NCBI GenBank assembly: GCA_902784585.1
Contig: CACZVM010000002.1
Coordinates: 98,693-162,692, forward strand
Source: an uncultured Bacteroidales bacterium
GTDB lineage: Bacteria > Bacteroidota > Bacteroidia > Bacteroidales > Paludibacteraceae
Direction: 5' to 3'
Length of the DNA stretch: 64,000 nucleotides
Each line of letters begins with the position of its first letter. The first letter of the stretch is position 1. A model generated the notes under the pieces. It had not been told where the DNA came from and did no database searches. It saw nothing but the letters and a program-made list of their open reading frames with translations. Below, piece after piece: positions 1 through 64,000 of this stretch. Made by a program: the position numbers and the translations under genes.

Positions 1-147
1 TGTCGCCTCCTCAGCCGCTTCAGCGGCATCTGATTCCGCACGGTAGAATTGCTGTTTGAGATGGTCCACTTGGTCCTTTACGGCCATGACGTCTTGCTGA
101 AGAAGGGCCTTGAGCTCCTCTACGAGTTGTGCTCTCTGTTCTGACAT
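1..147 (-). CDS. DUF349-family protein, N-terminal fragment
   Basis: The gene starts at the ATG at 147 and runs off the left edge, leaving the first 49 residues. The peptide opens MSEQRAQLVEELKALL and contains VKDQVDHLKQQFYRAE followed by an Ala/Glu-rich stretch. I recognise this as the entry to Bacteroidota DUF349 proteins, which are long helical proteins of unknown biochemistry. A consensus promoter lies just upstream at 176-207, so it has its own transcription unit. The identification rests on a short helical fragment and is moderate. No function is inferred. Confidence 0.6.
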   Translation of the reverse strand, partial: MSEQRAQLVEELKALLQQDVMAVKDQVDHLKQQFYRAESDAAEAAEEAT

Positions 148-175
148 ATTACTGAGTTGTTACATTTTGCGGCTG

Positions 176-207
176 CAAAATTACACAAAAAAAATGATAT
201 ACGCAAG
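176..207 (-). promoter_or_regulatory. Bacteroidota promoter for the DUF349 gene
   Basis: Read leftwards there is CTTG (207-204), 20 nt, then TAATTTTG (183-176), matching the TTTG/TAnnTTTG consensus with one change. It ends about 29 bp before the start codon and lies directly behind the stop of the SprT-like gene. Confidence 0.7.
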
Positions 208-209
208 TG

Positions 210-860
210 TTAGACGATTTTTTTGTCGTCATCTTGCGGTATTTCGTTCGGATTGGCTATCAAGAATATTTTCAACGCTACAGAAGAGGGGTAGCGCGCA
301 TAGTAATCGTCGTCGGAAAAGCGCCACTCGATGCGTTCTATCGGGAATCTCCGCATTGCCATCCGATGCCAATAACGGATATGTTGCGGGTTGTTGGGAA
401 CCACCTTGATGCCCGTTTTGCCATCAGAGAAAGTGATGACTGCGACGGCGCGGGTCTTATGGATGATGGTCTGTGCGCGCTGCTCGTCGGTGAGGCGATG
501 GGAGATGGTGATGTGACGGTTGCCCTCGGCGTTGATACGCGCCATGTGTTGGCGGAAGAGCCGGCCGTGGGTGGAGGTATCGCGAAGCTGGTTGACGGCG
601 ATGAAGTAATGGATCATCTCATGGATGATGGTGTCCTGGATGAGGTGTTCCGGCAAATCAATGCGGGCATTGATGCGGAGAACAAAGTTCTCATTCTTAT
701 AGCCGCAAAACAGACCTTGCTTGCGGCGTGTAAACGTCACCTTGCCAAGGAAGCCTTTGGCGTGGGACAATCTAATAGGTATCGGCGGAAGCTGCCCACC
801 AAAGAAGCGGGTGTTGTAGTCGTCGAAGCAAGATTGTATGTAAGGGACGGTGGGAATCAA
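210..860 (-). CDS. SprT-like zinc metalloprotease-fold protein
   Basis: A 216-residue protein with an HExxH zinc motif (His80-Glu81-Met-Ile-His84) and a likely third ligand, His98, in THGRLF. The arrangement is that of SprT/SprT-like proteins, related to the protease domain of eukaryotic Spartan, which removes DNA-protein crosslinks. The second half has no cysteine pairs, so the C-terminal zinc ribbon of some SprT proteins is absent. It has no signal peptide and is probably cytoplasmic. No promoter is visible in front of it. It probably shares a transcript with the gene at 1068-1481, across a 207-bp gap filled by a tandem hairpin repeat. The fold is well supported; the substrate is unknown. 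Confidence 0.82.
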   Translation of the reverse strand: MIPTVPYIQSCFDDYNTRFFGGQLPPIPIRLSHAKGFLGKVTFTRRKQGLFCGYKNENFVLRINARIDLPEHLIQDTIIHEMIHYFIAVNQLRDTSTHGRLFRQHMARINAEGNRHITISHRLTDEQRAQTIIHKTRAVAVITFSDGKTGIKVVPNNPQHIRYWHRMAMRRFPIERIEWRFSDDDYYARYPSSVALKIFLIANPNEIPQDDDKKIV

Positions 861-890
861 TTACAATTCACAATTCACAATTCATAATGC

Positions 891-1060
891 ATAATGCACA
901 ATTCTTAGCCCTAAAGGGCACGATTATCTCATAATGCACGATTCTTAGCCCTAAAGGGCACGATTATCTCATAATGCACAATTCTTAGCCCTAAAGGGCA
1001 CGATTATCTCATAATGCACAATTCTTAGCCCTAAAGGGCACGATTATCTCACAATGCACA
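891..1060. repeat. Four tandem 40-bp repeats, each with a small hairpin
   Basis: Units lie at 891-930, 931-970, 971-1010 and 1011-1050, plus a partial fifth at 1051-1060. They differ by only one or two bases. Each unit carries GCCCTAAAGGGC, which can form a 4-5 bp stem. The array is directly preceded by ATTCACAATTCACAATTCAT-type low-complexity sequence. It fills the gap between two leftward genes. There are no unique spacers, so it is not a CRISPR array. Confidence 0.95.
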
Positions 1061-1067
1061 ATGCACA

Positions 1068-1481
1068 TTATTTTGATTTAAGTTCCTGCATGATCATCGT
1101 ACGGACGAACGCATCGAATCGCTTGTACCGTTTTTTAGTGCCGTTAGGCAGAGTGACAGCAAAAGGATCAGGCTTAGATCCTCGCGTGCAAGTGAGTTGC
1201 GCCTCAAAGCGTTTCTGCCAATATTCATTTAGGCGGGGATCATTAAGCGCTTTCTCCATGAGTGCGGAAGCCTGACTAAATAAGGTCTGGTTGGCTTTTT
1301 CTGCTCCAAGCGCGGGTTTGAGTTTATAGTTACGTGGGTGCAGCACATCGTAAGTTTCCTGAACTCCGACCCCAATGATACGCCCGCGCGCATTGCGGAA
1401 ACGCTTCACACGATGGATGTGTCCAGGCGAGGTAGCGCCGTTGACTTCTTCAATACCGGGAGTCAGTTTTTCTCTTGCCAT
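1068..1481 (-). CDS. Hypothetical basic protein, 137 aa
   Basis: I do not recognise this family. The protein starts MAREKLTPGIEEVNGATSP, is rich in Arg/Lys (RVKRFRNARGR near residues 24-34) and ends with a basic helix (TKKRYKRFDAFVRTMIMQELKSK region, residues ~114-137). No signal peptide, membrane segment or cysteine motif is visible. The basic character would suit a nucleic-acid-associated protein, but that is only inference. A consensus promoter sits upstream at 1615-1646, and the gene is first in a probable two-gene unit with the SprT-like gene. The coding call is supported by promoter placement and by the long ORF, not by homology. Confidence 0.6.
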   Translation of the reverse strand: MAREKLTPGIEEVNGATSPGHIHRVKRFRNARGRIIGVGVQETYDVLHPRNYKLKPALGAEKANQTLFSQASALMEKALNDPRLNEYWQKRFEAQLTCTRGSKPDPFAVTLPNGTKKRYKRFDAFVRTMIMQELKSK

Positions 1482-1506
1482 AGTTAGCCATGTTATTCAA
1501 ATCACA

Positions 1507-1546
1507 CAATAATCACGCAATAATCACGCAATAATCACCCAATAAG
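1507..1546. repeat. 11-bp tandem repeat
   Basis: CAATAATCACG is repeated at 1507-1517, 1518-1528 and 1529-1539 (last base changed), followed by a 7-bp partial unit. It lies in the leader between the promoter at 1615-1646 and the start codon at 1481. Other 8-11 bp arrays at gene junctions in this window look similar. Confidence 0.9.
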
Positions 1547-1614
1547 CCATCTATGCAAGCCTTGTGATTTACTTGCTTTATAAGGTGATTAGTGGTTGGA
1601 ACGATTTGCGAGTG

Positions 1615-1646
1615 CAAAGATACGATTTTTTTTTGAGATATGCAAA
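1615..1646 (-). promoter_or_regulatory. Bacteroidota promoter for the 1068-1481 gene
   Basis: TTTG (1646-1643), 20 nt, then TATCTTTG (1622-1615) reading leftwards. The leader to the start codon is about 130 nt and contains the 11-bp tandem repeat. The remainder of the 1482-1813 gap holds this promoter, that repeat and a terminator at 1732-1757; I see no further gene there. Confidence 0.8.
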
Positions 1647-1731
1647 TTTTGGAGGGAGAAAAAGGGATTTTTGAGAGATTTTTGTGAATAATCCGCATAA
1701 AATTGCGGAAAAAAAGACAAAGAAAGAAAAT

Positions 1732-1757
1732 CCCCCACTCTACGGGAGAGTGAGGGG
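1732..1757 (-). terminator. Intrinsic terminator of the lipoprotein pair
   Basis: A CCCCCACTCT arm faces AGAGTGAGGGG around a short loop. In the leftward direction it is followed by a T-rich run (ATTTTCTTTCTTT). It lies 57 bp beyond the stop of the gene at 1814-2203. Two close relatives with the same arm occur at 3655-3680 and 7472-7505. Confidence 0.75.
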
Positions 1758-1813
1758 CGGGATGTGTCGTCAGGATGGCGGATTATATTCGACGCAAAGG
1801 GCGCATGGAAATG

Positions 1814-2203
1814 CTATTGTTGCCTTGTATAAACACTCGAAGAACGATAAATAGTATCGTTTTTATAGGCAGCATAGCCTGTAACAGAATCGGTACCAGA
1901 ATAACCTCCGCCATTCCACAAACGCATAGTAATAAGGTGACCATCAAACGTATATGTACCTTTGGCAGGAACAGGTTCTATTCCTGTTTCCGGAGTAGTA
2001 TGCCATATAATAGCCGAGGAATCTATCACTGAATTGCTATTAGGTGTACCAAAAATCAAATAATACTCGTAATCACATTCATCGGTGGCTCCTTGAACAT
2101 AACAACTAAATACCGCCTTTCCCAAAGATTTAGGTAATTCGGCCGAATTATTACATGAACAGAATAATGCCACTATACTGAAGCATAATAAAAGCTTTTT
2201 CAT
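1814..2203 (-). CDS. Small lipoprotein, 129 aa
   Basis: The N-terminus is a lipoprotein signal peptide: MKK, a hydrophobic core, then F-C-S-Cys17 as lipobox, followed by NNS. The mature part is Thr/Tyr/Gly rich (TYTFDGHLITMRLWNGGGYSG region) and likely beta-structured. I do not recognise the family. Its start overlaps the stop of the upstream lipoprotein gene by four bases (ATGA, 2200-2203), so the two are translationally coupled. Expected in the outer or inner membrane, facing periplasm or surface. Confidence 0.75.
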   Translation of the reverse strand: MKKLLLCFSIVALFCSCNNSAELPKSLGKAVFSCYVQGATDECDYEYYLIFGTPNSNSVIDSSAIIWHTTPETGIEPVPAKGTYTFDGHLITMRLWNGGGYSGTDSVTGYAAYKNDTIYRSSSVYTRQQ

Positions 2204-2895
2204 AGACGTTTTATCGTTATCAAATATTTAATACCTTTTACCTCTATATTGATTTCCGGCTTAGAAAAAGACATTTTCAAGGAAACATCCCACGACAGTT
2301 CATTATTTTCGCGTTTAATAGGCGAATATATAAATTGATTCGTGACATTTTGGAGAAGATCACCCTTGGCGTCCGTCAACGGCACCTCGAAAGTGTCACT
2401 CTCGCCGAGCACAATCTTGTTTTCTTCAACACTTAGCGCACGAATAGGCAATGAACGTGCCCATATATCATCACGGAGAGTAATCACAATACCATCACTC
2501 ATAACTATATGAGCCTTATTTTCCACAACCACATTTTCTATTCCTTGCGACGTGCTATCATTGTTAAGGCTGTCAGGAATGACTACTGTGGTCGTGTCAA
2601 TCGGTTTAGGAGGATCGCGACGAAGATCCATTGCAACCGGGTTAGCTGATGCCAAATCCGGCAGACCTAAATAATCCGTCTGAACATATAACTTATTTGC
2701 CTCCACATAGATTTTCATTGGAGAAATGAGAGCATATGGCATGGTATCGAAAGTACCATCCATGAGCTCGCTCACAACTTGCGTTCGCAACTCGTACTCC
2801 CCTTCAAAGTCATATGTTTTGATGCTTTTTTCGGGATTACAACTTGCTAATACAAAAGCGATAAATAATAGCAGAATATTTGTGCTTTTCTTCAT
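2200..2895 (-). CDS. Lipoprotein of unknown function, 231 aa
   Basis: I chose the ATG at 2895 (MKKSTNILLL) because a longer reading would begin with a TTG inside the -7 element of the promoter at 2917-2948. Residues 1-18 are a signal peptide ending in LAS-Cys19, a clear lipobox. The body has alternating short beta-like stretches and no motif I recognise. It forms a two-gene unit with the lipoprotein at 1814-2203 (ATGA overlap). Function unknown. Confidence 0.78.
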   Translation of the reverse strand: MKKSTNILLLFIAFVLASCNPEKSIKTYDFEGEYELRTQVVSELMDGTFDTMPYALISPMKIYVEANKLYVQTDYLGLPDLASANPVAMDLRRDPPKPIDTTTVVIPDSLNNDSTSQGIENVVVENKAHIVMSDGIVITLRDDIWARSLPIRALSVEENKIVLGESDTFEVPLTDAKGDLLQNVTNQFIYSPIKRENNELSWDVSLKMSFSKPEINIEVKGIKYLITIKRL

Positions 2896-2916
2896 AGTAA
2901 AACTATTTTTCGTTTG

Positions 2917-2948
2917 CAAAGGTACTGCTTTTTTGCGAGATATACAAA
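2917..2948 (-). promoter_or_regulatory. Bacteroidota promoter for the lipoprotein pair
   Basis: TTTG (2948-2945), 20 nt, TACCTTTG (2924-2917) reading leftwards, giving a leader of roughly 15 nt to the ATG at 2895. It decides the start codon of that gene. Confidence 0.85.
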
Positions 2949-2963
2949 TTAATTTGCAAAAAA

Positions 2964-3634
2964 ACGTAATTACGTGCTAACGGGATTACGTAATGACGAA
3001 AAGGAGACGCCGCGCGGCGCACTATTCTACACAAACGGATCTGGCGGCAAAAATGTCGCCAAAAAGGACACCTAATAAACAGCCAAAAAGAATCAGCACT
3101 GGAGGTAAATAACAAATACTACACTCCGCATGGCGCTACACCCACATTGAGCACCTCGCGGGCGGGGCGGCATCTTTCGCGGCATTGTGGCGGGTTGATA
3201 TATAGGGAAGGCACATGACGAGAATATGACGGACGCGAGGGCGAACACGACGCGGCGGAGGATAAAAGCGGGGAAGCGACGGCGAAGGACTAAACCGCCT
3301 ATGTCCGAGCCAACATAAAGCGGATACTATCCGCTGTAACTACCAAGAAAGAAGCGACATCAGATGTCGCGCTAATAAACGAAGAAAGAGGCATCGGCTA
3401 CACCCGCATTGAGACCTCGCGGGGCTAAACCGCCTATGCCCGAGCCAACAGAGGCAAAACGAATCTAGCGGCAAGATGCCGCCATAATTGCACAATACGG
3501 GACGGCGATGAGATCGCCGGCTAACGGACGGAGAATAGACACTGAGCGGCGGATACGATCCGCCTGGAAAATAAGAAAGGCTCCAACTAATAGTCGGGAC
3601 AATACAAAAAAGTAGGAATCGCCTACCAGGCGGT
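2964..3634. repeat. Intergenic mosaic of short stem-loops, block A
   Basis: This gene-free 800-bp gap is packed with short perfect stems. Palindromes: 2964-2975, 2985-2994, 3008-3019. Stem-loops: 3043-3060, 3319-3335 (AGCGGAT/ATCCGCT, loop ACT), 3354-3370 (GCGACAT/ATGTCGC, loop CAG), 3468-3482, 3503-3519, 3548-3564 (GGCGGAT/ATCCGCC, loop ACG) and 3612-3633. Most have a 6-7 bp stem around exactly three loop bases. A ~26-bp linker (CTAAACCGCCTATGYCCGAG...) occurs at 3290-3315 and 3425-3450. No ORF here has credible coding character. Confidence 0.85.
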
Positions 3635-3654
3635 ACAATAGACGAAAGAAAAAT

Positions 3655-3680
3655 CCCCCACTCTACGATGAGAGCGGGGG
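3655..3680 (-). terminator. Intrinsic terminator of the membrane-protein gene
   Basis: Arms CCCCCACTCT (3655-3664) and AGAGCGGGGG (3671-3680) with one A-C mismatch. It is followed leftwards by ATTTTTCTTTC and lies 31 bp downstream of the stop at 3712. Same arm family as the terminators at 1732 and 7472. Confidence 0.8.
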
Positions 3681-3711
3681 AATTAGAGAGAAAGAAGCCC
3701 AAAAAACATTA

Positions 3712-4443
3712 TTATTTCTTAGCGGGAGCTTTCTTAGCAGGAGCTTCAGGAGCAGCAGGTGCCTCGGGAGCCACAGGAGCAGCAGGTGCTTCTTGAACCG
3801 GTGCAGCAGATGCTTCGGGTGCCGGAGCCTCTTCGGGGGCAGTGAGGTGCTTGTAGATAACAGCCTGTACACCGAGCAAAGCGGGAACAAAGAAGATCAC
3901 GAGGAGCACATTGATGAACGTGCCAATACCTTCGAGCCAGCCGATGTGACCGAGACCGAAGAAGAAAGAGATGATACCCGTAGCGATGCAGATAGCGATG
4001 CCCAACAGCGCCTCAATGCCGAAGATACGCCATTTATTGCCGAAAGTGAGCTTGTTGGACTCGCGGAGTGCCTCAAGGGCATTGCGATCTTTGTCCACAA
4101 AAAGGATGACAGCGATATACCACGCATAGCTGATGACGATGCCCGGGATAATCAAGAAGAGGAAGCCTACCCAGATGGCACCTAACATCAGGGACATGAG
4201 GATGAAGAACTCGCCCATGTTGCGGCGATACTGGCCGCGGAAGATGAAGAACGGGTTGATCACATTGCCCTTGGCCAACTCAGCCGGCAGCGAAGCCATA
4301 GCGATAGTGGTGCCGACGTTGAGATACGGGATCCAGATAGTAAGCACGTAGAGGATGACCGCCAACACGATGCTTACATAGTTCATGAGCGCGAGGGTTA
4401 CACCTTCCTGGATGGTAGGAATGATTTCAAGTTTCTTTGCCAT
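3712..4443 (-). CDS. Multi-pass membrane protein with Ala/Pro-rich cytosolic-type tail, 243 aa
   Basis: Roughly residues 1-200 hold five to six hydrophobic segments. The layout, with the loop FVDKDRNALEALRESNKLTFGN in the middle, resembles the glycerophosphodiester-phosphodiesterase-membrane-domain/YciC-like families of unassigned function. Residues ~203-243 are a low-complexity tail of Ala, Pro and Glu ending in APAKKAPAKK. There is no signal peptide beyond the first helix and no catalytic motif. It is transcribed alone, from the promoter at 4481-4512 to the terminator at 3655-3680. The tail may be a flexible linker or a nucleic-acid or membrane contact, which is speculation. Confidence 0.7.
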   Translation of the reverse strand: MAKKLEIIPTIQEGVTLALMNYVSIVLAVILYVLTIWIPYLNVGTTIAMASLPAELAKGNVINPFFIFRGQYRRNMGEFFILMSLMLGAIWVGFLFLIIPGIVISYAWYIAVILFVDKDRNALEALRESNKLTFGNKWRIFGIEALLGIAICIATGIISFFFGLGHIGWLEGIGTFINVLLVIFFVPALLGVQAVIYKHLTAPEEAPAPEASAAPVQEAPAAPVAPEAPAAPEAPAKKAPAKK

Positions 4444-4480
4444 AACGATGAAAATTTAAGTGTTAAACAAAAAGACGCTA

Positions 4481-4512
4481 CAAAGGTACAACAAAAAAAT
4501 GACATGTGCAAA
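4481..4512 (-). promoter_or_regulatory. Bacteroidota promoter for the 3712-4443 gene
   Basis: TTTG (4512-4509), 20 nt, TACCTTTG (4488-4481) reading leftwards. About 38 bp separate it from the start codon. Confidence 0.85.
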
Positions 4513-4570
4513 TTTTGAGAGGATTTTTGTGAAAAGCATCGCAGATAAACAGCAAAAAAAGAAACAAAAT

Positions 4571-4799
4571 GCGGGATGGTATCCCGCGTAATGGACATAG
4601 AAGAAATAGCCGGCATACAATGCCGGGCTAATAAACAAAGGACGGGGATTGCATCCCCTACTAATGGACAAAATAGAAAAAGCACCGCAGGTAATAGCCC
4701 CAGTTACACCGGGACAGAGCCATGGGCTACGTCCGCATTGAGGCCGAGCGGGCGGGGCGGGGCGGCGGATAACATCCGCCTGTAATACGAAGAAAAAAC
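4571..4799. repeat. Intergenic mosaic of short stem-loops, block B
   Basis: Stem-loops with three-base loops: 4571-4587 (GCGGGAT/ATCCCGC, loop GGT), 4610-4626 (CCGGCAT/ATGCCGG, loop ACA), 4644-4658 (GGGGAT/ATCCCC, loop TGC) and 4764-4780 (GGCGGAT/ATCCGCC, loop AAC). Positions 4610-4799 recur almost unchanged at 7009-7198. Together with the promoter at 4481-4512 this accounts for the gap between 4444 and 4824; no gene is visible. Confidence 0.88.
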
Positions 4800-4824
4800 C
4801 TCGAGCGCATACAGATGTTCAACA

Positions 4825-5223
4825 TCACAACCCTTTTAAATGTAGGTATTTGGTGTCGGAATGCTTGATTCCAAGCCAATCTTCCCAAGATATATGCAAC
4901 TGTACATCCATGTCATAACCACAATAGGCGTACATTAATTCATGCTCCGTATGATTTCTTGGTTCAAGGTAGGAAATGATTAAGACTTGTCTATCCGAAT
5001 TGCCAGGGTTCTCCCACCAGCAATCATCAGGCAAATCCATAATTCGAATGGCCACATTTTTAACCAGATGGTCACTAAAGTTAAAAATCTCAATGTGATT
5101 AAGATTGTTCCATTGACCACGATTTTGAACACATACAGGTGAATGAATGGACTCTGCCGTCTTACAAACTTTACTAAGCACTTCAAGTGCGTCACTTAAT
5201 TTCAAAATAGTACTCATTGTCAT
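4825..5223 (-). CDS. Hypothetical protein, 132 aa
   Basis: I do not recognise this protein. It is soluble, has no signal peptide, and carries Trp- and His-rich stretches (DDCWWENPGN, HISWEDWLGIKHSD). Two starts are possible (ATG 5223, or ATG 5217 giving MSTILKLSD); the promoter at 5242-5273 suits either. It stands alone between block B and the LRR gene. The small size and mixed charge are reminiscent of immunity or regulatory proteins, but there is no partner next to it, so I assign no role. Confidence 0.6.
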   Translation of the reverse strand: MTMSTILKLSDALEVLSKVCKTAESIHSPVCVQNRGQWNNLNHIEIFNFSDHLVKNVAIRIMDLPDDCWWENPGNSDRQVLIISYLEPRNHTEHELMYAYCGYDMDVQLHISWEDWLGIKHSDTKYLHLKGL

Positions 5224-5241
5224 AAAATTTTAGTTTTGTGG

Positions 5242-5273
5242 CAAAATTACTGCCTTTCAACTATCCGTACAAG
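5242..5273 (-). promoter_or_regulatory. Bacteroidota promoter for the 4825-5223 gene
   Basis: CTTG (5273-5270), 20 nt, TAATTTTG (5249-5242) reading leftwards, 19 bp before the upstream ATG. Confidence 0.75.
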
Positions 5274-5377
5274 TATGAAATAAAAAAAATGCGAAAAACT
5301 TTTTCGTCAAAAAATAAGAATAAAAAACAAGTAACCACTTGATTTAGTGGCTACTCGCTATCATTATTATAGAATAA

Positions 5378-6898
5378 TTATCGAATTGGTATTCCTAAAG
5401 CAGTGAAGACAAATCCGTCTCTCTCGATTAGTAATTTTCCGTCACGGACGAACTTGATGGCCTTGGAATTATCTTGCGAAACATCATCAATACCTGTGAC
5501 GGAATTAGGGATTGGTTGGATGTCAAAAAAGTCCTCCCACCATAGCGTATTGGAATATACCTCAACGCTTTCCTGCGGCACATATAACGTGCATATTGCG
5601 GGATTTATTCCGCACCCAATTCCTCCCGAAGCAGGATCAACCGCTTTCACAGTCAGTTGAGTGACCGTATTGGGGAAACAAGAACTCCCAAGTGTTGTAA
5701 TGCTACTCCCAATAGAAACTGTGTACAGATGAGTGCCTGAAAAAGCGTAATTCCCAATGCTTGTCACACTATCCGGAATAGAGATAGAATGCAATTGAGA
5801 CATTCCATAACATAGTGAAGCGGGAATATATTCGACGCTATCACCAAAAACAAAAGAAGTAACAGTCGTCTTATCCCCTCCAAACTGCGGGTATGTATAT
5901 TGAGCATCTGCCGCATGTTTAGCATTCCAAGTAATAGAAGCCAACTTCTTGCAGTCCTTGAATGCTGTGCTAGAAATATAGTGTACTTTCTCGGGAATTA
6001 CAATTGTAGTTAAATTTCTGCAATTATAGAAAGCATAATCACCTATATTCGATAAATTTTCACTCAGTTCAATATTTGAAAGATTTGAACAACCAGCAAA
6101 TGCATTACTACCCAAAAAAGCAACTTTGTCAGGAAGTACTACCTCCGTCAGCCCGCTACAACTATTAAACGCACCAGAACTTATAGACGTAATATCAGGA
6201 GGAAGCGTTACTGATACCATAGTGCTGCAGCACTCAAATGCATTTTCTCCAATAGATGTAACACTATTGGGGATATCCATTGCTGAGAGATGGGTACAAA
6301 AGCCAAATGCATGAGCACCAATGCCGTTTAGAGAACTAGATAAATCAATATCAGTCAAACCACTACACCTATAAAATGCATAATCTCCTAAGCTACTAAC
6401 CTCACTTAATACCAAAGAAGTCAATTTACTACATTCGGAAAATGCATAACTGCCGACTACATTGACATTATTAAAATTCTCCAAAAACACCAATTCTGTA
6501 CAGCCCTCAAATGTCCGTGTACCTATAGTTCCAAAATTACTGCCAAAGGAAACAGCGGATAATTTTGTACAATATTTAAAAGATTCACTTCCCGTTGAAA
6601 GTAAACTATTAGGAAACGAAACAGATTTCAAATTTCTGCAAGCAAAGAAGGCGCGGCTGCCTATCTTTGTCAGACCTTCAGGCAATGATAGGTATGCAAT
6701 ATAAGAATAATAATAGTCCCAAGGCGACTTCTTATATGAATAATAGTCATCCATAGCACCCGCGCCAGATATTGTAAGAGTACTATCTTGTGTGTCGAGT
6801 GACCATGTGAGACCAGTACCACATTCTCCTTCAACTACGGCCGCATTAACCACTAAAATGCTGGCCAATAAAACTATTAGTGAAAAAATCTTCTTCAT
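5378..6898 (-). CDS. Secreted BspA-like leucine-rich-repeat protein, 506 aa
   Basis: A signal peptide (MKKIFSLIVLLASILVVNA) is followed by about a dozen LRR_5/BspA-type repeats of ~23 residues with the pattern L-x-x-I-x-I-P-x-S-V-T-x-I-G-x-x-A-F-x-x-C. Examples are IPNSVTSIGENAFECC and LPDKVAFLGSNAFAGC. Residues ~440-506 leave the repeats, and the last ~25 (KFVRDGKLLIERDGF and on) resemble the C-terminal signals of Bacteroidota secreted proteins, suggesting export to the surface by T9SS. BspA-type proteins commonly mediate adhesion; that role here is inference. It is transcribed alone from the promoter at 6920-6951. Confidence 0.88.
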   Translation of the reverse strand: MKKIFSLIVLLASILVVNAAVVEGECGTGLTWSLDTQDSTLTISGAGAMDDYYSYKKSPWDYYYSYIAYLSLPEGLTKIGSRAFFACRNLKSVSFPNSLLSTGSESFKYCTKLSAVSFGSNFGTIGTRTFEGCTELVFLENFNNVNVVGSYAFSECSKLTSLVLSEVSSLGDYAFYRCSGLTDIDLSSSLNGIGAHAFGFCTHLSAMDIPNSVTSIGENAFECCSTMVSVTLPPDITSISSGAFNSCSGLTEVVLPDKVAFLGSNAFAGCSNLSNIELSENLSNIGDYAFYNCRNLTTIVIPEKVHYISSTAFKDCKKLASITWNAKHAADAQYTYPQFGGDKTTVTSFVFGDSVEYIPASLCYGMSQLHSISIPDSVTSIGNYAFSGTHLYTVSIGSSITTLGSSCFPNTVTQLTVKAVDPASGGIGCGINPAICTLYVPQESVEVYSNTLWWEDFFDIQPIPNSVTGIDDVSQDNSKAIKFVRDGKLLIERDGFVFTALGIPIR

Positions 6899-6919
6899 AA
6901 ATCAAACAATTTTGCGTCG

Positions 6920-6951
6920 CAAAATTACAAAGAATCTTTGATATATGCAAA
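6920..6951 (-). promoter_or_regulatory. Bacteroidota promoter for the LRR gene
   Basis: TTTG (6951-6948), 20 nt, TAATTTTG (6927-6920) reading leftwards, 22 bp before the ATG. Confidence 0.85.
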
Positions 6952-6977
6952 TAAAAGGGATTTTTTCTGCAAAAAAT

Positions 6978-7453
6978 ATCGGATAATATCCGATTTCAAT
7001 GGGCGAAACCGGCATACAATTCCGGGCTAATAAACAAAGGACGGGGATTGCATCCCCTACTAATAGACAAAGCAGAAATAGCACCGCAGGTAATAGCTCC
7101 AGTTACACCGGGACAGAGCCATGGGCTACGTCCGCATTGAGGCCGAGCGGGCGGGGCGGGGCGGCGGATAACATCCGCCTGTAATACGAAGAAAAAACGA
7201 AGCGGTAAACCGCCTACACCGCGAGCTCACACAAGAGCGGGCGATAATATCGCCCTGAAAGAAACGAAATAAAGCGGCATACAATGCCGGGCTAATGGAC
7301 AAAGGACGCCGGAATACCGGCGAGAACAGGACGTCCGCATTGAGGCCGAAGCGGGCAATCATATTGCCCTGCAATAGAAGAAAGAGAAACTCCGCGCTAT
7401 CACGCGGAGCAGGAAACGAACTATAAAATATGAAACAGCCGCCTCACAGGCGG
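6978..7453. repeat. Intergenic mosaic of short stem-loops, block C
   Basis: The densest block. Stem-loops: 6978-6994 (ATCGGAT/ATCCGAT, loop AAT), 7009-7025 (one mismatch), 7043-7057, 7163-7179, 7202-7213, 7239-7255 (GGGCGAT/ATCGCCC, loop AAT), 7275-7289, 7307-7322, 7353-7369 (GGGCAAT/ATTGCCC, loop CAT), 7390-7409 and 7439-7453. Linkers such as GCTAATAAACAAAGGAC separate them. The part 7009-7198 duplicates block B. No gene is supported between 6899 and 7536. Confidence 0.88.
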
Positions 7454-7471
7454 GACAATGAAAGAAAAAGA

Positions 7472-7505
7472 AACTCCCCCACTCTGAGGAGAGAGAGGGG
7501 GAGTT
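7472..7505 (-). terminator. Intrinsic terminator of the aquaporin gene
   Basis: AACTCCCCC (7472-7480) pairs with GGGGGAGTT (7497-7505), with an inner CTCT/AGAG pair. A T-rich stretch follows leftwards. It lies 32 bp after the stop at 7537. Confidence 0.8.
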
Positions 7506-7536
7506 CATTGGAGATTTGTGATTTCAAATTTTTGAT

Positions 7537-8250
7537 TTATTTTTTGCAGGAACCTTCGCAGGTGAGGCATTTGTAGCAAAGACCGGCGAGAGCAGCGCCA
7601 ACGAGAGGAGCTACGATGAAGAGCCAGAGTTGCGGAAGGGCAAGTGCGTTCTCGGAGAAGATAGCCTGCGAGATGGAACGTGCAGGGTTCACCGAAGTAT
7701 TGGTCAAAGGAATGGAGATGAGGTGGATAAGGGTCAGGGTAAGACCAATTGCCAAGCCACCGAAAGCGCCGTTAGCATGCTTCGAGTCCGTAACACCGAG
7801 AATGACCATCAAGAAGACAAAAGTCAGGACAGCTTCGATAGCGAAAGCGCCCCACACATTGGTCTGAAGGTAGCCAGCAGCGAGGTCAGCCTCACCGAAG
7901 AAATCTCCGTAACCGTTAGCGGCAAAGGTACCAATCTCCATACCGGCAGATTTAGCGATACCAAAGAGGATCGCGGCTGCAGCAATTGCACCGAGGATTT
8001 GCGCACACCAGTAGCACAACATCTCTTTGGCGCTCATGCGACCGTTCACAAAGACACCAAGGCTGACAGCGGGGTTAAGATGGGCACCGCTGATATGACC
8101 GATGCCATAAGCAGCTGCGACGATGGTCAAACCGAAGGCCAAAGCAACACCCAGAAATCCAACATGTCCAAACAGGGCTGTTCCACAACCGCCCAATACC
8201 AATACAGCTGTTCCGAAGAACTCTGCTGCGAATTTATTACATAACTTCAT
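7537..8250 (-). CDS. aqpZ: Aquaporin-family channel (MIP family)
   Basis: A 237-residue six-helix channel with both hallmark loops: SGAHLNPAVS (NPA at 59-61) and NTSVNPARS (NPA at 188-190, with the selectivity-filter Arg191). The length and the repeat of two halves fit bacterial aquaporin Z-type water channels rather than longer glycerol facilitators. The C-terminus ends in a Cys-rich tail (CYKCLTCEGSCKK), which is unusual for AqpZ and may be a metal or redox site. It is transcribed alone from 8288-8319 to the terminator at 7472-7505. Water conduction is the safest reading; the substrate is not proven. Confidence 0.9.
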   Translation of the reverse strand: MKLCNKFAAEFFGTAVLVLGGCGTALFGHVGFLGVALAFGLTIVAAAYGIGHISGAHLNPAVSLGVFVNGRMSAKEMLCYWCAQILGAIAAAAILFGIAKSAGMEIGTFAANGYGDFFGEADLAAGYLQTNVWGAFAIEAVLTFVFLMVILGVTDSKHANGAFGGLAIGLTLTLIHLISIPLTNTSVNPARSISQAIFSENALALPQLWLFIVAPLVGAALAGLCYKCLTCEGSCKK

Positions 8251-8287
8251 AACGTATAATATTTAAAAGTTAAACGTTTTGCGAGTG

Positions 8288-8319
8288 CAAAGTTACTACA
8301 AAAAAATGACATGTGCAAG
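8288..8319 (-). promoter_or_regulatory. Bacteroidota promoter for the aquaporin gene
   Basis: CTTG (8319-8316), 20 nt, TAACTTTG (8295-8288) reading leftwards. The -33 element lies inside the terminator hairpin of the upstream dnaK gene. Confidence 0.75.
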
Positions 8320-8327
8320 CGCACATG
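8300..8327 (-). terminator. Intrinsic terminator of dnaK
   Basis: CATGTGC (8310-8316) pairs with GCACATG (8321-8327) around AAGC. Reading leftwards the stem is followed by a run of seven T (8306-8300). It is 27 bp past the dnaK stop and overlaps the aquaporin promoter. Confidence 0.75.
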
Positions 8328-8353
8328 CCACTTTTCTTAAAAATTTGTACTTT

Positions 8354-10273
8354 TTACTTAACTTCTTCGAAGTCAACGTCCTCGGCGGTGGGTTGACCAC
8401 CGTTGTTGGTGTCGTTTGATGTCGTTTGACCGTTGTTTGAGGTCGTTTGACCACCTTGCTGTGCTTGCTGTTGGGCAGCGTACATCTCTGCGCTGGCGGC
8501 CTGGAAGGCGGTCATGAGGGCGTTGTTAGCTGCTTCGCAGGCATCGGCGTCGCGTTTCTCGTACGCAGCCTTGAGGTCTGCGAGGGCTTTTTCAATCGGG
8601 GCTTTCTTGTCAGCCGGGATCTTGTCGCCGAACTCAGCGAGTTGTTTCTCGGTCTGGAAGATCGTAGCGTCGGCCTTGTTGAGTTTGTCAGCCTGCTCTT
8701 TGGCCTTCTTATCGGCTTCAGCGTTAGCCTCTGCCTCGGCTTTCATTCGCTTGATCTCGTCGTCAGACAGACCGGACGATGCTTCGATACGGATCTTCTG
8801 CTCCTTGCCGGTAGCTTTATCCTTGGCGGTAACATTGAGGATACCGTTCGCATCAATATCGAAGGTCACTTCGATCTGCGGTTCGCCACGACGAGCAGGC
8901 ATGATTCCATCGAGGTGGAAGATACCGATTTGCTTGTTCTGTGCGGCCATCGGACGCTCACCCTGGAGGACTTTGATCTCTACAGAAGGTTGATTATCAA
9001 CGGCCGTGGTGAAGGTCTCGGTCTTCTTGGTCGGGATGGTGGTGTTGGCTTCGATCATCTTGGTCATGACACCGCCCATAGTCTCGATACCAAGGCTCAG
9101 CGGGGTTACATCGAGCAGGAGGACGTCTTTGACATCGCCGGTGAGGACACCACCTTGGATAGCTGCACCTACGGCTACTACCTCGTCCGGGTTAACGCCC
9201 TTCGACGGAGCTTTACCGAAGAATTTCTGAACGGCATCCTGGATAGCCGGGATACGCGTGGAACCACCTACGAGGATGATCTCGTCGATATCGGAAGTCG
9301 TGAGTCCTGCGTTCTGGAGGGCAGTCTTACACGGAGCGATCGTACGCTGGATCAGATCGTCGATGAGTTGCTCGAATTTAGCACGTGTCAGGGTCTTAAC
9401 GAGGTGAGCAGGTACACCGTTTACCGGCATGATATACGGCAGGTTGATCTCCGTAGAGGTAGAGGACGAGAGCTCGATTTTAGCCTTCTCAGCCGCCTCT
9501 TTCAGACGCTGCATAGCCATCGGGTCTTTGCTCAGGTCGGCACCGCCGTTCTCGTTCTTGAACTCCTGAACGAGCCAATCGATGATACGATGATCGAAAT
9601 CGTCACCGCCGAGGTGGGTATCACCGTCGGTTGCCTTTACTTCGAAGACACCGTCGCCCAGTTCGAGCACGGATACATCGTGGGTACCACCACCGCAGTC
9701 GAAGACCACGATCTTCATATCTTTGTTGCTCTTGTCGAGGCCGTAAGCCAGGGCAGCTGCAGTAGGCTCGTTGACGATACGACGTACGTTGAGTCCTGCG
9801 ATCTCGCCGGCTTCCTTGGTAGCCTGACGTTGCGAGTCATTGAAGTATGCCGGAACGGTGATGACAGCTTCGGTCACTTCCTGTCCGAGGTAGTCCTCAG
9901 CGGTCTTTTTCATCTTCTGAAGGATGATCGCGCTGATCTCCTGCGGGGTATAGAGACGTCCGTCGATGTCCACACGGGGAGTGTTGTTGTCGCCTTTGGT
10001 TACTTTATACGGAACGCGGGCGATCTCAGATTGCAAGCGATCGTAGGTCTCACCCATGAAACGCTTGATCGAATAGATAGTTTTGGTCGGGTTCGTAATG
10101 GCTTGACGTTTAGCAGGGTCGCCTACTTTACGCTCACCGCCGTCGATGAATCCAACAACAGAAGGGGTCGTACGCTTACCTTCAGCGTTAGCAATGACGA
10201 TAGGTTCGTTACCCTCCATTACGGCTACACACGAGTTCGTGGTACCGAGGTCAATTCCAATAATCTTGCTCAT
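8354..10273 (-). CDS. dnaK: Molecular chaperone DnaK (Hsp70)
   Basis: A full-length 639-residue Hsp70. It opens [21 protein letters not shown], the ATPase phosphate-1 loop. [16 protein letters not shown] and [11 protein letters not shown] are further nucleotide-binding motifs, and [17 protein letters not shown] is the interdomain linker. The substrate-binding domain spans roughly 390-505, and the helical lid ends in a Gln/Asn/Gly-rich tail ([13 protein letters not shown]) and EDVDFEEVK. It works in the cytosol with DnaJ/GrpE, neither of which is encoded nearby, so it is monocistronic. I do not find a full consensus promoter upstream (nearest is CAAATCTTA near 10359, imperfect), which fits control by another signal, such as heat-shock regulation. 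Confidence 0.98.
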
Positions 10274-10314
10274 AATATTCAGTGTTTTTAGTTAATATTC
10301 TAGTTTTTTAGTAG

Positions 10315-10346
10315 ACTGGTCAACTGGTCAACTGGTCGACTAGTCA
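10315..10346. repeat. 8-bp tandem repeat upstream of dnaK
   Basis: ACTGGTCA is repeated at 10315-10322, 10323-10330, 10331-10338 (ACTGGTCG) and 10339-10346 (ACTAGTCA). It lies in the dnaK leader or promoter region, 42-73 bp upstream of the start codon. It could influence expression through copy number, which is inference. Confidence 0.9.
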
Positions 10347-10417
10347 CCCTAAATATGACAAATCTTATGCCAAAGGGAATTTGGCAGAAAAGTACTGACA
10401 TTTTGGCAGAAAACGGA

Positions 10418-10449
10418 TTTGCACATGTCAAAAAAAAGCAGTAACTTTG
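10418..10449 (+). promoter_or_regulatory. Bacteroidota promoter for the 10484-15426 run
   Basis: TTTG (10418-10421), 20 nt, TAACTTTG (10442-10449) on the + strand, 34 bp before the ATG at 10484. Confidence 0.88.
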
Positions 10450-10483
10450 CACCCGAAAACCAAATAAGCAGAAAAATACAAGT

Positions 10484-11866
10484 ATGAGACAATTATTGGT
10501 AAGCATGTTGGTATGCCTAAGCACCGTGGCGACGGCCCAACAAGAACCTATCTTTATGGAGACTTTCGACCGCTGTATAGACGCGGAGGACGAGAACTAC
10601 GGCTACACAGGCGGAAATGACAACCAGTGGGGCGGCGACATCGCCAAAGCAGTGGTGGTCTATCAGGACAGTCCCGAATGGAGCCTGAACTACTGCAACG
10701 GTGCCATGCAGTGTCTGAAAGTGGGTACGAGCGCCAAACAGGGCTCTGCCACCACTCCGGCTATCCCGTTCACCGGTGATGCGGTGCTGAGTTTTCGCGT
10801 AGCACCTTGGGAAGGCGACTCGCTCTTCAACGTCAGCCTGCAAGGCGGCACAACAAGTGACCCGACGGCATATGAACTGCCGAAGCACAAATGGACCACC
10901 ATTACGATACGTATATCCGACATCGCGGGAACCCTCCGCGTGACTTTCTCGTCGCTCTACAAACACCGTTTCTTCCTGGACGATGTATGTGTGCGCCCTG
11001 CCGATCCGAACGCCGGTGCGATACGCAGCGACGTAGGTACAAAGCTGGATCTAGGTCTGCTGAGTTGTGACTATACAGCCGGTTCGCAAACCATCCACGT
11101 AACGGGCGAACACCTGAACAGCCCAATACAAGTAAGCATGGAGAGCTACGGCAACACCATTTTTTCGGTAAGCCCCCGTTCGGTCTCGGCGCAAGGCGGC
11201 GATGTCATCATCTCGTGGCGTAGCGGTGGTAGCGGCATGTACAGCGCGACTATCGTGCTGAGTTCTACTGGAGAGAATGGCGATAACGTAGTGAAACGCA
11301 TCCAAGTGGGACTGGAAGTGTCTAGCCTGTATCTGGAAGGAAGCGGCACTCTACCCGATCCGTACAGCTGCCGCGATGTCATCCTGCTGGCAGCCAACGA
11401 TGGCACTGTCTGGACCGAGACTTACTACTGGGTCAGCGGCTATGTGCTGGGAGCCGTGAAACGCTATCAGGACACATACGACGGTATATGCACCAACGAC
11501 AAGACCTCGCTGGTGCTGGCTGACAGTCCGACCGAGAGCAATGATGAGCGATATGTGACCGTCCAGATCAGCGGTGCAGCGCGTGCCGCACTGAACGTAG
11601 TGGACAATCCTGAACTGATCGGCCAGCGTGTGAAGGTGCAAGGACTGCTGCTCAACAACAATGCCAACCCACTCTATCTGGGCAAACCCGGTGTGCGCAA
11701 CGTGGTGACAGAAGAGCAATACGTACGGCCGGAACAGATGGAGGACATTGATGAAGTGAACGCTCTGAAAGCAGACGAGGCCATGTATGATATTTTGGGT
11801 CGCCGCGTGAGAGCAGGCTATCAGGGCATCGTTATTCAAAACGGCAAAAAATATTTGGTACGATAA
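10484..11866 (+). CDS. Secreted protein with DUF6359-like domain and T9SS-type tail, 460 aa
   Basis: A signal peptide (MRQLLVSMLVCLSTVATAQQ) leads into a beta-rich N-terminal half that resembles carbohydrate-binding/jelly-roll domains (TFSSLYKHRFFLDDVCVRP region, residues ~150-170). Residues ~285-395 (YYWVSGYVLGAVKRYQ and on) resemble the OB-like DUF6359 domain of Bacteroidota secreted proteins. The end (MYDILGRRVRAGYQGIVIQ...) matches T9SS-type C-terminal signals. The stop codon shares a base with the next start (TAATG at 11864-11868), so it is coupled to the glycosyltransferase downstream. No catalytic residues are recognisable. Cell-surface location is inferred. Confidence 0.75.
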   Translation: MRQLLVSMLVCLSTVATAQQEPIFMETFDRCIDAEDENYGYTGGNDNQWGGDIAKAVVVYQDSPEWSLNYCNGAMQCLKVGTSAKQGSATTPAIPFTGDAVLSFRVAPWEGDSLFNVSLQGGTTSDPTAYELPKHKWTTITIRISDIAGTLRVTFSSLYKHRFFLDDVCVRPADPNAGAIRSDVGTKLDLGLLSCDYTAGSQTIHVTGEHLNSPIQVSMESYGNTIFSVSPRSVSAQGGDVIISWRSGGSGMYSATIVLSSTGENGDNVVKRIQVGLEVSSLYLEGSGTLPDPYSCRDVILLAANDGTVWTETYYWVSGYVLGAVKRYQDTYDGICTNDKTSLVLADSPTESNDERYVTVQISGAARAALNVVDNPELIGQRVKVQGLLLNNNANPLYLGKPGVRNVVTEEQYVRPEQMEDIDEVNALKADEAMYDILGRRVRAGYQGIVIQNGKKYLVR

Positions 11867-13248
11867 TGGAAATACAAACTTTTTTCCTTCCAGGTCGCGT
11901 GTGCAGTAGCGCGGCCATCCGTGACATCGCAGCACAGAGTGCGGCGCCGTACACGATGATTTGTCTGAAACCGCACATCGAGTGGGTATATCTGGGTCAA
12001 GAACGCATGGTGCAAGTGATGGAGATGACCGGTGCAACGATGGCGTACGCCGACCATTTTGCGAACGGTCAGCAAGCTCCGGTGATTGACTATCAAGTAG
12101 GAGCACTGCGCGATGACTTCGACTTTGGCAGTGTGCTGCTATGGGATACGAAGAAACTGCAAGCCCTGGTGGCGCAGATGGACACCGACTATGAGTATGC
12201 CGGCCTATATGACCTACGCCTGCGCGCATCACAGGTTGCACATTCACTTGTGCACATCCCTGAATTCCTCTATTATGAGATAGAGGAGGACACGCGCAAG
12301 TCAGGCGAAAAACTATTTGACTACGTTGATCCGAGGAACAGGCAGGTACAGGTAGAGATGGAACAATGCGTGACCGCTCACCTGAAACATATCGGCGCGT
12401 ATCTGCAGCCAGGTCAGTACAAGGATATGCCGGAAGCGGGCGATTACCCCGTGACCGCAAGCGTGATTATTCCTTGTAAGAACCGTGCGCGCACGATAGC
12501 CGATGCCATCCGTAGTGCGCTGAGTCAGAAAGTGCGTGAGGGCTATTCGTTCAACGTGATCGTAGTGGACGACAACTCGACCGACGGGACGAAGGAGATC
12601 ATTAAGGAATTGATGAATGGTGACGCTTCGCTTAATGATGCAAATGGTGAACTCATCTATATCGCGCAGGACAAGACATGGCACGCCATCGGCGGCAACT
12701 GGAACGTGGCGATCCATGACCCGCGTTGCGGCAAATACGCCATCCAGTTGGATTCGGATGACACCTACTATGACGAGACCACCGTACAACAGTTCATTGA
12801 TGCCTTTGAAGGCTCTCAGCCTTCCGCCAGCAGCCGTAAGCCGCAGTACGGCATGGTGATCGGCACCTATCAGTTGACGAACATGGACGGCGACATCCTG
12901 CCTCCGGGCGTGATTGACCACAAAGAGTGGACCGACGACAACGGAAGAAATAACGCACTGCGTATCAACGGATTAGGCGCTCCTAGAGGATTCTATGTTC
13001 CACTGCTGCGCACCATCAATTATCCGACGACGAAGTACGGAGAGGACTACGCCGTAGGTCTGCGTATCTCGCGTGACTGGCCCATCGGACGCATCTACAA
13101 CGTGCTCTACAACTGCCGCCGCTGGGAGGACAACTCCGATGCCAACTGCGACGTAGTGGCAATGAATCGTAATAACTGGTATAAAGACAGGCTTCGTAGT
13201 TTTGAACTCTTGGCTAGACTTCAAAACACGAAGATTGGTAATTTGTAA
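11866..13248 (+). CDS. Family 2 glycosyltransferase with an unusual N-terminal domain, 460 aa
   Basis: The catalytic GT-A domain begins near residue 190 (VTASVIIPCKNRARTIADAI), continues with VIVVDDNSTDGTKEI and has an acidic metal-binding motif in QLDSDDTYYD. These are hallmarks of GT2 enzymes that use nucleotide sugars. The first ~185 residues form a separate domain that is itself reminiscent of a degenerate GT-A fold (a second DDF/DLRLRAS region) and is unlike typical GT2 proteins. No membrane helices are present, so it is cytosolic. It is coupled to the preceding secreted-protein gene and followed by a SpoIID-like gene. The acceptor is unknown. An envelope polysaccharide role is plausible from context only. 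Confidence 0.85.
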   Translation: MEIQTFFLPGRVCSSAAIRDIAAQSAAPYTMICLKPHIEWVYLGQERMVQVMEMTGATMAYADHFANGQQAPVIDYQVGALRDDFDFGSVLLWDTKKLQALVAQMDTDYEYAGLYDLRLRASQVAHSLVHIPEFLYYEIEEDTRKSGEKLFDYVDPRNRQVQVEMEQCVTAHLKHIGAYLQPGQYKDMPEAGDYPVTASVIIPCKNRARTIADAIRSALSQKVREGYSFNVIVVDDNSTDGTKEIIKELMNGDASLNDANGELIYIAQDKTWHAIGGNWNVAIHDPRCGKYAIQLDSDDTYYDETTVQQFIDAFEGSQPSASSRKPQYGMVIGTYQLTNMDGDILPPGVIDHKEWTDDNGRNNALRINGLGAPRGFYVPLLRTINYPTTKYGEDYAVGLRISRDWPIGRIYNVLYNCRRWEDNSDANCDVVAMNRNNWYKDRLRSFELLARLQNTKIGNL

Positions 13249-13256
13249 TTGGTGAT

Positions 13257-14309
13257 TTGAAAATTCGTGTTGGCATATTAACGGCGCCGTCTATCGCGTA
13301 CGAGCGTCACGCAGACACGTTCCTTCTGAAGAACGTGCGCATCGGCATCGGTTTTCACTGGGACAGAACAGAAGACCAGGAGTTTGCCGGTGAGTTGACT
13401 ATTCGCAACAACGCGGACGGCACGCAGACAGCCATCAACACGATTGAACTGGAGAACTATCTGTGTTCGGTGATCTCATCAGAGATGAACGCCAACAGTC
13501 CGATGGAACTGCTGAAGGCGCACGCGGTGATCAGTCGCAGTTGGGCCATCCGCGCGATGGAGAAACCGAGCCATGAGGGGTTTGACGTGTGCGCGGACGA
13601 CCATTGCCAGCGCTATGAGGGGCTGCGACGCATGAATGAACGGGCTGTGGAGGCAGTGCGCGCCACAGCGGGGCAAGTGCTGATGTATGTACAAAAGGAC
13701 AAAGGACTATGTACAAAGGAAGAGATCTGCGATTGCCGGTATTATAAGTGTTGCGGCGGGCGGACGGAAGTATGGCGCACGTGTTGGGAAGACAAGGATG
13801 TGCCGTATATACGATCGGTTAGTTGCGACTGGTGCGACATGAGTCGTCAGCAGCCCGAACAGCGAAATCGGATCATGCGACTGGTGCTGAACGACTACGA
13901 CCAAGAGACGAAAGATTTTCGTGACTGGCAAGTGCGTTATACAGATACGGAACTAGATGACATCGTCAACAGCAAACATCCCGGCATCGGTCACGTCACA
14001 GCATTAGAGCCCTTGCATCGCGGCGAGAGCGGACGTATCGACAGCCTGCGCATCGTAGGCAGCGAGCGCACGGAGGTGATTGGAAAAGAGTTGCAGATCC
14101 GCTACGCGCTCAGCAAGAAATGCCTGTACAGCAGTTGGTTCGACGTGACGCATCGGGAAGGTATATGGACCCTGACCGGTCATGGCTGGGGGCACGGTGC
14201 AGGACTATGCCAGATAGGTGCTGCGGTAATGGCTGCTGAAGGCAAGGGATACGAAGAGATATTAAGATATTACTATGCGGGCGCAAGACTTAGCACTCCA
14301 ACGCGATAA
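13257..14309 (+). CDS. SpoIID/LytB-domain protein, 350 aa
   Basis: The protein matches the SpoIID family of amidase-enhancer/peptidoglycan-cleaving proteins: LENYLCSVISSEMNANSPMELLKAHAVISRSWAI is the catalytic-side motif (given here as residues ~64-97), and GHGWGHGAGLCQIGAAVMA is the conserved C-terminal signature. The only start in frame after the previous stop is TTG at 13257, giving MKIRVGILTAP, which is where relatives begin. The junction is low-complexity (AATTTGTAATTGGTGATTTG), and a repeat may have replaced an ATG. No signal peptide is seen, which is odd for a wall enzyme. It overlaps the next gene by 35 bp. Confidence 0.85.
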   Translation: MKIRVGILTAPSIAYERHADTFLLKNVRIGIGFHWDRTEDQEFAGELTIRNNADGTQTAINTIELENYLCSVISSEMNANSPMELLKAHAVISRSWAIRAMEKPSHEGFDVCADDHCQRYEGLRRMNERAVEAVRATAGQVLMYVQKDKGLCTKEEICDCRYYKCCGGRTEVWRTCWEDKDVPYIRSVSCDWCDMSRQQPEQRNRIMRLVLNDYDQETKDFRDWQVRYTDTELDDIVNSKHPGIGHVTALEPLHRGESGRIDSLRIVGSERTEVIGKELQIRYALSKKCLYSSWFDVTHREGIWTLTGHGWGHGAGLCQIGAAVMAAEGKGYEEILRYYYAGARLSTPTR

Positions 14310-15426
14310 GTACCGCCACCTGACGGACGCCGAGTGGCGCTGGCTGCTGCAGCAGACGGAAGGGCGTGAACGAACGATGGACAAACTGCCGACGTTCGCA
14401 GCGATAGAGGACTGGTGGTATCCGGTGCGGTTGAGTTGCGAGCAGTGTTCGTCGGAAGCCACCGCGCGCTATAAAGCGTCGCTAGTGAGTGGCCGGCAGA
14501 TGGCAGACCTGACGGCAGGCTACGGCGTGGACACTTTTTTCCTGAGTGAACACTTTGAGCAGTCAGACTACGTGGAGCAAAACGAAGAACTATGCCGCAT
14601 TGCAGCACATAATTTCAGCTTTCAGCGTTCTACAATCAACATTCATTCTACCACAGCAGAAGCGTTCTTGGTCTCGGCGGGGCAGTACGACCTGATCTAC
14701 ATGGACCCTGCGCGACGGGACAGTCACGGCGGGAAGGTCTTTCGCCTGGAAGACTGCACGCCGAACGTAGTAGAAATGCTACCCACCCTGCTTGCGCACC
14801 TAACAGAGGAGGGACAGATCATGCTCAAACTGTCGCCGATGCTAGACCTGACACAAGCGCTGAAGGAACTTTCGGTATTACAAATTCAATGGTCAGTATA
14901 TATAGTGGCGGTGAAGAACGAGGTGAAAGAAGTGCTGCTGCTAAGCCGAGAGAAGTCAACATTCAGCCATCAACCTTCAGACGTTAGACAGACGATCACA
15001 GCAATCGACCTCATGGAGCCCGAGAAGGCTTTTGTCTTCACGCGGGAAGAAGAGCAGGATTGCCCTTGGGGCATTGGTGATTGGTCATTGATTATTGGTC
15101 ATTTTCTTTACGAACCTAATGCGGCTATTCTCAAAGCCGGGGCATACAAACTGGTGGCACAGCGCTACGGTCTGCGGAAACTGGATGTGAATACGCATTT
15201 GTATGCTTCGGATAGGCTGGTGGCCGATTTTCCGGGACGTGCATGGCAGATAAGCGGAGGAGGTGTTCCGGAGAAGGGCTCACAGGCGAATATTCTCACA
15301 CGGAATTATCCGTTGTCGCCGGAACAGATCAAGAAAAAACTGCACCTCCGCGACGGAGGCACAGTTTTTCTGATTGGTTGTCGTATAGCTGGCAAGCCCA
15401 CGTTGCTACAGGCTGAGCGCGTCTAA
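14275..15426 (+). CDS. THUMP-like SAM-dependent methyltransferase, 383 aa
   Basis: Residues ~70-200 form a class I methyltransferase core: MADLTAGYGVDTFFLSEH is the SAM-binding motif I, and YDLIYMDPARRD is the acidic/DPARR motif typical of this Bacteroidota family. The C-terminal ~100 residues (YALKAGAYKLVAQRYGL to HLRDGG) correspond to the THUMP-like domain, which suggests an RNA substrate, probably tRNA or rRNA. A short low-complexity, in-frame insertion encodes GDWSLIIGHF (DNA 15079-15110, made of GGTGATTGGTCATTG-like units). It overlaps the SpoIID-like gene by 35 bp and ends against the convergent lipoate ligase gene. Confidence 0.85.
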   Translation: MRAQDLALQRDKYRHLTDAEWRWLLQQTEGRERTMDKLPTFAAIEDWWYPVRLSCEQCSSEATARYKASLVSGRQMADLTAGYGVDTFFLSEHFEQSDYVEQNEELCRIAAHNFSFQRSTINIHSTTAEAFLVSAGQYDLIYMDPARRDSHGGKVFRLEDCTPNVVEMLPTLLAHLTEEGQIMLKLSPMLDLTQALKELSVLQIQWSVYIVAVKNEVKEVLLLSREKSTFSHQPSDVRQTITAIDLMEPEKAFVFTREEEQDCPWGIGDWSLIIGHFLYEPNAAILKAGAYKLVAQRYGLRKLDVNTHLYASDRLVADFPGRAWQISGGGVPEKGSQANILTRNYPLSPEQIKKKLHLRDGGTVFLIGCRIAGKPTLLQAERV

Positions 15427-16043
15427 GATTGCGCCAATGCCTCCTCGAGATAAGCGCGCAACGCGTGGATGTCGGTGAAGACAGACGTCAGTTCACGCAG
15501 GTTGGCGACTCGCTGGCGGACAGAAGCCACCGCATGTTTCTGCAATTTTTCTTTAGACGGAGTAATGGCATTTTGCAGTGCGTCCAAATCGACGTCGTAG
15601 AGCATTGTGCCATGGACAATAGTGCCCGTAGATGAGGTGAAACACGCCCATCCTGATATCTTTCGGCCGTCCACGAGGATGTCATTGTGAGAAGTAGTAA
15701 CCGCCGGCAATCCCTTGGCCTGCAAGGCACCAGCCACCAAGGCAAGGAAGTCGGCAAAGACCTGCTCGCTACGTGTATCAGGCGTGATGAACGAGATCAT
15801 GAGGTTGCCTTGATCGGCATAGACACACCCTCCTCCACTCTTGCGTTGGACGACAGCGATGCCATGCGTGCTGCAATAGTCCTCGTTCACCTCAAGCTCT
15901 GCGGCTTGATGACGGCCATAGATGACCGTAGGCGACACGATCCACGTGAAGAGCGATGGTTCGGCGACGCCCTTCAGCATATTCTGCTCTATCTGAAGAT
16001 ACTCAGACAGCGACAATCCCTCATTAAATCGCAGGAGCTTCAA
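15423..16043 (-). CDS. lplA: Lipoate-protein ligase catalytic domain protein, 206 aa
   Basis: A BPL/LPL-fold ligase that attaches lipoate to the lysine of E2/H-protein lipoyl domains. VVQRKSGGGCVYADQGNLMIS (from about residue 64) is the RRxSGGGxVxHxxGN-type lipoate/AMP-binding motif, and NDILVDGRKISG holds the catalytic lysine. At 206 residues it contains only the large catalytic domain and lacks the C-terminal accessory domain of E. coli LplA, so it is of the short or bipartite type. The start overlaps the guanine deaminase gene by 20 bp, and the end overlaps the convergent methyltransferase gene by four bases. Confidence 0.88.
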   Translation of the reverse strand: MKLLRFNEGLSLSEYLQIEQNMLKGVAEPSLFTWIVSPTVIYGRHQAAELEVNEDYCSTHGIAVVQRKSGGGCVYADQGNLMISFITPDTRSEQVFADFLALVAGALQAKGLPAVTTSHNDILVDGRKISGWACFTSSTGTIVHGTMLYDVDLDALQNAITPSKEKLQKHAVASVRQRVANLRELTSVFTDIHALRAYLEEALAQS

Positions 16044-17292
16044 TTTCTTTACCTTGACAGAAACGATGGGTCAGCTGGCGATCATCGCCCAAATAGATAT
16101 ACCGCTCCAGACGATGCTGGATAGAATAGTTGTCGAAATTCAGATCACTATCATCCACCACCAGTGCGTCGAAGGCATAGCCTGGTTCGAAGGAGCCCAC
16201 TTTTCCAAAGAAGGAGCCACCTGACTTGGTAGCCAGCCAGAACGCTTCGCTGAGCGAGAGGAAAGCCTCTTTATGTCCACCGTGTACCCATTTCATCTTC
16301 GACATCTGCAAAGTATAATGGATGACGCGGAAGATAGAGAAGCCGCTACCGCCGGACACATCTGAGCCCAAAGCCACCGGTATGCCGGCCGTCAGGAAAC
16401 GGCGTATAGGTGCGATACCTGAACCGAGATTGCAGTTGCTAGTCGGACAGTGCACAGCAAACACATGGTTTTTGCGCATCAGTTCAAATTCCTCTCCGTC
16501 GGTATAGCAGCAGTGTGCCATCAGCGTAGGTGTCTGACCGAACATGTTATACCGCAGGTATGCATCGCCGTAGCATGTGGACTCGGGTTCCAGCTCTTTG
16601 ACCCAAGCTATCTCGGACTGGTTCTCCGAGAGATGGGACTGAACGGGCAACTGATACTCATTCGCCAGTTTGCCCAGTGCCGTCATCATCGCCGGTGTAC
16701 AGCTGGGCACGAAACGCGGGGTGACGATGGCGGAAACAAGCGGCATATCCTTGGTATGCTCCATGACACGCTTGGTTCCTTCCACAGCTTCTTCGACAGT
16801 GTTGCTAAGGGTATCCGGTCCATTACGGTCCATACCTACGAGTCCCACCATACCACCCATACCGGCTTCGTTCAGCAGGTCTGCCAATAGGCAGGAAGCA
16901 TCGGGGTGAATAGTAGCAAAGATAGCCGCACGCATCGTGCCAAGTTTCCAAAGGTCACGTACAAAACGGCGATACATCCGTTCTGCGTAATGGGTATCCT
17001 TGTACTTCGCCTCTTCCGGGAACGTATAGGTATTGAGCCACGGCAACAGTTCCATATCCATCGCGATGCCGAGATTGCGGTACTGCGGTGCATGTACGTG
17101 CAAGTCGTTCATCGCCGGCATCAGGAGTTGCTCACCGAAATCGACTACCGGTTCGTTGGCATACTTCTCAGGCAAGGTCCGGTAGGTGTCGACGATAATA
17201 CCATCGTCATCTACCACCACATAGCCGTGTTCTAAGATTTTGAATGCCTCCGGCGTGGGAGTGAATAAGATGTTCGCTTTGTAGATTTTCAT
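16024..17292 (-). CDS. guaD: Guanine deaminase (amidohydrolase family)
   Basis: A 422-residue metal-dependent amidohydrolase. Metal and substrate motifs appear in the family order: NDLHVHAPQYRNLG (near residue 62), VQSHLSENQSE, LMAHCCY, and GSDVSGGSGFS. The HAPQY and SHLSEN forms are those of guanine deaminase rather than chlorohydrolases, so it should convert guanine to xanthine and ammonia in the cytosol. It is the middle gene of a leftward run (GtrA protein, this gene, lipoate ligase) with 2-bp spacing upstream and a 20-bp overlap downstream. Confidence 0.92.
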   Translation of the reverse strand: MKIYKANILFTPTPEAFKILEHGYVVVDDDGIIVDTYRTLPEKYANEPVVDFGEQLLMPAMNDLHVHAPQYRNLGIAMDMELLPWLNTYTFPEEAKYKDTHYAERMYRRFVRDLWKLGTMRAAIFATIHPDASCLLADLLNEAGMGGMVGLVGMDRNGPDTLSNTVEEAVEGTKRVMEHTKDMPLVSAIVTPRFVPSCTPAMMTALGKLANEYQLPVQSHLSENQSEIAWVKELEPESTCYGDAYLRYNMFGQTPTLMAHCCYTDGEEFELMRKNHVFAVHCPTSNCNLGSGIAPIRRFLTAGIPVALGSDVSGGSGFSIFRVIHYTLQMSKMKWVHGGHKEAFLSLSEAFWLATKSGGSFFGKVGSFEPGYAFDALVVDDSDLNFDNYSIQHRLERYIYLGDDRQLTHRFCQGKEIEAPAI

Positions 17293-17294
17293 GA

Positions 17295-17735
17295 TTATTT
17301 CGGATTTTGAGGTTCTTCTTTCTTACGGAAGAAAATGAGACAAATTAGGTAGTTGACACAGCCGGCCAGGAAGATGACAAAGAGGCTGATGAGGTCGTCA
17401 CGCCAATTGGACAGGTGCGCCAACATGAAGGGCAGCAGGGCGAACTGGATGACGAGGTTGATCGAACGCGCCAAAAGGAATCCACCGGCGTTGGCCCACG
17501 AGGGGCGCGTACCAAAGGTGTACCAGTTGGAGAAGATATAATTGGGTATCATCTCCATGAAGAAACCGATGCCGAAGGCAATATAGTACGCGGTGACACC
17601 TTTCTCCGGGTAGCCCATAAAATGCAGGGCAGCCATGAAGAACCATGTCTGGACAAACGAGCCGGAGAAGCCTATTACCATGAAACGAACCGCGCTGCGG
17701 ATCTTCTCCGGAAGATATGAAGTAGGTAGACGCAT
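17295..17735 (-). CDS. GtrA-family membrane protein
   Basis: Four hydrophobic helices with FMVIGFSGSFVQTWFF at the front and IPNYIFSNWYTFG in the middle, typical of GtrA/DPMS proteins that help move or use polyprenyl-linked sugars. I chose the ATG at 17735 (MRLPTSYLPEKIR). The reading frame can be extended to a GTG at 17789, but that extension is encoded by an 11-bp tandem repeat (17740-17783) that looks like a junction element. The product is 146 residues from the ATG. It sits between the alaS remnant and guaD. Confidence 0.82.
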   Translation of the reverse strand: MRLPTSYLPEKIRSAVRFMVIGFSGSFVQTWFFMAALHFMGYPEKGVTAYYIAFGIGFFMEMIPNYIFSNWYTFGTRPSWANAGGFLLARSINLVIQFALLPFMLAHLSNWRDDLISLFVIFLAGCVNYLICLIFFRKKEEPQNPK

Positions 17736-17739
17736 TTTT

Positions 17740-17783
17740 GTCTCGTTAATGTCTCGATAATGTCTCGTTAGTGTCTCGATAAA
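17740..17783. repeat. 11-bp tandem repeat, four units
   Basis: GTCTCGTTAAT and GTCTCGATAAT alternate at 17740-17750, 17751-17761, 17762-17772 and 17773-17783. It fills the gap between the alaS stop and the GtrA-protein ATG and remains open in frame with the latter. Confidence 0.95.
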
Positions 17784-17790
17784 GTTCACC

Positions 17791-20366
17791 TTATTGGAGT
17801 GCCGCTAACAGCTCCTCCATCGCAGCGGCAAGTCCGTTGACATCGCGGCCACCGGCTGTCGCCATCCACGGCTGACCACCGCCACCGCCTTGGATATGTT
17901 TGGCGGCAGACTTGATCATCGCGCCGGCGTTCTTGCCTTCATCGACAAGCGGTTGCGAGAGGAAGACGGCTATGGTCGGTTTTCCTTCCCATTGGGTAGC
18001 AGCTATCACGGCAAACTTGACGTCCGTGAACTTGCCACGCAGCAGAGGCATGACACCACGAATCATCTCGGGGTTATGATCGCCTTGCAAGCGAACGAGT
18101 TTAATATCACCAAAGTCTTCCGCTGATGCGATGATACGATCACGGAACATCTCAATTTTTTCCGCCACGTACCGATCAATACGTTTTTTCAAATCGGTAT
18201 TTTCCTCTATCTGCTTCAGGATTGCGCCCTCCAAATCAGGAGCGTTATGGAATATATCCCGCAGATGGTTGAGAATATCTTGCATACCATAGTATAGTTG
18301 GTCAGCTTTTGCGCTAGTGACAGCCTCAATACGACGAACTCCGGCCGCAATGCTGGTTTCCATGATAATACGTACAGAACCGATACGTCCTGTTGAAGAC
18401 ACACTCCGTATTTCTCGCCAAACAACGCCATCGCACCCATCGCTTTGGCTTCGGCAATCGGCGTATGACGACTCTCCTCAAGACGGATATCCTGACGGAT
18501 GAGTTGGTTAGCCAACATCTCCACCTTACGGAGTTCCTCCGGCGTTACTTTCTGGAAATGCGAGAAGTCGAAACGCAGGCTCTCAGGTGTCACCAGACTA
18601 CCCTTCTGCTCGACATGTTTGCCCAACACTTCGCGCAGAGCGTAGTGCAGGATATGCGTCGCAGAGTGGTTGCAAGCGATCGCTTGACGGCGCTCCGCAT
18701 CAACTTTAGCTATCAGCTTTGAGCCGTCAGCCGTCAGTTCTTGCGGTAACTCAGTCATAATGTGAACCGGAAGTCCGTTCTCACGTTTAGTATCTATAAT
18801 CTGATAGCTGACTGCTGAATTCTGAAGGTATAATGTACCGGTATCGCCGACCTCGCCACCCATCTCGGCATAGAAAGGCGTCTTGTCCAGCACCACTTGG
18901 TAGAACGACTTGCCTTTCTGGCTCACCTGGCGGTAGCGCAGAATGCGGCATTCCACATTCAGCTCATCGTAGCCGACAAACTCCGTCTCACCTTCGGCGA
19001 GTACTGTCCAGTCACCAAGGTCCTGTTTGTTAGCCTCGCGGCCCATGGATTTCTGGTGCTCAAGGGCTTTGTTATATTCCTCCTCGTTGGTGGCAAAGCC
19101 GTTTTCGCGGAGAATGAGTTCGGTGAGGTCCAACGGAAAACCATAGGTATCCTTGAGGGTGAACACATCCACACCGCTAATCTCGGTCTTGCCAGCTTTG
19201 CGCGCCTCGTCCATGAGTTTGTCGAGCAGACCAATACCTTTGTCGAGCGTGCGGAGGAAAGCTTCCTCTTCGGACTTGATGACCGGCGTAATCTGCGCCT
19301 GCTGTTTCACCAGCTCAGGATACGCCTCGCCGAGATCTTCGATGAGTTGCGGAACGAGCTGGAAGAGGAATGCGCTACGCATACCAAGGAAGGTATAACC
19401 ATAACGCACGGCGCGGCGGAGAATACGACGGATGACATAGCCGGCTTTCTCGTTGGAGGGCAACTGTCCGTCCGTGATAGCAAACGCGATGGTACGTATA
19501 TGATCGGCGATGACGCGCATAGCGACATCGGTCTTCTCGTCCTTGCCGTACTCGCAGCCACAGATGGCACCTATCTTCTTCAGCATCGGCTGGAACACAT
19601 CGGTATCGTAGTTGGAAGTCTTGCCTTGGATCGTACGCACGAGACGCTCGAAGCCCATACCGGTATCGATGACCTTCTTCGCCAGCGGTTCGAGACTACC
19701 GTCCGCCTTGCGGTTGTACTGCATGAAGACGATGTTCCAAATCTCGATCACCTGCGGATGATCTTTGTTGACGAGTTCGCGTCCGGACACTTTGGCGCGC
19801 TCCTCTGCGGGACGGCTGTCCACATGGATCTCCGAACAGGGACCACAGGGACCAGTGTCACCCATCTCCCAGAAGTTATCATGCTTGTTGCCATTAATGA
19901 TATGATCGGCGGGCAGATGTTTGGCCCAGATAGACGCAGCCTCGTCGTCACGCGACAGGCCTTCTTCGGGTGAACCCTCGAAGACAGTGGCATAGAGATT
20001 AGCAGGATCGATCTTGAGCACATCCACGATATACTCCCAGGCGAAGTCGATGGCTTCTTTCTTGAAGTAGTCGCCGAACGACCAGTTGCCCAGCATCTCG
20101 AACATCGTGTGATGGTAGGTGTCGTGACCTACTTCCTCCAGATCGTTATGTTTGCCGCTGACACGGAGACACTTCTGGCTGTCTGCCACGCGCGGATATT
20201 TGATGGGGTCGTTGCCGAGGATGATGCCCTTCCACGGGTTCATACCGGCGTTGGTGAACATCAGAGTAGGATCATCTTTGATGACCATCGGTGCAGAAGG
20301 AACGACTTGGTGTCCCTTCGACGCCATGAAATCCAAAAAGGATTGACGAATTTCTTTACTTGTCAT
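17791..20366 (-). pseudogene. alaS: Alanyl-tRNA synthetase gene with internal deletion and frameshift
   Basis: From the ATG at 20366 ([19 protein letters not shown]) the reading is a normal AlaRS: the aminoacylation core with [15 protein letters not shown], then the editing domain with the HSATH zinc motif. After ALFGEKYG (about 18405) the frame is lost. The remainder, [19 protein letters not shown] to GGGGGQPWMATAGG and the stop at 17791, continues in another frame from 18402. Compared with intact AlaRS about 19-20 residues are missing at the junction, including the CGGTH motif that completes the editing-site zinc ligands. AlaRS is essential, so this is either a sequencing/assembly error, a recent lesion with a second copy elsewhere, or a functional two-piece enzyme. 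The gene overlaps pdxA by 11 bp. Confidence 0.85.
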
Positions 20367-21486
20367 TATCGTTGTTTGTGTTATTATCAAATCGGTTGCC
20401 ACCTGTAGTGGTCTTGAAGTCGATGAACTCGCGGCGCGGACGTCCCTCTCGATCTTCGCGAACGATGAAGGGCAGCGGGTCGCGACGCAACTCATCGTAC
20501 TCGGTGCGTGCACGGAGCACGTCGATAGCCATATAGATGGCATTGCGCATACTGGATGGGTCGGCCTGGTTCTTGCCGGCTATGTCGTATCCGGTGCCAT
20601 GGTCGGGCGATGTACGGATGATGGATAGACCTGCCGTATAGTTGACACCACTCATATCGAGCGTCTTGAAGGGCGCCAGTCCCTGGTCGTGATACATCGC
20701 CAGCACCGCATCAAACTGCGAGAAGCGTCCGGCACCAAAGAAGCCGTCGGAGGCATAGGGGCCGAAGGTCCACAAGCCCTGCTCGCGTGCTTTCTCGATG
20801 GCAGGTGCGATGATCTGCTGTTCCTCCTTGCCCAGCAGGCCTGCGTCGCCGGCGTGGGGATTGAGTGCCAGTACGGCGATGCGGGGTTTCTCGAGTCCGA
20901 AATCGCGCTTGAGCGAGCGGTTGAGCAAGTCCAGTTTCTGCAGGATACGCTCTTCGGTGATCTGCGCAGGGATGTCGGCGATCGCCACATGGTTGCATAC
21001 CAGTGCCACACGCAGATTGCCGCTGCAAAGCATCATCAGCGAGCCTCCATTAGCATCAGCGTCATTAAAAGATTTTTCCAGCCACTCAGTATGTCCACCC
21101 TGCAGTGCCTCCTTGTTGATAGGAGCAGTCACGAGCGCGTGCACCTTGCCAGCCTTCAGGTCGCGGCAGGCACGTTCGAGCGATGCCTTGGCTGCTTTGT
21201 TAGCCGCCTCGGTAGCTACGCCGAACTGCACGGGCAGATCGTCGGTATAGCAGGTGATGAGGTTCAAACGTCCATCCTTGGCCTGCGCAGCATCGTCGAT
21301 CATATTCCACGTGATGTTGTGATACTCTTCGCTTAGTGTCTGTATGTGCTGTCGGGCTACCGCGGCATTGCCGTAGATAACGGGGCGGCAAATCTCGAAC
21401 ATATAGCCCGTGAGCAAGGATTTGATGATCACCTCGTAGCCTACTCCGTTGGTATCACCCGTCGTTATTGCAAGTATAGGTTTCAT
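20356..21486 (-). CDS. pdxA: 4-hydroxythreonine-4-phosphate dehydrogenase PdxA
   Basis: A 376-residue NAD-dependent enzyme of pyridoxal-5-phosphate synthesis (DXP-dependent route). It opens [31 protein letters not shown] precedes the substrate-binding region, [14 protein letters not shown] carries one metal-site histidine, and [13 protein letters not shown] and [13 protein letters not shown] carry the others. A slightly extended, Asn/Asp-rich C-terminus (residues ~360-376) overlaps the alaS start by 11 bp, so the two were probably cotranscribed. A run of TTCAGC-type repeats precedes its start codon. Confidence 0.95.
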
Positions 21487-21487
21487 A

Positions 21488-21535
21488 AAAGTATTCAGCT
21501 TTCAGCTTTCAGTATTCAGTATTCAGCTTTCAGAA
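21488..21535. repeat. TTCAGC-type low-complexity junction repeat
   Basis: ATTCAGCTTTCAGCTTTCAG-like units of about 7 bp fill the gap between the nitroreductase stop (21530) and the pdxA start (21486). A related run lies at 24779-24822. Confidence 0.85.
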
Positions 21536-22042
21536 TTTTTCGTAATGTACTTTGTCGTAAAGCAATTTATCGAAGTCGTAGGGTTTGCGCTCCTCGTCTT
21601 TGTAGCCGAGGGTAATGACGCAGATGACGGTCAAGTCGTCAGGCACGCCTGTCAACTGCTTGATCATGCTCTCCGCCTCATCTCTTCCCTCAATATGGCA
21701 CCAGCACGCACCTAATCCCTGCTCTTCAGCAGCCAACAGCATATGTTCCGCCGCTATAGCACCGTCGAAGAGTGCCGTAGCCGATTTGCGAGTATCCACC
21801 GCCACTACGATTGCCGCCATCGCGGTCTCTAACATACCTGCTCCGTACTCTTTGCAGGGAGCCATCGCGCGGATGGTGGCTATGTCACGTACCACGACAA
21901 ACTCCCATGGGTTGAGCCGTTTGCCGGAGGGCGCCATCAGCGCACAACGCAACAGATAGTCGATTTTCTCCTGCTCTACCGGCTGCGCCGTGTACCTGCG
22001 TACAGAGCGTCTATGACGACATAAATCAATGAATGATTGCAT
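21530..22042 (-). CDS. Nitroreductase-family flavoprotein, 170 aa
   Basis: An FMN-dependent nitroreductase-fold oxidoreductase. RRSVRRYTAQPV near the N-terminus and APSGKRLNPWEFVVV are the FMN-phosphate motifs; EQGLGACWCHIEG and VICVITLGY follow in family order. I chose the ATG at 22042 (MQSFIDLCRHRRS), because the longer frame to 22111 runs through a 24-bp tandem repeat (two ETIVPKDK units) and into the -7 element of the promoter. The physiological substrate is unknown; relatives reduce quinones or nitro-compounds. Single-gene unit. Confidence 0.88.
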   Translation of the reverse strand: MQSFIDLCRHRRSVRRYTAQPVEQEKIDYLLRCALMAPSGKRLNPWEFVVVRDIATIRAMAPCKEYGAGMLETAMAAIVVAVDTRKSATALFDGAIAAEHMLLAAEEQGLGACWCHIEGRDEAESMIKQLTGVPDDLTVICVITLGYKDEERKPYDFDKLLYDKVHYEKF

Positions 22043-22049
22043 AGTATTC

Positions 22050-22098
22050 TTATCCTTCGGAACGATTGTCTCCTTATCCTTTGGAACAATTGTCTCCA
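22050..22098. repeat. 24-bp tandem repeat in a leader
   Basis: Two copies of a 24-bp unit (TTATCCTT[C/T]GGAAC[G/A]ATTGTCTCC) lie at ~22050-22073 and ~22074-22097. They sit in the untranslated leader of the nitroreductase gene and differ at two positions. Confidence 0.9.
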
Positions 22099-22108
22099 AA
22101 TTATCGCG

Positions 22109-22140
22109 CAAAATTACTACAATTTTTTGGAATATACAAG
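22109..22140 (-). promoter_or_regulatory. Bacteroidota promoter for the nitroreductase gene
   Basis: CTTG (22140-22137), 20 nt, TAATTTTG (22116-22109) reading leftwards. It fixes the downstream ATG at 22042 as the start. Confidence 0.8.
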
Positions 22141-22164
22141 TTTTTCAGAAAAATTATGCAAATA

Positions 22165-22196
22165 TTTGCATATATGCAAAATTATTGGTATTTTTG
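22165..22196 (+). promoter_or_regulatory. Bacteroidota promoter for the PagL-like gene
   Basis: TTTG (22165-22168), 20 nt, TATTTTTG (22189-22196) on the + strand. The -7 element ends only 8 bp before the ATG at 22205, so the leader is very short or absent. Confidence 0.8.
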
Positions 22197-22204
22197 CAGC
22201 CAAT

Positions 22205-23515
22205 ATGAGAAAAATCGTTGCATGCATATGCCTGATGGCCTGTCTGCAGGCTTGGGCTCTCCCCCATTATGAGTTAGCGTATCGTCTGAGCGGAATGGGC
22301 GGTATGATCATGGAAGACGGCAAAGTAGATCCGTTCATCAAACGGCCCATACTGGGCGGTCAGTTTGCTGTGGAGTTTCTGCCAACTGGCCGTTGGCACT
22401 GTCTGGAGCAGTGGAACAATGCCTCTATCGGCGTGGGAGTCAGCTATCTGAACCTGGGCAACGAAGCCAAGTTGGGGTCAGCTTTTGCCGCCTACGGCTA
22501 TATGAACCAGCCTTTCTATAACGGTACACATTTCCGTATCGGTGTGCGTCCAACGGTAGGTCTGGCGGCCGTGACAAAGCGCTACAGCAACACCTACGAG
22601 GGTACGACGCCCTACAAGGACCATGAAGGTGCCAACTGGTCGATCGGTAGTATACTGAACGCCTATCTGGCGATGGAACTGTATATGGATTTTCCGATTA
22701 AGGACGGCTGGGAGATCACGCTGAACGGCGGATGGCATCATATCAGTAACGGTAGTTTTATGCACCCGAACGCAGGTTATAACATGTTTGCCGGCGCGCT
22801 GGGAGTGAGATACCAACCTAATGTACAAAGGGACAATGCACAAGGGACGAAGGAAAAGCCAAAGCGCCGGATGACGACGAAGGAGCTGCACGAAGAAGTG
22901 GAGAAGCCCTGGGCAGTGGAGATCAGTGCCACCGGTGGCGCAAAGCAGAACTACTACGCCGACAACCAGAACGGTCAGCGCTTCTTCGGCGTGGCTACGC
23001 TCAAAGCCGCCGCTTACTGGGTGCCGGTGAGTATCTTCCGTCTCGGTGCGGGCGTGGATGCGTTCTACGACGGTTATTATGGCGCTGTGAATGACGAGTA
23101 CGCGGCAGAGAACCCCGGTGCGCCGGTGACCTATTTCGGCAAGACCTACCTACGTACGAGTGATGTGAAGAACTGCTTCCGCGTGGGTCTGAGTATCCAG
23201 CCGGAGTTCATCATCGGCCGTCTCACCGCAGGTATCCACGTGGGATTCTATCTCTTCGACCCCGTCAAGAACTTAGAGCCGTATGACCAATCAGGAAAAG
23301 ATCCGAATGCGTTGCACCCGGGTGATGAGCCTTTCAACCGCGGCATTTTCTATGGGTATGATTTCACGAAAGCGAGCAATTATCAGGACGGGTGGTGCTA
23401 TATGCAGTTTGTGCTCAAGTATCATGTACTTGATCACCTGTTCGTACAATTAGGACTGAAGACGCACGGCGTGCGCGCAGAATTCATCGACGCCGGTATA
23501 GGCGTAGCCTTTTGA
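22205..23515 (+). CDS. PagL-like outer-membrane acyloxyacyl hydrolase, 436 aa
   Basis: I start at ATG 22205 (MRKIVACICLMACLQAWA, a signal peptide), since the promoter at 22165-22196 precludes the longer reading. Alternating beta strands with aromatic residues indicate an outer-membrane barrel. WHHISNGSFMHPNAGYN (near residue 180) carries the His-x-Ser-Asn motif of PagL lipid A 3-O-deacylases, with a possible third catalytic residue in ELYMDF or near the end. Relatives trim an acyl chain from lipid A. The protein is longer than PagL (~180 aa): an insertion near residues 205-240 (NVQRDNAQGTKEKPKRR) splits two barrel halves and is encoded by low-complexity DNA. Confidence 0.78.
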   Translation: MRKIVACICLMACLQAWALPHYELAYRLSGMGGMIMEDGKVDPFIKRPILGGQFAVEFLPTGRWHCLEQWNNASIGVGVSYLNLGNEAKLGSAFAAYGYMNQPFYNGTHFRIGVRPTVGLAAVTKRYSNTYEGTTPYKDHEGANWSIGSILNAYLAMELYMDFPIKDGWEITLNGGWHHISNGSFMHPNAGYNMFAGALGVRYQPNVQRDNAQGTKEKPKRRMTTKELHEEVEKPWAVEISATGGAKQNYYADNQNGQRFFGVATLKAAAYWVPVSIFRLGAGVDAFYDGYYGAVNDEYAAENPGAPVTYFGKTYLRTSDVKNCFRVGLSIQPEFIIGRLTAGIHVGFYLFDPVKNLEPYDQSGKDPNALHPGDEPFNRGIFYGYDFTKASNYQDGWCYMQFVLKYHVLDHLFVQLGLKTHGVRAEFIDAGIGVAF

Positions 23516-23563
23516 AAGATGAAAAAAGAAAGATGAAAGGGCAAAGGATGTTCCTATCAACTT

Positions 23564-24775
23564 TCATTTTGCGAGCAGCTGATCTTCGATCAGATAGACT
23601 TGCTCGACGGGAACGCCCTGATCGACCAGTTGATTACGGTCGGGTCGGAAGAGAGTGAAGAACTCCTTGGCACTCTTGCACATCTGACGTGCCTGCCGAT
23701 AGTTCTCGAAGGCCATCATCCTGTCGCCGCGCAGCAGCAGACAGTGGCCATAGTTGATATAATCGATGGCGGTTGCTTTGCCGCTTCGCAGCTTCTTGAC
23801 GAGCCACTGTTCAGCCTCGTTGCTGTTGTTCCAGAACATATCCATCTTACCCACCGACAGATAGGCATAGGCTATCATCCTTTGCCGTTCGGGATCATCA
23901 CCCACCAGCACATCATATATCCACGTCTCGGGAAGTATCTGTATGAGGCCGGAGATATACTCGGTCTCCGACCCTGGCATCCACGACGATACCACAGAAA
24001 TGTCTGACTGAGAGGATGCATCCAACAAGTTACGCAGTTCTTCGGGCAGATCCTCCAGCGTCATCTCCTGCTTGGCCAACATATCCCGCAGGCTCATCTT
24101 GACGGAGCGAATAATCGCCCCGAGTGTGACGAACGCCTCTTCGCTATCGCCAACCGCCTCCATAAATGCTTTCTGGATGTCGGGGAAGAAATCGATACGT
24201 ACATCATAATGGATGAGCAGCAGCATCACATTAGCCAGGCACTGCTCGCCCACCACATGATTGGCGGCGTTGATGCCATCGATGAGGGCAAGGAAGACGC
24301 GCTCGTTGAAACACTCGCGCAGATTGCGTGCCATGGAGGCAACAGCCATCAGTGCGATGGACGATTGACTCTCGTCGTTGAGTACCGCGCTGAGCCACTC
24401 GAAGTCGCTGTCGCGGAAACGGATACAAGAAGAAAAATAACGCACGACGGACTGCGGGTTGTCGCCGTTGAAACCGTGCATCTCAGGCGATAGGCCGCGA
24501 TGGAGTCGCAGCGAGGCATAGACCGAGTCGGCCAAACGATAGGTGGCGCCGGTCAAGCGGTTGAGTTTGTCCTCGCGCTCCTCATCTTCGCTGGTCAGCC
24601 AGTCGCGGAAGAGCTCTTCATAGTCGTGCTGAATGGACTGGAAAGCATCCTCGCAGTCGGCGTTCTCGCCCAACTCGTTCATCCAAGGACGGATGATCGT
24701 AAGCGCGTGCCTGATCATGCGCTCGCCTAACGCACGTTCTACCGTGTTTATCTGTTCCTCCAGAGTTTGGGCCAT
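23564..24775 (-). CDS. Helical repeat protein of unknown function, 403 aa
   Basis: Mostly helical and acidic, without signal peptide or membrane segment. The C-terminal third has TPR-like helix pairs (ATAIDYINYGHCLLLRGDR and FENYRQARQMCKSAKEFF). I recognise the general type as a Bacteroidota cytosolic protein of unknown function, but no named family. The start at 24775 (MAQTLEEQINTVERAL) is preceded by TTCAGC-type repeats that separate it from the glycosyltransferase gene. A scaffold or regulatory role is possible but not supported directly. Confidence 0.65.
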   Translation of the reverse strand: MAQTLEEQINTVERALGERMIRHALTIIRPWMNELGENADCEDAFQSIQHDYEELFRDWLTSEDEEREDKLNRLTGATYRLADSVYASLRLHRGLSPEMHGFNGDNPQSVVRYFSSCIRFRDSDFEWLSAVLNDESQSSIALMAVASMARNLRECFNERVFLALIDGINAANHVVGEQCLANVMLLLIHYDVRIDFFPDIQKAFMEAVGDSEEAFVTLGAIIRSVKMSLRDMLAKQEMTLEDLPEELRNLLDASSQSDISVVSSWMPGSETEYISGLIQILPETWIYDVLVGDDPERQRMIAYAYLSVGKMDMFWNNSNEAEQWLVKKLRSGKATAIDYINYGHCLLLRGDRMMAFENYRQARQMCKSAKEFFTLFRPDRNQLVDQGVPVEQVYLIEDQLLAK

Positions 24776-24778
24776 AGG

Positions 24779-24822
24779 ATAGCTATCAGTTTTCAGCCTT
24801 CAGAATTCAGCCTTCGTACTTC
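24779..24822. repeat. TTCAGC-type low-complexity junction repeat
   Basis: TATCAGTTTTCAGCCTTCAG-like units fill the gap between the genes at 23564-24775 and 24827-25795. They resemble the run at 21488-21535. Confidence 0.85.
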
Positions 24823-24826
24823 CCCT

Positions 24827-25795
24827 TTAGATTTCCTTCTTAATGAGGTAGTCGTTGCGAGAGGGACTGTTGCGGATAACCAGTTCGGCCAGGAAGCCGG
24901 CGAGGAAGAGCATGCAGCCCAGGATCATCATCAGGATAGCAATATGGAAATACGGGTTGACGCCTACGAGCATCGCCGGCACATGGTTAGACAGCGCATA
25001 AAGCTTCATGCCGCCAACCACCAGCACTGCCACAAATCCGATGAAGAACATCAGACTGCCCACAAAGCCGAAGAAATGCATCGGCTGCTTGCCGAACTTG
25101 TTGAGGAACCAGAGGGTCATCAGGTCCAGATAGCCGTTGACGAAGCGGTTGAGGCCGAACTTAGAGACACCGAACTCGCGCTTGCGGTGCTGCACCACTT
25201 TCTCGCCAATCTTCGTAAAACCGGCGTTCTTGGCAAGGAAGGGGATATAACGGTGCATCTCAGAGAACACTTCGATATTCTTCACCACCTCGTTGCGATA
25301 AGCCTTGAGCCCGCAGTTCATGTCGTGGAGCTTGATGCCCGTCACGCGGCGTGCTGTGGCGTTGAAGAGCTTCGAGGGCAGATTTTTGGTCAGCGCGTTG
25401 TCGTAGCGTTTCTGCTTCCATCCGCTGACGAGGTCGAAGCCGTCCTCAGTGATCATGCGATAGAGTTCGGGAATCTCGTCGGGCGAGTCCTGCAGGTCGG
25501 CATCCATAGTGATGACCACGTCGCCCTGCGCAGCCTTGAAGCCGCAGTAGAGGGCCGCCGACTTACCGTAGTTGCGACGGAAACAAATGCCGCGTACAAC
25601 GCCTTCTTCCTTCTTCTTTTCACTTTCTGCCTTCAGCCCCTCTATGACTTGCCACGACTCATCCGTGGAGCCATCGTTGACAAAGATGACCTCATAGGAG
25701 AACTTGTTCTCCTTCATCACACGTGCGATCCACTCATAGAGCTTCGGCAGCGACTCCGCCTCGTTGAACAGAGGCACTATAATCGAAATATCCAT
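24827..25795 (-). CDS. DPM1/ArnC-type family 2 glycosyltransferase with C-terminal helices, 322 aa
   Basis: The start at 25795 gives MDISIIVPLFNEAESLPKL, the standard beginning of polyprenyl-phosphate glycosyltransferases. FVNDGSTDES and ITMDADLQDSPDEIPELY are the nucleotide-sugar and DXD motifs, and SGWKQKRYD is the acceptor-side motif. Two hydrophobic helices near residues 235-255 and 268-300 anchor it in the inner membrane. Such enzymes make undecaprenyl-phosphate sugars for envelope glycans or lipid A modification. It is transcribed alone from the promoter at 25853-25884. Confidence 0.9.
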   Translation of the reverse strand: MDISIIVPLFNEAESLPKLYEWIARVMKENKFSYEVIFVNDGSTDESWQVIEGLKAESEKKKEEGVVRGICFRRNYGKSAALYCGFKAAQGDVVITMDADLQDSPDEIPELYRMITEDGFDLVSGWKQKRYDNALTKNLPSKLFNATARRVTGIKLHDMNCGLKAYRNEVVKNIEVFSEMHRYIPFLAKNAGFTKIGEKVVQHRKREFGVSKFGLNRFVNGYLDLMTLWFLNKFGKQPMHFFGFVGSLMFFIGFVAVLVVGGMKLYALSNHVPAMLVGVNPYFHIAILMMILGCMLFLAGFLAELVIRNSPSRNDYLIKKEI

Positions 25796-25852
25796 ATTCT
25801 TGTTTTGCAAAACAATCGTTTCTAAGTCAGGCCTTAGAGACCTTTGCGGGTG

Positions 25853-25884
25853 CAAAGGTACTGCTTTTTTTTGACATATGCAAA
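25853..25884 (-). promoter_or_regulatory. Bacteroidota promoter for the DPM1-like gene
   Basis: TTTG (25884-25881), 20 nt, TACCTTTG (25860-25853) reading leftwards. The longer frame to 25855 would begin inside it, which supports the ATG at 25795. Confidence 0.85.
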
Positions 25885-25899
25885 TAAAAATGCAGAATA

Positions 25900-26036
25900 G
25901 GCGATTTTAGATACTTTTATGGATATTTTCTAAAATCACGCCATATATACTATATAGTATATATAAGTAGGGGTGGGATGCGATATTCTCTCGTTCCGAT
26001 CAGGTTCCGATCAGGTGGCGCTCAGGTGGCGCGTAA
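25900..26036. repeat. Inverted repeat, perfect 22-bp palindrome and 11-bp direct repeats
   Basis: Three structures follow one another in a gene-free gap. 25900-25910 pairs with 25930-25942 (GGCG-ATTTTAG with CTAAAAT-CA-CGCC). 25943-25964 is a perfect palindrome with half-site ATATATACTAT. 25993-26036 holds four 11-bp units (GTTCCGATCAG twice, then GTGGCGCTCAG and a variant). The gap 25885-26139 has no ORF with coding character. This could be a terminator/attachment region or relic of a mobile element. Confidence 0.8.
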
Positions 26037-26139
26037 GTAATGTTGTGGCGGAAGTCATGCAGCGAGTGGTACCCCTCGGAGGGGGAGACTCTCAATAATG
26101 TCTTGTAAATGGCCGGTGAATGGCAGGTGGGCGGCAAGG

Positions 26140-26811
26140 CTACAGGGCAGAGAAAGTGTAACCTTCAGAGAGGAGAAAGTCGATGACGCGGGGAAGGACG
26201 ACGAGTGTGCGGTCGGCGGACTTGATGGAGTCGTGGAAATTGATGATGGATCCCGGGCGCGTCTCGCGACGGACGGTAGCCATGATCTGATCGGGCGTGA
26301 CGGACGCATCGTAATCACGCGTCAGCACATCCCAATAGATGAGTTGATAGCCCTCCTGATGGAGCGCAAAACGCTGACGAAGCGTCGCCTTGCCGTAAGG
26401 CGGACGGAATAAGGTAGGAATGCGGAAAGAGGTCTGATGAGTGATGATGGCCTTTTGGCATCGGGCTACGTTGGCCATATATTCATCAATGGGCGTGTGC
26501 CAGCCTTTGAGGTGGTTGTAGGTATGATTGCCGACAGAATGACCGGCCGCAACGACCTGCGCAAAGACATCAGGGTGCTTGTCGATATTCTCACCCACCA
26601 TGAAGAACGTGGCCTTGATGCCATAGCGATCGAGGATAGCGAGGACCTGAGGTGTGACCTCAGGGATAGGACCGTCATCGAAGGTGAGATAGACCGTGCG
26701 GGTACGGTCTTTCAAACTCCCTGTTTGATTATTGGCTGAAGGCTCTCTACCCGTACGGAAAGTTGCGTACGGGTAGAGATGTTGAAATATGGATTTTAGT
26801 AATCTAGTCAT
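26140..26811 (-). CDS. Polysaccharide deacetylase (NodB homology domain), 223 aa
   Basis: A carbohydrate esterase family 4 protein. YLTFDDGPIPEVTPQVL contains the catalytic Asp and metal Asp (TFDDGP). GNHTYNHLKGW supplies the metal histidines, LFRPPYGKATL the RPPYG motif, and INFHDSIK the final histidine. It should remove N-acetyl groups from an envelope or capsular glycan. A hydrophobic N-terminus is short (MTRLLKSIFQHL), so membrane anchoring is uncertain. The start codon lies inside a run of CTAGTC repeats, 20 bp after the ROK kinase stop. Confidence 0.9.
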   Translation of the reverse strand: MTRLLKSIFQHLYPYATFRTGREPSANNQTGSLKDRTRTVYLTFDDGPIPEVTPQVLAILDRYGIKATFFMVGENIDKHPDVFAQVVAAGHSVGNHTYNHLKGWHTPIDEYMANVARCQKAIITHQTSFRIPTLFRPPYGKATLRQRFALHQEGYQLIYWDVLTRDYDASVTPDQIMATVRRETRPGSIINFHDSIKSADRTLVVLPRVIDFLLSEGYTFSAL

Positions 26812-26831
26812 CTAGTCTTCTAGTCAACTAG
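26799..26831. repeat. CTAGTC-type junction repeat
   Basis: AATCTAGTCATCTAGTCTTC and CTAGTCAACTAG units with an 8-9 bp period overlap the start codon of the deacetylase gene and fill the gap to the ROK kinase stop. Similar to the ACTGGTCA array upstream of dnaK. Confidence 0.88.
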
Positions 26832-27788
26832 TTACCAAGCCAGTGACGAGGCGCCGAGGATAGCGGCATCAGAGTCCTTGAGCACCGAGATAGAAACAGG
26901 GATCTTGCCTTTCCAGATCGGCATGAGGTTGGCGTCGAGCGCCTCGCGGATAGGATCCATGATCCAATGGCCGGACTTAGTGAGACCGCCGAAGAGGATG
27001 ATAGCCTCGGGCGAGGAGAAATGAACGAAGTCAGCCAGTTTCTCGCCCAGCAGACGACCGGTGTAGTCGAAGATCTGCTTGGCCACCAGATCGCCCTTCT
27101 CTGCTGCATCGAAGACGTCCTTGGACGTGATATGATCGATGTCGGCCACTTGACGGAGCAACGTCGGTTGAGTGGTAGAGGTAACGATCTCCTTCGCCGT
27201 GCGTGCAACGCCCGTAGCCGATGCATAAGCCTCGATACAACCCTTCTGGCCGCAGCCGCAGAGACGTCCGTTGCCCGAATGGTCGATCTTGCAGTGGCCG
27301 AGCTCACCGGCAAATCCGTCGTGTCCATAGAGGAGTTTGCCATCAATGACGATACCCGAGCCAACACCCGTACCGAGAGTGATGACGATGAAGTTCTTCA
27401 TTCCGCGCGCCGAGCCGTAGATCATCTCACCCTGCGCTGCAGCGTTGGCATCGTTGGTGATGGAACACTTGACGCCCATGCGCTCGCTGATGAGTTTGGC
27501 AAAAGGCACAACACCTTTCCACGGCAGATTAGGTGCCTGCTCGATGCAACCCGAATAGAAATTGGCATTCGGTGCACCGCAGCCTACTCCCACTACGTCG
27601 CTCATCTCTATTCCTTCATCCTCAACCAGTTTCTTCAGACCGGCGCAGAGCACGTCGCAATACTCTTCGATGTCAGGGTACTGCTGGGTAGGAAGAGAAT
27701 TACTGCGAAGAACCTGTCCGTCTTCGTTAACCAGACCGAACTTGGTGCCTGTTCCACCCAAGTCGATTCCTAAAGCATACTTCTTCAT
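26832..27788 (-). CDS. ROK-family sugar kinase (glucokinase-like), 318 aa
   Basis: ALGIDLGGTGTKFGLV is the ATP phosphate motif, SITNDANAAAQGE and ITLGTGVGSGIVI follow, and GHCKIDHSGNGRLCGCGQKGCIEAYAS carries the ROK zinc motif CxCGxxGC (from about residue 184). The length and the absence of an N-terminal helix-turn-helix mean a kinase rather than a repressor. It probably phosphorylates glucose or another hexose in the cytosol. It is flanked by low-complexity repeats on both sides. Confidence 0.9.
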   Translation of the reverse strand: MKKYALGIDLGGTGTKFGLVNEDGQVLRSNSLPTQQYPDIEEYCDVLCAGLKKLVEDEGIEMSDVVGVGCGAPNANFYSGCIEQAPNLPWKGVVPFAKLISERMGVKCSITNDANAAAQGEMIYGSARGMKNFIVITLGTGVGSGIVIDGKLLYGHDGFAGELGHCKIDHSGNGRLCGCGQKGCIEAYASATGVARTAKEIVTSTTQPTLLRQVADIDHITSKDVFDAAEKGDLVAKQIFDYTGRLLGEKLADFVHFSSPEAIILFGGLTKSGHWIMDPIREALDANLMPIWKGKIPVSISVLKDSDAAILGASSLAW

Positions 27789-27790
27789 TG

Positions 27791-27826
27791 TATAGAAATT
27801 AAAAATTAAAAATTACGAATTAAAAA
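27791..27826. repeat. AATTAAAAATTA-type junction repeat
   Basis: AAATTAAAAATTAAAAATTA with further units to 27826 fills the space between the DPP4-like stop (27827) and the ROK kinase start (27788). Confidence 0.85.
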
Positions 27827-29824
27827 TTACAGTTCCTTCGCCAGGAAGCGAAGCACTCTGTTGTGCATATGCATGGCGTTGTTGCCACGGCGCAGATGAT
27901 GGTTGTCGTCGGGATAGAGTTGCATCTCAAACTGCTTGTCCGCCCGCACGAGTGCGTCGATATACTGCATCGTGTGCTGGACATGTACATTGTCGTCGGC
28001 GGTGCCATGGATGATGAGGACATTGCCCGTCAGATCCTTGGCGAGCGGCAGGAGCGATGCCTCACGATAACCGCGGTCGTTGACCTGCGGCCGACGCATG
28101 TAACGCTCGGTGTAAGCCGAGTCGTAGAGCCGCCAGTCGGTGACCGGCGCGATGGCTATACCGGCCTTGAAAGGATGGCCCTGCATGCTCATTGTATAAA
28201 GGGTCTCGTAGCCGCCGTAAGACCAGCCGAGCAAGGCGATGCGGTCGCCGTCTATATACTCTTGCTGCGCAGCCCATTTAGCCGCAGCAATCAGGTCTTC
28301 CGCCTCTTTCTCGCCAAGCGACATATAGGTCTCGTTGCGCCATGCCCTACCCTTGCAGTCCGAACCGCGCGGATCAACGATAAGTACGGCGTAGCCTTCA
28401 GCCACCAAAGCGTACTCAAATTTCTTACGCCAACGGTTCAACACCCGCTGACTCGCAGGGCCGCTATAGTGCATGACGACTAATGGTGATTGGTTATTGG
28501 TTATTGGTGAAAGAAGCATGGCCTCGAGTTCCTGGCCGTTGGCATTGGGGATACGCAGCTGTTGCGGTTCGGGCAGTTGATTAGCCTGCCATGCCTCACG
28601 GACAGCTGAATTGTCCTCTAAACGTTCACGGGAGATCATCTTATTGCCTTTGAGCGTGCAAAGGGTGTACGTATTCGGTGTATCGAACGACTGGAAGCAC
28701 TCGATCATCCGCTTGCCGTCTTTGGAGAAACGTGCGCTGTGCGTACCTTCGCCATCGGAGAGCAGCGTGATATCCGCTTTCTTCAGATTGAGCGCATAGA
28801 GCTGCCGCGTAGAGGGTGTCGGAGCCGCCTGATAGTAGAGCGTCTGGGTGGCCTCATCCACAGCATAGAGAGCCGTCACATCGATGTTCTCGGGAGTGAG
28901 GGCTCGCTGCTGGATACCTTGAGCCGAATAGAGGTAGGCACGACGCCAGCCGTCTTTCTCGCTGAGCGCGACGAAGCTGTCGTCCGCCAACCAGAGCCAC
29001 TGGTCGAAGAGTGCGTATTCAACAAAATATTTCTTGCTCTCCTCTTTGTAGAGCGGGTGCGCCACTGTGGATTTGGCATTGCAAGCGAACACCTCCATCT
29101 TCGTCTGGTCGCGATTGACGCGCAGCACGATCAGTTCACCGGAGTTGGTCCAGCGGAGACGCGGGAAATAGACATCGGCCTTTTCGGTATTCACCTGCAT
29201 GGTGAGGATACCCTTGGTAGGCACATCATAGACGCACACCGAAGCCTTGGCATTGTCGCAGCCGGCCTTGGGATAACGGAGTGTGTCGGCTGTGGGATAC
29301 TGGCCAGTCAGGTAGTTCTGCCATGCAAAAGCAGGCACTTCACGTTCATCCAGGCGGACAAAAGCCAGCTGCTTGGAGTCGGGCGACCATGCAAAGAGCG
29401 CCGTCGTGCCGAACTCCTCCTCATAAAGCCAGTCGGCTATACCGTTGATGATATCGGCGTTGGCATCCTTGGTGACTGCTATCTCCGTACCGAAATCGAG
29501 CTTGTGGATATAGAGGTTGTTATCCTTGGCAAAAGCCACGTAGCGACCGTTGGGACTGAGTTGCGCATCGCGCACTTTACCCAAGTTCAACCCAGCGCCT
29601 AACTGCTTGCGTATATTACGCTGGGTGTCCACGATATACCAGTCGGCCACCTGTGAGTGGCGGAACAACTTATCGGCATTCTCGTACTCAAGGCGGTAGC
29701 GTTGCGATGTCTCTTGACCGACAGACAGGATACTATCCTGCTTCTCCGCAGAGAGGGTCTTGGCATTGTAGTCGCCGGCCAGAATACCCGGCAACACAGA
29801 AAGTATGAAGAGAAGAATTTTCAT
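27827..29824 (-). CDS. Dipeptidyl-peptidase IV-like serine peptidase (S9 family), 665 aa
   Basis: A signal peptide (MKILLFILSVLPGILAG) is followed by an eight-bladed propeller domain (roughly 40-410) and an alpha/beta-hydrolase domain. The nucleophile elbow is GWSYGGYETLYTM, the catalytic Asp lies in IIHGTADDNVHVQ, and the His in YPDDNHHLRRGNN. It should release dipeptides from peptide N-termini in the periplasm. The glutamate pair that fixes substrate amino groups is plausibly in DWLYEEEFGTT. One in-frame low-complexity insertion encodes SPITNNQSPLVV (DNA ~28480-28510). The start shares one base with the stop of the secreted-protein gene upstream. Confidence 0.92.
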   Translation of the reverse strand: MKILLFILSVLPGILAGDYNAKTLSAEKQDSILSVGQETSQRYRLEYENADKLFRHSQVADWYIVDTQRNIRKQLGAGLNLGKVRDAQLSPNGRYVAFAKDNNLYIHKLDFGTEIAVTKDANADIINGIADWLYEEEFGTTALFAWSPDSKQLAFVRLDEREVPAFAWQNYLTGQYPTADTLRYPKAGCDNAKASVCVYDVPTKGILTMQVNTEKADVYFPRLRWTNSGELIVLRVNRDQTKMEVFACNAKSTVAHPLYKEESKKYFVEYALFDQWLWLADDSFVALSEKDGWRRAYLYSAQGIQQRALTPENIDVTALYAVDEATQTLYYQAAPTPSTRQLYALNLKKADITLLSDGEGTHSARFSKDGKRMIECFQSFDTPNTYTLCTLKGNKMISRERLEDNSAVREAWQANQLPEPQQLRIPNANGQELEAMLLSPITNNQSPLVVMHYSGPASQRVLNRWRKKFEYALVAEGYAVLIVDPRGSDCKGRAWRNETYMSLGEKEAEDLIAAAKWAAQQEYIDGDRIALLGWSYGGYETLYTMSMQGHPFKAGIAIAPVTDWRLYDSAYTERYMRRPQVNDRGYREASLLPLAKDLTGNVLIIHGTADDNVHVQHTMQYIDALVRADKQFEMQLYPDDNHHLRRGNNAMHMHNRVLRFLAKEL

Positions 29825-31101
29825 CAGCGTAAATAGAGTTTTTTATGTCCGTTCTGAATATGGATTTCGTAGTTCCCGAAGCGAATGATGCGTTCGGCAG
29901 AAGCAGCTTCCTGCGTCTCGTCGATGCCCAAGGCCCACTCGGGATGTGTGGTGAAGGCATAGAGTTCGGTAGGCATCATCGTGTCCTGCAGGCCCATCGG
30001 CGACACACCGGGATTAGCCTGCAACAGCCCCGCATAGTTGTTTTGCGTTTGCGTGTCATAGACATTGAGCCATAGCACGTAGTTCTTACCTCCTATCACG
30101 GTGTAGAAAATAGTCTGGTCGCCCGAATGATAGACACGCCAAGGCGAGGCCTGATCCGCCATCGTACGCGATGCGACCGAATAGCCGATAGGCGTACCCG
30201 TCGGTACGTGGGATATATAGGCCGTGTCGGTGCCGACAAAAGTGATCTGGTAGTGCTGGTTATCATCATATGTATCGACCGCAGCACTCGTCATTCTCCC
30301 GTTCGCAGGCACTCCGCGCAAGGCCACATGCAAGTCACGATTGACATACATATAGACACCAGAAATGAGTTCCTCCACAAAGGGTTTCTCGCCCTGCATC
30401 TCTGCGTATTGGTACACGGCCCAGAGGCTGTCGTTGCCCGTAGGATAGAAGCGATTGCCGGCATAATGAAGACTCGGTTGTTCGTCTATCGTCCCCAAAT
30501 CCCGCTCACTCCAACCGACAAAACGCCAATGTGTGCGATTAGGCAAGGCAGGCAATAGCACACCTGCTCCGCCGGATGACTCCGTCAGCGTAGCATAGAG
30601 CTGGTTGCCGTCCGTGAGTGTGACGGTATAGGTCGGTGCGGGCGGCTCAGGCGGCGCGGGCAAGTAAGTGATGACAAAACGCTCGATATAAAGCGAATTG
30701 GTTGATCCTCCTAATTGCAAGACAAGCGACTCGGAGATGAGCCGGCTGCCTTGCCAGGCCATTACCGCATGGTAGTTGTCGGCATCGTAGGTGCCACACC
30801 AGTCGCGGAGCGAACCACTCTTGGTTGCCAGCAGTGTGCCATCCGCTGTGACGGTGATCGTACCGGCTCCGGATGATGTGTTAGAACGCAGATAATAGTC
30901 GATCTGCTGCACCTCTATACCGGCGATACCGGTCAGCACCAGCGTCGCTACGTCACCTGCACGCACCGTCCCTTTCTGGTACGTACAATCGTACTCGGCC
31001 GTAACGCCTGCAGGCAGCTCACCGCTACCCTGCACCGACGACTTCGACTGCACCGTCCACGTCATTACAGCCGATAAGATCATTGCGAACATTCCGTTCA
31101 T
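29824..31101 (-). CDS. Secreted protein with T9SS-type tail, 425 aa
   Basis: A hydrophobic N-terminus (MNGMFAMILSAVMTWTVQS) is consistent with export. The middle contains HWRFVGWSERDLGTI...LWAVYQY (residues ~190-235), which resembles an InlB-type B-repeat. The end (ERIIRFGNYEIHIQNGHKKLY) resembles T9SS C-terminal signals. No enzyme motif is visible. It is first in a two-gene unit with the DPP4-like peptidase and is driven by the promoter at 31125-31156. Probable cell-surface protein of unknown function. Confidence 0.75.
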   Translation of the reverse strand: MNGMFAMILSAVMTWTVQSKSSVQGSGELPAGVTAEYDCTYQKGTVRAGDVATLVLTGIAGIEVQQIDYYLRSNTSSGAGTITVTADGTLLATKSGSLRDWCGTYDADNYHAVMAWQGSRLISESLVLQLGGSTNSLYIERFVITYLPAPPEPPAPTYTVTLTDGNQLYATLTESSGGAGVLLPALPNRTHWRFVGWSERDLGTIDEQPSLHYAGNRFYPTGNDSLWAVYQYAEMQGEKPFVEELISGVYMYVNRDLHVALRGVPANGRMTSAAVDTYDDNQHYQITFVGTDTAYISHVPTGTPIGYSVASRTMADQASPWRVYHSGDQTIFYTVIGGKNYVLWLNVYDTQTQNNYAGLLQANPGVSPMGLQDTMMPTELYAFTTHPEWALGIDETQEAASAERIIRFGNYEIHIQNGHKKLYLR

Positions 31102-31124
31102 ATCTGCTCACACAATTTTGCGTG

Positions 31125-31156
31125 CAAAATTACAGAAAAAAAACGACATGTGCAAA
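31125..31156 (-). promoter_or_regulatory. Bacteroidota promoter for the secreted protein/DPP4 pair
   Basis: TTTG (31156-31153), 20 nt, TAATTTTG (31132-31125) reading leftwards, 24 bp before the ATG. It is back to back with the nadK promoter. Confidence 0.85.
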
Positions 31157-31180
31157 TAATCGTACTATTTTTTCTTAAAA

Positions 31181-31212
31181 TTTGCATATATGCAATTTTT
31201 GTAGTATCTTTG
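31181..31212 (+). promoter_or_regulatory. Bacteroidota promoter for the nadK-lgt-fmt run
   Basis: TTTG (31181-31184), 20 nt, TATCTTTG (31205-31212) on the + strand, 26 bp before the nadK ATG. Confidence 0.88.
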
Positions 31213-31237
31213 CAGCCGTTTTAATGGATTACACGCA

Positions 31238-32131
31238 ATGACGATAGCTATTTTTGGAAATGCGATGAAGAGCCGAACGCTGCAGGAAGTTCAGCATATT
31301 CTGCAATTCATGACCGACAAAGGTGTGAACGTGCTCCTCTCGCAGGAATTACGTCAAGAACTGAATCTGCGCGGCTATCCCGGTTTTCCTGAGAACTGGG
31401 ACGGCGAGAAGCAACCTGAGAACGTCTATGGCGAGCCCATCGACTTCGCGCTCTCTGTAGGTGGTGACGGTACTTTCCTCACCAGCGCAGCGGCCATCGG
31501 CAACAAGAACATCCCCATCCTGGGTGTCAACTGCGGCCATCTGGGTTTTCTGGCAGAAGTGCAGACCCAAGACCTGGACGACATCCTCAAGCAACTGGTG
31601 GACGGTCAGTACGCCATCGAGCAACGCCGTCTGCTCTCGCTTACGGTGCTCGACAAAGACGGTATCGTGCGCGACGACCTGATCATGTCGCCCAACGCAC
31701 TGAACGAGATAGCTATCCTCAAGCAAGGTCTGACCAACATGCTGTCCATAGAGACCAAGGTGAACGGCGAGTTGCTCCACACCTACCACTCCGACGGACT
31801 GGTCATCGCCACGCCTACGGGTAGTACGGCCTACAACCTGTCGATCGGAGGACCGCTGCTCGTACCACAGAGCCGAGGTATCATCCTCACACCAATCGCT
31901 CCGCACAGCCTGACCGTGAAACCGCTGATCGTACCCGACGACTGGAAACTGGACATGCGCGTCAGCAGTCGCTACGACTCATATATGGTGTCGGTGGACG
32001 GCCGCAGCCAGAGCCTGAGCACCGATATGAGTCTGCATATTGAGCAGGCCGACTACACCGTCAAACTGGTGCAGATAGGCGACAACAGTTTTCTCAAATC
32101 GCTCCGCGCTAAACTCAACTGGGGCAAATGA
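31238..32131 (+). CDS. nadK: NAD kinase
   Basis: A 297-residue ATP-NAD kinase that makes NADP in the cytosol. The catalytic GGDGT motif is at residues 75-79 (ALSVGGDGTFLTSA), and ILGVNCGHLGFLAEV, SPNALNEI and YHSDGLVIATPTGSTAYNLS follow in the family order. It is first in a tight run: it overlaps lgt by four bases (ATGA), lgt overlaps fmt by four, and fmt overlaps the HD gene by 14. The promoter is at 31181-31212. Confidence 0.97.
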   Translation: MTIAIFGNAMKSRTLQEVQHILQFMTDKGVNVLLSQELRQELNLRGYPGFPENWDGEKQPENVYGEPIDFALSVGGDGTFLTSAAAIGNKNIPILGVNCGHLGFLAEVQTQDLDDILKQLVDGQYAIEQRRLLSLTVLDKDGIVRDDLIMSPNALNEIAILKQGLTNMLSIETKVNGELLHTYHSDGLVIATPTGSTAYNLSIGGPLLVPQSRGIILTPIAPHSLTVKPLIVPDDWKLDMRVSSRYDSYMVSVDGRSQSLSTDMSLHIEQADYTVKLVQIGDNSFLKSLRAKLNWGK

Positions 32132-33045
32132 TACTCGATTTCATCACCTGGGATGTCAACCCCGTAGCTATCCCCTTCGGGGACGGCGGTATCCGTTGGT
32201 ACGGCCTGATGTGGGCTCTCGGTATCTATGCCTGCTGGGCTCTCAACGAACGGATGTATCGCAAGGAAAACTGCCCTGCCGAGTGGGCCGACCAACTCTT
32301 CTTCTGGATGACACTGGGTGCCATCATCGGTTCGCGTCTGGGTCATTGCCTGTTCTACGAGTGGCATCAGTTCGGTCGGCCTTGGTACCTCTTCGGATGG
32401 GAATTCACTTATCGTAATCCATACATAGAGAACCCCTTCCGCATCCTGCATATATGGGAAGGCGGACTGGCCAGTCACGGCGGTGCATTGGGTCTGATCA
32501 TCGGTGCATGGCTGCTGAACAAATACCGCTTCAGCCGTTATCCGCAGTTCCAAACCAGTTGGCTATGGATACTCGACCGAGTGGCTATCGGCGTCGGCAT
32601 CACCGGTGCACTTATCCGCTTCGGCAACCTGATGAACAGTGAGATATACGGTGGACCGACCGATCTGCCATGGGGTTTTATCTTCGTGCGCGACGGCCAG
32701 ACGGTGCCGTGTCACCCGACGCAGATATACGAGATGATCTACTGCATCCTCGGCTTTGCCGTGACCTGGGCGATGTATCGCTACACCGATGCCCGTCGGC
32801 GCGAGGGACTGCTGCTGGGTGTATTCTTGGAGATCATCTTCTTCACCCGCTTCTGCCTAGAGTTCATCAAAAACGATCAGGAAGCGTTTGAGGCCGACCA
32901 ACTGCTGAACATGGGACAACTGCTGAGTCTGCCGTTCATAGCACTAGGTATCTACCTTATTATACGCGCGTACAGGCGTCCCCTGTTGCCTGTGGTGGAG
33001 CGTCAACCGCAAAGTCTGGATCCTAAATATCGGGATAAGAAATGA
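32128..33045 (+). CDS. lgt: Prolipoprotein diacylglyceryl transferase
   Basis: A 305-residue inner-membrane enzyme that moves diacylglycerol from phosphatidylglycerol to the lipobox cysteine, the first step for the many lipoproteins seen in this window. Motifs: RWYGLMWALGIYA near the N-terminus, GGLASHGGALGLIIG (substrate region), and RFGNLMNSEIYGGPTDLPWG, which contains the Lgt signature Arg/Gly/Asn/Glu. At least six hydrophobic segments are visible. ATGA overlap with nadK. Confidence 0.97.
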   Translation: MILDFITWDVNPVAIPFGDGGIRWYGLMWALGIYACWALNERMYRKENCPAEWADQLFFWMTLGAIIGSRLGHCLFYEWHQFGRPWYLFGWEFTYRNPYIENPFRILHIWEGGLASHGGALGLIIGAWLLNKYRFSRYPQFQTSWLWILDRVAIGVGITGALIRFGNLMNSEIYGGPTDLPWGFIFVRDGQTVPCHPTQIYEMIYCILGFAVTWAMYRYTDARRREGLLLGVFLEIIFFTRFCLEFIKNDQEAFEADQLLNMGQLLSLPFIALGIYLIIRAYRRPLLPVVERQPQSLDPKYRDKK

Positions 33046-33971
33046 CAAAAAAAGATCTTCGTATAGTATATATGGGCACACCGGAGTTCGCGGTGGCCAG
33101 TCTGCAAGCCTTGGTGGAAGGCGGATACAACGTAGTGGCGGTTGTCACAATGCCCGACAAACCGGCGGGCCGTGGTCACCAACTGCAATTTAGCGACGTG
33201 AAGAAATATGCGCTATCGGCGGGTCTGCCGGTGTTGCAGCCTGAGCGGCTGAAAGACGAAGCCTTCGTCGAACAACTGCGCAGTTACCATGCTGACCTGC
33301 AGATTGTCGTGGCTTTCCGCATGTTGCCGGAGGTGGTATGGACGATGCCCCGTCTGGGTACGTTCAACCTGCACGCCTCACTGCTGCCTCAGTACCGCGG
33401 TGCCGCGCCCATCAACTGGGCTGTCATCAACGGTGACCGAGAGACAGGCGCCACCACCTTCATGCTCAAGCACGAGATCGACACGGGTAACATGATCCTG
33501 CAGGAACGTATCCCCATCGGCGAGGATGAGAACGTCGGTTCGGTGCATGACCGCCTGATGGCGATGGGTACAGGTCTTGTAACCCGCACCGTCGACCTGA
33601 TTATCGACTGCGAGAACAACGGTACACCGCTGCCTACCACCCCTCAACCGGAGATAGCTGAGCTGCGTCCTGCACCCAAGATCTTCAAAGAAGACTGCGA
33701 GATACGCTTTGCCGAGAAGACGGCGCAAGAGGTAAAGAACTTCGTACGCGGACTTAGTCCCTACCCCGCTGCATGGGCCAACCTCACCATCCACGGACAA
33801 ACGTTCGAAAATGTCAAGATCTTTGCCGTGGAAGCTTCCTCCCATCCCCTCCCTGAAGGGAAAGGAGACATCATTGTGCCATGCAAAGAGGGCGCGGTAA
33901 AAGTGCTGGAGTTGCAAGCCCCAGGCAAGAAACGCATGAACGCGAAAGCATTCTTAAATGGACTACATTAA
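33042..33971 (+). CDS. fmt: Methionyl-tRNA formyltransferase
   Basis: A 309-residue enzyme that formylates the initiator tRNA. RIVYMGTPEFAVASLQAL opens the Rossmann-like domain. FNLHASLLPQYRGAAPINWA is the formyl-folate signature with catalytic His and Asn, and the C-terminal OB-like domain begins near residue 210. A short stretch SSHPLPEGKGD is encoded by low-complexity DNA (33838-33870) that resembles an insertion. ATGA overlap with lgt. Confidence 0.97.
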   Translation: MTKKDLRIVYMGTPEFAVASLQALVEGGYNVVAVVTMPDKPAGRGHQLQFSDVKKYALSAGLPVLQPERLKDEAFVEQLRSYHADLQIVVAFRMLPEVVWTMPRLGTFNLHASLLPQYRGAAPINWAVINGDRETGATTFMLKHEIDTGNMILQERIPIGEDENVGSVHDRLMAMGTGLVTRTVDLIIDCENNGTPLPTTPQPEIAELRPAPKIFKEDCEIRFAEKTAQEVKNFVRGLSPYPAAWANLTIHGQTFENVKIFAVEASSHPLPEGKGDIIVPCKEGAVKVLELQAPGKKRMNAKAFLNGLH

Positions 33972-34515
33972 GCTCATCGACAAATATTACGCCTCGTCTC
34001 CCGAGTTGCGCCATATACTGGTGACCCACAGCCGCCAAGTGGCCGATCGTGCGCTCAAGATCATCGATGCGCACCCGCAGTGGGAAGAACAAGGACTGGT
34101 GGATAGGCAGTTTGTCGAAGAGGCTGCGATGCTGCACGACATAGGCATCATCTACTGCGATGCACCAAAGATCTATTGTCGCGGCCCACATAAATACATC
34201 GAGCACGGTTATCTGGGTGCGGAACTGCTACGGACAGAAGGACTACCCAAACATGCACTCGTGGCCGAACGGCACACGGGTACAGGTATCACCCTCGAAC
34301 AGGTAGAACGCGAGGAACTGCCCATCCCCGAACGCAACTACTGCCCACAGTCGCTCGAGGAGAAGATCATCTGCTACGCAGATAAATTCTACTCAAAAAG
34401 CCACCTCGGCGAAGAGGTGACTATTGAGAAAATCAAATACAACATCTGGAAATACGGCCACGAAGGCTACCTGCGCTGGCAGGCACTCGTCGCACTCTGC
34501 GGCGAGGAGCTCTGA
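33958..34515 (+). CDS. HD-domain phosphohydrolase, 185 aa
   Basis: The HD superfamily metal motif appears as HSRQVADRAL (first His), AAMLHDIGIIYC (His-Asp) and a later GHGYL/AERHTGTG region with further histidines. Members hydrolyse phosphate bonds in nucleotides or cyclic dinucleotides; the substrate here is unknown. It is the last gene of the nadK-lgt-fmt run (14-bp overlap with fmt) and ends 10 bp from the convergent DUF3078 gene. Confidence 0.85.
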   Translation: MDYIKLIDKYYASSPELRHILVTHSRQVADRALKIIDAHPQWEEQGLVDRQFVEEAAMLHDIGIIYCDAPKIYCRGPHKYIEHGYLGAELLRTEGLPKHALVAERHTGTGITLEQVEREELPIPERNYCPQSLEEKIICYADKFYSKSHLGEEVTIEKIKYNIWKYGHEGYLRWQALVALCGEEL

Positions 34516-34525
34516 AGGCTGAAGG

Positions 34526-35689
34526 CTAATGGAACTTGTGGGCAAAGCCGAGCGACAAGAGTTCGCGAAACTGTATCTTAGCCCGCGTGTCACCCTCCAA
34601 AATCACCGAACTATCATACCGAGGATGTAACATCAATCGTGCCGAGAGGAAGCGGTTGATGATAAAATCGCAGTTGACCTCTAGGTCAATCTCAACATGA
34701 TGATAGTTGGTGTAGAAATAAAAACGCGACTCGAGGTTGACCTCTCGCACCGGCTTCCATACATATTCCACCCTCACCGAACTACCCACGGTATGGAGCG
34801 TGCGCTGACCGGGGTTGAGACCATACTCGGTTACAGTGACACGTGACGTATCCATGATGTGAATGAGTTTGTACGACAGTGGCGAGACCGAGACCGAGAG
34901 GCCCTTGACAGGTTTGTAGTCCAGACCCAAAGCCATATTGAAACGGAAAGGCGAGAACGGAGCAGACTTGAGTTCCTTCGAATTGGACTTGTAGGTAGGC
35001 AGAAGACGCGTCTCTATCTCCGCCGAGAGCGAAGCAAAAAGCGTAGGCACAATACGGACATTGGCCTTGGAATAGAGGCGAAGCAGGTCGTCGGTGGTAT
35101 TGACCTTATGCAGGCTGTCGGCAGAGATAGTGGATCCGCCGGCACGCCATTCTCCGGTGTTTTCCCACGTGAAATGGTCGGTGATATAGCTGATCTGACC
35201 CTTAGCGATACCGAGCGCCGCAAAACTGGACGAACCACCCTGATACCAGTTGGAAGTCACGTAGTTCTGGGTTATCTGGAGCATGAGTGTGGCCTCTTTG
35301 CGCCAATGCGTCTTGGCATCGCGAATAGCACGCAGCACATCGTTGCGGTCCTCCAGTTCATCCTTGATCCATGATTTCTCGACCGAGATAGCCGGTATCT
35401 GTTCTATCTTTTGCATCACCAGTTCAGCGTTGATAGCACGCATACTGTCGATCTCTCTGATCTCCCGCTCAATAGAATCCAAGCGCATCAAATCAGCCAC
35501 CGTCAGCGTATCGACAGTGTCGTTGCGATGCAAGGCCTCGCTCTGCCGAGCCACCATGTCCAACAACAAGCCATCCATCTCCACCACCGCAGGCTGATCC
35601 TGCAGCCGGAAGGTGTCGGGATATACTTGTTGCGCCGTCATAGAGATGGCGGCGCAACAAAGAACTAATATAAGGCGTATTCTCGTCAT
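34526..35689 (-). CDS. DUF3078 outer-membrane beta-barrel protein, 387 aa
   Basis: A signal peptide (MTRIRLILVLCCAAISMTAQQ) leads a ~80-residue coiled segment. Then residues ~130-387 form alternating beta strands with aromatic girdles (NYVTSNWYQGGSSSFAALG, LGLDYKPVKGLSVSVSPLSYKL), ending in Phe-His (LGFAHKFH), as expected for an outer-membrane barrel. The pattern, in particular WYQGGSS and SPLSYK, is that of the DUF3078 family, whose role is not known. No own promoter is visible and the gene lies 15 bp downstream of secA, so it is probably cotranscribed with secA. Confidence 0.85.
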   Translation of the reverse strand: MTRIRLILVLCCAAISMTAQQVYPDTFRLQDQPAVVEMDGLLLDMVARQSEALHRNDTVDTLTVADLMRLDSIEREIREIDSMRAINAELVMQKIEQIPAISVEKSWIKDELEDRNDVLRAIRDAKTHWRKEATLMLQITQNYVTSNWYQGGSSSFAALGIAKGQISYITDHFTWENTGEWRAGGSTISADSLHKVNTTDDLLRLYSKANVRIVPTLFASLSAEIETRLLPTYKSNSKELKSAPFSPFRFNMALGLDYKPVKGLSVSVSPLSYKLIHIMDTSRVTVTEYGLNPGQRTLHTVGSSVRVEYVWKPVREVNLESRFYFYTNYHHVEIDLEVNCDFIINRFLSARLMLHPRYDSSVILEGDTRAKIQFRELLSLGFAHKFH

Positions 35690-35704
35690 GTCATCATGAC
35701 GCTG

Positions 35705-38700
35705 TTACATACCTGCGTTCATGCGTCCGTGACACTGCTTGTATTTCTTACCGCTACCACACGGACACGGGTCGTTCGGACGCGGTTTCTTATCTGCGTG
35801 AATCGGTTCAGGACGTGCGTTTTCGCGCGTGTCCCGTCCTGCGGCAGCTGCCATACCCGAAGCCTGAGCCGCCTGCTGCACCGCATCTTTCTGCGTGCGA
35901 TAGCGACTGTAGTCCTGGCGACGTTGCTGCTGCGCCTGTTGTACACGATCGGGTTGCTGCTCATGGATCTGTCCGCGTAGCAGGATAGCTATGGCACGGC
36001 GGTTGAGTGCATCCAGCATCTCACGGAAGATACCGAACGACTCGAGCTTGTAGATCAACAGCGGATCTTTCTGCTCGTAGCTGGCGTTCTGAACGCTCTG
36101 CTTGAGGTCGTCTAACTGGCGCAAGTGCTCTTTCCACTCGTCATCGATGACGTAGAGCAACATGCGTTTCTCAAACTCCTTCACCACCTCCTTGCAATGT
36201 GTCTCGGCTGCCTGACGAAGATTAACGGCGATGTTGTACACCTTCTTGCTATCCGTGATGGGGATCAGGATGTTCTCATACATCTGTCCCTTCTCCTCAA
36301 ACACCTTCTGGATCACCGGATCAGCCACGGTCATCAACTTATCCATGCGGCGCTTGAAACTCTCCAGCGCCGCCTCAGCCAGTTGTTCGCTCAGCAAATC
36401 CCGCTTGCCGTGGCTGAAGGTATCCTCATCGAACGGCACTTCAATCGCGAAGGTCTGCATTACGTCGAACTTAAGGCCTTCGTAGTCGTTTGCTGCACGA
36501 GCGTCGGCAAAGATATTCTCTGCCGTCTCGTAGATCATATTGGTTATATCCACGCCGATACGTTCACCCATCAGGGCGTGACGGCGCTTGGCGTAGATCA
36601 GATTACGCTGCTGGTTCATCACATCGTCGTATTCGATCAGGCGTTTACGTATACCGAAGTTGTTCTCCTCCACTTTCTTCTGCGCGCGCTCGATAGACGA
36701 TGAGATCATTGAGTGCTCGATCATCTCACCTTCCTGGAAGCCCATTCGATCCATCACGGCAGCGATGCGCTCCGATCCGAACATGCGCATGAGGTCATCC
36801 TCCAGCGAGACATAGAACACCGAACTACCCGGGTCACCTTGACGACCGGCACGACCGCGTAACTGACGATCCACACGACGGCTCTCATGACGCTCTGTAC
36901 CGATGATAGCAAGACCTCCGGCCTCTTTCACTTCGGGCGTCAGTTTGATATCAGTACCACGACCGGCCATGTTCGTAGCGATGGTCACGACACCCGCACG
37001 GCCAGCTTCAGCTACCACCTGCGCCTCTTGCTGGTGCAACTTCGCATTCAGCACATTATGCTTGATATTACGCAGGCGGAGCATCTTGCTCAGCAACTCG
37101 GAGATCTCGACAGAGGTTGTACCCACCAACACCGGTCGGCCCTGATTGACCATCGAAACGATCTCGTCGATAACGGCATTGTATTTCTCGCGCTTGGTAC
37201 GATAAATACGGTCGTTCATGTCAATACGAGCGATAGGCTTATTGGTCGGAATAACAACTACATCGAGTTTGTAGATATTCCAGAACTCACCCGCCTCAGT
37301 CTCGGCAGTACCGGTCATACCAGATAGCTTGTTGTACATGCGGAAGTAGTTCTGCAGGGTGATAGTGGCAAACGTCTGGGTGGCACCTTCCACCTTCACG
37401 TTCTCCTTGGCCTCAACGGCCTGGTGAAGACCATCCGACCAACGGCGACCTTCCATGATACGGCCCGTCTGCTCATCGACGATCTTCACCTCTCCGTTAT
37501 CGATGATATAATCCACATCTTTCTCGAAGAGGGTGTAGGCCTTGAGCAATTGATGCACAGTGTGTACACGCTCACTCTTGATACTATAGTTGGTGAGGAT
37601 ATCATCCTTGGTCTGCTGAATAGCCTCCCCTTTCAGTTCTCCGCTCTTCACTTTCGTCTCTACCTCTGCCATCTCGCTTCCCACATCAGGCAGTACGAAG
37701 AAATTCGGGTCATCCGTCGTTCCCGTCAGGGCGTCAATACCCTTATCAGTGAGCTCGATGGATTTATTCTTCTCGTCGATGACGAAATAGAGTTCGTCGG
37801 TAGCCACATGCATGTTCTTCTCGTTCTCCTGAAGATAGAACTCCTCGGTCTTCTGCATGCGCACCTTCACGCCCGGTTCACTCAGGTATTTGATGAGTGC
37901 CTTACTCTTCGGCATTCCCTTAAAACTGCGGAACAGGGCCAACTCACCGGCCTCGCGCTCTTTCTCGTCCTCAGCGCCCATCTTAACCTTTGCTTCAGCA
38001 AGAAGTTTGGTGGTCAAGGTCGTCTGCTGACGCACCAGTGCCGCCACGCGGTCCTTGTATTCGTCGAACATCTGATCCTCTCCACGAGGCACGGGACCGC
38101 TGATGATAAGCGGTGTACGGGCGTCGTCGATCAAGACGGAGTCCACCTCATCCACGATAGCGAAATTATGTCCACGCTGCACCAGATCCAGCGGACTGGT
38201 GGCCATGTTATCACGCAGGTAGTCGAAACCGAACTCGTTGTTCGTACCGAATGTAATGTCGCACGCGTAGGCCTTGCGGCGCTCGTCGGAGTTAGGACGA
38301 TGCTTGTCTATACAATCCACCGTCAGACCCAAGAACATATAGATCGGACCGTTCCACTCCGAGTCACGCTTGGCCAGGTAATCGTTCACCGTCACCACGT
38401 GCACACCTTCGTGCGTCAGGGCGTTCAGATAGACAGGCAGCGTAGCCACCAGCGTCTTACCCTCACCCGTTGCCATCTCGGCTATCTTGCCTTGATGGAG
38501 AACCACGCCACCGAACAACTGTACATCATAGTGGATCATGTCCCATGTGATCTCGTTGCCACCGGCCATCCAGTGGTTATGGTAAACAGCTTTGTCGCCC
38601 TCTATCTCCACGAAATCGAAACGCTCGTCAGCCGCTAGGTCACGGTCCATCTGCGTAGCGGTTACCTCCACCGTCTCGCTTCCTGCGAAACGACGTGCAG

Positions 38701-39049
38701 TAGATTTGACGATGGCATAAGCTTCGGGCAATATCTCGTTCAGTACCTCTTCGTACTTGTCCTTGATCTCTTTCTCCAGCTTGTCTACTTCGTTGTAGAT
38801 CTTCTCGCGCTTCTCGATAGGCGTACCTTCTATTGACGCTTTCAACTCCGCGATACGCGTTTTGTGGGGCTTGACTGCTTCTTGCAGCTTGTTCATCAAT
38901 GCCCAACTGCGCGCACGCAGAGCATCGTTGTCCAGCGCGTCTATCATCTCGTATTGCGCCTTGATCTGATCTACTATCGGCTGAATAGCGCGCATATCTT
39001 TCTGCGCCTTATTGCCGAACAATTTTGTTATAAGTTCAATAAAATTCAT
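35705..39049 (-). CDS. secA: Preprotein translocase ATPase SecA
   Basis: The ATG at 39049 ([19 protein letters not shown]) is chosen because the promoter at 39070-39101 precludes the longer frame. The 1114-residue motor has Walker A in [14 protein letters not shown], the DEAD-like box in [20 protein letters not shown], the preprotein cross-linking domain, and the second helicase lobe with [10 protein letters not shown] and [14 protein letters not shown]. The C-terminus ends in the zinc motif [13 protein letters not shown], which binds SecB or ribosomes. It is longer than E. coli SecA (901 aa), as is usual in Bacteroidota. Confidence 0.98.
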
Positions 39050-39069
39050 AATTGCACACAAAAATCGCG

Positions 39070-39101
39070 CAAAATTACTGCTTTTTTCTCAAATATGCAA
39101 A
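39070..39101 (-). promoter_or_regulatory. Bacteroidota promoter for secA
   Basis: TTTG (39101-39098), 20 nt, TAATTTTG (39077-39070) reading leftwards, 21 bp before the ATG. Back to back with the tRNA promoter. Confidence 0.85.
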
Positions 39102-39116
39102 AAAAATGCACAAAAA

Positions 39117-39148
39117 TTTGCGTATATAAAAAAAAAGCAGTACTTTTG
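39117..39148 (+). promoter_or_regulatory. Bacteroidota promoter for tRNA-Ser
   Basis: TTTG (39117-39120), 20 nt, TACTTTTG (39141-39148) on the + strand. The 5' leader to the tRNA is about 95 nt and ends in a hairpin. Confidence 0.85.
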
Positions 39149-39250
39149 CACCCGCTTTTCGATCAAGAGTGATTTTTCACTCAAAAAAAAACGGTTCTTT
39201 TACCGCTTCTGAAATTTAAGCACAGAACACTGGTTCGAGCAATGCTCGAA

Positions 39251-39337
<87 letters not shown>

Positions 39338-39350
39338 CAAACAAAATGAA

Positions 39351-39388
39351 AAACCTGTCTGTCTGAGTTTACTCAAGCAAGCAGGTTT
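39351..39388 (+). terminator. Intrinsic terminator after tRNA-Ser
   Basis: AAACCTG (39351-39357) pairs with CAGGTTT (39382-39388), with inner CTGAGT/ACTCAAG pairing. It is followed by TTTTATTTT. Confidence 0.85.
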
Positions 39389-39441
39389 TTTTATTTTGGT
39401 TGCACAGGATGCCGTCGGCAGACTATGGGCGATTACGCAGC

Positions 39442-39455
39442 AATCCCCCCTTCTC
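39442..39455 (+). repeat. 14-bp copy of the tRNA-Ser 3' end
   Basis: AATCCCCCCTTCTC at 39442-39455 repeats 39322-39335, which lies in the T-arm and acceptor stem of tRNA-Ser. It ends at the stop codon of the convergent DUF389 gene. Such copies are left by elements that integrate at tRNA 3' ends, but there is no element in the 106 bp between. Confidence 0.55.
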
Positions 39456-40777
39456 TATCTTACTATCACTTCCACGTTCTTTTCCTGAAGTCGCACTGAG
39501 AGCCAGTTGCGAATACGCTTCAAGTTCTCCGATGATAGTACTTTGGACGAAGGCGTGATCAGCAGAATGACGGACGAATCGGAACGTGCCAGTGTAACAT
39601 CAGCTATCTCGGGCCATTGCGACAATAGTTCCGCTTTTATCTGGGCGGAAGGCAGTTGCAGCGCCTCAAAGGCATCTATCCGAGCATGAAGCGACTTAAT
39701 GGAATCGTCGCGTTGGCGCAACTGCTGCTCGGTGGACGACAGCCAGTCACGCATGATCTCTGTTTCATTAAGACGGCGTACCTCAATCGTGGCATCTTCC
39801 TCAAACACAAGCTGCTCATGACGGATGTTATGTTTTTCTGCCTCAGCATAAAAGCGGGCACGGTTCTCCGTGCTGAGTGTCTCGCCTGCCAGACGCAGCG
39901 TCAGCGTATAGGGCTTGACCGACATGTCGGTAGTGTAGTCATAGATATACGTGCCACCGATGGTCTGGTTGGCTTTGACAAAATGACGCGCATTGATAGC
40001 AAACTCATTCTCGCGGACAATATTATACGCGCTAAACACACTGGGTACCAATACCACCAGAATAAGCAGACCGTAACTGACAGTCTTCCGCCACGAGAGT
40101 GTCTCCTGTTCCTCCACCAGTGGGAAATCCAAGAACTTGACCATTATGAATGTGGCCAGGGCGATGAAGACGCAATTGATAAAGAACAGGTATAGCGCAC
40201 CTCCGGCATAATGCCAGTTGAGATTGGCGATGCCGTAACCCACGGTGCACAACGGCGGCATCAGGGCCGTAGCAATAGCCACGCCGGACAGCACCGTACC
40301 CTTCTCCTTGCGCGAGAGTTCCAATATACCTGCCAGGCCGCCAAAGAAAGCAATCATCACGTCGTAGATGGACGGATTTGTACGTGCCAGCAGCTCTGTC
40401 GGGTTGTCAGTCTCCAGCGGGGTCACGAGGAAATAGAGCGTCGAGGCGATGAGACTGATGGCGAACATGATACCGAGGTTCTTGAGCGAACGCACCAGCA
40501 GTTTCGGATCGTTGATTCCAAGCGCCATACCGAAACCGATGATCGGACTCATCAGCGGCGAGATCAACATCGCACCGATGATGACAGGAATGGAGTTGAC
40601 ATTCAGTCCCACACTGGCGATCACGATTGCCACGAACAGGATATAGATGGTCGGCCCGCGGAAGGGGATGTTGTTACGGATGTTCTCTGTGGCAGCCTGA
40701 ACGTCTATGTAGTCCGCCACCCGCAGTTGTTCGTGAAAGAACTTCCGCGCTTTGTGTATCAATTCTTTACGTGTCAT
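39455..40777 (-). CDS. DUF389 multi-pass membrane protein, 440 aa
   Basis: Residues ~40-250 contain about six hydrophobic segments, including VNSIPVIIGAMLISPLMSPIIG and ALMPPLCTVGYGIA, which are the DUF389/TIGR00341 signature (the GAMLISPLM and ALMPP motifs). Residues ~250-440 are soluble, with a coiled-coil (LSSTEQQLRQRDDSIKSLHAR, 345-366). Family function is unassigned and sometimes suggested to be transport-related. The stop codon is convergent with the tRNA. No consensus promoter is visible upstream of 40777. Confidence 0.88.
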   Translation of the reverse strand: MTRKELIHKARKFFHEQLRVADYIDVQAATENIRNNIPFRGPTIYILFVAIVIASVGLNVNSIPVIIGAMLISPLMSPIIGFGMALGINDPKLLVRSLKNLGIMFAISLIASTLYFLVTPLETDNPTELLARTNPSIYDVMIAFFGGLAGILELSRKEKGTVLSGVAIATALMPPLCTVGYGIANLNWHYAGGALYLFFINCVFIALATFIMVKFLDFPLVEEQETLSWRKTVSYGLLILVVLVPSVFSAYNIVRENEFAINARHFVKANQTIGGTYIYDYTTDMSVKPYTLTLRLAGETLSTENRARFYAEAEKHNIRHEQLVFEEDATIEVRRLNETEIMRDWLSSTEQQLRQRDDSIKSLHARIDAFEALQLPSAQIKAELLSQWPEIADVTLARSDSSVILLITPSSKVLSSENLKRIRNWLSVRLQEKNVEVIVR

Positions 40778-40892
40778 ATTAAAAAAAATCTTACTTAGTT
40801 CATTTATAAGCGTTTAGCCAATTTTGCTGCCCCGTTGTCCTTTCGCCCAACGCATAAGGACGGGACGACACCAAATCTGCATTAGACATAAA

Positions 40893-41972
40893 TTAAAAGT
40901 ATATTATTGTTCCAATAGGTTGGTCTAACAGTTTGACAGCGTTTTTTTGGGCAATGGCGTGTGCCACGCTGTCCGGTTCGGACCATGCGTGCGTCGAGAG
41001 CGCAAACTTGTCATGATGCACGGTAATGACCTGCTCGGGCTGCATATCCAAAATGGCTTGCTCCAAGTCCTGCGGCAGCAGGTGAATATTTGCCCAGTTG
41101 GAATTATACTGTCCGTTCTCCATAACGGCGAGGTCAATAGGCCATTGTTCACGTACCTGCCGGAAACGGCCGTCATAGCCTCCATCACCACCAATATACA
41201 CATTTCGCTCCCCATCATCCACCAGGAACGCCGCCCAAAGGGTCTGATTGCGTTTTCCCAAAAAGCGATTAGAGAAGTGTCGGCTTGGTAAACAATGTAT
41301 GCAGTACGCCTCTTCTGCATTATTCGACTCGAAAACCCGGATATCTCCCCAATCCATCTCAGAGATGATAGACGGATCGTATTTCCAGTACTCGAGGTAT
41401 TCGGCGACGCCGAGCGGACAGACAGCATGCTTCACTTTCGGCCGCAGGTCGCGCAAGGTGGCGTAGTCCAGATGGTCCCAGTGCTCGTGCGTGATAATGA
41501 GCACGTCTATCTCCGGCATGTCTTCCGGCGTGTAGATTTCCGTGCCTGCAAAGGGTTTGAGCATGAGCGAAGAAGGAAACTCCATCTTAAGTAGCGGGTC
41601 CACCAGAAAACGCTTGCCGCCTAACTGGAAGAGATACGAGGAATGGCCGAACCAGACGAACCAGTCGCGGTCGGCGGGCAAATTCTTCAAATCAGTCTTG
41701 ACGGCAGGCAGCGGTTCCTTGGGCACACGATTGGAATCCTTGCGCCTCAGCATCGTCCACATGGCTTTGAGCATGTTTGTGTTACCGGTGAACTGCGGCG
41801 TAGGAAGTTGGTTCCTGAACATACCATCACGCCAGTTGGGCGACGCCTCGATACGTGCCTTGCGCTCCGCCGACATGCGCCGACCGAAAGCAGGATGCTG
41901 CAGCACGGCGAAAGCCGCCACTACCAAAAGCACCAGTATGCTCAAGAGGATAAGCATCGTTTTTCTTCGCAT
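40893..41972 (-). CDS. Membrane-anchored MBL-fold hydrolase (UlaG/NAPE-PLD-like), 359 aa
   Basis: An N-terminal hydrophobic helix (MLILLSILVLLVVAAFAVL) anchors the protein. The metallo-beta-lactamase motif is ITHEHWDHLDYATL, with earlier WFGHSSYLFQLGG and later PSRHFSNRFLG and VYIGGDGGYDGRF, and a final HHDKF. The order and the long N-terminus match the UlaG-like/NAPE-PLD group, which cleaves phosphoester or lactone bonds. The substrate is unknown. It is 4 bp downstream of the 92-residue gene and so is cotranscribed with it from the promoter at 42282-42313. Confidence 0.88.
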   Translation of the reverse strand: MRRKTMLILLSILVLLVVAAFAVLQHPAFGRRMSAERKARIEASPNWRDGMFRNQLPTPQFTGNTNMLKAMWTMLRRKDSNRVPKEPLPAVKTDLKNLPADRDWFVWFGHSSYLFQLGGKRFLVDPLLKMEFPSSLMLKPFAGTEIYTPEDMPEIDVLIITHEHWDHLDYATLRDLRPKVKHAVCPLGVAEYLEYWKYDPSIISEMDWGDIRVFESNNAEEAYCIHCLPSRHFSNRFLGKRNQTLWAAFLVDDGERNVYIGGDGGYDGRFRQVREQWPIDLAVMENGQYNSNWANIHLLPQDLEQAILDMQPEQVITVHHDKFALSTHAWSEPDSVAHAIAQKNAVKLLDQPIGTIIYF

Positions 41973-41976
41973 CGTT

Positions 41977-42255
41977 TCACAAGCTCTCTTTTAGAATGGC
42001 CTTGATATCTTCGGCTATGAGATCGAGGTAACCGTTTAATGGATCTTCTCGTATGATTTTCGGCGCGGATTTGCCGGCGAGGACAAGGATCTTCTTGCCG
42101 TTGCGATAGATATGCAATTGCCGCGAACGCACGACAGCCGTCAGTTCCTCGTCGCATTCGATTTGTTCACGGATGGCGCGGTATTCTCCATTCGCATCAA
42201 ACAGTTTCCGCTGCAAGTGCGAGCACATGTTCGTGGTGTCTATCTTTCCCGCCAT
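41977..42255 (-). CDS. Small protein of unknown function, 92 aa
   Basis: Start ATG 42255 (MAGKIDTTNMCSHLQRKLF); the longer frame would cross the promoter. It is soluble, basic-acidic mixed, with a helix-strand-helix appearance (EYRAIREQIECDEELTAVV, then LHIYRNGKKILVLAGKSAP). I do not recognise the family. It is first in a two-gene unit with the MBL hydrolase. Confidence 0.65.
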   Translation of the reverse strand: MAGKIDTTNMCSHLQRKLFDANGEYRAIREQIECDEELTAVVRSRQLHIYRNGKKILVLAGKSAPKIIREDPLNGYLDLIAEDIKAILKESL

Positions 42256-42281
42256 TCTTAATTCACTTTTGCAAATTTTTG

Positions 42282-42313
42282 CAAAAGTACTACATTTTTT
42301 GCATATATGCAAG
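42282..42313 (-). promoter_or_regulatory. Bacteroidota promoter for the 92-aa protein/MBL unit
   Basis: CTTG (42313-42310), 20 nt, TACTTTTG (42289-42282) reading leftwards, 26 bp before the ATG. Confidence 0.8.
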
Positions 42314-42323
42314 CGAAAAAACG

Positions 42324-42349
42324 AAAAATCGCCCCGAAGAGCGATTTTT
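42324..42349 (-). terminator. Terminator hairpin, probably bidirectional
   Basis: AAAAATCGC (42324-42332) pairs with GCGATTTTT (42341-42349). Reading leftwards the stem is followed by the T-run of its own arm, so it could end the acetyltransferase/BASS transcript that arrives from the right. Confidence 0.65.
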
Positions 42350-42509
42350 CATTTCAGTGGGGCGAAGCCCGTTGCTTCCGCTCACTGCTCTACCGCAAAG
42401 ATACTAAGAATTTTTTAAAGAAAGATTAAGGTTTTCTTAAGACTGTATAAAATCCCCAAAAATGGGGATAATTTGCTATTTATTCCAATACACTATATGA
42501 TTTGTGTTT

Positions 42510-43073
42510 TTATATCTTCTTTATCACGTTAGCCGGATTACCGGCAGCAATGGAGTCGGCGGGGATATCATGTGTAACAACGCTACCGGCACCGATGGTG
42601 CAGTTGTCGCCGATAATGACGCCAGGCAGGATGGTCACATTGCCACCGATCCACACATTATTACCGATGGTAACAGGCTTTGCCCATTCTTTGCGGGTCG
42701 CGCGCTCTGCAGGGTTCGTGCTATGGCAAGCGGTATATATATGTACGCCGGGGCCGACAAAACAGTCATCGCCGATACTAACAAAGGCTTCATCCAAGAC
42801 CGTCAGTCCGAAATTGGCGAAGAACCGTTTTCCGACACGGATATGCTTGCCGTAGTCGCAGTAGAAAGGCTGGTTGATGAAGGTGTCTTCATCCGCCTGG
42901 CCCAAGATCTCGCGGATCATCTTATTGCGTGCCGCAAAGTCCGTCGGCAGCAGGTTGTTGTACTGCTGGCAAAGCACTTTCACGCGGTTGAGGTCTTCCA
43001 ACAATTCTTTATCACAGGCATCATACACTTCGCCTGCCAGCATTTTCTCTTTCTCGGTTTTCATAGGGTTCAT
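42510..43073 (-). CDS. Hexapeptide-repeat sugar O-acetyltransferase (maltose/galactoside type), 187 aa
   Basis: The ATG at 43073 (MNPMKTEKEKMLAGEVYDA) follows the transporter stop by one base. The N-terminal MLAGEVYDACDKELLEDLNRV is the characteristic cap of the Maa/LacA family. Residues ~75-187 form the left-handed beta-helix (IGDDCFVGPGVHIYTACH, VTIGNNVWIGGNVTILPGV, IGAGSVVTHDIP). The catalytic His is in YTACHSTNP. It transfers acetyl from acetyl-CoA to a sugar hydroxyl in the cytosol. Confidence 0.92.
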   Translation of the reverse strand: MNPMKTEKEKMLAGEVYDACDKELLEDLNRVKVLCQQYNNLLPTDFAARNKMIREILGQADEDTFINQPFYCDYGKHIRVGKRFFANFGLTVLDEAFVSIGDDCFVGPGVHIYTACHSTNPAERATRKEWAKPVTIGNNVWIGGNVTILPGVIIGDNCTIGAGSVVTHDIPADSIAAGNPANVIKKI

Positions 43074-43074
43074 C

Positions 43075-43998
43075 TCATTTTTTTCTTGTGTACAGCCATG
43101 CGACGACGGCACCGCTGATGTTGTGCCAGACGCTGAAGATAGCTCCGGGGATAGTCGCCATCGGATATGCGGCGAAATGCAGCGTGGCCAAGGCCGAGGC
43201 GAGACCGGAGTTCTGCATGCCTACCTCGATGGAAATGGCCCGTTTCTTCGGCTCCTCAAGCCCTGACAGCCATCCTATCAGCCAACCGAGGCCCAGTCCG
43301 AAAAGGTTATGCAGCATCACCACCACAATGATAATCAGACCGCCTGCCAACAGTTTGGAGGCATTGGCGGAAACGACGATGGCCACTGTGAAAGCGATAG
43401 CCACAGACGAGAAAGCAGGAAGATAGTCCGTCGCCTTCTCTGTGATTTTCGGCCATAGGCTCTTAATCACCAGTCCCAGGATAATAGGCATAATGACCAC
43501 CAACAGCACACTCAGCATCATACCCGCCACGTCCACATGGATACGTTCGCCCGCCAACGCCCACGTCAGCAATGGTGTCAGCAGCGGTGCGAGGATGGTA
43601 GAAACGCCGGTCATACCGACCGACAGTGCCAAGTCGCCTTTCGCCAGATAGGTGATGACGTTCGATGCCGTGCCGCCGGGACAACAGCCGACCAGCACGA
43701 CGCCCAACGCCAGTGCCTCGTCCAGTTGGAAGGCTTTCGCCAGTCCCCATGCCAGCAACGGCATGACGGTGAACTGCGCCAAACAGCCGATGATGATATC
43801 TTTCGGGCGACTGAAGACGATCTTGAAATCGTTCAGGTTGAGCGTCAGGCCCATACCGAACATGATTACGCCCAACAGATAATTGATGGTCTTGGTCGGT
43901 ATCGGCTGCAGCACGCTCGGGAAGAACAATGCCAGCACCGCGCCGATGAGCACCAGCACCGCCATGTATTCCGATATGTAATGACAGAGTTTCTTCAT
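43075..43998 (-). CDS. Bile acid:sodium symporter (BASS) family transporter, 307 aa
   Basis: Nine to ten hydrophobic segments, with the BASS core motif GCCPGGTASNVITYLAKGD (crossover helix, near residue 100) and a second crossover region, SIEVGMQNSGLASALATLHF (near residue 265). Start is taken at ATG 43998 (MKKLCHYISEYMAVL); an upstream ATG at 44022 is also possible. BASS members import organic anions, including bile acids, pantoate or 2-keto acids, with sodium. The substrate is not deducible. It is cotranscribed with the acetyltransferase. Confidence 0.9.
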   Translation of the reverse strand: MKKLCHYISEYMAVLVLIGAVLALFFPSVLQPIPTKTINYLLGVIMFGMGLTLNLNDFKIVFSRPKDIIIGCLAQFTVMPLLAWGLAKAFQLDEALALGVVLVGCCPGGTASNVITYLAKGDLALSVGMTGVSTILAPLLTPLLTWALAGERIHVDVAGMMLSVLLVVIMPIILGLVIKSLWPKITEKATDYLPAFSSVAIAFTVAIVVSANASKLLAGGLIIIVVVMLHNLFGLGLGWLIGWLSGLEEPKKRAISIEVGMQNSGLASALATLHFAAYPMATIPGAIFSVWHNISGAVVAWLYTRKK

Positions 43999-44035
43999 TA
44001 ATCTAACATCATTTTCATACACCTACAACCTTAAA

Positions 44036-45241
44036 TCATCTTCTCAGCAACCAGTCTATTACATTGATTTTGCGGATACCGTCTATATTCGCCCTGTCAA
44101 AATCCATTGTCAGAAGATATTTCGGGTGTGTGTCTTGAATCTTTTTTAATGACGAAATTTCTCTTTTTAATGTATTTTCGTCATTAGCGGTATAAGTCAC
44201 TTGATAATATTCGCGTTCTCCGTTGTGTTTCATCACCACGAAGTCCACTTCTCCCGTATCTGTTCTGCCGGCATATACTTCGCCGCCACGCCTCAAGAGT
44301 TCAAAATACACTACATTTTCCAACTTATGCCCCAAATCAATGGTTGGCACATTCGTTTGGAGCAGATTGCGGAAACCGAGATCCACCGCATAATACTTGT
44401 AATTGCTTGCCAGCAATCGTTTGCCCTTTATATTATATAGCCGGACAGGATATATCAAATATGATTCCGAGAAATAGCGGAGATATTTCAGTACGGTATT
44501 ATGTGACAATTGTTGTCCTGAGGTCCGGTTCAGCGTATCTGCAATATTATTCGGCGATACCACGCTACCTATACTGTCATAAAGGAAATTAATGACACGC
44601 TGCAATGTGTCAAACTTGCGCAACTTATTCCGCTGTACAATATCTTTGACTACTACCGTGTCATATACAGATTGTAGGTAAGTGTTTACCATATCCGGTG
44701 CTGTACGCGACAGATTGACTGCTTCCGGAAAACACGAGGTGTTCATATATTGGCGAAACAGCCTGCCGTAATCATGCTCATCGGGGAAAGATGCTATGTA
44801 CTCTGCAAACGAGAATGGGTGCAAATGAATGTTAATATAGCGCCCGGAAAGCAAGGTGCTCAAATCGCTGGAGAGCATATAAGCATTAGAGCCGGTGATG
44901 TATAGGTCCACATCCTTCTTTACAAATAGTGCATCCACCAATTTCTCGAAATGCGGTAATAGCTGTACTTCATCCAAGAACACATAGCGTTGGGGGGTGT
45001 CGGGCAACTGACCGATAATGTAATCATACACTTCTTCCCATGTAGCAAAACGACTATTTTCGCGTTCCTCAAAATTAAGCGACAACACAGCGTCTTTCTG
45101 TACTCCGTTATCATACAGATATTGTCTAAACGCCATCAACAATGTGGACTTACCGCAACGACGGATTCCGGTTACGATTTTAATTAGATCCTGGTCGCGC
45201 AATTTGATGAGTTGCGTCAGATACGATTCTCGATTTATCAT
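44036..45241 (-). CDS. AAA-type ATPase with DUF4143 domain, 401 aa
   Basis: Walker A is IVTGIRRCGKSTLLM (near residue 22-36), Walker B is RYVFLDEVQLL, and DLYITGSNAYML is the sensor region. The C-terminal DUF4143 domain covers ~190-401, including YYAVDLGFRN and the nuclease-like GEVDFVV. These archaea-type ATPases are common in variable gut-bacterial loci, and their role is unknown. No partner gene lies beside it. It has its own promoter at 45310-45341, embedded in a short repeat. Confidence 0.9.
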   Translation of the reverse strand: MINRESYLTQLIKLRDQDLIKIVTGIRRCGKSTLLMAFRQYLYDNGVQKDAVLSLNFEERENSRFATWEEVYDYIIGQLPDTPQRYVFLDEVQLLPHFEKLVDALFVKKDVDLYITGSNAYMLSSDLSTLLSGRYINIHLHPFSFAEYIASFPDEHDYGRLFRQYMNTSCFPEAVNLSRTAPDMVNTYLQSVYDTVVVKDIVQRNKLRKFDTLQRVINFLYDSIGSVVSPNNIADTLNRTSGQQLSHNTVLKYLRYFSESYLIYPVRLYNIKGKRLLASNYKYYAVDLGFRNLLQTNVPTIDLGHKLENVVYFELLRRGGEVYAGRTDTGEVDFVVMKHNGEREYYQVTYTANDENTLKREISSLKKIQDTHPKYLLTMDFDRANIDGIRKINVIDWLLRR

Positions 45242-45309
45242 AGTACTCTCTTTGAATTTCCTACTGACGAAAATAGCAAAAATCTACAAATCTCGTCAGT
45301 ATTCGGCTG

Positions 45310-45341
45310 CAAAGATACAAAAAATTTTCCTATCCCGCAAA
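45310..45341 (-). promoter_or_regulatory. Bacteroidota promoter for the DUF4143 ATPase
   Basis: TTTG (45341-45338), 20 nt, TATCTTTG (45317-45310) reading leftwards, 68 bp before the ATG. Confidence 0.85.
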
Positions 45342-45445
45342 TTTTAGAAGCAAAAACTTGCACTATCCCGCAAATTTTTCCAATTTTAGCGGTTCTCTAG
45401 TATTTTTGCAAGCCCAAACATGCACTATCCCCAGAATGTTTAGAG
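45329..45445. repeat. Repeated CTATCCCGCAAATTTT element upstream of the ATPase
   Basis: CCTATCCCGCAAATTTTAG at 45329-45347 overlaps the -33 element. ACTATCCCGCAAATTTTTC recurs at 45362-45380, and a diverged GCACTATCCCCAGAATGTTT at 45422-45441. They could be operator copies or relics. I see no gene between 45242 and 45662; the 45446-45660 part shows no further structure that I can name. Confidence 0.7.
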
Positions 45446-45662
45446 GCGAAATATACACTGAGCGTAAAATTTACTTCATGTCCCTTTGTTGGATGGCATC
45501 CAACCTAATGAACGATGTTGTAACCGACTGATAGTAAGAATCTTTTTGATAGTGGAAACGACGAACAAGAAATACCCTCGCTTTGGGATAAATCCTAACG
45601 TGAGGGATAAAGTGACCGCCAAATAGACGGTATAACAGGAAGGTTGTTTTATTGGGCTTTGA

Positions 45663-46325
45663 TTAAGCGGATGGAGCGAAGGAGATGTTGATTGTAATAT
45701 CAAACGCAAGGAGCGAATTGCGGCAATGATAGACAAAAAGTCCGTCGGGTTGTTGGGTCATTGTTTCCCATTTGCCGGAGATGGTCCAGCTATTATGATG
45801 AATAATGACTTGTTTGTCCTGTGCCGAATCGGGACTGGAGATGATTTTAATATAGTTCTCCGTTCTGGAAATATCTGTTCCTTCAAACAACGCTTCATCC
45901 CATCGGGTGATGTGTTCTTCGCCTGCAATATAGTCCATTGGAATAACATGCATTTCCAACATCACTTCTTCCTTATCTCCGAATGAAACAGCTACAGGAT
46001 AAACAGAACTTATCTCTCCGTCTTTCTCATATCCAAGCCATTGCTCATAAATAGCATAGATAGAGTAACCTCCATTGACATCTTCGCATAACGAGGCGTA
46101 TTTGAGTTCACTATCCGTTTTTTTAGCCTTCAAATATTCCCATTGTTCTTTGGATAGTTTACTCGGAACTAATTTGGGCTGCAATAAACGACAACCGATA
46201 GGCGGCTCTATTTCAAGTTGTGAAGAATCCTGAGGTAAGGTATTAAAATAGGCATCTTGTTCCTCTTCGCGGAGGAATTGGCCGTTGTTGTCAAAATATT
46301 CTGTGTGATAGATTACTCGTTTCAT
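45663..46325 (-). CDS. Hypothetical protein, 220 aa, end of the accessory run
   Basis: It starts MKRVIYHTEYFDNNGQFLREE and is soluble, acidic and beta-rich with many aromatic residues (YSIYAIYEQWLGYEK, HITRWDEALFEG). I do not recognise it. The C-terminus (LLAFDITINISFAP) is strand-like. Its start overlaps the stop of the 85-residue gene by four bases (46322-46325), so it is the last gene of the run from 53464. It resembles the size range of immunity/SUFU-like proteins, but there is no solid signature. Confidence 0.65.
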   Translation of the reverse strand: MKRVIYHTEYFDNNGQFLREEEQDAYFNTLPQDSSQLEIEPPIGCRLLQPKLVPSKLSKEQWEYLKAKKTDSELKYASLCEDVNGGYSIYAIYEQWLGYEKDGEISSVYPVAVSFGDKEEVMLEMHVIPMDYIAGEEHITRWDEALFEGTDISRTENYIKIISSPDSAQDKQVIIHHNSWTISGKWETMTQQPDGLFVYHCRNSLLAFDITINISFAPSA

Positions 46326-46579
46326 TCTTCTTCGGGATTATCAAGCGTTACTTTTCCGTTAATATAGAATAAGACCTCATAGCCTTCATTCATGAGCGGA
46401 TCAATTTCTTCTTCTGGGATGTCTTCTACCACATAACCTGCTTCATCTTCTTCACCTTCCGCGCAAATAGTGCAGGCACTCCAGCATACTCCGCCTCGGG
46501 TAAGCCAGAGACGTTCATCTTCGTCAAACCACGCATCAATGAGGATTTGGCGAGTTTCTTTGTCAACTAAGTATTCCAT
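46322..46579 (-). CDS. Small acidic protein, 85 aa
   Basis: MEYLVDKETRQILIDAWFDE opens a very acidic protein (EEDEAGYVVEDIPEEEIDP), with a Cys-x-x-x-Cys-x-x-Cys stretch (CWSACTIC, residues ~32-39) that could bind metal. No family is recognised. It is spaced 9 bp from the gene upstream and has an ATGA overlap with the gene downstream. Confidence 0.65.
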   Translation of the reverse strand: MEYLVDKETRQILIDAWFDEDERLWLTRGGVCWSACTICAEGEEDEAGYVVEDIPEEEIDPLMNEGYEVLFYINGKVTLDNPEEE

Positions 46580-46588
46580 AATCTATCT

Positions 46589-46834
46589 TTATATTTCAGC
46601 ATTCATGTATTCGCTGAAGAAATCAATAACATCTTCTTCGCTCTTTTGCTCCAAGTGTTCTTCCAACCAATTGAGTAATTGGCGTTGTTCTTCGGATGTA
46701 TAATCCTCGGTCATGGCCGCTTCCGGATGATAGGTGAAGCCGTTATCATGACAATAGTTCCACAAGTTTTGATAATCAACTTTGCAGCCGTTAGTATATA
46801 ACTTCTGCCATAGGGATTCTACTACTTCGCTCAT
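46589..46834 (-). CDS. Small acidic helical protein, 81 aa
   Basis: MSEVVESLWQKLYTNGCKVD begins a short helical, acidic protein (SEEQRQLLNWLEEHLEQKSEED). No family is recognised. It lies 11 bp behind the 116-residue gene and 9 bp ahead of the 85-residue gene, clearly in one transcription unit. Confidence 0.65.
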   Translation of the reverse strand: MSEVVESLWQKLYTNGCKVDYQNLWNYCHDNGFTYHPEAAMTEDYTSEEQRQLLNWLEEHLEQKSEEDVIDFFSEYMNAEI

Positions 46835-46845
46835 ATGTCTGTATA

Positions 46846-47196
46846 TTAGTTGAGAATAAGGTGAATCGTATTACTTTTATAGGGGGAGAGTTGTGTGCGC
46901 AGTTCGTTCCAATCAAACGGAATTTGGCTTCGTTCGGCGATGTACTGCAAGTCATGGAGCAATGCTTCATCCACATTGAACATTCGTACGCTCCCCTCAT
47001 CTCCATATAGGTCATCACACCAATCCACGAGATACGAACGCATACCTTGTGAGATGGGCACTTCTATCTCATCCCAAGCATTCTTTGGGACAAAATTCTC
47101 ATCATCAATCTCAATGAGGCAATAGTCCACATGAGGCTTCTCATCGGAGATATATCCTTTGAGATCTCGCAAATAGTTACATCTAGAAAAAAGCAT
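46846..47196 (-). CDS. Hypothetical protein, 116 aa
   Basis: MLFSRCNYLRDLKGYISDEK leads a soluble acidic protein with WCDDLYGDEGS and WNELRTQLSPYKSN stretches. No family recognised and no signal peptide. Its start is 15 bp from the stop of the 362-residue gene upstream. Confidence 0.65.
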   Translation of the reverse strand: MLFSRCNYLRDLKGYISDEKPHVDYCLIEIDDENFVPKNAWDEIEVPISQGMRSYLVDWCDDLYGDEGSVRMFNVDEALLHDLQYIAERSQIPFDWNELRTQLSPYKSNTIHLILN

Positions 47197-47211
47197 ATAT
47201 GTTTTAACTAA

Positions 47212-48300
47212 TCAAAATGGTAAACTTTCATCGTTAGGTTTTGAAATCGTTAATCTAAAATCACTTATATCATCATTCATTTTTCTCGCATTAATATATT
47301 CCAACACACAAGAATAAAAACATTCCATGACGCGCGCAATCTCCTCTGTGGTCCTATTCGCTCCTAATGAAACTTTTTTCCACGAAGGATGATTTTTTAT
47401 GTTATTTTGGATATTACGATCGAGAGCGTACAACCAACGAATACATTCCTCATGATTGTGTTTTGCGGCTAGTGCTAAAAACAACTGAGTATTCAGTAAT
47501 GAGACTAAAGATGGAATCCACGTTTTTTTGCTTTTGATTTCCAAGTATTTTTTATTTGATATTTCATGTTTGATAGTTCCAATATAAATTCTACTATATA
47601 CTGTTTCTTCGACTTTGCTATGAGTTGAAAAATAATAATCGAGATATTCCATCGGAAATAATCTAGACTTGTCAATATACTCCTCAAAACCATTTAAACA
47701 TCGAAAGTGGTAAGGCAAATAATTATTAACAAAATCCCGATACTGACGAAGTAAGTCTTTAGGAGCATTTCTTACAATAATTTCAATTCCTGCAGACTTT
47801 ATTGTCGTCGTAACTCCCTTGTCTGATTGTAATTCATTTATTATATTCTCTAAAGTCCAGTCCTCCCATATGTTATTTTGTGCCATTAGCAGAATTGCCA
47901 AGCGAGCAGAAATCTTGTTATGGGAAAATAGTTTTTTCAATATTTTTATTTGTATCACATATTCTTGTCCTAAAAATCGTTGTTTCAATTCGTTCCGAGC
48001 AGCCGATGCGGTTTCTTTGTGTTCTAAATCTTTTAACACAACATAAATGGATCGATTTCTTACTGCAATGATTGATGAATACTTGTATTTATATAAACTC
48101 TTTTGTAGTACCGCGGAATCATGTTTTTCATTAACTAGAGAGATAAAGAATCTAAGTTGCGATGTATGGCTATACTTGTCAATAAATTTTGAGACTTCCT
48201 CTATTTGTATGGGTAAGTCTTCATATAATTGTAACATATTCTCGCAACCATGAATTATATGTCTATCTTTAATAATCTTCTTTTTTAGTGGTGAACGCAT
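47212..48300 (-). CDS. Hypothetical alpha-helical protein, 362 aa
   Basis: I take ATG 48300 (MRSPLKKKIIKDRHIIHGCEN), because the two residues upstream depend on a TTG. The protein is rich in Lys, Ile and Asn and has helical segments (VLQKSLYKYKYSSIIAVRNR, RFLGQEYVIQIKILKKLF), with no transmembrane or catalytic motif. The DNA is visibly more AT-rich than the housekeeping genes. The part from residue ~235 to 330 (NTQLFLALAAKHNHEECIRW) looks like a helical domain. Function unknown. Confidence 0.65.
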   Translation of the reverse strand: MRSPLKKKIIKDRHIIHGCENMLQLYEDLPIQIEEVSKFIDKYSHTSQLRFFISLVNEKHDSAVLQKSLYKYKYSSIIAVRNRSIYVVLKDLEHKETASAARNELKQRFLGQEYVIQIKILKKLFSHNKISARLAILLMAQNNIWEDWTLENIINELQSDKGVTTTIKSAGIEIIVRNAPKDLLRQYRDFVNNYLPYHFRCLNGFEEYIDKSRLFPMEYLDYYFSTHSKVEETVYSRIYIGTIKHEISNKKYLEIKSKKTWIPSLVSLLNTQLFLALAAKHNHEECIRWLYALDRNIQNNIKNHPSWKKVSLGANRTTEEIARVMECFYSCVLEYINARKMNDDISDFRLTISKPNDESLPF

Positions 48301-48369
48301 GCACAAATCTCTTTATAAAAAGCAACCATCAATAAACTAAATTAACAGAAATAATATAAGTGTTTGTTA

Positions 48370-49278
48370 TTAATTTTTCCGTATAATGGCCATTATAATT
48401 AATATGACTGTAACAAGCACAAGCAACCATATTAATGGAGCCCAACTGGATATCATAAAACCCCAAATACCGCCTACTATTAGAGCTAGAGGATAGCCTC
48501 CCCCTGCCATCCCTAGCATATTGTCTCCAATCTCTCGTTTTCTTTTCACATTTTCCTCCTTTTTCTTCTGTTGCTCTGCCCATTCATGTGCTTCTTGTCC
48601 CCTTTGCTCATGTGCTCTTTTTGTTTCTGTTAAAACTTCTATTTCTTTTTCAATAAGTCCCGGATATGCCGTTTCGTCTATAGCAGCCGCGTAGAACAAT
48701 CTGCACATTAGTTGAAAACTCTTACATTCACGTTCGTAGTCTTTTTGAACATCTTGCCGCCAGGGATTCTCATGCTCTACTTGTTGCACATCTATCATTA
48801 AAGGAACACGTACATACAATTGCTTAGCATCAGCTATTTGTTTTAACATTTCTTTCGATATTTCATATAGTATCGTTACATTTAGTCCTCCACGACTATC
48901 ACTCTGTTTGTCAATACTATATCTTTGTAACGTGATATTGGTATCGTTTATACGTAAGACAAATTCCCCCTTGTCAATTTTATCCAATGCAGGACCTTGA
49001 AGCAGACATTCTACTTGACTATAATATAATTGAATAAAAATCTGATCTTTGGATGCATTAGATTTAGAAAACACATCGAATCTTGCATTATATTCATCCA
49101 TGCAGCAGTATTTGTCGAATGAAGTTGCGAATGTGTATTCGGAATCTGCATATTGTGGTAAATACTCCCCTACAATTGAAATGTAGTCCATTATTTCGCC
49201 ATCAAATCCATAATTGAAACGTTTAACCGTTTCTTCTTTAAACATGTCATGATTGACAGAAATAAGTTCATTTTCCAT
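48370..49278 (-). CDS. Membrane protein with C-terminal GGIW hairpin, 302 aa
   Basis: Residues 1-185 are soluble and beta-rich. Residues ~186-240 are a charged helix (AHEQRGQEAHEWAEQQKKKE) of coiled-coil character, and residues ~255-300 are two hydrophobic segments, VGGIWGFMISSWAPLIWLLV and on. The same motif (GGIW-x8-11-PLIW) ends the 493-residue zinc-ribbon protein at 50342-51823, so the two share a membrane module. It ends in basic residues (IIRKN), with the soluble part probably cytosolic. Gene spacing is 15 bp from the zinc-ribbon gene upstream. No known family. Confidence 0.72.
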   Translation of the reverse strand: MENELISVNHDMFKEETVKRFNYGFDGEIMDYISIVGEYLPQYADSEYTFATSFDKYCCMDEYNARFDVFSKSNASKDQIFIQLYYSQVECLLQGPALDKIDKGEFVLRINDTNITLQRYSIDKQSDSRGGLNVTILYEISKEMLKQIADAKQLYVRVPLMIDVQQVEHENPWRQDVQKDYERECKSFQLMCRLFYAAAIDETAYPGLIEKEIEVLTETKRAHEQRGQEAHEWAEQQKKKEENVKRKREIGDNMLGMAGGGYPLALIVGGIWGFMISSWAPLIWLLVLVTVILIIMAIIRKN

Positions 49279-49293
49279 AATTGTATAATATTA

Positions 49294-49917
49294 TTAATTA
49301 ATAACTTGATGCATGGCATATTGATACTTTTCCTTATCAATCACCATGTTGTAGAATTTTCGACTATATGTTACAAAATCTTTATAAGTATTGTGGTGTA
49401 CACAAGACCATAAATTTGTATCAATGGTAACTTCGTTGGCTTTACATAAGAAATCAAAATCTTGATAAGGCATTGAGAATGCCAACTTTTCACCGAGATA
49501 CCCTTTGTTGAGTAGGGGTATTACCTCGTCCTGAATTTTAATACTTATAAAGTTCTGAGCATTAGTTCGTTTAATTTGAACCAATAATTGCACATCTATT
49601 CCTCTTTTCAATATCTTTGCATACCACCAAAACGCAATAGTTTTATCCAATGACAAATCGTGTTTTCTCGGATAAAATGGCTGTGCGGAAATAATTTCAA
49701 AACCATCATACAACTCTTTGACATATACAATTGTATTGTTATTTTGGATGTATGAAATATTCCGTTTTATGTATTCATAGAATTTTGTAGTCTGCTGTTG
49801 TCCAAATCTGGGAGGAGAAGCGACTCCCTCTGCGACACATGTACTGCCGCAGAAAGGACAGACATGCGTAAAAGCATGCCGCTCCATTTCCGCTCCGCAA
49901 TTAGGACAGGTCATTTC
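49294..49917 (-). CDS. Zinc-ribbon protein, 207 aa
   Basis: The ATG at 49917 gives MTCPNCGAEMERHAFTHVCP, a classic zinc ribbon with Cys3/Cys6 and Cys19/Cys22. The remaining ~180 residues form an uncharacterised mixed alpha/beta domain (NISYIQNNNTIVYVKELYDG, VDVQLLVQIKRTNAQNFISI). It resembles the N-terminal half of the 493-residue protein nearby in layout. No membrane segment is present. It is followed 15 bp on by the membrane protein at 48370-49278; together the pair looks like a split version of the 493-residue protein. Confidence 0.75.
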   Translation of the reverse strand, partial: EMTCPNCGAEMERHAFTHVCPFCGSTCVAEGVASPPRFGQQQTTKFYEYIKRNISYIQNNNTIVYVKELYDGFEIISAQPFYPRKHDLSLDKTIAFWWYAKILKRGIDVQLLVQIKRTNAQNFISIKIQDEVIPLLNKGYLGEKLAFSMPYQDFDFLCKANEVTIDTNLWSCVHHNTYKDFVTYSRKFYNMVIDKEKYQYAMHQVIN

Positions 49918-49955
49918 TACTAAACACAATATACGTTTATTCTTTTTTTTCTATA

Positions 49956-50147
49956 CTATTTTGTGGTATCCAAAGTATCTTCCTCGTCCTTTTTACCAAT
50001 CTGGTTCGTTTGAACGGTAATTTTCCCAAAATCTTTCATATCAACTTCAGCTTGACGAGGATTCTTTTCGTCATACGAAATGAATTCTCCTTCGATATTT
50101 GCACCCGAGTAGAGGACAAACACCTTGTCTCCTTTTTTGAACCCCAT
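49956..50147 (-). CDS. Small beta-rich protein, 63 aa
   Basis: MGFKKGDKVFVLYSGANIEG, with KITVQTNQIGKK following, suggests a small SH3-like barrel of the kind found in KOW/Tudor-type proteins. The last residues are acidic. No family is recognised. Its start codon and the 70 bp upstream are a near copy of the region around the start of the 493-residue gene (51821-51893). Confidence 0.62.
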   Translation of the reverse strand: MGFKKGDKVFVLYSGANIEGEFISYDEKNPRQAEVDMKDFGKITVQTNQIGKKDEEDTLDTTK

Positions 50148-50217
50148 AATTTTACTTTTTAATTTTGTTAGACAATATGTTAACTATCACAAATAGTGAT
50201 ATTTATGCGAATAATAG
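50145..50217 (-). pseudogene. Relic of the four-helix membrane-protein gene's 3' end
   Basis: This stretch aligns without gaps to 51821-51893, with about nine in ten bases identical. In the leftward frame it still reads LFVIVNILSNKIKK followed by a stop, which is exactly the C-terminus of the membrane protein at 51828-52175. A TAA replaces GAA just before it. The remaining part to 50341 is AT-rich with no coding signal. Confidence 0.8.
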
Positions 50218-50341
50218 AGAGCTATTCCCCCTATTCAGTATGCGTTTATCGCTATTCGTAATTACTCTTCAAAAGTACTTTTATTAACCATATCTTTTTT
50301 CTTTAAGTTCATACTCTATCTAAGTTCTCGATGTGAACTCG

Positions 50342-51823
50342 TTAGTAGCTCTTCCCATATTTCGATTCGTATGCTTTAATATCTGATTGTAATCCAATGA
50401 ACTTAACTAAACATAGAGTTCCTAACGAAATAGTTACAACTGCAAACCAAATAAGAGGATTGCAATTACCAACAATTAGGCTCCATATACCACCAACAAA
50501 CAAAGTTAAACAACTCCCTATTCCCCAACATATTTTAGCCCATGTTTCCCATGATTCACGTTTTAGACGATTTCTTTGGTATTCATCTTTTTTTGAGCAG
50601 AGTGTCTTTAATTTACTCATTCCTTCAACAGGATCCTCTACTGCTTGCCAAATAACACTAAGAATCATTCGTAATCGTTCACTATATATGTTTTTTGTGT
50701 TACCACATTCGTCATATAGATGCAAGGTGCATTCATTTTTGTCTTGAGACTCCGCGATTCTTTTTAAATCCGGGGCTTCCAAAATATACCTTTTTTCAAT
50801 ATACCACCAAGGTACGCTTAAATATGGCTTCTTGTCAGAATCTAAAAGCCATTTATACGGACTTATTTCACCAAAACTTCCAAACTCTATTAGCTCGAAA
50901 CCTCGATATTTAAATTTCAGGTGAATTGAGCTTTTAGAGCAAGCAAATGTCACAAACACATAACCACTTATATAAAAATTACCTAACTTTAGTACACAAT
51001 TAATAAAGTTCTTATCACATAATTGTAGTTCTAGTTTCTTTTCTACTTCTTTCCGTGAGTTCGTTTTTGTTTGTTTATCTTTTGCTATTCTATCTAATTC
51101 TTTTATCTCCTTATTAACAAATGCCTCGATTGTTTGCAAATTAAAGTCAGCACTTGATATTTCAATCTCATTAGTATATTCATCATCTTCATATGATTTA
51201 TCGTCATCCCATTTTTCATAAAAAACACCTTTCACGAAATCGCCATTCCGATTGTATTTAACTTCTACTAAATACTCTCTATCATCTTCCTCTTCATCGA
51301 AAGATGTGCTATCTTCTTCATTATTATATGTTAAAAGATATGGATTAGATACGTGTATAATAAATGACGTGTCAGCATTCGGATATAACTCATTGATAAA
51401 TTGAGTTATAAACTTTACGGTTCCATCTATGTCCATTCCAAATGATACTTTGTTTTTCTCAAAAAGCGGATACATTGAACAATTCGCAAATGCTCCAAAT
51501 CTCTCATGGGGATATGTTAGTTGGATTTTCTTTTTAGAACTTTGGACGATAAGTATAGCTTTATTATTATTTCTAACATCTACTATTTTTAATGATAATA
51601 ATTTACTATGTTTTTCGCTAATATCGTTAATAATATTAGTAAATGTTTCTAACATCCGTTTGATTCCATTATCTATAGGTATATCTCGAACAACGTCGGC
51701 ATATCTACTAACATCAATACCTTTAACCAACTTGCCAACCAAGAAACTACCACAGAATTCGCAGTAATCTTTCTTTGTTGTTGTTGCACCGCAATTAGGG
51801 CAAACAAGAGATTGGAGTTTCAT
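50342..51823 (-). CDS. Zinc-ribbon protein with C-terminal membrane hairpin, 493 aa
   Basis: The N-terminus MKLQSLVCPNCGATTTKKDY places zinc ligands at Cys8, Cys11, Cys21 and Cys24. Residues ~25-165 form one domain, ~165-300 a second part with an acidic stretch (EEDSTSFDEEEDD), and ~300-420 a beta domain. Residues ~432-476 are a membrane hairpin with GGIWSLIVGNCNPLIWF, the motif shared with the protein at 48370-49278. The final ~18 residues are charged. No named family fits, though the plan (zinc ribbon, soluble domain, C-terminal helices) recalls B. subtilis YdjG. It is spaced 4 bp from the four-helix protein gene. Confidence 0.75.
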   Translation of the reverse strand: MKLQSLVCPNCGATTTKKDYCEFCGSFLVGKLVKGIDVSRYADVVRDIPIDNGIKRMLETFTNIINDISEKHSKLLSLKIVDVRNNNKAILIVQSSKKKIQLTYPHERFGAFANCSMYPLFEKNKVSFGMDIDGTVKFITQFINELYPNADTSFIIHVSNPYLLTYNNEEDSTSFDEEEDDREYLVEVKYNRNGDFVKGVFYEKWDDDKSYEDDEYTNEIEISSADFNLQTIEAFVNKEIKELDRIAKDKQTKTNSRKEVEKKLELQLCDKNFINCVLKLGNFYISGYVFVTFACSKSSIHLKFKYRGFELIEFGSFGEISPYKWLLDSDKKPYLSVPWWYIEKRYILEAPDLKRIAESQDKNECTLHLYDECGNTKNIYSERLRMILSVIWQAVEDPVEGMSKLKTLCSKKDEYQRNRLKRESWETWAKICWGIGSCLTLFVGGIWSLIVGNCNPLIWFAVVTISLGTLCLVKFIGLQSDIKAYESKYGKSY

Positions 51824-51827
51824 AACT

Positions 51828-52175
51828 TTACTTTTTGATTTTGTTAGACAATATGTTAACTATCACAAAGAGGGATACTTCTGCGAATAGGAGAATAAGG
51901 ATTGCAATTAGACAAGCATTGTCTTGTAGTTGCTGTTGCATGAAACAGCCGAGTATCATTTCAATCAGCCCCACTATCACGAATAGGAATGAAAGCGCTA
52001 TGCGGAGAGCGTCTCGCATATTGAATTTGTACAGACCAAGTAGCAGAGCAGCATTCAAAGCGATTACTCCGCAATTTACTCCCATATTAAAATAGGAATA
52101 TCCGGATAGCAATAAACCGAAGAGCACATTGACGATAAGCGCCAAGCCTCCAAGCATAAGAATAGTCCTTTTCAT
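51828..52175 (-). CDS. Small four-helix membrane protein, 115 aa
   Basis: Start ATG 52175 (MKRTILMLGGLALIVNVLFG), 7 bp behind the SPFH gene. Four hydrophobic segments occupy most of the protein, ending in VIVNILSNKIKK. No family is recognised. Its 3' end is duplicated at 50145-50217. A small multi-helix membrane protein next to an SPFH gene recalls the YdjH position in the B. subtilis ydj operon, but that is inference from order only. Confidence 0.7.
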   Translation of the reverse strand: MKRTILMLGGLALIVNVLFGLLLSGYSYFNMGVNCGVIALNAALLLGLYKFNMRDALRIALSFLFVIVGLIEMILGCFMQQQLQDNACLIAILILLFAEVSLFVIVNILSNKIKK

Positions 52176-52182
52176 GTGTTTA

Positions 52183-53295
52183 TCAGTTTTGAGGTGGAAC
52201 AGGTGGCGGTGTTTGGTGATTGAGGATTCCTGTAAGTTCCGGCATTTGCGAGAGTGGAAGCCATGTTGACATGCCAGCTTTCCAGACAAGTGTATCGGCA
52301 TTGATGGATCCTTGCTGTAACATAGCAGCAATAGTTTGTGGCGTTTGGTTGGGGAGTTGCTGACCATTGACATATACAAAATAAGTTTGCTGTTGTGAGA
52401 TTGGCGGCGGTGCAACAGGGTTGGTATTGATCATTTGTCCTGCCATGCTTCCAATCGTAGAACCAACTCCTACGCCTGCACCAAGTCCGGCTCCCATAGC
52501 CATCATTTGTCCGCCTGCACCTGTATTGCCTGCAGCAGTTTCCAAAACATCGAAACTACGCTCCATCTGATACACGTCTTTGCCAGTTACTTGAAGCCTT
52601 GCAGCAAGATCTTTGGCTTCTTTCAATCGTTGCAGACTTGGGTCTTCCTCCGGTACATTGACAGACATAATATTAAAGTCCACCAACTCAATACCATACT
52701 TCGCAAAAGATTGATTAAGTTGTTGCTGGCAGAATGCGGACATATCTATCAGTTGCGTGTTTACATCGAGAATAGAGACATTGTCTTTTGCAATTTTCTG
52801 CGCAATAAGCGCCGAGAGTTGCATGACTATTTTCCCTTTGAAATACTGCTCTACTTTGTCAGAAGAGAAGGCTGTCATATTGCCGACAAGTGTTTCAAGG
52901 AATGTGCATGGAGTAGCCACTCTGAAACCATATTGTCCATAGGCGCGCACGGGAACAATAATCTTATATCGAGGATCTTCCAACTGCATAGGCTGTGTGG
53001 TTCCCCATTTAATATCCAACTTGTGCAATTGACTGATAAACCAGACCTCCGCTTTGAAAGGGGAATCACTTCCATATGGGAGATTGATGAGTTTATTCAA
53101 TAAGGGCAGTTCTTCGTTTTTGAGCGTATATGTACCAGCTGTAAACTCATCACAGATTTTACCTCCATGCACAAAGAACGCTGTTTGCGCAGGATGTACA
53201 ACCAGTTGCGAGCCTAAACGCAAATCGTCAGACGGGAATTTGGCGACAAGTTCCTGGTCGTTGGATTCAATACTAATTACATCAATTAGTGCCAT
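52183..53295 (-). CDS. SPFH-domain protein with GYF_2-like C-terminus, 370 aa
   Basis: Residues ~20-215 form an SPFH (stomatin/prohibitin/flotillin) domain of the YdjI/virion-core type: LRLGSQLVVHPAQTAFFVHG at the front, VRAYGQYGFRVATPCTFLET mid-way, and ALIAQKIAKDNVSILDVNTQ to the end. A Gly/Ala/Met-rich linker (~258-292) follows. Residues 305-351 (YFVYVNGQQL through TWLPLSQM) look like a GYF_2/DUF4339 peptide-binding module, and a Pro-rich tail ends the protein. No N-terminal helix is present, so it would be recruited to the inner face of the membrane. SPFH proteins form large scaffolds in membrane stress and lipid domains. Confidence 0.85.
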   Translation of the reverse strand: MALIDVISIESNDQELVAKFPSDDLRLGSQLVVHPAQTAFFVHGGKICDEFTAGTYTLKNEELPLLNKLINLPYGSDSPFKAEVWFISQLHKLDIKWGTTQPMQLEDPRYKIIVPVRAYGQYGFRVATPCTFLETLVGNMTAFSSDKVEQYFKGKIVMQLSALIAQKIAKDNVSILDVNTQLIDMSAFCQQQLNQSFAKYGIELVDFNIMSVNVPEEDPSLQRLKEAKDLAARLQVTGKDVYQMERSFDVLETAAGNTGAGGQMMAMGAGLGAGVGVGSTIGSMAGQMINTNPVAPPPISQQQTYFVYVNGQQLPNQTPQTIAAMLQQGSINADTLVWKAGMSTWLPLSQMPELTGILNHQTPPPVPPQN

Positions 53296-53308
53296 AAAAT
53301 TATATTTA

Positions 53309-53464
53309 TTATCCTAAAGTTACACTTAATATCTCAGCATTTTTATACGCCGAATTTTGACTGCAAAGCACATCTTTTGCTTCATACTTATCTCCAAATT
53401 TTAAATCAAGGAATCTTTCAGAATAGGTTGGACCTAATTTGTATTTAACTAAATAACGTGCCAT
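53309..53464 (-). CDS. Small protein, 51 aa, first gene of the SPFH run
   Basis: From the ATG at 53464 the frame reads MARYLVKYKLGPTYSERFLD and continues LKFGDKYEAKDVL to a TAA at 53309-53311. It is 13 bp from the SPFH start codon, so it is in the right place to be cotranscribed. The composition is protein-like (Tyr/Lys rich, beta-strand pattern), with no signal or membrane segment. It is too short for homology reasoning. Coding status is a moderate-confidence inference from spacing and residue use. Confidence 0.5.
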   Translation of the reverse strand: MARYLVKYKLGPTYSERFLDLKFGDKYEAKDVLCSQNSAYKNAEILSVTLG

Positions 53465-53768
53465 AATTATAGACTTTATTTTGCCTCCATTTTATTATTA
53501 GGCAGGAGGTTTCGCCGGTATGTTTTTTGCTTTTCTTTTCTAGGTCTTGTGCCGCTCTTGTGCCGCTTTAAGGAATTCTATGTTTGCTCTGCAAACTCGC
53601 GCGGCGCACTTACTCCTTCGAATGTCCACTGGACATTCTCGGTACGCCTTATTCGCTTCACAGTCGGTGGGAAGGAGAATCCTTTCGCCCCCACTATAAA
53701 AGAAAAGCGGCAGTCCGCTTAATTGGATTACCGCTTTTGTTGAAAGGATGTTGCTCTATTACATATAA
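53465..53768. other. Gene-free region with palindrome and stem-loops
   Basis: No credible gene lies between the SPFH run and the Fic gene. GAATGTCCA-C-TGGACATTC (about 53620-53638) is a near-perfect palindrome, and AAGCGG-CAGT-CCGCTT (about 53704-53719) is a stem-loop downstream of fic that could help termination. Two GTGCCGCT repeats stand near 53550-53567. Base composition differs from that of the flanking genes, which suggests a boundary of the accessory locus. Confidence 0.6.
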
Positions 53769-54848
53769 TTAGATCGACGGAGTAATGAACACCCGCCAAG
53801 AACCATCCTTCGTATTCCTCTCTACATAGTTTTTCTCAATCAGTTGTCCTACTAATTTACGCACTGCTGTCAAACTGATACTTAACTCATCCCGCATATC
53901 TTCTTGCGTCAATGCCGGTTGCGTCTGCATTATTCGCAGAATCTTCGCGTAGTTCGGTGTCCGGAACTCTATCATCTCTCCGTCGTACCACCATACATTC
54001 TCCGCTTTATGCGTCACAAACAAGTAATCGTGGTATATCTCGTTGGCAACTAATCCTTGGAAATATTGTACGAAAGGTGCAATATCCTTGATAGTGGCAT
54101 GTGCACCATCACTCGGCACTTTGCCTACAATCAGATCTGCCTGATGCAACGCCTCCAGATAATTCTGTTTCTTGCGACTACGCACCACAATCATCGGCAG
54201 GCCATGCCGCGACAGGATGAAGTTCACCATCAGTCGGGCTATACGACCGTTACCGTCTTCAAACGGGTGAATACGGATATAGCGATAATGAAACAATGCC
54301 GCCAACTCAATTGGCGATAATCGACCGGCTTCCTCCTCGGAGTTATACCAGTTAATAAGATCGGTCATCAATGCAGGCGTCTCTTCCGGAGAAGCATACT
54401 CAAAGCGGTCGCCATAACGTGTAATAACCGAGTTTGGACGTGTTTTGTATTGTCCGGCATGGATGGTATAACTCGTTTGGACACCTCCGGGCAAGTTACG
54501 ATAGACAGTATAATCTTCTCGCAGTAATGTTTTATGCAATGTGCGGATGAAATTCTGGGTCAACGGCATGTCCTGCGTTTTGGCCTCCTCCGTCATCATC
54601 TTAACTCCCACATTACTTGCCGTCATTTCCTGTATATCCCGCACTGTCGCTTCACCTATTACCTTTCCGAACAATAGCAGAATCTCAGTTTGACCATAGG
54701 TCAAGGTATTACCCTCGATATGATTGCTGTTATAGTTGTAGTCGATGGTAAACCGACGACTCAGGCGCTCGCGGTCTTTCTCCGAAATCGGTTGGATGCC
54801 TTCCCAAGCTTGCAATGCCTTCTTTACGCTTACCTGTTTCATATACAT
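53769..54848 (-). CDS. Fic-domain protein (class II, with C-terminal winged helix), 359 aa
   Basis: The catalytic Fic motif is IHPFEDGNGRIARLM (HPFxDGNGR, His near residue 194). SNHIEGNTLTYGQTEIL near residue 42 matches the (S/T)xxxE(G/N) inhibitory helix placed N-terminal to the Fic core, so it is a self-inhibited class II enzyme. Fic proteins usually transfer AMP to a target hydroxyl. The C-terminal ~60 residues (ALTQEDMRDELSISLTAVRKL) are a winged-helix-like domain, which allows DNA binding and autoregulation. Its own promoter lies at 54964-54995, with a ~110-nt leader holding two hairpins. Confidence 0.93.
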   Translation of the reverse strand: MYMKQVSVKKALQAWEGIQPISEKDRERLSRRFTIDYNYNSNHIEGNTLTYGQTEILLLFGKVIGEATVRDIQEMTASNVGVKMMTEEAKTQDMPLTQNFIRTLHKTLLREDYTVYRNLPGGVQTSYTIHAGQYKTRPNSVITRYGDRFEYASPEETPALMTDLINWYNSEEEAGRLSPIELAALFHYRYIRIHPFEDGNGRIARLMVNFILSRHGLPMIVVRSRKKQNYLEALHQADLIVGKVPSDGAHATIKDIAPFVQYFQGLVANEIYHDYLFVTHKAENVWWYDGEMIEFRTPNYAKILRIMQTQPALTQEDMRDELSISLTAVRKLVGQLIEKNYVERNTKDGSWRVFITPSI

Positions 54849-54866
54849 CTTATCTGTTTTGCGATT

Positions 54867-54953
54867 AAAAGGTTATTGTTATGTAACCTTTTTATTCATT
54901 TTTTAACTGTAATTTATCAATAAAACATCCTATAAGGTGGCTGTTTTGTCACC
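54867..54953 (-). promoter_or_regulatory. Structured leader of the Fic gene
   Basis: Two inverted repeats lie between promoter and start codon: GGTG(54936-54939)/CACC(54950-54953), and AAAAGGTTA (54867-54875)/TAACCTTTT (54884-54892), the latter 18 bp before the ATG. Possible operators for the winged-helix domain of Fic, or RNA elements. Confidence 0.55.
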
Positions 54954-54963
54954 ATTTTGGCTA

Positions 54964-54995
54964 CAAAAGTACTACATTTTATTGATATATGCAAG
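54964..54995 (-). promoter_or_regulatory. Bacteroidota promoter for the Fic gene
   Basis: CTTG (54995-54992), 20 nt, TACTTTTG (54971-54964) reading leftwards. Confidence 0.82.
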
Positions 54996-55098
54996 TTTTT
55001 AGGCAAAAAAGGTGGTATTTTTTTCCTTTTAATGTGTTTTTAGCACTTTTTACGGTAATCCAATATTTCAAAGAGCACATTTTATCACAAGCAGGTAC

Positions 55099-55308
55099 AA
55101 AAAAAAATACTGCTTATGCTTTCGTACATACGGGTGTCTGGCATAACCCACGAATAAAAAAGCAAAAGCAGTACATACCAAAGTATGCACTGACGCATTG
55201 CCAATCTAATTCGTAGTTTATAAGCTGCCAGACTTATGTATGTACAGATTGGTTCGTCAGTAATAATATGTTATGTTCGCGTGCGCGAAAAAATCAGCCG
55301 CTGCTAAT
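55099..55308 (-). ncRNA. Structured small RNA, about 210 nt, with own promoter and terminator
   Basis: A consensus promoter (55315-55346) points leftwards into a region with no protein gene. The transcript (start near 55308) would form a hairpin closed by ACTGACG/CGTCAGT (55255-55261 with 55189-55195) and CCAATCT/AGATTGG (55246-55252 with 55201-55207). A 15-bp stem follows (55159-55173 with 55108-55122, one mismatch), then U9 at 55107-55099, an intrinsic terminator. The loops of the two hairpins are complementary over 7+8 bp (55226-55232 with 55137-55143; 55238-55245 with 55124-55131), allowing a kissing-loop or an alternative fold. Candidates to test are 6S RNA and the Bacteroidales-1 class; no proof of either. 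Confidence 0.75.
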
Positions 55309-55314
55309 CGGTTG

Positions 55315-55346
55315 CAAAGATACAACAAAAATTTGAAATACACAAA
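55315..55346 (-). promoter_or_regulatory. Bacteroidota promoter for the small RNA
   Basis: TTTG (55346-55343), 20 nt, TATCTTTG (55322-55315) reading leftwards. The nearest downstream protein gene in that direction is fic, which has its own promoter beyond the RNA terminator. Confidence 0.85.
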
Positions 55347-55431
55347 CTAATTTATGTTTTTTGTTGTTTTTTGCTTTCGCGCACGCAAATCACATACTTT
55401 CGGAATGTACTGCTTAATTCGGAGAAAGTGA

Positions 55432-56028
55432 TTACAGATCTTTTTTGATGCCTTTCACGCGAACAACATACTGGCTTTTGATCCATCCGGTATTGTCATA
55501 GATAACTGCTTCGTCTATTGCTTTTCTTTTTACATAGAAAATAGTATCACTTCCAAGAAACTCCGCTGTAGATTCTAAGGTAAAGCCCATAATCTTTCCA
55601 CTCGGACATCTGATAGCTTGGTGTTCTTGATCGAAGATATAGTTGGCATCTATCAAGGTTCTCCATTCGGAATTAGCGGGGATATGTAAATATCTATCCG
55701 ACTTGCGATACTCCCCCTTATTTTCTTCTTTCGTGACATTCACATATTGTACTTTTGAATCGTTTTTAATGTCAAAGTACCACAGTACATCATATGTCTG
55801 TGCGTTGGGATCGTAGTCCCAATGGTAAGTCTGTTCTCCGGTAAATAAATCATACGTCAAATTATCGGACGCTATACAAGCCCAAATACCCACAATAGAG
55901 GAACTGGTGAACATAGTCGGATCATCCGGTTTAACCGAGTCTGGTTCTTCGGGAGCTGATTTATCCGAACAAGATGCCAAAATCAGAGATGTTGCACATA
56001 TAAGTGCGAAGAATAATTTAGTTTTCAT
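55432..56028 (-). CDS. Lipoprotein of unknown function, 198 aa
   Basis: From ATG 56028, MKTKLFFALICATSLILASC is a signal peptide with lipobox LAS-Cys20 (CSDKS follows). The mature part begins with an acidic Pro-rich linker and then a beta-rich domain with the sequence WACIASDNLTYDLFTGEQTY, resembling lipocalin-like/DUF4488-type small lipoproteins. It lies 55 bp downstream of the barrel-like gene at 56084-56857 and is probably cotranscribed with it. Confidence 0.72.
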   Translation of the reverse strand: MKTKLFFALICATSLILASCSDKSAPEEPDSVKPDDPTMFTSSSIVGIWACIASDNLTYDLFTGEQTYHWDYDPNAQTYDVLWYFDIKNDSKVQYVNVTKEENKGEYRKSDRYLHIPANSEWRTLIDANYIFDQEHQAIRCPSGKIMGFTLESTAEFLGSDTIFYVKRKAIDEAVIYDNTGWIKSQYVVRVKGIKKDL

Positions 56029-56083
56029 TGTTGTACTATTTTTAGGGATTAAACATTTATGAACAAAACCTACGGACAGTCCA

Positions 56084-56857
56084 TCAGAAACAGTAATGGA
56101 ATCCGATAGAAGCGCCGAAGTCGAAGAAATGCCGAAGGTTGCGATCTGCATCTACTTCAAAGACATCTTCGCCGACCAATCCGCCACGATATTCATACTT
56201 GGAGCTGAACGCTAAGCCGTAACCGGGACGAGCATCCAAACTGAGCACAAAACGCGACCATATAAATTCCATACCCACGATACCATTCACACCGAATTTG
56301 CCGAGTAACGGGTTGCTTTCTCCAAAGCCGAAACTTGCCAAATTGAGCGATTTGATAAGACCCAACGACACACCGCCTCCGCCAAATATGGCAAACGTGC
56401 TACGTCCGGCAGTATCGATTTCCTTCTGATAAACGATATTCGGATTGAGTTCAAAAGTGAAGTTACTCCAGTTATAGGTATCATGCAGTTCCTGATAAGT
56501 GTCCGCCACCTGAATCTCCTCAACCGCCACTTCTTCGGTCAGTACATTCGGCAGTTTCACATCATCTTTGGTCGGTGACAATTGTAATTTGACAGCTAAA
56601 TCCGCCTGCAACGCCAAGCCGTCTACTCCGAAAATAAAGCCTTTGTAGGAAGCACCGAACATGTTTCCCACCATACCACCTATCCGGTGCGTATAACTGC
56701 TGCCTCCTGTAGTTCGACCTCCGCCGCGATGACTTCTGCTAAAACTACTTCTGGAGTGACTATACGAGCGACCACGATTGTTGCCACGATACCCTGCCGC
56801 GTCCATACTCCCTGCCATGCATAAAAACATAAGCACAAATAAGAATACTTTTTTCAT
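56084..56857 (-). CDS. Exported Gly/Ser/Arg-rich protein with beta-barrel-like body, 257 aa
   Basis: From ATG 56857, MKKVFLFVLMFLCMAGSMDA is a signal peptide. Residues ~22-65 are low complexity, rich in Gly, Ser, Arg and His (RGRSYSHSRSSFSRSHRGGG), and residues ~66-257 show alternating strands typical of an outer-membrane barrel, ending FGASIGFHYCF with a terminal Phe. A -7-like CAAAAGTA lies at 56922-56929 but without a good -33. The gap to 57000 holds nothing else. No family is recognised. Confidence 0.7.
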   Translation of the reverse strand: MKKVFLFVLMFLCMAGSMDAAGYRGNNRGRSYSHSRSSFSRSHRGGGRTTGGSSYTHRIGGMVGNMFGASYKGFIFGVDGLALQADLAVKLQLSPTKDDVKLPNVLTEEVAVEEIQVADTYQELHDTYNWSNFTFELNPNIVYQKEIDTAGRSTFAIFGGGGVSLGLIKSLNLASFGFGESNPLLGKFGVNGIVGMEFIWSRFVLSLDARPGYGLAFSSKYEYRGGLVGEDVFEVDADRNLRHFFDFGASIGFHYCF

Positions 56858-56999
56858 TGTTGTAATCATTAATTATAGGATTAATAAACCAATCAGCGGA
56901 ACGCCTTTCGGAATTCCGCTGCAAAAGTACAACAAATATTTGATATACGAGAAGTTCTTATTACTTCTTATTTCGCTGCGCTCAAACGATTATTACTTG

Positions 57000-57520
57000 T
57001 TATTTCAGGAGGGTGACGGATTGAAGGCCGCCGTTATTGCCAGCGACATAAGAGACGGTTGTATGGCCTGTGAGGACAAGCTGGTCAATGAAAAGCGGCT
57101 GACCAGTCAGGAAGAAAGTGGAGACAAAAGTATCCCCTGCACTCAATTTGGAATTGACAGATTCCACTACCTCAAAACGCATATCACCCAAATAGCGGAA
57201 CACACAACGGCGGTTGGGCAACCAAGTAACCTCAATACTCTGGCCGAGTTGTAAGTCCTTGGTATGAATTCCCTCTGCAATGAACGGATTACTGCTGCCA
57301 TGTTCGCCTTCTTTCAAACGATTGGTATAATCATTCCAATCGCGCGGTACCCCCACAGACGCTCTAATGTACTAAGTGCCAAGTTCTCATGCAGACACAG
57401 CCAGATTTGCGCGATGAGAGACTCAAAATCAGCCGGTGTCGCCGGACGTGTGCCGAAACGCGCTTCTACATCTTTGCGCAGTTGTATAACCTCGGGTGCA
57501 TTTTTGTTCATAATGATCAA
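57000..57520 (-). pseudogene. Frameshifted small regulator-like gene
   Basis: The first part (from 57520, MIIMNKNAPEVIQLRKDVEA to LSTLERLWGY) looks like the N-terminus of a Bacteroidota protein family in which a helical segment is followed by a GY-x-DW-x-D/F motif and a beta-rich C-terminal domain. The second part (from 57356, PRDWNDYTNRLKEGEHG to the stop at 57000) supplies that continuation in another frame. About 20 residues expected between LWGY and RDWNDY are missing at about 57345-57356, so there was an internal deletion plus frameshift. A -7-like element lies at 57537-57544. The lesion type matches alaS. Confidence 0.7.
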
Positions 57521-57584
57521 TTGATAAAATCCGCTGCAAAGGTACTGCTTTTTTCTGATATGCGCCTACTTCTTTTTATTTCTT

Positions 57585-58808
57585 TTAAAACGATTTCTCA
57601 GGCAAAACGAGCGCCAAGGAGTCATATAGTTGGTCGTTCATGTTCCAGTATTCCATGAAAGCATGCATAAATTCTTCATGTAAAATGGGGTCTTTTATGG
57701 AGCGTTTTGCCTCTTCAAGACACTCTTTCATACCGCCATCATAATCGCGTACATCAGTCATTGTTTTCAACTCTCCTCTTTTAACCGCTTTGCGGATGGC
57801 CGATTGGCGGGCGATATGTATGGCAGCGGCCTGCTGGCGTACTTGCTCTCGCGGAGAAGGTGTATTCGTTTTAACAGCCAATGAGTCCACTACGCGGTTG
57901 AGAGAATCCACCTTGGCTTGACGCTCGTCATTCACTTTGAGAAGGGAGTCAATGTTGGCAGAAAGACTCTGTTCCTGTTCGCTATGCTTGATTTCGGCTT
58001 GCCGGTATTCGGCATACATGAGCCATCCAGCAAGGCATAATACGGCTAAAAAGATAAGTGACACCGGCAACCATATATACAAGTTGTCTGATCGTTTTAT
58101 AGCCCGCAACACTTGTGCACAGGAGGAATAACGATCTGCAGGGTTCACGCGTGTGCATTTGCGGGCTATATATCTATAGCGATACGAGAAAAGAAGACCA
58201 ATGATTTTGCCGACCGCATAGATATCCGCGCGGTTGTCAATCGTATTACCCTCCAACTGCTCCGGCGCGATATACGCCATTGAGCCTGCCGGTTGCTTGA
58301 ACGTGACATAATCATCCGTATCGGACACACCGAAGTCAATCAGTTTGACAGCAGAGCCGTTGCGGGTGATGAGGATATTGGAAGGCTTGATGTCGCGGTG
58401 GATGATCTGGCGTTCGTGTAGAAAAGAAAGCGCATCCAGAAGTTGATTTATTAGCTTGCGCCGTGTAGCTTTGGATGGTTTTGTCACCAGAAATTGTTCC
58501 AGCGTAATACCATCAATATACTCCATCTGGATATACCAGCCGATAGAGTCCATGTGCCCGAAATCAAGCAAACGTACAATATTAGGATGATCTAAACCGA
58601 CACCGATAGAGAATTCCTTACGGAGTAATTCTACATGTGGCGTGGAATCTCTATATGGCTCTGCTAATGCTTTTAGAATGTAGCGACGCCCGAAACGGGT
58701 AGCGGCATAGATAGCGTTATGTCCTTTGGCGGACAATAACTGCGGCTCCGACCACACATCCGAAAATTCGGGCGTGAGGGGAGATACGATGAACGAAGAA
58801 TCAACCAT
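57585..58808 (-). CDS. Transmembrane Ser/Thr protein kinase (Hanks type), 407 aa
   Basis: From ATG 58808 (MVDSSFIVSPLTPEFSD): kinase domain ~20-245 with catalytic Lys46 (RYILKAL), HRDIKPSN at 137-144 and DFG at 158-160, so the active-site residues are all present. The glycine loop is degenerate (SAKGHNAIY). PAGSMAYIAPEQL is the activation-segment end. One membrane helix (LPVSLIFLAVLCLAGWLMY, ~252-270) leads to a periplasmic coiled-coil part (HSEQEQSLSANIDSLLKVND). A kinase inside and a sensor-like coiled coil outside suggest envelope signalling. Own promoter at 58829-58860. Confidence 0.9.
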   Translation of the reverse strand: MVDSSFIVSPLTPEFSDVWSEPQLLSAKGHNAIYAATRFGRRYILKALAEPYRDSTPHVELLRKEFSIGVGLDHPNIVRLLDFGHMDSIGWYIQMEYIDGITLEQFLVTKPSKATRRKLINQLLDALSFLHERQIIHRDIKPSNILITRNGSAVKLIDFGVSDTDDYVTFKQPAGSMAYIAPEQLEGNTIDNRADIYAVGKIIGLLFSYRYRYIARKCTRVNPADRYSSCAQVLRAIKRSDNLYIWLPVSLIFLAVLCLAGWLMYAEYRQAEIKHSEQEQSLSANIDSLLKVNDERQAKVDSLNRVVDSLAVKTNTPSPREQVRQQAAAIHIARQSAIRKAVKRGELKTMTDVRDYDGGMKECLEEAKRSIKDPILHEEFMHAFMEYWNMNDQLYDSLALVLPEKSF

Positions 58809-58828
58809 TGCCAGACTATTTGTGAGTG

Positions 58829-58860
58829 CAAAGGTACTACTTTTTTCGCACATGCGCAAG
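58829..58860 (-). promoter_or_regulatory. Bacteroidota promoter for the Ser/Thr kinase
   Basis: CTTG (58860-58857), 20 nt, TACCTTTG (58836-58829) reading leftwards, 20 bp before the ATG. Confidence 0.85.
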
Positions 58861-58899
58861 AAAATGAGCGAGAAAGTGCGGAGAAAGTGGATTTTGCAG

Positions 58900-59095
58900 G
58901 AGAAATAAAGGGAAATAGCTGATAAGTGTCGTCAACTAGACGACGTAATTCGAAGAAGAGGCACAGGAGCGAACAAAACCGGTATCGCGGTACAGCGGAA
59001 TACCGGTATCCCGATAGAATCCCCCTTTCGGAGCGAAGCGACTTATAATAAATATTTGTCGGTTGAGATACTCATTTTCGAGACGAGGAATGGCA
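58900..59095. other. Gene-free region with stem-loops
   Basis: GTCGTC-AACTA-GACGAC (58928-58944) and ACCGGTAT/ATACCGGT (58978-58985 with 59000-59007) are clear stems. The style recalls the mosaic blocks at the left end of the window, but the three-base loop is not kept. No ORF with coding character. Confidence 0.65.
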
Positions 59096-59103
59096 AAAAT
59101 AAA

Positions 59104-59134
59104 GAGGGCTGGAACCCAAAGGTAACCAGCCCTC
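59104..59134 (-). terminator. Intrinsic terminator of the mutase remnant
   Basis: GAGGGCTGG (59104-59112) pairs with CCAGCCCTC (59126-59134), with an inner ACC/GGT. It is followed leftwards by TTTATTTTTG and lies 22 bp after the stop at 59157. Confidence 0.85.
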
Positions 59135-59156
59135 AATTATCCGAGAGAGACAAGAA

Positions 59157-59435
59157 TTACTCTTGCATCAATAATTGCATAACCACTTTCGCGGAGTAGG
59201 CAACCGGGGTGCCGGGACCGAAGATGGCGGCAACGCCGGCTTTGTAGAGGAAGTCGTAGTCCTGCGCGGGGATGACACCACCGGCGGTGTTCTTGAGCTC
59301 CTCAATGACCTGCGGGATGAGGGTCTTGTGACCTGCCGCAAGCGAAGAGACACCCAGTACATGGACGTCGTTCTCCACCGCCTGTTTGGCTGCCTCTGCC
59401 GGAAATAAACTCCGTATGTTTGCTACAAAATTCAT
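59157..59435 (-). pseudogene. Remnant of methylmalonyl-CoA mutase B12-binding domain, 92 codons
   Basis: From ATG 59435 the frame opens [20 protein letters not shown] and then reads the last third of a cobalamin-binding domain of a mutase large subunit: [22 protein letters not shown], then [30 protein letters not shown]. The upstream catalytic barrel and the DxHxxG cobalt-ligand motif are absent, and the strand between EELKNT and GGVIPAQ is shorter than in intact proteins. It has a consensus promoter (59453-59484) and terminator (59104-59134), so it may still be expressed. Either decay with internal deletions, or a misassembly. Confidence 0.72.
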
Positions 59436-59452
59436 TATTTCAATTATCGGCA

Positions 59453-59484
59453 CAAAATTACTACAAAAAAATGACATACACAAA
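59453..59484 (-). promoter_or_regulatory. Bacteroidota promoter for the mutase remnant
   Basis: TTTG (59484-59481), 20 nt, TAATTTTG (59460-59453) reading leftwards, 17 bp before the ATG. Confidence 0.85.
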
Positions 59485-59545
59485 TTATTTCGCACAAACC
59501 CCCAATAAATCTTCATTTTGTAGCAAAAACATACTCCTTATAAAA

Positions 59546-59703
59546 AGTCTGTACAAAAGGGTCCCATATCGATCGTCAAACGCTGCGTTTAAGCGAGGGC
59601 AGAGGATATGCACTTGTATATATCCTATGCCGAGCGTAGCAGGGTCTCTAAGCCGGGCGGCTTTAATAAAAAGGCTTAGAGGTATATGGGAAAGGTACAG
59701 ACT
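59546..59703. other. Multibranched inverted-repeat structure, possible RNA
   Basis: A closing stem AGTCTGTAC (59546-59554) with GTACAGACT (59695-59703), and CCCATAT (59563-59569) with ATATGGG (59684-59690), encloses three inner hairpins: AAACGC-T-GCGTTT near 59578-59590, GGATAT/ATATCC near 59604-59625, and CTCTAAGCC (59646-59654) with GGCTTAGAG (59673-59681). In the leftward direction the closing stem is followed by TTTTTATAA. No full promoter is seen on either strand. Confidence 0.55.
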
Positions 59704-60150
59704 TCGAGCAGAGGCAGCACAAAACAGGCGGAACGATGGACATGGACGGGTGTATGCGTGGGGACAGGTCACAAAAGAGACTCAGACCGCGCAAGGGCAT
59801 AGAAGGAGCACAAAAGAAATTCGGGCGTCCGTACGGATAGCAGCGTCACGGTGGAGGCAGCCCCGCGCGCAGGACTACAGACTTCAGCAAAGGCGGTGTC
59901 GCCGCTCATATTCGGGCACAGGGCACCCCGGAGGCATACGGAAAAATGGGTAATGGAACGGATGCAGAAGAATAATGCACACTCTCTCTGACGACAAAAA
60001 GTATGGCTATGAAATAGGCATACTGAGTTTATACCCACATCGGCCAGAAAAGGAACACTCCCAAAACGACTTTCTTTCTCGCGGTTTACCGCACCAACAA
60101 GCCGCGAACGAAGAGAGCACCTTATTAAAAGGGGGAAAAGCAAAAAAAAA
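59704..60150. other. Gene-free region with short stem-loops
   Basis: No credible gene. ACAGACTTC(G)AGCA[G/A]AGGC-like phrases occur at ~59698 and ~59876, with GGCGG-TGTC-GCCGC near 59893-59906 and GCGGT-TT-ACCGC near 60081-60092. It resembles the mosaic blocks at the left of the window but is more diverged. Confidence 0.55.
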
Positions 60151-60155
60151 TAAGA

Positions 60156-60749
60156 TCACATAAAAGGAAGGAAAATAACAGCTTTGGTTCGTGCAAGGGA
60201 TTCACGGAAGAAACGCCAGATGTTCCAATACCAAAGGTCAGTGTCTTTGGCATTGTAGGCAATCGGTGTCTCATGAAACAACCAAGCTCCATAAAAGACG
60301 GCACGTTGGTTATGGTATGGTTGTGAGATAATGGTTAGCGATGGAAAAGAATAGCCAAATGTGCTTCCATAGTTATTCAGAGACGTATAAGTATCCGTTC
60401 CATGATAGTCTGTTTGAATAACCTGCACACCGGCTTTTTCCAACGCAACCACCATAGAATCGACTTCATTATAATCGTCGTAAAGTTTTTCTCCAGAGAC
60501 GATAATGAAGTCCACTTTGCCTGCTTGGTACAATTCAGTGGCGGCCTGAATACGCGCGTCATAATACGGACTTGGAGTCGCACTACGACCTGTGCCGAGT
60601 AATAGCCCATACGTCCTGTGAGGAATCGCGTCTATATCATCGTAGCATTTTCCTCTACTTGCTTGAATAATAATAGCGTTGCAAGCAATAACTAGAGCAA
60701 CTATTATTGTTAGGAGTACGAAGAATATGATGAGTAGAGTGCGTTTCAT
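60156..60749 (-). CDS. YdcF/SanA-like DUF218 membrane protein, 197 aa
   Basis: From ATG 60749 (MKRTLLIIFFVLLTIIVALV) one N-terminal membrane helix is followed by a DUF218 domain: YGLLLGTGRSATPSPYYDAR, KVDFIIVSGEKLYDDYNEVD, and FPSLTIISQPYHNQRAVFYG. These match SanA/YdcF-type proteins with roles in envelope barrier function; the biochemical activity is not settled. The start overlaps the lipoprotein stop by four bases (60746-60749), so the two are coupled. Confidence 0.85.
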   Translation of the reverse strand: MKRTLLIIFFVLLTIIVALVIACNAIIIQASRGKCYDDIDAIPHRTYGLLLGTGRSATPSPYYDARIQAATELYQAGKVDFIIVSGEKLYDDYNEVDSMVVALEKAGVQVIQTDYHGTDTYTSLNNYGSTFGYSFPSLTIISQPYHNQRAVFYGAWLFHETPIAYNAKDTDLWYWNIWRFFRESLARTKAVIFLPFM

Positions 60750-61579
60750 TGGTTTTCTTCCATCCATTTATGAGCGGCACGGTATTGTTCTTGGAACTTG
60801 TAAAGGTCAACCGGGATTGCAATGACATATTGCTTATAGATATCGTTCTCTATAGTTTTGTAGTCTGGAGCATCTTCACGAATATAGCAAACATTCATTT
60901 GCTGATACTCCAACAAGTCATTCAAGAATTGACCCATTAACATGATATGCGTTTGGCAAGAATCAGCATACACCATGATATTGTTATTTGCCAGTACATA
61001 GGAATCTGAACTATATTCTTTACCATTCTCATCCCATTCGGAGAAAAGGATAAGTGGATTTTCAGTTTTTACAGGTAGCACAACTATCATTACCGGTTCG
61101 CTTTCGGGATTGCAATTCTCGCTAAATGTGAAACTAACTCGGGTATTGTTACCGTTCGTATCATATGGAGCCGCGTACGATAGTATAATAAACGGCGTAT
61201 TGTCAGTAGAATCGATAAGCTGTTGTACATACCACGTATAGAGAATATCTCTCCGGCGTTGGTTGTATAGGTTCAAAATGCTATCACTTTTGTTTTTAGA
61301 TACAGAATTGCAGATATATGAAAGCATTATTGTTGGCGCTTTGCGTGCGGCGAAGCGTAATTCTGCATCTGGATTAGTGAGTACAACATCTTGCAAAGAA
61401 TCCAATATTTCTTCAAAGATTGGTTGGTATTCTTCAAAAGAAAGAGCGGAATCACCAATATTAGATACAAGCAAGTCAATTGACTCATCCAATGCTCTTG
61501 GATATTCAGCAGACTTGTTTCCGCAAGCATAGAAAGACAGCACGAGTGCTATAGAGAATATGTAAATAAGGTGTTTCAT
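60746..61579 (-). CDS. Lipoprotein of unknown function, 277 aa
   Basis: MKHLIYIFSIALVLSFYAC is a signal peptide with lipobox FYA-Cys19. The mature protein is acidic and mixed alpha/beta, with long helical stretches (FEEILDSLQDVVL, FLNDLLEYQQMNVC). No family is recognised. It lies 5 bp downstream of the SLOG-like gene and overlaps the DUF218 gene by four bases, making a three-gene run. Confidence 0.75.
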   Translation of the reverse strand: MKHLIYIFSIALVLSFYACGNKSAEYPRALDESIDLLVSNIGDSALSFEEYQPIFEEILDSLQDVVLTNPDAELRFAARKAPTIMLSYICNSVSKNKSDSILNLYNQRRRDILYTWYVQQLIDSTDNTPFIILSYAAPYDTNGNNTRVSFTFSENCNPESEPVMIVVLPVKTENPLILFSEWDENGKEYSSDSYVLANNNIMVYADSCQTHIMLMGQFLNDLLEYQQMNVCYIREDAPDYKTIENDIYKQYVIAIPVDLYKFQEQYRAAHKWMEENQ

Positions 61580-61584
61580 AAATA

Positions 61585-62982
61585 CTACTTAAGGTACTCA
61601 ATAGTTTTTCCCAATTCATTTGCTGCAGTTTGGAAGTTTTTATAGATGATGCTTTCGGGGGTGTCTGTTAGGATTATATGGTCAGCTATCTCACACATCT
61701 CTCTTGCTCGCTCTATTTTATACTCTCTCCCTAACATCGTCCATCCGGTATAATTATCATGTAATGGAATAAAATTCTCCAATGCATACGCGAAGCTGTA
61801 CTCTTCAACTCCTCTTGCATTACCTGTTATTATGATAAGATTCTTAGAATACAATAAATCTATCATCTTAGCTTTTAATGCGGCGTAGATCATCTTAGAA
61901 TTTTCGGCCGGAATTTCTCCGGAAAAAACAACCTTGTACTCTGGTAGATTACTCTGTAATTGATTAATGTATCTATTCAATTTGGCAATTCTATTAGGTG
62001 TGCCATGATCAAGAAACCTCTTGTCCATACAGGAAAGTCTTCCGGTATAAAAATCATCAGAAAGAGATTTGTCAACCACCTCCTTTTTCTTCCGCCATTC
62101 GTTTAGTTGATTCTCTGCTTTATATTGCTCGTATAGTTGTTGATAGAACAGTCTCCCCATATGCTCCTCTTTCGAATATGCGCGTATGATTCTTTCTTTT
62201 TCATGTTCTAACAACTCACCTTCATATACACCGAGAGGATGCTCTTTTATAAAATCTTTGGCATAGTATTCTAAATTATTCGTATATCCACTATCTTTAT
62301 AGATGCAAACTTTCCCTAATCCAATTAATTCTCGAAGATATGAGTCTTCTACCACAGTACCGTCTTTTAATGAGGCATGCCTATAGATGTAATATGTGTC
62401 ATCATCTCCAATTTTAGTTCGTAAATGGTCTGTAACTGATACAGAGAGAGAAGAAAGCAGTGAAGGTAAATCGAAGGAATTTATATAATCTTTGTATTTC
62501 TTTACTACATGCAAATATTTGTTATTAAACTTATAATCAGTAGCCTTGATGTAACTGCTTTCTTCTGTTAACTGCTTTATCTTGCGCCCCATTATTACCG
62601 ACTTAATGAACAGCCCGATAAACTTCTTTTCTCTTTCGCTATACTCAGTTAAAAAGCATTTTGTACCATTGTTAAAAACATAAGACTCATCAACCAAAGA
62701 ATTTGACAATATGTAACTTACATTGCCAGGGTTAGCATTCTCTGACTCAACGAGTGGAATATCATTAAGAAATATAATGTCGTTGATTTCTTCACCCGTA
62801 CACGAGAACATTACAGGGTCATATAAACCGTTATAACCACTTGTTCTCCGAAAATATTTGGAGGGGACATTCCGGTAGTCCGTGCCAAAGAACCTAAATT
62901 TATCATCGATGAAGCCAAGAATAAGAGCAGTCGACATACTATATAGTTCCGGCAGATGATAGTAATAACCAAAATGTATCAT
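61585..62982 (-). CDS. Large protein with a C-terminal SLOG-like domain, 465 aa
   Basis: Residues ~350-465 look like a Rossmann-type SLOG (LOG/YspA-like) domain: YKVVFSGEIPAENSKMIYAA, IIITGNARGVEEYSFAYALE, and IADHIILTDTPESI, a nucleotide-binding layout. The first ~340 residues are of unknown fold, with charged helical segments (WRKKKEVVDKSLSDD). SLOG domains are found in defence and nucleotide-signal systems, where they bind or cut small nucleotides. The gene next upstream is of abortive-infection type. The lower GC and the neighbours support an accessory origin. Confidence 0.6.
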   Translation of the reverse strand: MIHFGYYYHLPELYSMSTALILGFIDDKFRFFGTDYRNVPSKYFRRTSGYNGLYDPVMFSCTGEEINDIIFLNDIPLVESENANPGNVSYILSNSLVDESYVFNNGTKCFLTEYSEREKKFIGLFIKSVIMGRKIKQLTEESSYIKATDYKFNNKYLHVVKKYKDYINSFDLPSLLSSLSVSVTDHLRTKIGDDDTYYIYRHASLKDGTVVEDSYLRELIGLGKVCIYKDSGYTNNLEYYAKDFIKEHPLGVYEGELLEHEKERIIRAYSKEEHMGRLFYQQLYEQYKAENQLNEWRKKKEVVDKSLSDDFYTGRLSCMDKRFLDHGTPNRIAKLNRYINQLQSNLPEYKVVFSGEIPAENSKMIYAALKAKMIDLLYSKNLIIITGNARGVEEYSFAYALENFIPLHDNYTGWTMLGREYKIERAREMCEIADHIILTDTPESIIYKNFQTAANELGKTIEYLK

Positions 62983-63020
62983 AAGTTCAAAGTTTTTTTA
63001 TAATCACAATGTATATTATT

Positions 63021-63794
63021 TTATGGAAGTGATTTGGACAAATACAAAATTAGAGAAGAACACATATTAAGTACAAATTCTGCCTCTTCTTCTGTTGCTG
63101 CGCCACCATTTAGCACATGCCTTCCATGATTAGAAGCAAATCCCCATAGTTTTTCTAAAGCTTTATCAAGAGGCGGCGTAAAAGAAGATCGATTATTTTG
63201 TATAATGTCACCTAAAGTAGATGTTGTTCCTCCAAATTTTTGACGGCAGAAACATTCCATTGCTGCCATAGCATGTTGTACTGTACCTGTAGTGTCAGCA
63301 ATTGGGCGCTTTGACAAATCATCTAGGGCTAATTTTAATTCACTCTGCGCAGTTTGGTTTGTGGATAGCGATTGTACGGCATTTGTGAAAGCTTGCTCTT
63401 CTATTTCATTGCCACGAAAAAGGACCTGCCCATTCTCAAACTTCCAACCATATCCGTTTGTTTGAAAATATGCATTTATCTCTGACTCATATTCTTGTTT
63501 CTTGCTTGCATTTGCTATGCAGTTATATAAAGATTCCACAACGTCATAAACATAATACCAAGCCGTATTCCCCAATTTTTCTTTAGCTTCATTTTCTCTA
63601 AATTCATCTCCCCAATTTCCATCTTCGCCTTGATATGTGCATTGACATATAATATTTAGTATGGTTCTTACGTTTAAACCCACAAGTTTAGCTAAGCTAA
63701 TGAGCCACATTCTAAAACTATATTCAGCATCATTCCTTATAACAATAGGGATATTTGTCGTCCTCAAATTATTTCTTTCGGAGAAGTTTGGCAT
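63021..63794 (-). CDS. Abortive-infection-type protein (HEPN-like C-terminus), 257 aa
   Basis: The C-terminal ~60 residues, LEKLWGFASNHGRHVLNGGA with EEEAEFVLNMCSSLILYL, match the pattern found at the end of many abortive-infection/HEPN-like proteins. The His in GRHV and the conserved Gly-Gly stand out. The N-terminal half contains a folded domain of unknown type. No signal peptide or membrane segment is seen, so it is cytosolic. It is separated from the SLOG-like gene by 38 bp. A toxin or RNase activity is plausible but cannot be read directly. Confidence 0.6.
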   Translation of the reverse strand: MPNFSERNNLRTTNIPIVIRNDAEYSFRMWLISLAKLVGLNVRTILNIICQCTYQGEDGNWGDEFRENEAKEKLGNTAWYYVYDVVESLYNCIANASKKQEYESEINAYFQTNGYGWKFENGQVLFRGNEIEEQAFTNAVQSLSTNQTAQSELKLALDDLSKRPIADTTGTVQHAMAAMECFCRQKFGGTTSTLGDIIQNNRSSFTPPLDKALEKLWGFASNHGRHVLNGGAATEEEAEFVLNMCSSLILYLSKSLP

Positions 63795-63851
63795 GGTATA
63801 AGTGTTTGTATTGGAAAATTAGTTATCAATTATCTAAGCTGTTAAGTTAAT

Positions 63852-63873
63852 TTTGGTACGCGCGCGTGCCAAA
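63852..63873 (-). terminator. Stem-loop after the partial nuclease-like gene
   Basis: TTTGGTACGCGC and GCGTGCCAAA form an 8-10 bp stem that begins 2 bp beyond the stop codon of the partial gene. The T-run is short, so terminator function is likely but not certain. Confidence 0.5.
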
Positions 63874-63874
63874 T

Positions 63875-64000
63875 CTATTTTTCGTCTTTCTCTTGTTCCA
63901 GGAAGATCTGTTTCTGACGCTCAATCTCGTTGCGCAGTTGCTCTTCAGTGGGCAAGAAAGTCAAGTACTTAGCTGCATAGAGTTGCTTGCTGTCGTGCAG
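63875..64000 (-). CDS. C-terminal fragment, possibly of a PDDEXK/DUF1016 nuclease
   Basis: The last 41 residues of a leftward gene cut by the window edge. The end reads LHDSKQLYAAKYLTFLPTEE and then a charged helix with IERQKQIFLEQEKDEK before the stop at 63875. The phrase K-Y-L-x-x-L-P-T-E-E-x-L-R-x-E-I-E recalls the end of Bacteroidota PDDEXK (DUF1016, YhcG-like) nuclease proteins. The evidence is a short C-terminal motif, so this is tentative. Confidence 0.4.
   Translation of the reverse strand: MHDSKQLYAAKYLTFLPTEEQLRNEIERQKQIFLEQEKDEK

Follow-up and report, generated by a model that had tools for sequence, protein, structure and literature searches.

SPFH scaffolds are very widespread, and how bacteria select their load is an open question. 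In Bacillus subtilis, the SPFH protein YdjI, which is soluble, is anchored by YdjG and YdjH (PMC8581546), and band-7 genes are reported to adjoin pspA in Bacteroidota (PMC9239133). In band-7/flotillin operons with YqiJ/YuaF, an SPFH protein with a transmembrane (TM) segment of its own and a flotillin part is paired with a 3TM protein (PMC11237479). We analyzed an operon in a 64,000-nucleotide stretch of DNA from an uncultured Bacteroidales bacterium (the window). Its conserved unit is a three-gene core, SPFH, then a four-TM protein (TM4), then a zinc-ribbon protein, which occurs in a scattered set of bacteria.

Organization of the operon

A preliminary description of the window had reported about twelve tightly spaced leftward genes of AT-rich composition with a structured boundary near 53.5 kb, marking the region as accessory. 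The genes, the composition and the boundary were confirmed, and the accessory reading was supported. The twelve ORFs at 45663-53464 are all leftward (Table 1), and the widest intergenic gap, of 194 bp, lies before g5 and contains the putative repeat scar described below. GC content was 0.32-0.35 at 47-52 kb and 0.46-0.57 at 7-44 kb. Values almost as low (0.35-0.37) occur at 61-64 kb, so the operon is not alone in its low GC. A palindrome lies in the boundary, close to a short repeat that occurs in many genomes of the genus. An Rfam search over 44-56 kb gave no match. The genes look real, as dN/dS was 0.06-0.56 for the 11 of 12 genes that were alignable with a close relative. NCBIfam and PHROGs searches, each over 10 of the 12 proteins, gave weak or partial matches only.

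Table 1 Features of the operon and their positions in the window. Labels beginning with L and G denote related loci and genomes.
Feature	Position	Strand	Description	Remark
Palindrome	53620-53638	.	19 nt, 9-bp arms; structured upstream boundary of operon	
g1	53309..53464	-	Small protein of 51 aa, operon head, net charge +2	Relative in L073 inside operon
g2	52183..53295	-	SPFH (Band_7_1) carrying GYF_2 and a proline-rich tail at the C-terminus; first core gene	Pfam
g3 (TM4)	51828..52175	-	115 aa, four predicted TM segments; core gene 2	Directly after SPFH in 75/80 loci (best 80 of 391)
Repeat copy 1	51821..51894	.	tm4 3' end up to g4 start codon	89% to copy 2
g4	50342..51823	-	Zinc ribbon, variable body, g7-like domain, C-terminal hairpin; exchangeable core gene 3	Flanked by 74-nt repeat
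Repeat copy 2	50145..50218	.	Isolated tm4 3' end immediately before g5	Also in relative L072
g5	49956..50147	-	Small protein of 63 aa (SH3-like by eye only)	Different small protein here in L072
g6	49294..49911	-	Second zinc-ribbon protein	C-terminal domain probably related to g7
g7	48370..49278	-	Soluble part, charged linker, C-terminal membrane hairpin	
g8	47212..48300	-	About 362 aa, without known family	Relative only in G143 among loci examined
g9	46846..47196	-	Acidic small protein, net charge -12	Relative only in G143 among loci examined
g10	46589..46834	-	Acidic small protein, net charge -14	
g11	46322..46579	-	Acidic small protein, net charge -20	
g12	45663..46325	-	Acidic protein, net charge -17	C-terminal part recurs in L023, L056

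The SPFH-TM4-zinc-ribbon core

The product of g2, previously read as an SPFH protein with a GYF_2-like tail, indeed matched Band_7_1 (PF13421, E 2.6e-49) and, at residues 305-354, GYF_2 (PF14237, E 2.1e-13) in Pfam. It is predicted to be soluble. YdjI is presumably a member of PF13421 as well. Of 78 SPFH proteins, 67 had a GYF motif and 70 a C-terminus rich in proline, but PPP or PPA was found in 2 of 80 ribbon proteins (from the best 80 of 391 loci). The only solved chain that matched the window SPFH was 7z3c, the GYF domain of the Myxococcus gliding protein GltJ (E 1.6e-5). GltJ is a large protein of the envelope that is not known to contain SPFH, and the NCBIfam model NF033761 (GltJ/AgmX) matched the window SPFH in part, far below the cut-off. 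Two of the ten SPFH copies in the genus were broken, by a frameshift (G002) and an in-frame TGA (G010), so that either bacteria can do without the system or there are errors in some of the assemblies.

The small four-helix protein noted earlier is TM4 (g3), which belongs to a family of 110-127 aa. In the alignment, N16 was invariant and G20, Y26, N30, and N86 were nearly so. No Pfam model covering this four-helix partner family was found: the window TM4 had no match, and the other members gave scattered matches only (1-2 of 65 members). Solved structures gave no credible match either.

Linkage was evaluated in 80 public loci collected via SPFH, the best 80 of 391. TM4 immediately followed SPFH in 75 of these 80 loci and was absent from 4 of the 79 with room for it; 74 of the 80 had a zinc-ribbon gene near SPFH, whereas among distant control ORFs the count was 1 of 344. 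The window has the same arrangement, with the TM4 gene next after SPFH and a zinc-ribbon gene near. When TM4 was searched alone, it was found in 10 of 178 genomes of the genus, every copy beside SPFH. An order-wide draw gave TM4 in 4 of 393 genomes, including the source genome, and the other three had SPFH adjacent. In a phylum-wide draw of 392 genomes, TM4 was found in its own genome only, and copies can be missed there because few candidates were scored per genome (usually at most 11).

Turnover of the zinc-ribbon partner

Both g4 and g6 start with CxxC...CxxC, and their Pfam ribbon matches were below the cut-off. The C-termini of g4 and g7 have two predicted TM segments each and match each other with 36% identity across some 55 aa (E about 4e-4). 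These genes account for the two zinc-ribbon proteins and the shared C-terminal membrane hairpin of the preliminary description. No credible match was found for the g4 family among solved structures. The ribbon cysteines were invariant in the ribbon alignment; this is no evidence of docking, because they were the selection rule for ribbon proteins.

By sequence comparison, the zinc-ribbon bodies turn over faster than SPFH-TM4. Among 79 pairs of loci whose SPFH proteins are at least 75% identical, the ribbon bodies were unlike in 21 when every ribbon gene found in each neighborhood was compared by phmmer (E 0.01), although these 21 pairs are not independent (L102 occurs in six, L138 in three) and distant similarity can escape such a search, as L080 and L088 were scored unlike, yet both have a similar FGxD motif. 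Using the first ribbon gene only and BLAST, 31 of 79 pairs were unlike. When five hand-made body classes, of which "other" is a mixed class of 31 rows, were placed on the 78-row SPFH tree, no fewer than 20 changes were needed, compared with a minimum of 4 and a mean of 40.5 after shuffling. One relative has an SPFH 88% and a TM4 89% identical to those of the window and no other gene in common. Downstream of the ribbon gene, 49 proteins were very mixed, with each listed Pfam family in 1-2 members.

The junction itself was visible in the window. On either side of g4 lies a copy of a 74-nt repeat derived from the 3' end of tm4, the two copies being 89% identical, and homology of the window to L074, L076, and L023 ends at 51818-51820, the g4 start codon. 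The repeat looks like the scar left when a cassette, probably g4, was inserted.

Accessory genes and flanking regions

The preliminary description had treated all twelve genes as one system. This did not hold, as g5-g12 are accessory and lie outside the conserved core. Nearly all of this part was seen in a single further genome, which has a different g5, and g10-g12 recurred piecemeal among the loci examined. Gene order was conserved in the core, as expected, and a few relatives also keep a small protein-ribbon-hairpin series; in the tail it was not conserved. The proposed association of the ribbon and hairpin proteins with SPFH was likewise upheld in part. Within the genus, relatives of g6 lay beside SPFH-TM4 in 4 other genomes and those of g7 (at least 110 residues) in 2, whereas G142, a genome that gave no SPFH match, has a 3' half of g4 close to the end of a contig. 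Zinc-ribbon type B, sought away from SPFH, matched in 2 of 70 genomes, through its C-terminal part only. The C-terminal domain of g6 is probably related to g7. The acidic tail proteins are g9-g12, as described. No Pfam match above the cut-off lay behind the SH3-like label for g1 and g5.

SPFH relatives occurred in 24 plasmid records, none of them reaching 60% identity, and on 2 viral contigs; the best plasmid record, from B. finegoldii, is perhaps chromosomal because it lies beside obgE. With 2 matching phage records, neither reaching 80% coverage, carriage by phages or plasmids was rejected. A Fic-gene flank is common to the window, L073, and L076 (94-95% nucleotide identity), and L218 matched at 89.9% identity. 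The idea that this flank is a fixed integration site is only partly true, as the Fic gene of L215, L216, and L217 has unrelated neighbors.

Discussion

We propose, with confidence evenly divided between right and wrong, that the operon is a PspA-free accessory chromosomal system of the YdjGHI kind, in which an SPFH-TM4 chassis carries an exchangeable ribbon reader or effector. The SPFH protein would oligomerize on the membrane's inner face, where TM4 would anchor it; the anchoring of YdjI by YdjG and YdjH offers a precedent (PMC8581546). GYF_2 most likely grips proline-rich stretches of neighboring SPFH subunits, so that the scaffold would be cross-linked. The zinc-ribbon protein would dock through its ribbon, while its exchangeable body, which often has a TM segment at the C-terminus, would read or act on the state of the membrane or of a client. 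New reader or effector genes may arrive as cassettes joined at the tm4 3' end, giving strain-specific operons (here g4-g12). Such a system may serve in envelope surveillance or in protection or defense. A more far-reaching version, which we put forward only tentatively, is a polymorphic, conflict-driven membrane surveillance system of an undescribed kind. Its SPFH-TM4 chassis would stay constant, the end of tm4 would be a hot spot for unrelated zinc-ribbon effectors, and the ribbon would serve as universal plug.

If the operon acts in defense or abortive infection, SPFH-TM4 would sense infection at the membrane, the ribbon and hairpin proteins would be effectors such as pore formers, and the acidic proteins would be controls. 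The patchy presence in the genus, partner turnover, low GC, and hairpin tails fit this explanation, as do upstream matches to SoFic (3/99), GajB (2/99), and tyrosine integrases (5/99), which are raw counts from the 99 scanned of 125 listed proteins. We nevertheless consider it unlikely: PADLOC matched only g6 of the 12 window proteins, weakly (Csf3gr5, E 0.028; Cas12f, 0.066), and gave 4 weak matches for 6 other ribbon proteins (best 0.0062), the 69 ribbon proteins contained no credible enzyme domain (one weak GT87 match, 4.3e-5), and the phage matches were as poor as described above. A loose accessory island, in which a common SPFH gene and passenger genes merely share an integration site, would agree with the rare and variable g8-g12 and with the shared Fic flank and the unrelated Fic neighbors in L215, L216, and L217. 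As an account of the whole it is quite improbable, leaving unexplained both the recurrence of TM4 and the ribbon gene with SPFH in the best 80 of 391 loci and dN/dS below 1 in 11 of 11 compared genes. Some of the tail, g8-g12, may well consist of such passengers.

The same kinds of parts, SPFH, a ribbon/TM protein, and a membrane partner, would also be expected of an ordinary PspA-type envelope-stress operon, a ydjGHI homolog working with a PspA encoded elsewhere, and the reported adjacency of band-7 genes to pspA in Bacteroidota (PMC9239133) favors it. As noted in the preliminary description, none of the 12 operon genes matched PspA. PF04012 was above the cut-off in 0 of the 10 TM4 genomes (drafts, 60-100% complete), with a sub-threshold match in G138 (19.9 of 33.9 bits). 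The window proteins had no match to the TPM domain of YdjH (up to E 1 and 0.1), and the SPFH had no match to a C-terminal zinc ribbon. We rate this as the least probable of these readings. Under the preferred reading of a PspA-free system, TM4 and the zinc ribbon look like two constant contacts and the cargo body varies between relatives, providing a natural series of the same chassis with different cargo for probing SPFH microdomains without PspA.

Comparison with known systems

The likeness to the ydj set of B. subtilis that had been proposed was borne out. Like pspA-ydjGHI (PMC8581546, PMC9239133, PMC11237479), the operon combines a soluble band-7 SPFH, a zinc-ribbon TM protein, and another membrane protein; g4, with its ribbon motif and two C-terminal TM segments, is YdjG-like in this respect. 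In contrast to pspA-ydjGHI, the window operon lacks PspA, its gene order differs, TM4 stands in place of the TPM-domain protein YdjH, the SPFH has GYF_2 instead of a C-terminal zinc ribbon, and the body of the ribbon protein is exchanged between strains. The YqiJ/YuaF operons resemble it in pairing SPFH with a small multi-TM partner, reportedly also without PspA; they differ in the SPFH and partner types given above, and the consulted part of PMC11237479 describes no exchangeable ribbon protein. Likeness to Myxococcus GltJ/AgmX is confined to about 65 residues of the GYF domain. A partial literature search found no published description of an SPFH-four-TM-zinc-ribbon set without PspA. Wider SPFH, multi-TM, and zinc-ribbon operons occur in L028, L029, L033, and L035 of the same genus, in L221 (Bacteroides finegoldii NZ_OY725907.1, adjoining obgE and pgeF), and in the viral contig L219. 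Their TM partners are mostly larger than TM4, and a profile comparison of six, not including L221, found no homology to TM4 (probability 1.2%). L221 and L219 also share the order of the core, in which SPFH is followed by a four-TM protein and this by a ribbon protein.

Gene content of the operon

The preliminary description placed about twelve leftward genes in this region, and we found twelve ORFs there, all leftward (g1 to g12). Only g2 matched Pfam above the cut-off among all 12 proteins of the operon, and scans against NCBIfam and PHROGs (10 of the 12 proteins each) gave weak or partial matches only. We compared the window with L072, the nearest relative operon (the same place as locus L054, in genome G143). 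The dN/dS values of the 11 alignable genes were 0.06–0.56, as calculated with the experimental estimator of Biopython on genes several of which are short, and on this basis the 11 genes look to be under purifying selection. The AT-rich composition described for 47–52 kb was confirmed (GC drops to 0.32–0.35), but it is not peculiar to that stretch, as 61–64 kb is nearly equally low.

The claim that two proteins have the same C-terminal hairpin agreed with our comparison, in which the hairpins of g4 and g7 matched at 36% over about 55 residues. Pairwise profile comparison linked the C-terminal parts of g6 and g7 (E 3.5e-5, probability 72%) and g7 with g4 (E 1.5e-4, probability 52%), using alignments of three to six sequences and E-values with no database correction. 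The match between g6 and g4 covered mainly the ribbon. g4, g6, and g7 are possibly remote paralogues of one another.

Features of the operon, its surroundings, and related loci (window positions unless a locus is named)
Feature	Position (strand)	Length	Remark
g1		51 aa	operon head
g2	52183..53295 (-)		SPFH (Band_7_1) with GYF_2; second from operon head
g3 (TM4)	51828..52175 (-)	115 aa	four predicted TM segments
g4	50342..51823 (-)	493 aa	zinc ribbon and C-terminal membrane hairpin
Copy of tm4 end	50145-50218	74 nt	directly before g5
g5	49956..50147 (-)	63 aa
g6		about 205 aa	zinc ribbon
g7		302 aa	C-terminal hairpin
g8		about 362 aa
g9-g12			four acidic proteins
Fic gene	53769-54848		upstream flank of the operon
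Dispersed intergenic repeat	53703-53736		beside operon boundary, just downstream of Fic gene; matches spread over numerous sites in genomes of the genus
Direct repeats	45309-45441	38 nt each	downstream of operon; three copies, 71-76% to reference copy
Predicted ATPase-like gene	44036-45241		labelled by eye; adjoins the 38-nt repeats
Highest AT skew	3001-4000; 7001-8000		0.37 and 0.34, highest kilobases of the window
Broken SPFH copy	L023:8928-9976		genome G002; frameshift
Broken SPFH copy	L025:6706-7512		genome G010; in-frame TGA
More SPFH or GYF_2 stretches	G000:C11:43786-46024; G000:C1:4759-5154		window's own genome; one with in-frame stop
Small secreted-looking protein	L215:5366-5620 (reverse-complement coordinates)		genome G152; two CxxC pairs; one of the genes that there take the place of the operon after the flank preceding it in the window

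Linkage of SPFH, TM4, and zinc-ribbon genes

Public genomes were scanned with nine aligned SPFH sequences, and the best 80 of 391 relatives were examined; by record title, these are mostly Bacteroidales, with some Flavobacteriia and others. In 75 of these best 80, the gene right after SPFH encodes a protein of 110–127 aa that is predicted to have three or four TM segments; L079 is at a contig end, and L105, L142, L145, and L147 lack TM4. In 74 of the same 80, a protein with an N-terminal CxxC...CxxC is encoded near SPFH, at most about 3.5 kb downstream or 2.5 kb upstream of it, compared to 1 of 344 control ORFs located more than 5–6 kb away. Two of the six loci without it, L079 and L140, are cut off by the end of a contig. 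Proteins in the other four (L087, L115, L127, and L145) were matched by an iterated g4 profile; since this profile may have drifted, we kept the stricter count of 74/80.

TM4 was also searched alone, so that linkage was not judged through SPFH only. The number of candidates scored in each genome was small in these searches, so copies may have been missed; TM4 was detected in 10 of 178 genus genomes (own included), all ten adjoining an SPFH gene, in 4 of 393 genomes of the order with a 65-row profile (own included; the other three have an adjacent SPFH), and in the own genome alone in a phylum-wide draw (n = 392). An eleventh, weak match in the genus (G111) contains stop codons, and an SPFH gene was not found nearby. 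Distant SPFH/GYF matches were commoner, as 53 of 178 genus genomes had some SPFH-profile match, many of them partial. The distribution suggests that the SPFH-TM4 system is patchy in occurrence. For the 65 TM4 members, Pfam gave no covering family, with scattered matches to one or two members each.

Turnover of the zinc-ribbon partner

In 69 zinc-ribbon proteins of this position, the invariant columns are four ribbon cysteines, which were the selection rule, and one ribbon glycine only; the informative part is the absence of further constant positions. BLAST grouped the bodies, with the first 45 residues cut off, into 19 clusters, including a large, chained one. We compared 79 non-independent locus pairs whose SPFH proteins share 75% identity or more. 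BLAST with one ribbon gene per locus initially gave 31 pairs without ribbon similarity; a more complete count, taking in all ribbon genes detected around SPFH (phmmer E 0.01), gave 21. The unlike pairs by phmmer were 4/36 at 85% SPFH identity or more, 17/43 at 75–85%, and 20/31 at 70–75%; some of the pairs counted as unlike, such as L080 and L088, nevertheless have short motifs in common. For five body classes, made by hand, the SPFH tree (78 rows) requires no fewer than 20 changes, where the minimum possible is 4 and the shuffled mean is 40.5; the bodies thus pass down in part and are frequently exchanged for others. L074 shows this most plainly: it is a locus whose SPFH and TM4 are 88% and 89% identical to those of the window and which has none of the other operon genes in common.

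At the DNA level, the window is homologous to L074, L076, and L023 across SPFH and TM4, and this homology ends at 51818–51820, at the start codon of g4 (51823). The last 74 nt of the homologous segment recur before g5 with 89% identity, and L072 has the same stray copy. L076 (the same place as L055) lacks g4; there, the genes right after TM4 encode a small protein, then a zinc-ribbon protein and a hairpin protein. The simplest account would be that recombination in the 3′ end of tm4 placed g4, together with the tm4-tail copy, between tm4 and g5. The upstream flank with the Fic gene (about 1.3 kb) is common to the window, L073, and L076 at 94–95% identity, whereas the SPFH-through-TM4 stretch is only 80% identical to the window in L073 (running into g4) and 70% in L076, as would be expected if operon alleles are exchanged. 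The neighbours of the Fic gene differ in L215, L216, and L217.

Accessory tail of the operon

About twelve genes had been described as one set. The core order is kept, but the order g1–g12 was found again only in G143, with a different small protein replacing g5, and the tail is accessory. G079 has relatives of g1, g4, g7, g10, g11, and part of g12 in a different arrangement, and g8 and g9 have a relative in G143 only among the loci searched. Genus-wide searches, covering g2, g3, g4, g6, and g7, addressed the co-occurrence of hairpin and ribbon proteins with SPFH. It held for relatives of g6 (four other genus genomes) and of g7 (two others, over 110 residues or more), each beside SPFH-TM4, and for g4 in two of three others. 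However, in G142 (96% complete) a 3′ half of g4 lies close to the end of a contig and no SPFH match was found, which counts against linkage.

Possible function and comparison with known systems

In the working we propose, SPFH would be anchored by TM4 and, where present, by the TM tail of the ribbon protein; the zinc ribbon would be a docking element, and the changing body would read, or act on, something at the membrane. Proline-rich peptides are ligands of GYF domains. The GYF_2 motif W..GM..W is present in 67/78 SPFH proteins, the C-terminus is proline-rich in 70/78, and a proline stretch precedes GYF in 62/78, while PPP or PPA occurs in 2/80 ribbon proteins; GYF_2 may thus grip the scaffold's own tails, cross-linking subunits. 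The only solved-structure match, 7z3c, comes from a gliding protein and corresponds to its GYF part.

By analogy, envelope surveillance is the likeliest role. A role in defence would fit both the partner turnover and the patchy occurrence, but direct evidence was looked for and none was found, with PADLOC giving weak or partial matches only for the 12 window proteins. A distant SPFH gene on Vibrio coralliilyticus plasmid NZ_CP048695.1 (L223) lies near genes annotated TIR-domain and TRAFs-binding-domain, a possible defence context.

In B. subtilis, the soluble SPFH protein YdjI depends on YdjG and YdjH to form foci at the membrane, and PspA recruitment in turn requires YdjI (PMC8581546); YdjG combines zinc ribbons with a TM segment, and YdjH contains a TPM domain (PMC11237479). 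In contrast, the window operon has no PspA, as first described, and none was detected above the cut-off in the 10 TM4 genomes, which are drafts. The literature searched, with partial coverage, gave no description of an SPFH-four-TM-zinc-ribbon set without PspA, or of exchange of the ribbon partner in such a set.

On a viral contig (L219, IMGVR_UViG_3300022660_000109), the order of the core recurs with SPFH, a four-TM protein, and a TM protein whose zinc ribbon is C-terminal. In Bacteroides finegoldii NZ_OY725907.1 (L221), consecutive genes next to obgE and pgeF encode SPFH, a four-TM protein of 251 aa, and a zinc-ribbon protein; this cousin of the core has the look of a housekeeping operon. 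SPFH with a different multi-TM protein and a ribbon protein thus occurs in other Bacteroidota operons and a viral contig, and the three-part logic extends beyond this clade, but no relationship to TM4 was detectable for the six such multi-TM partners compared.
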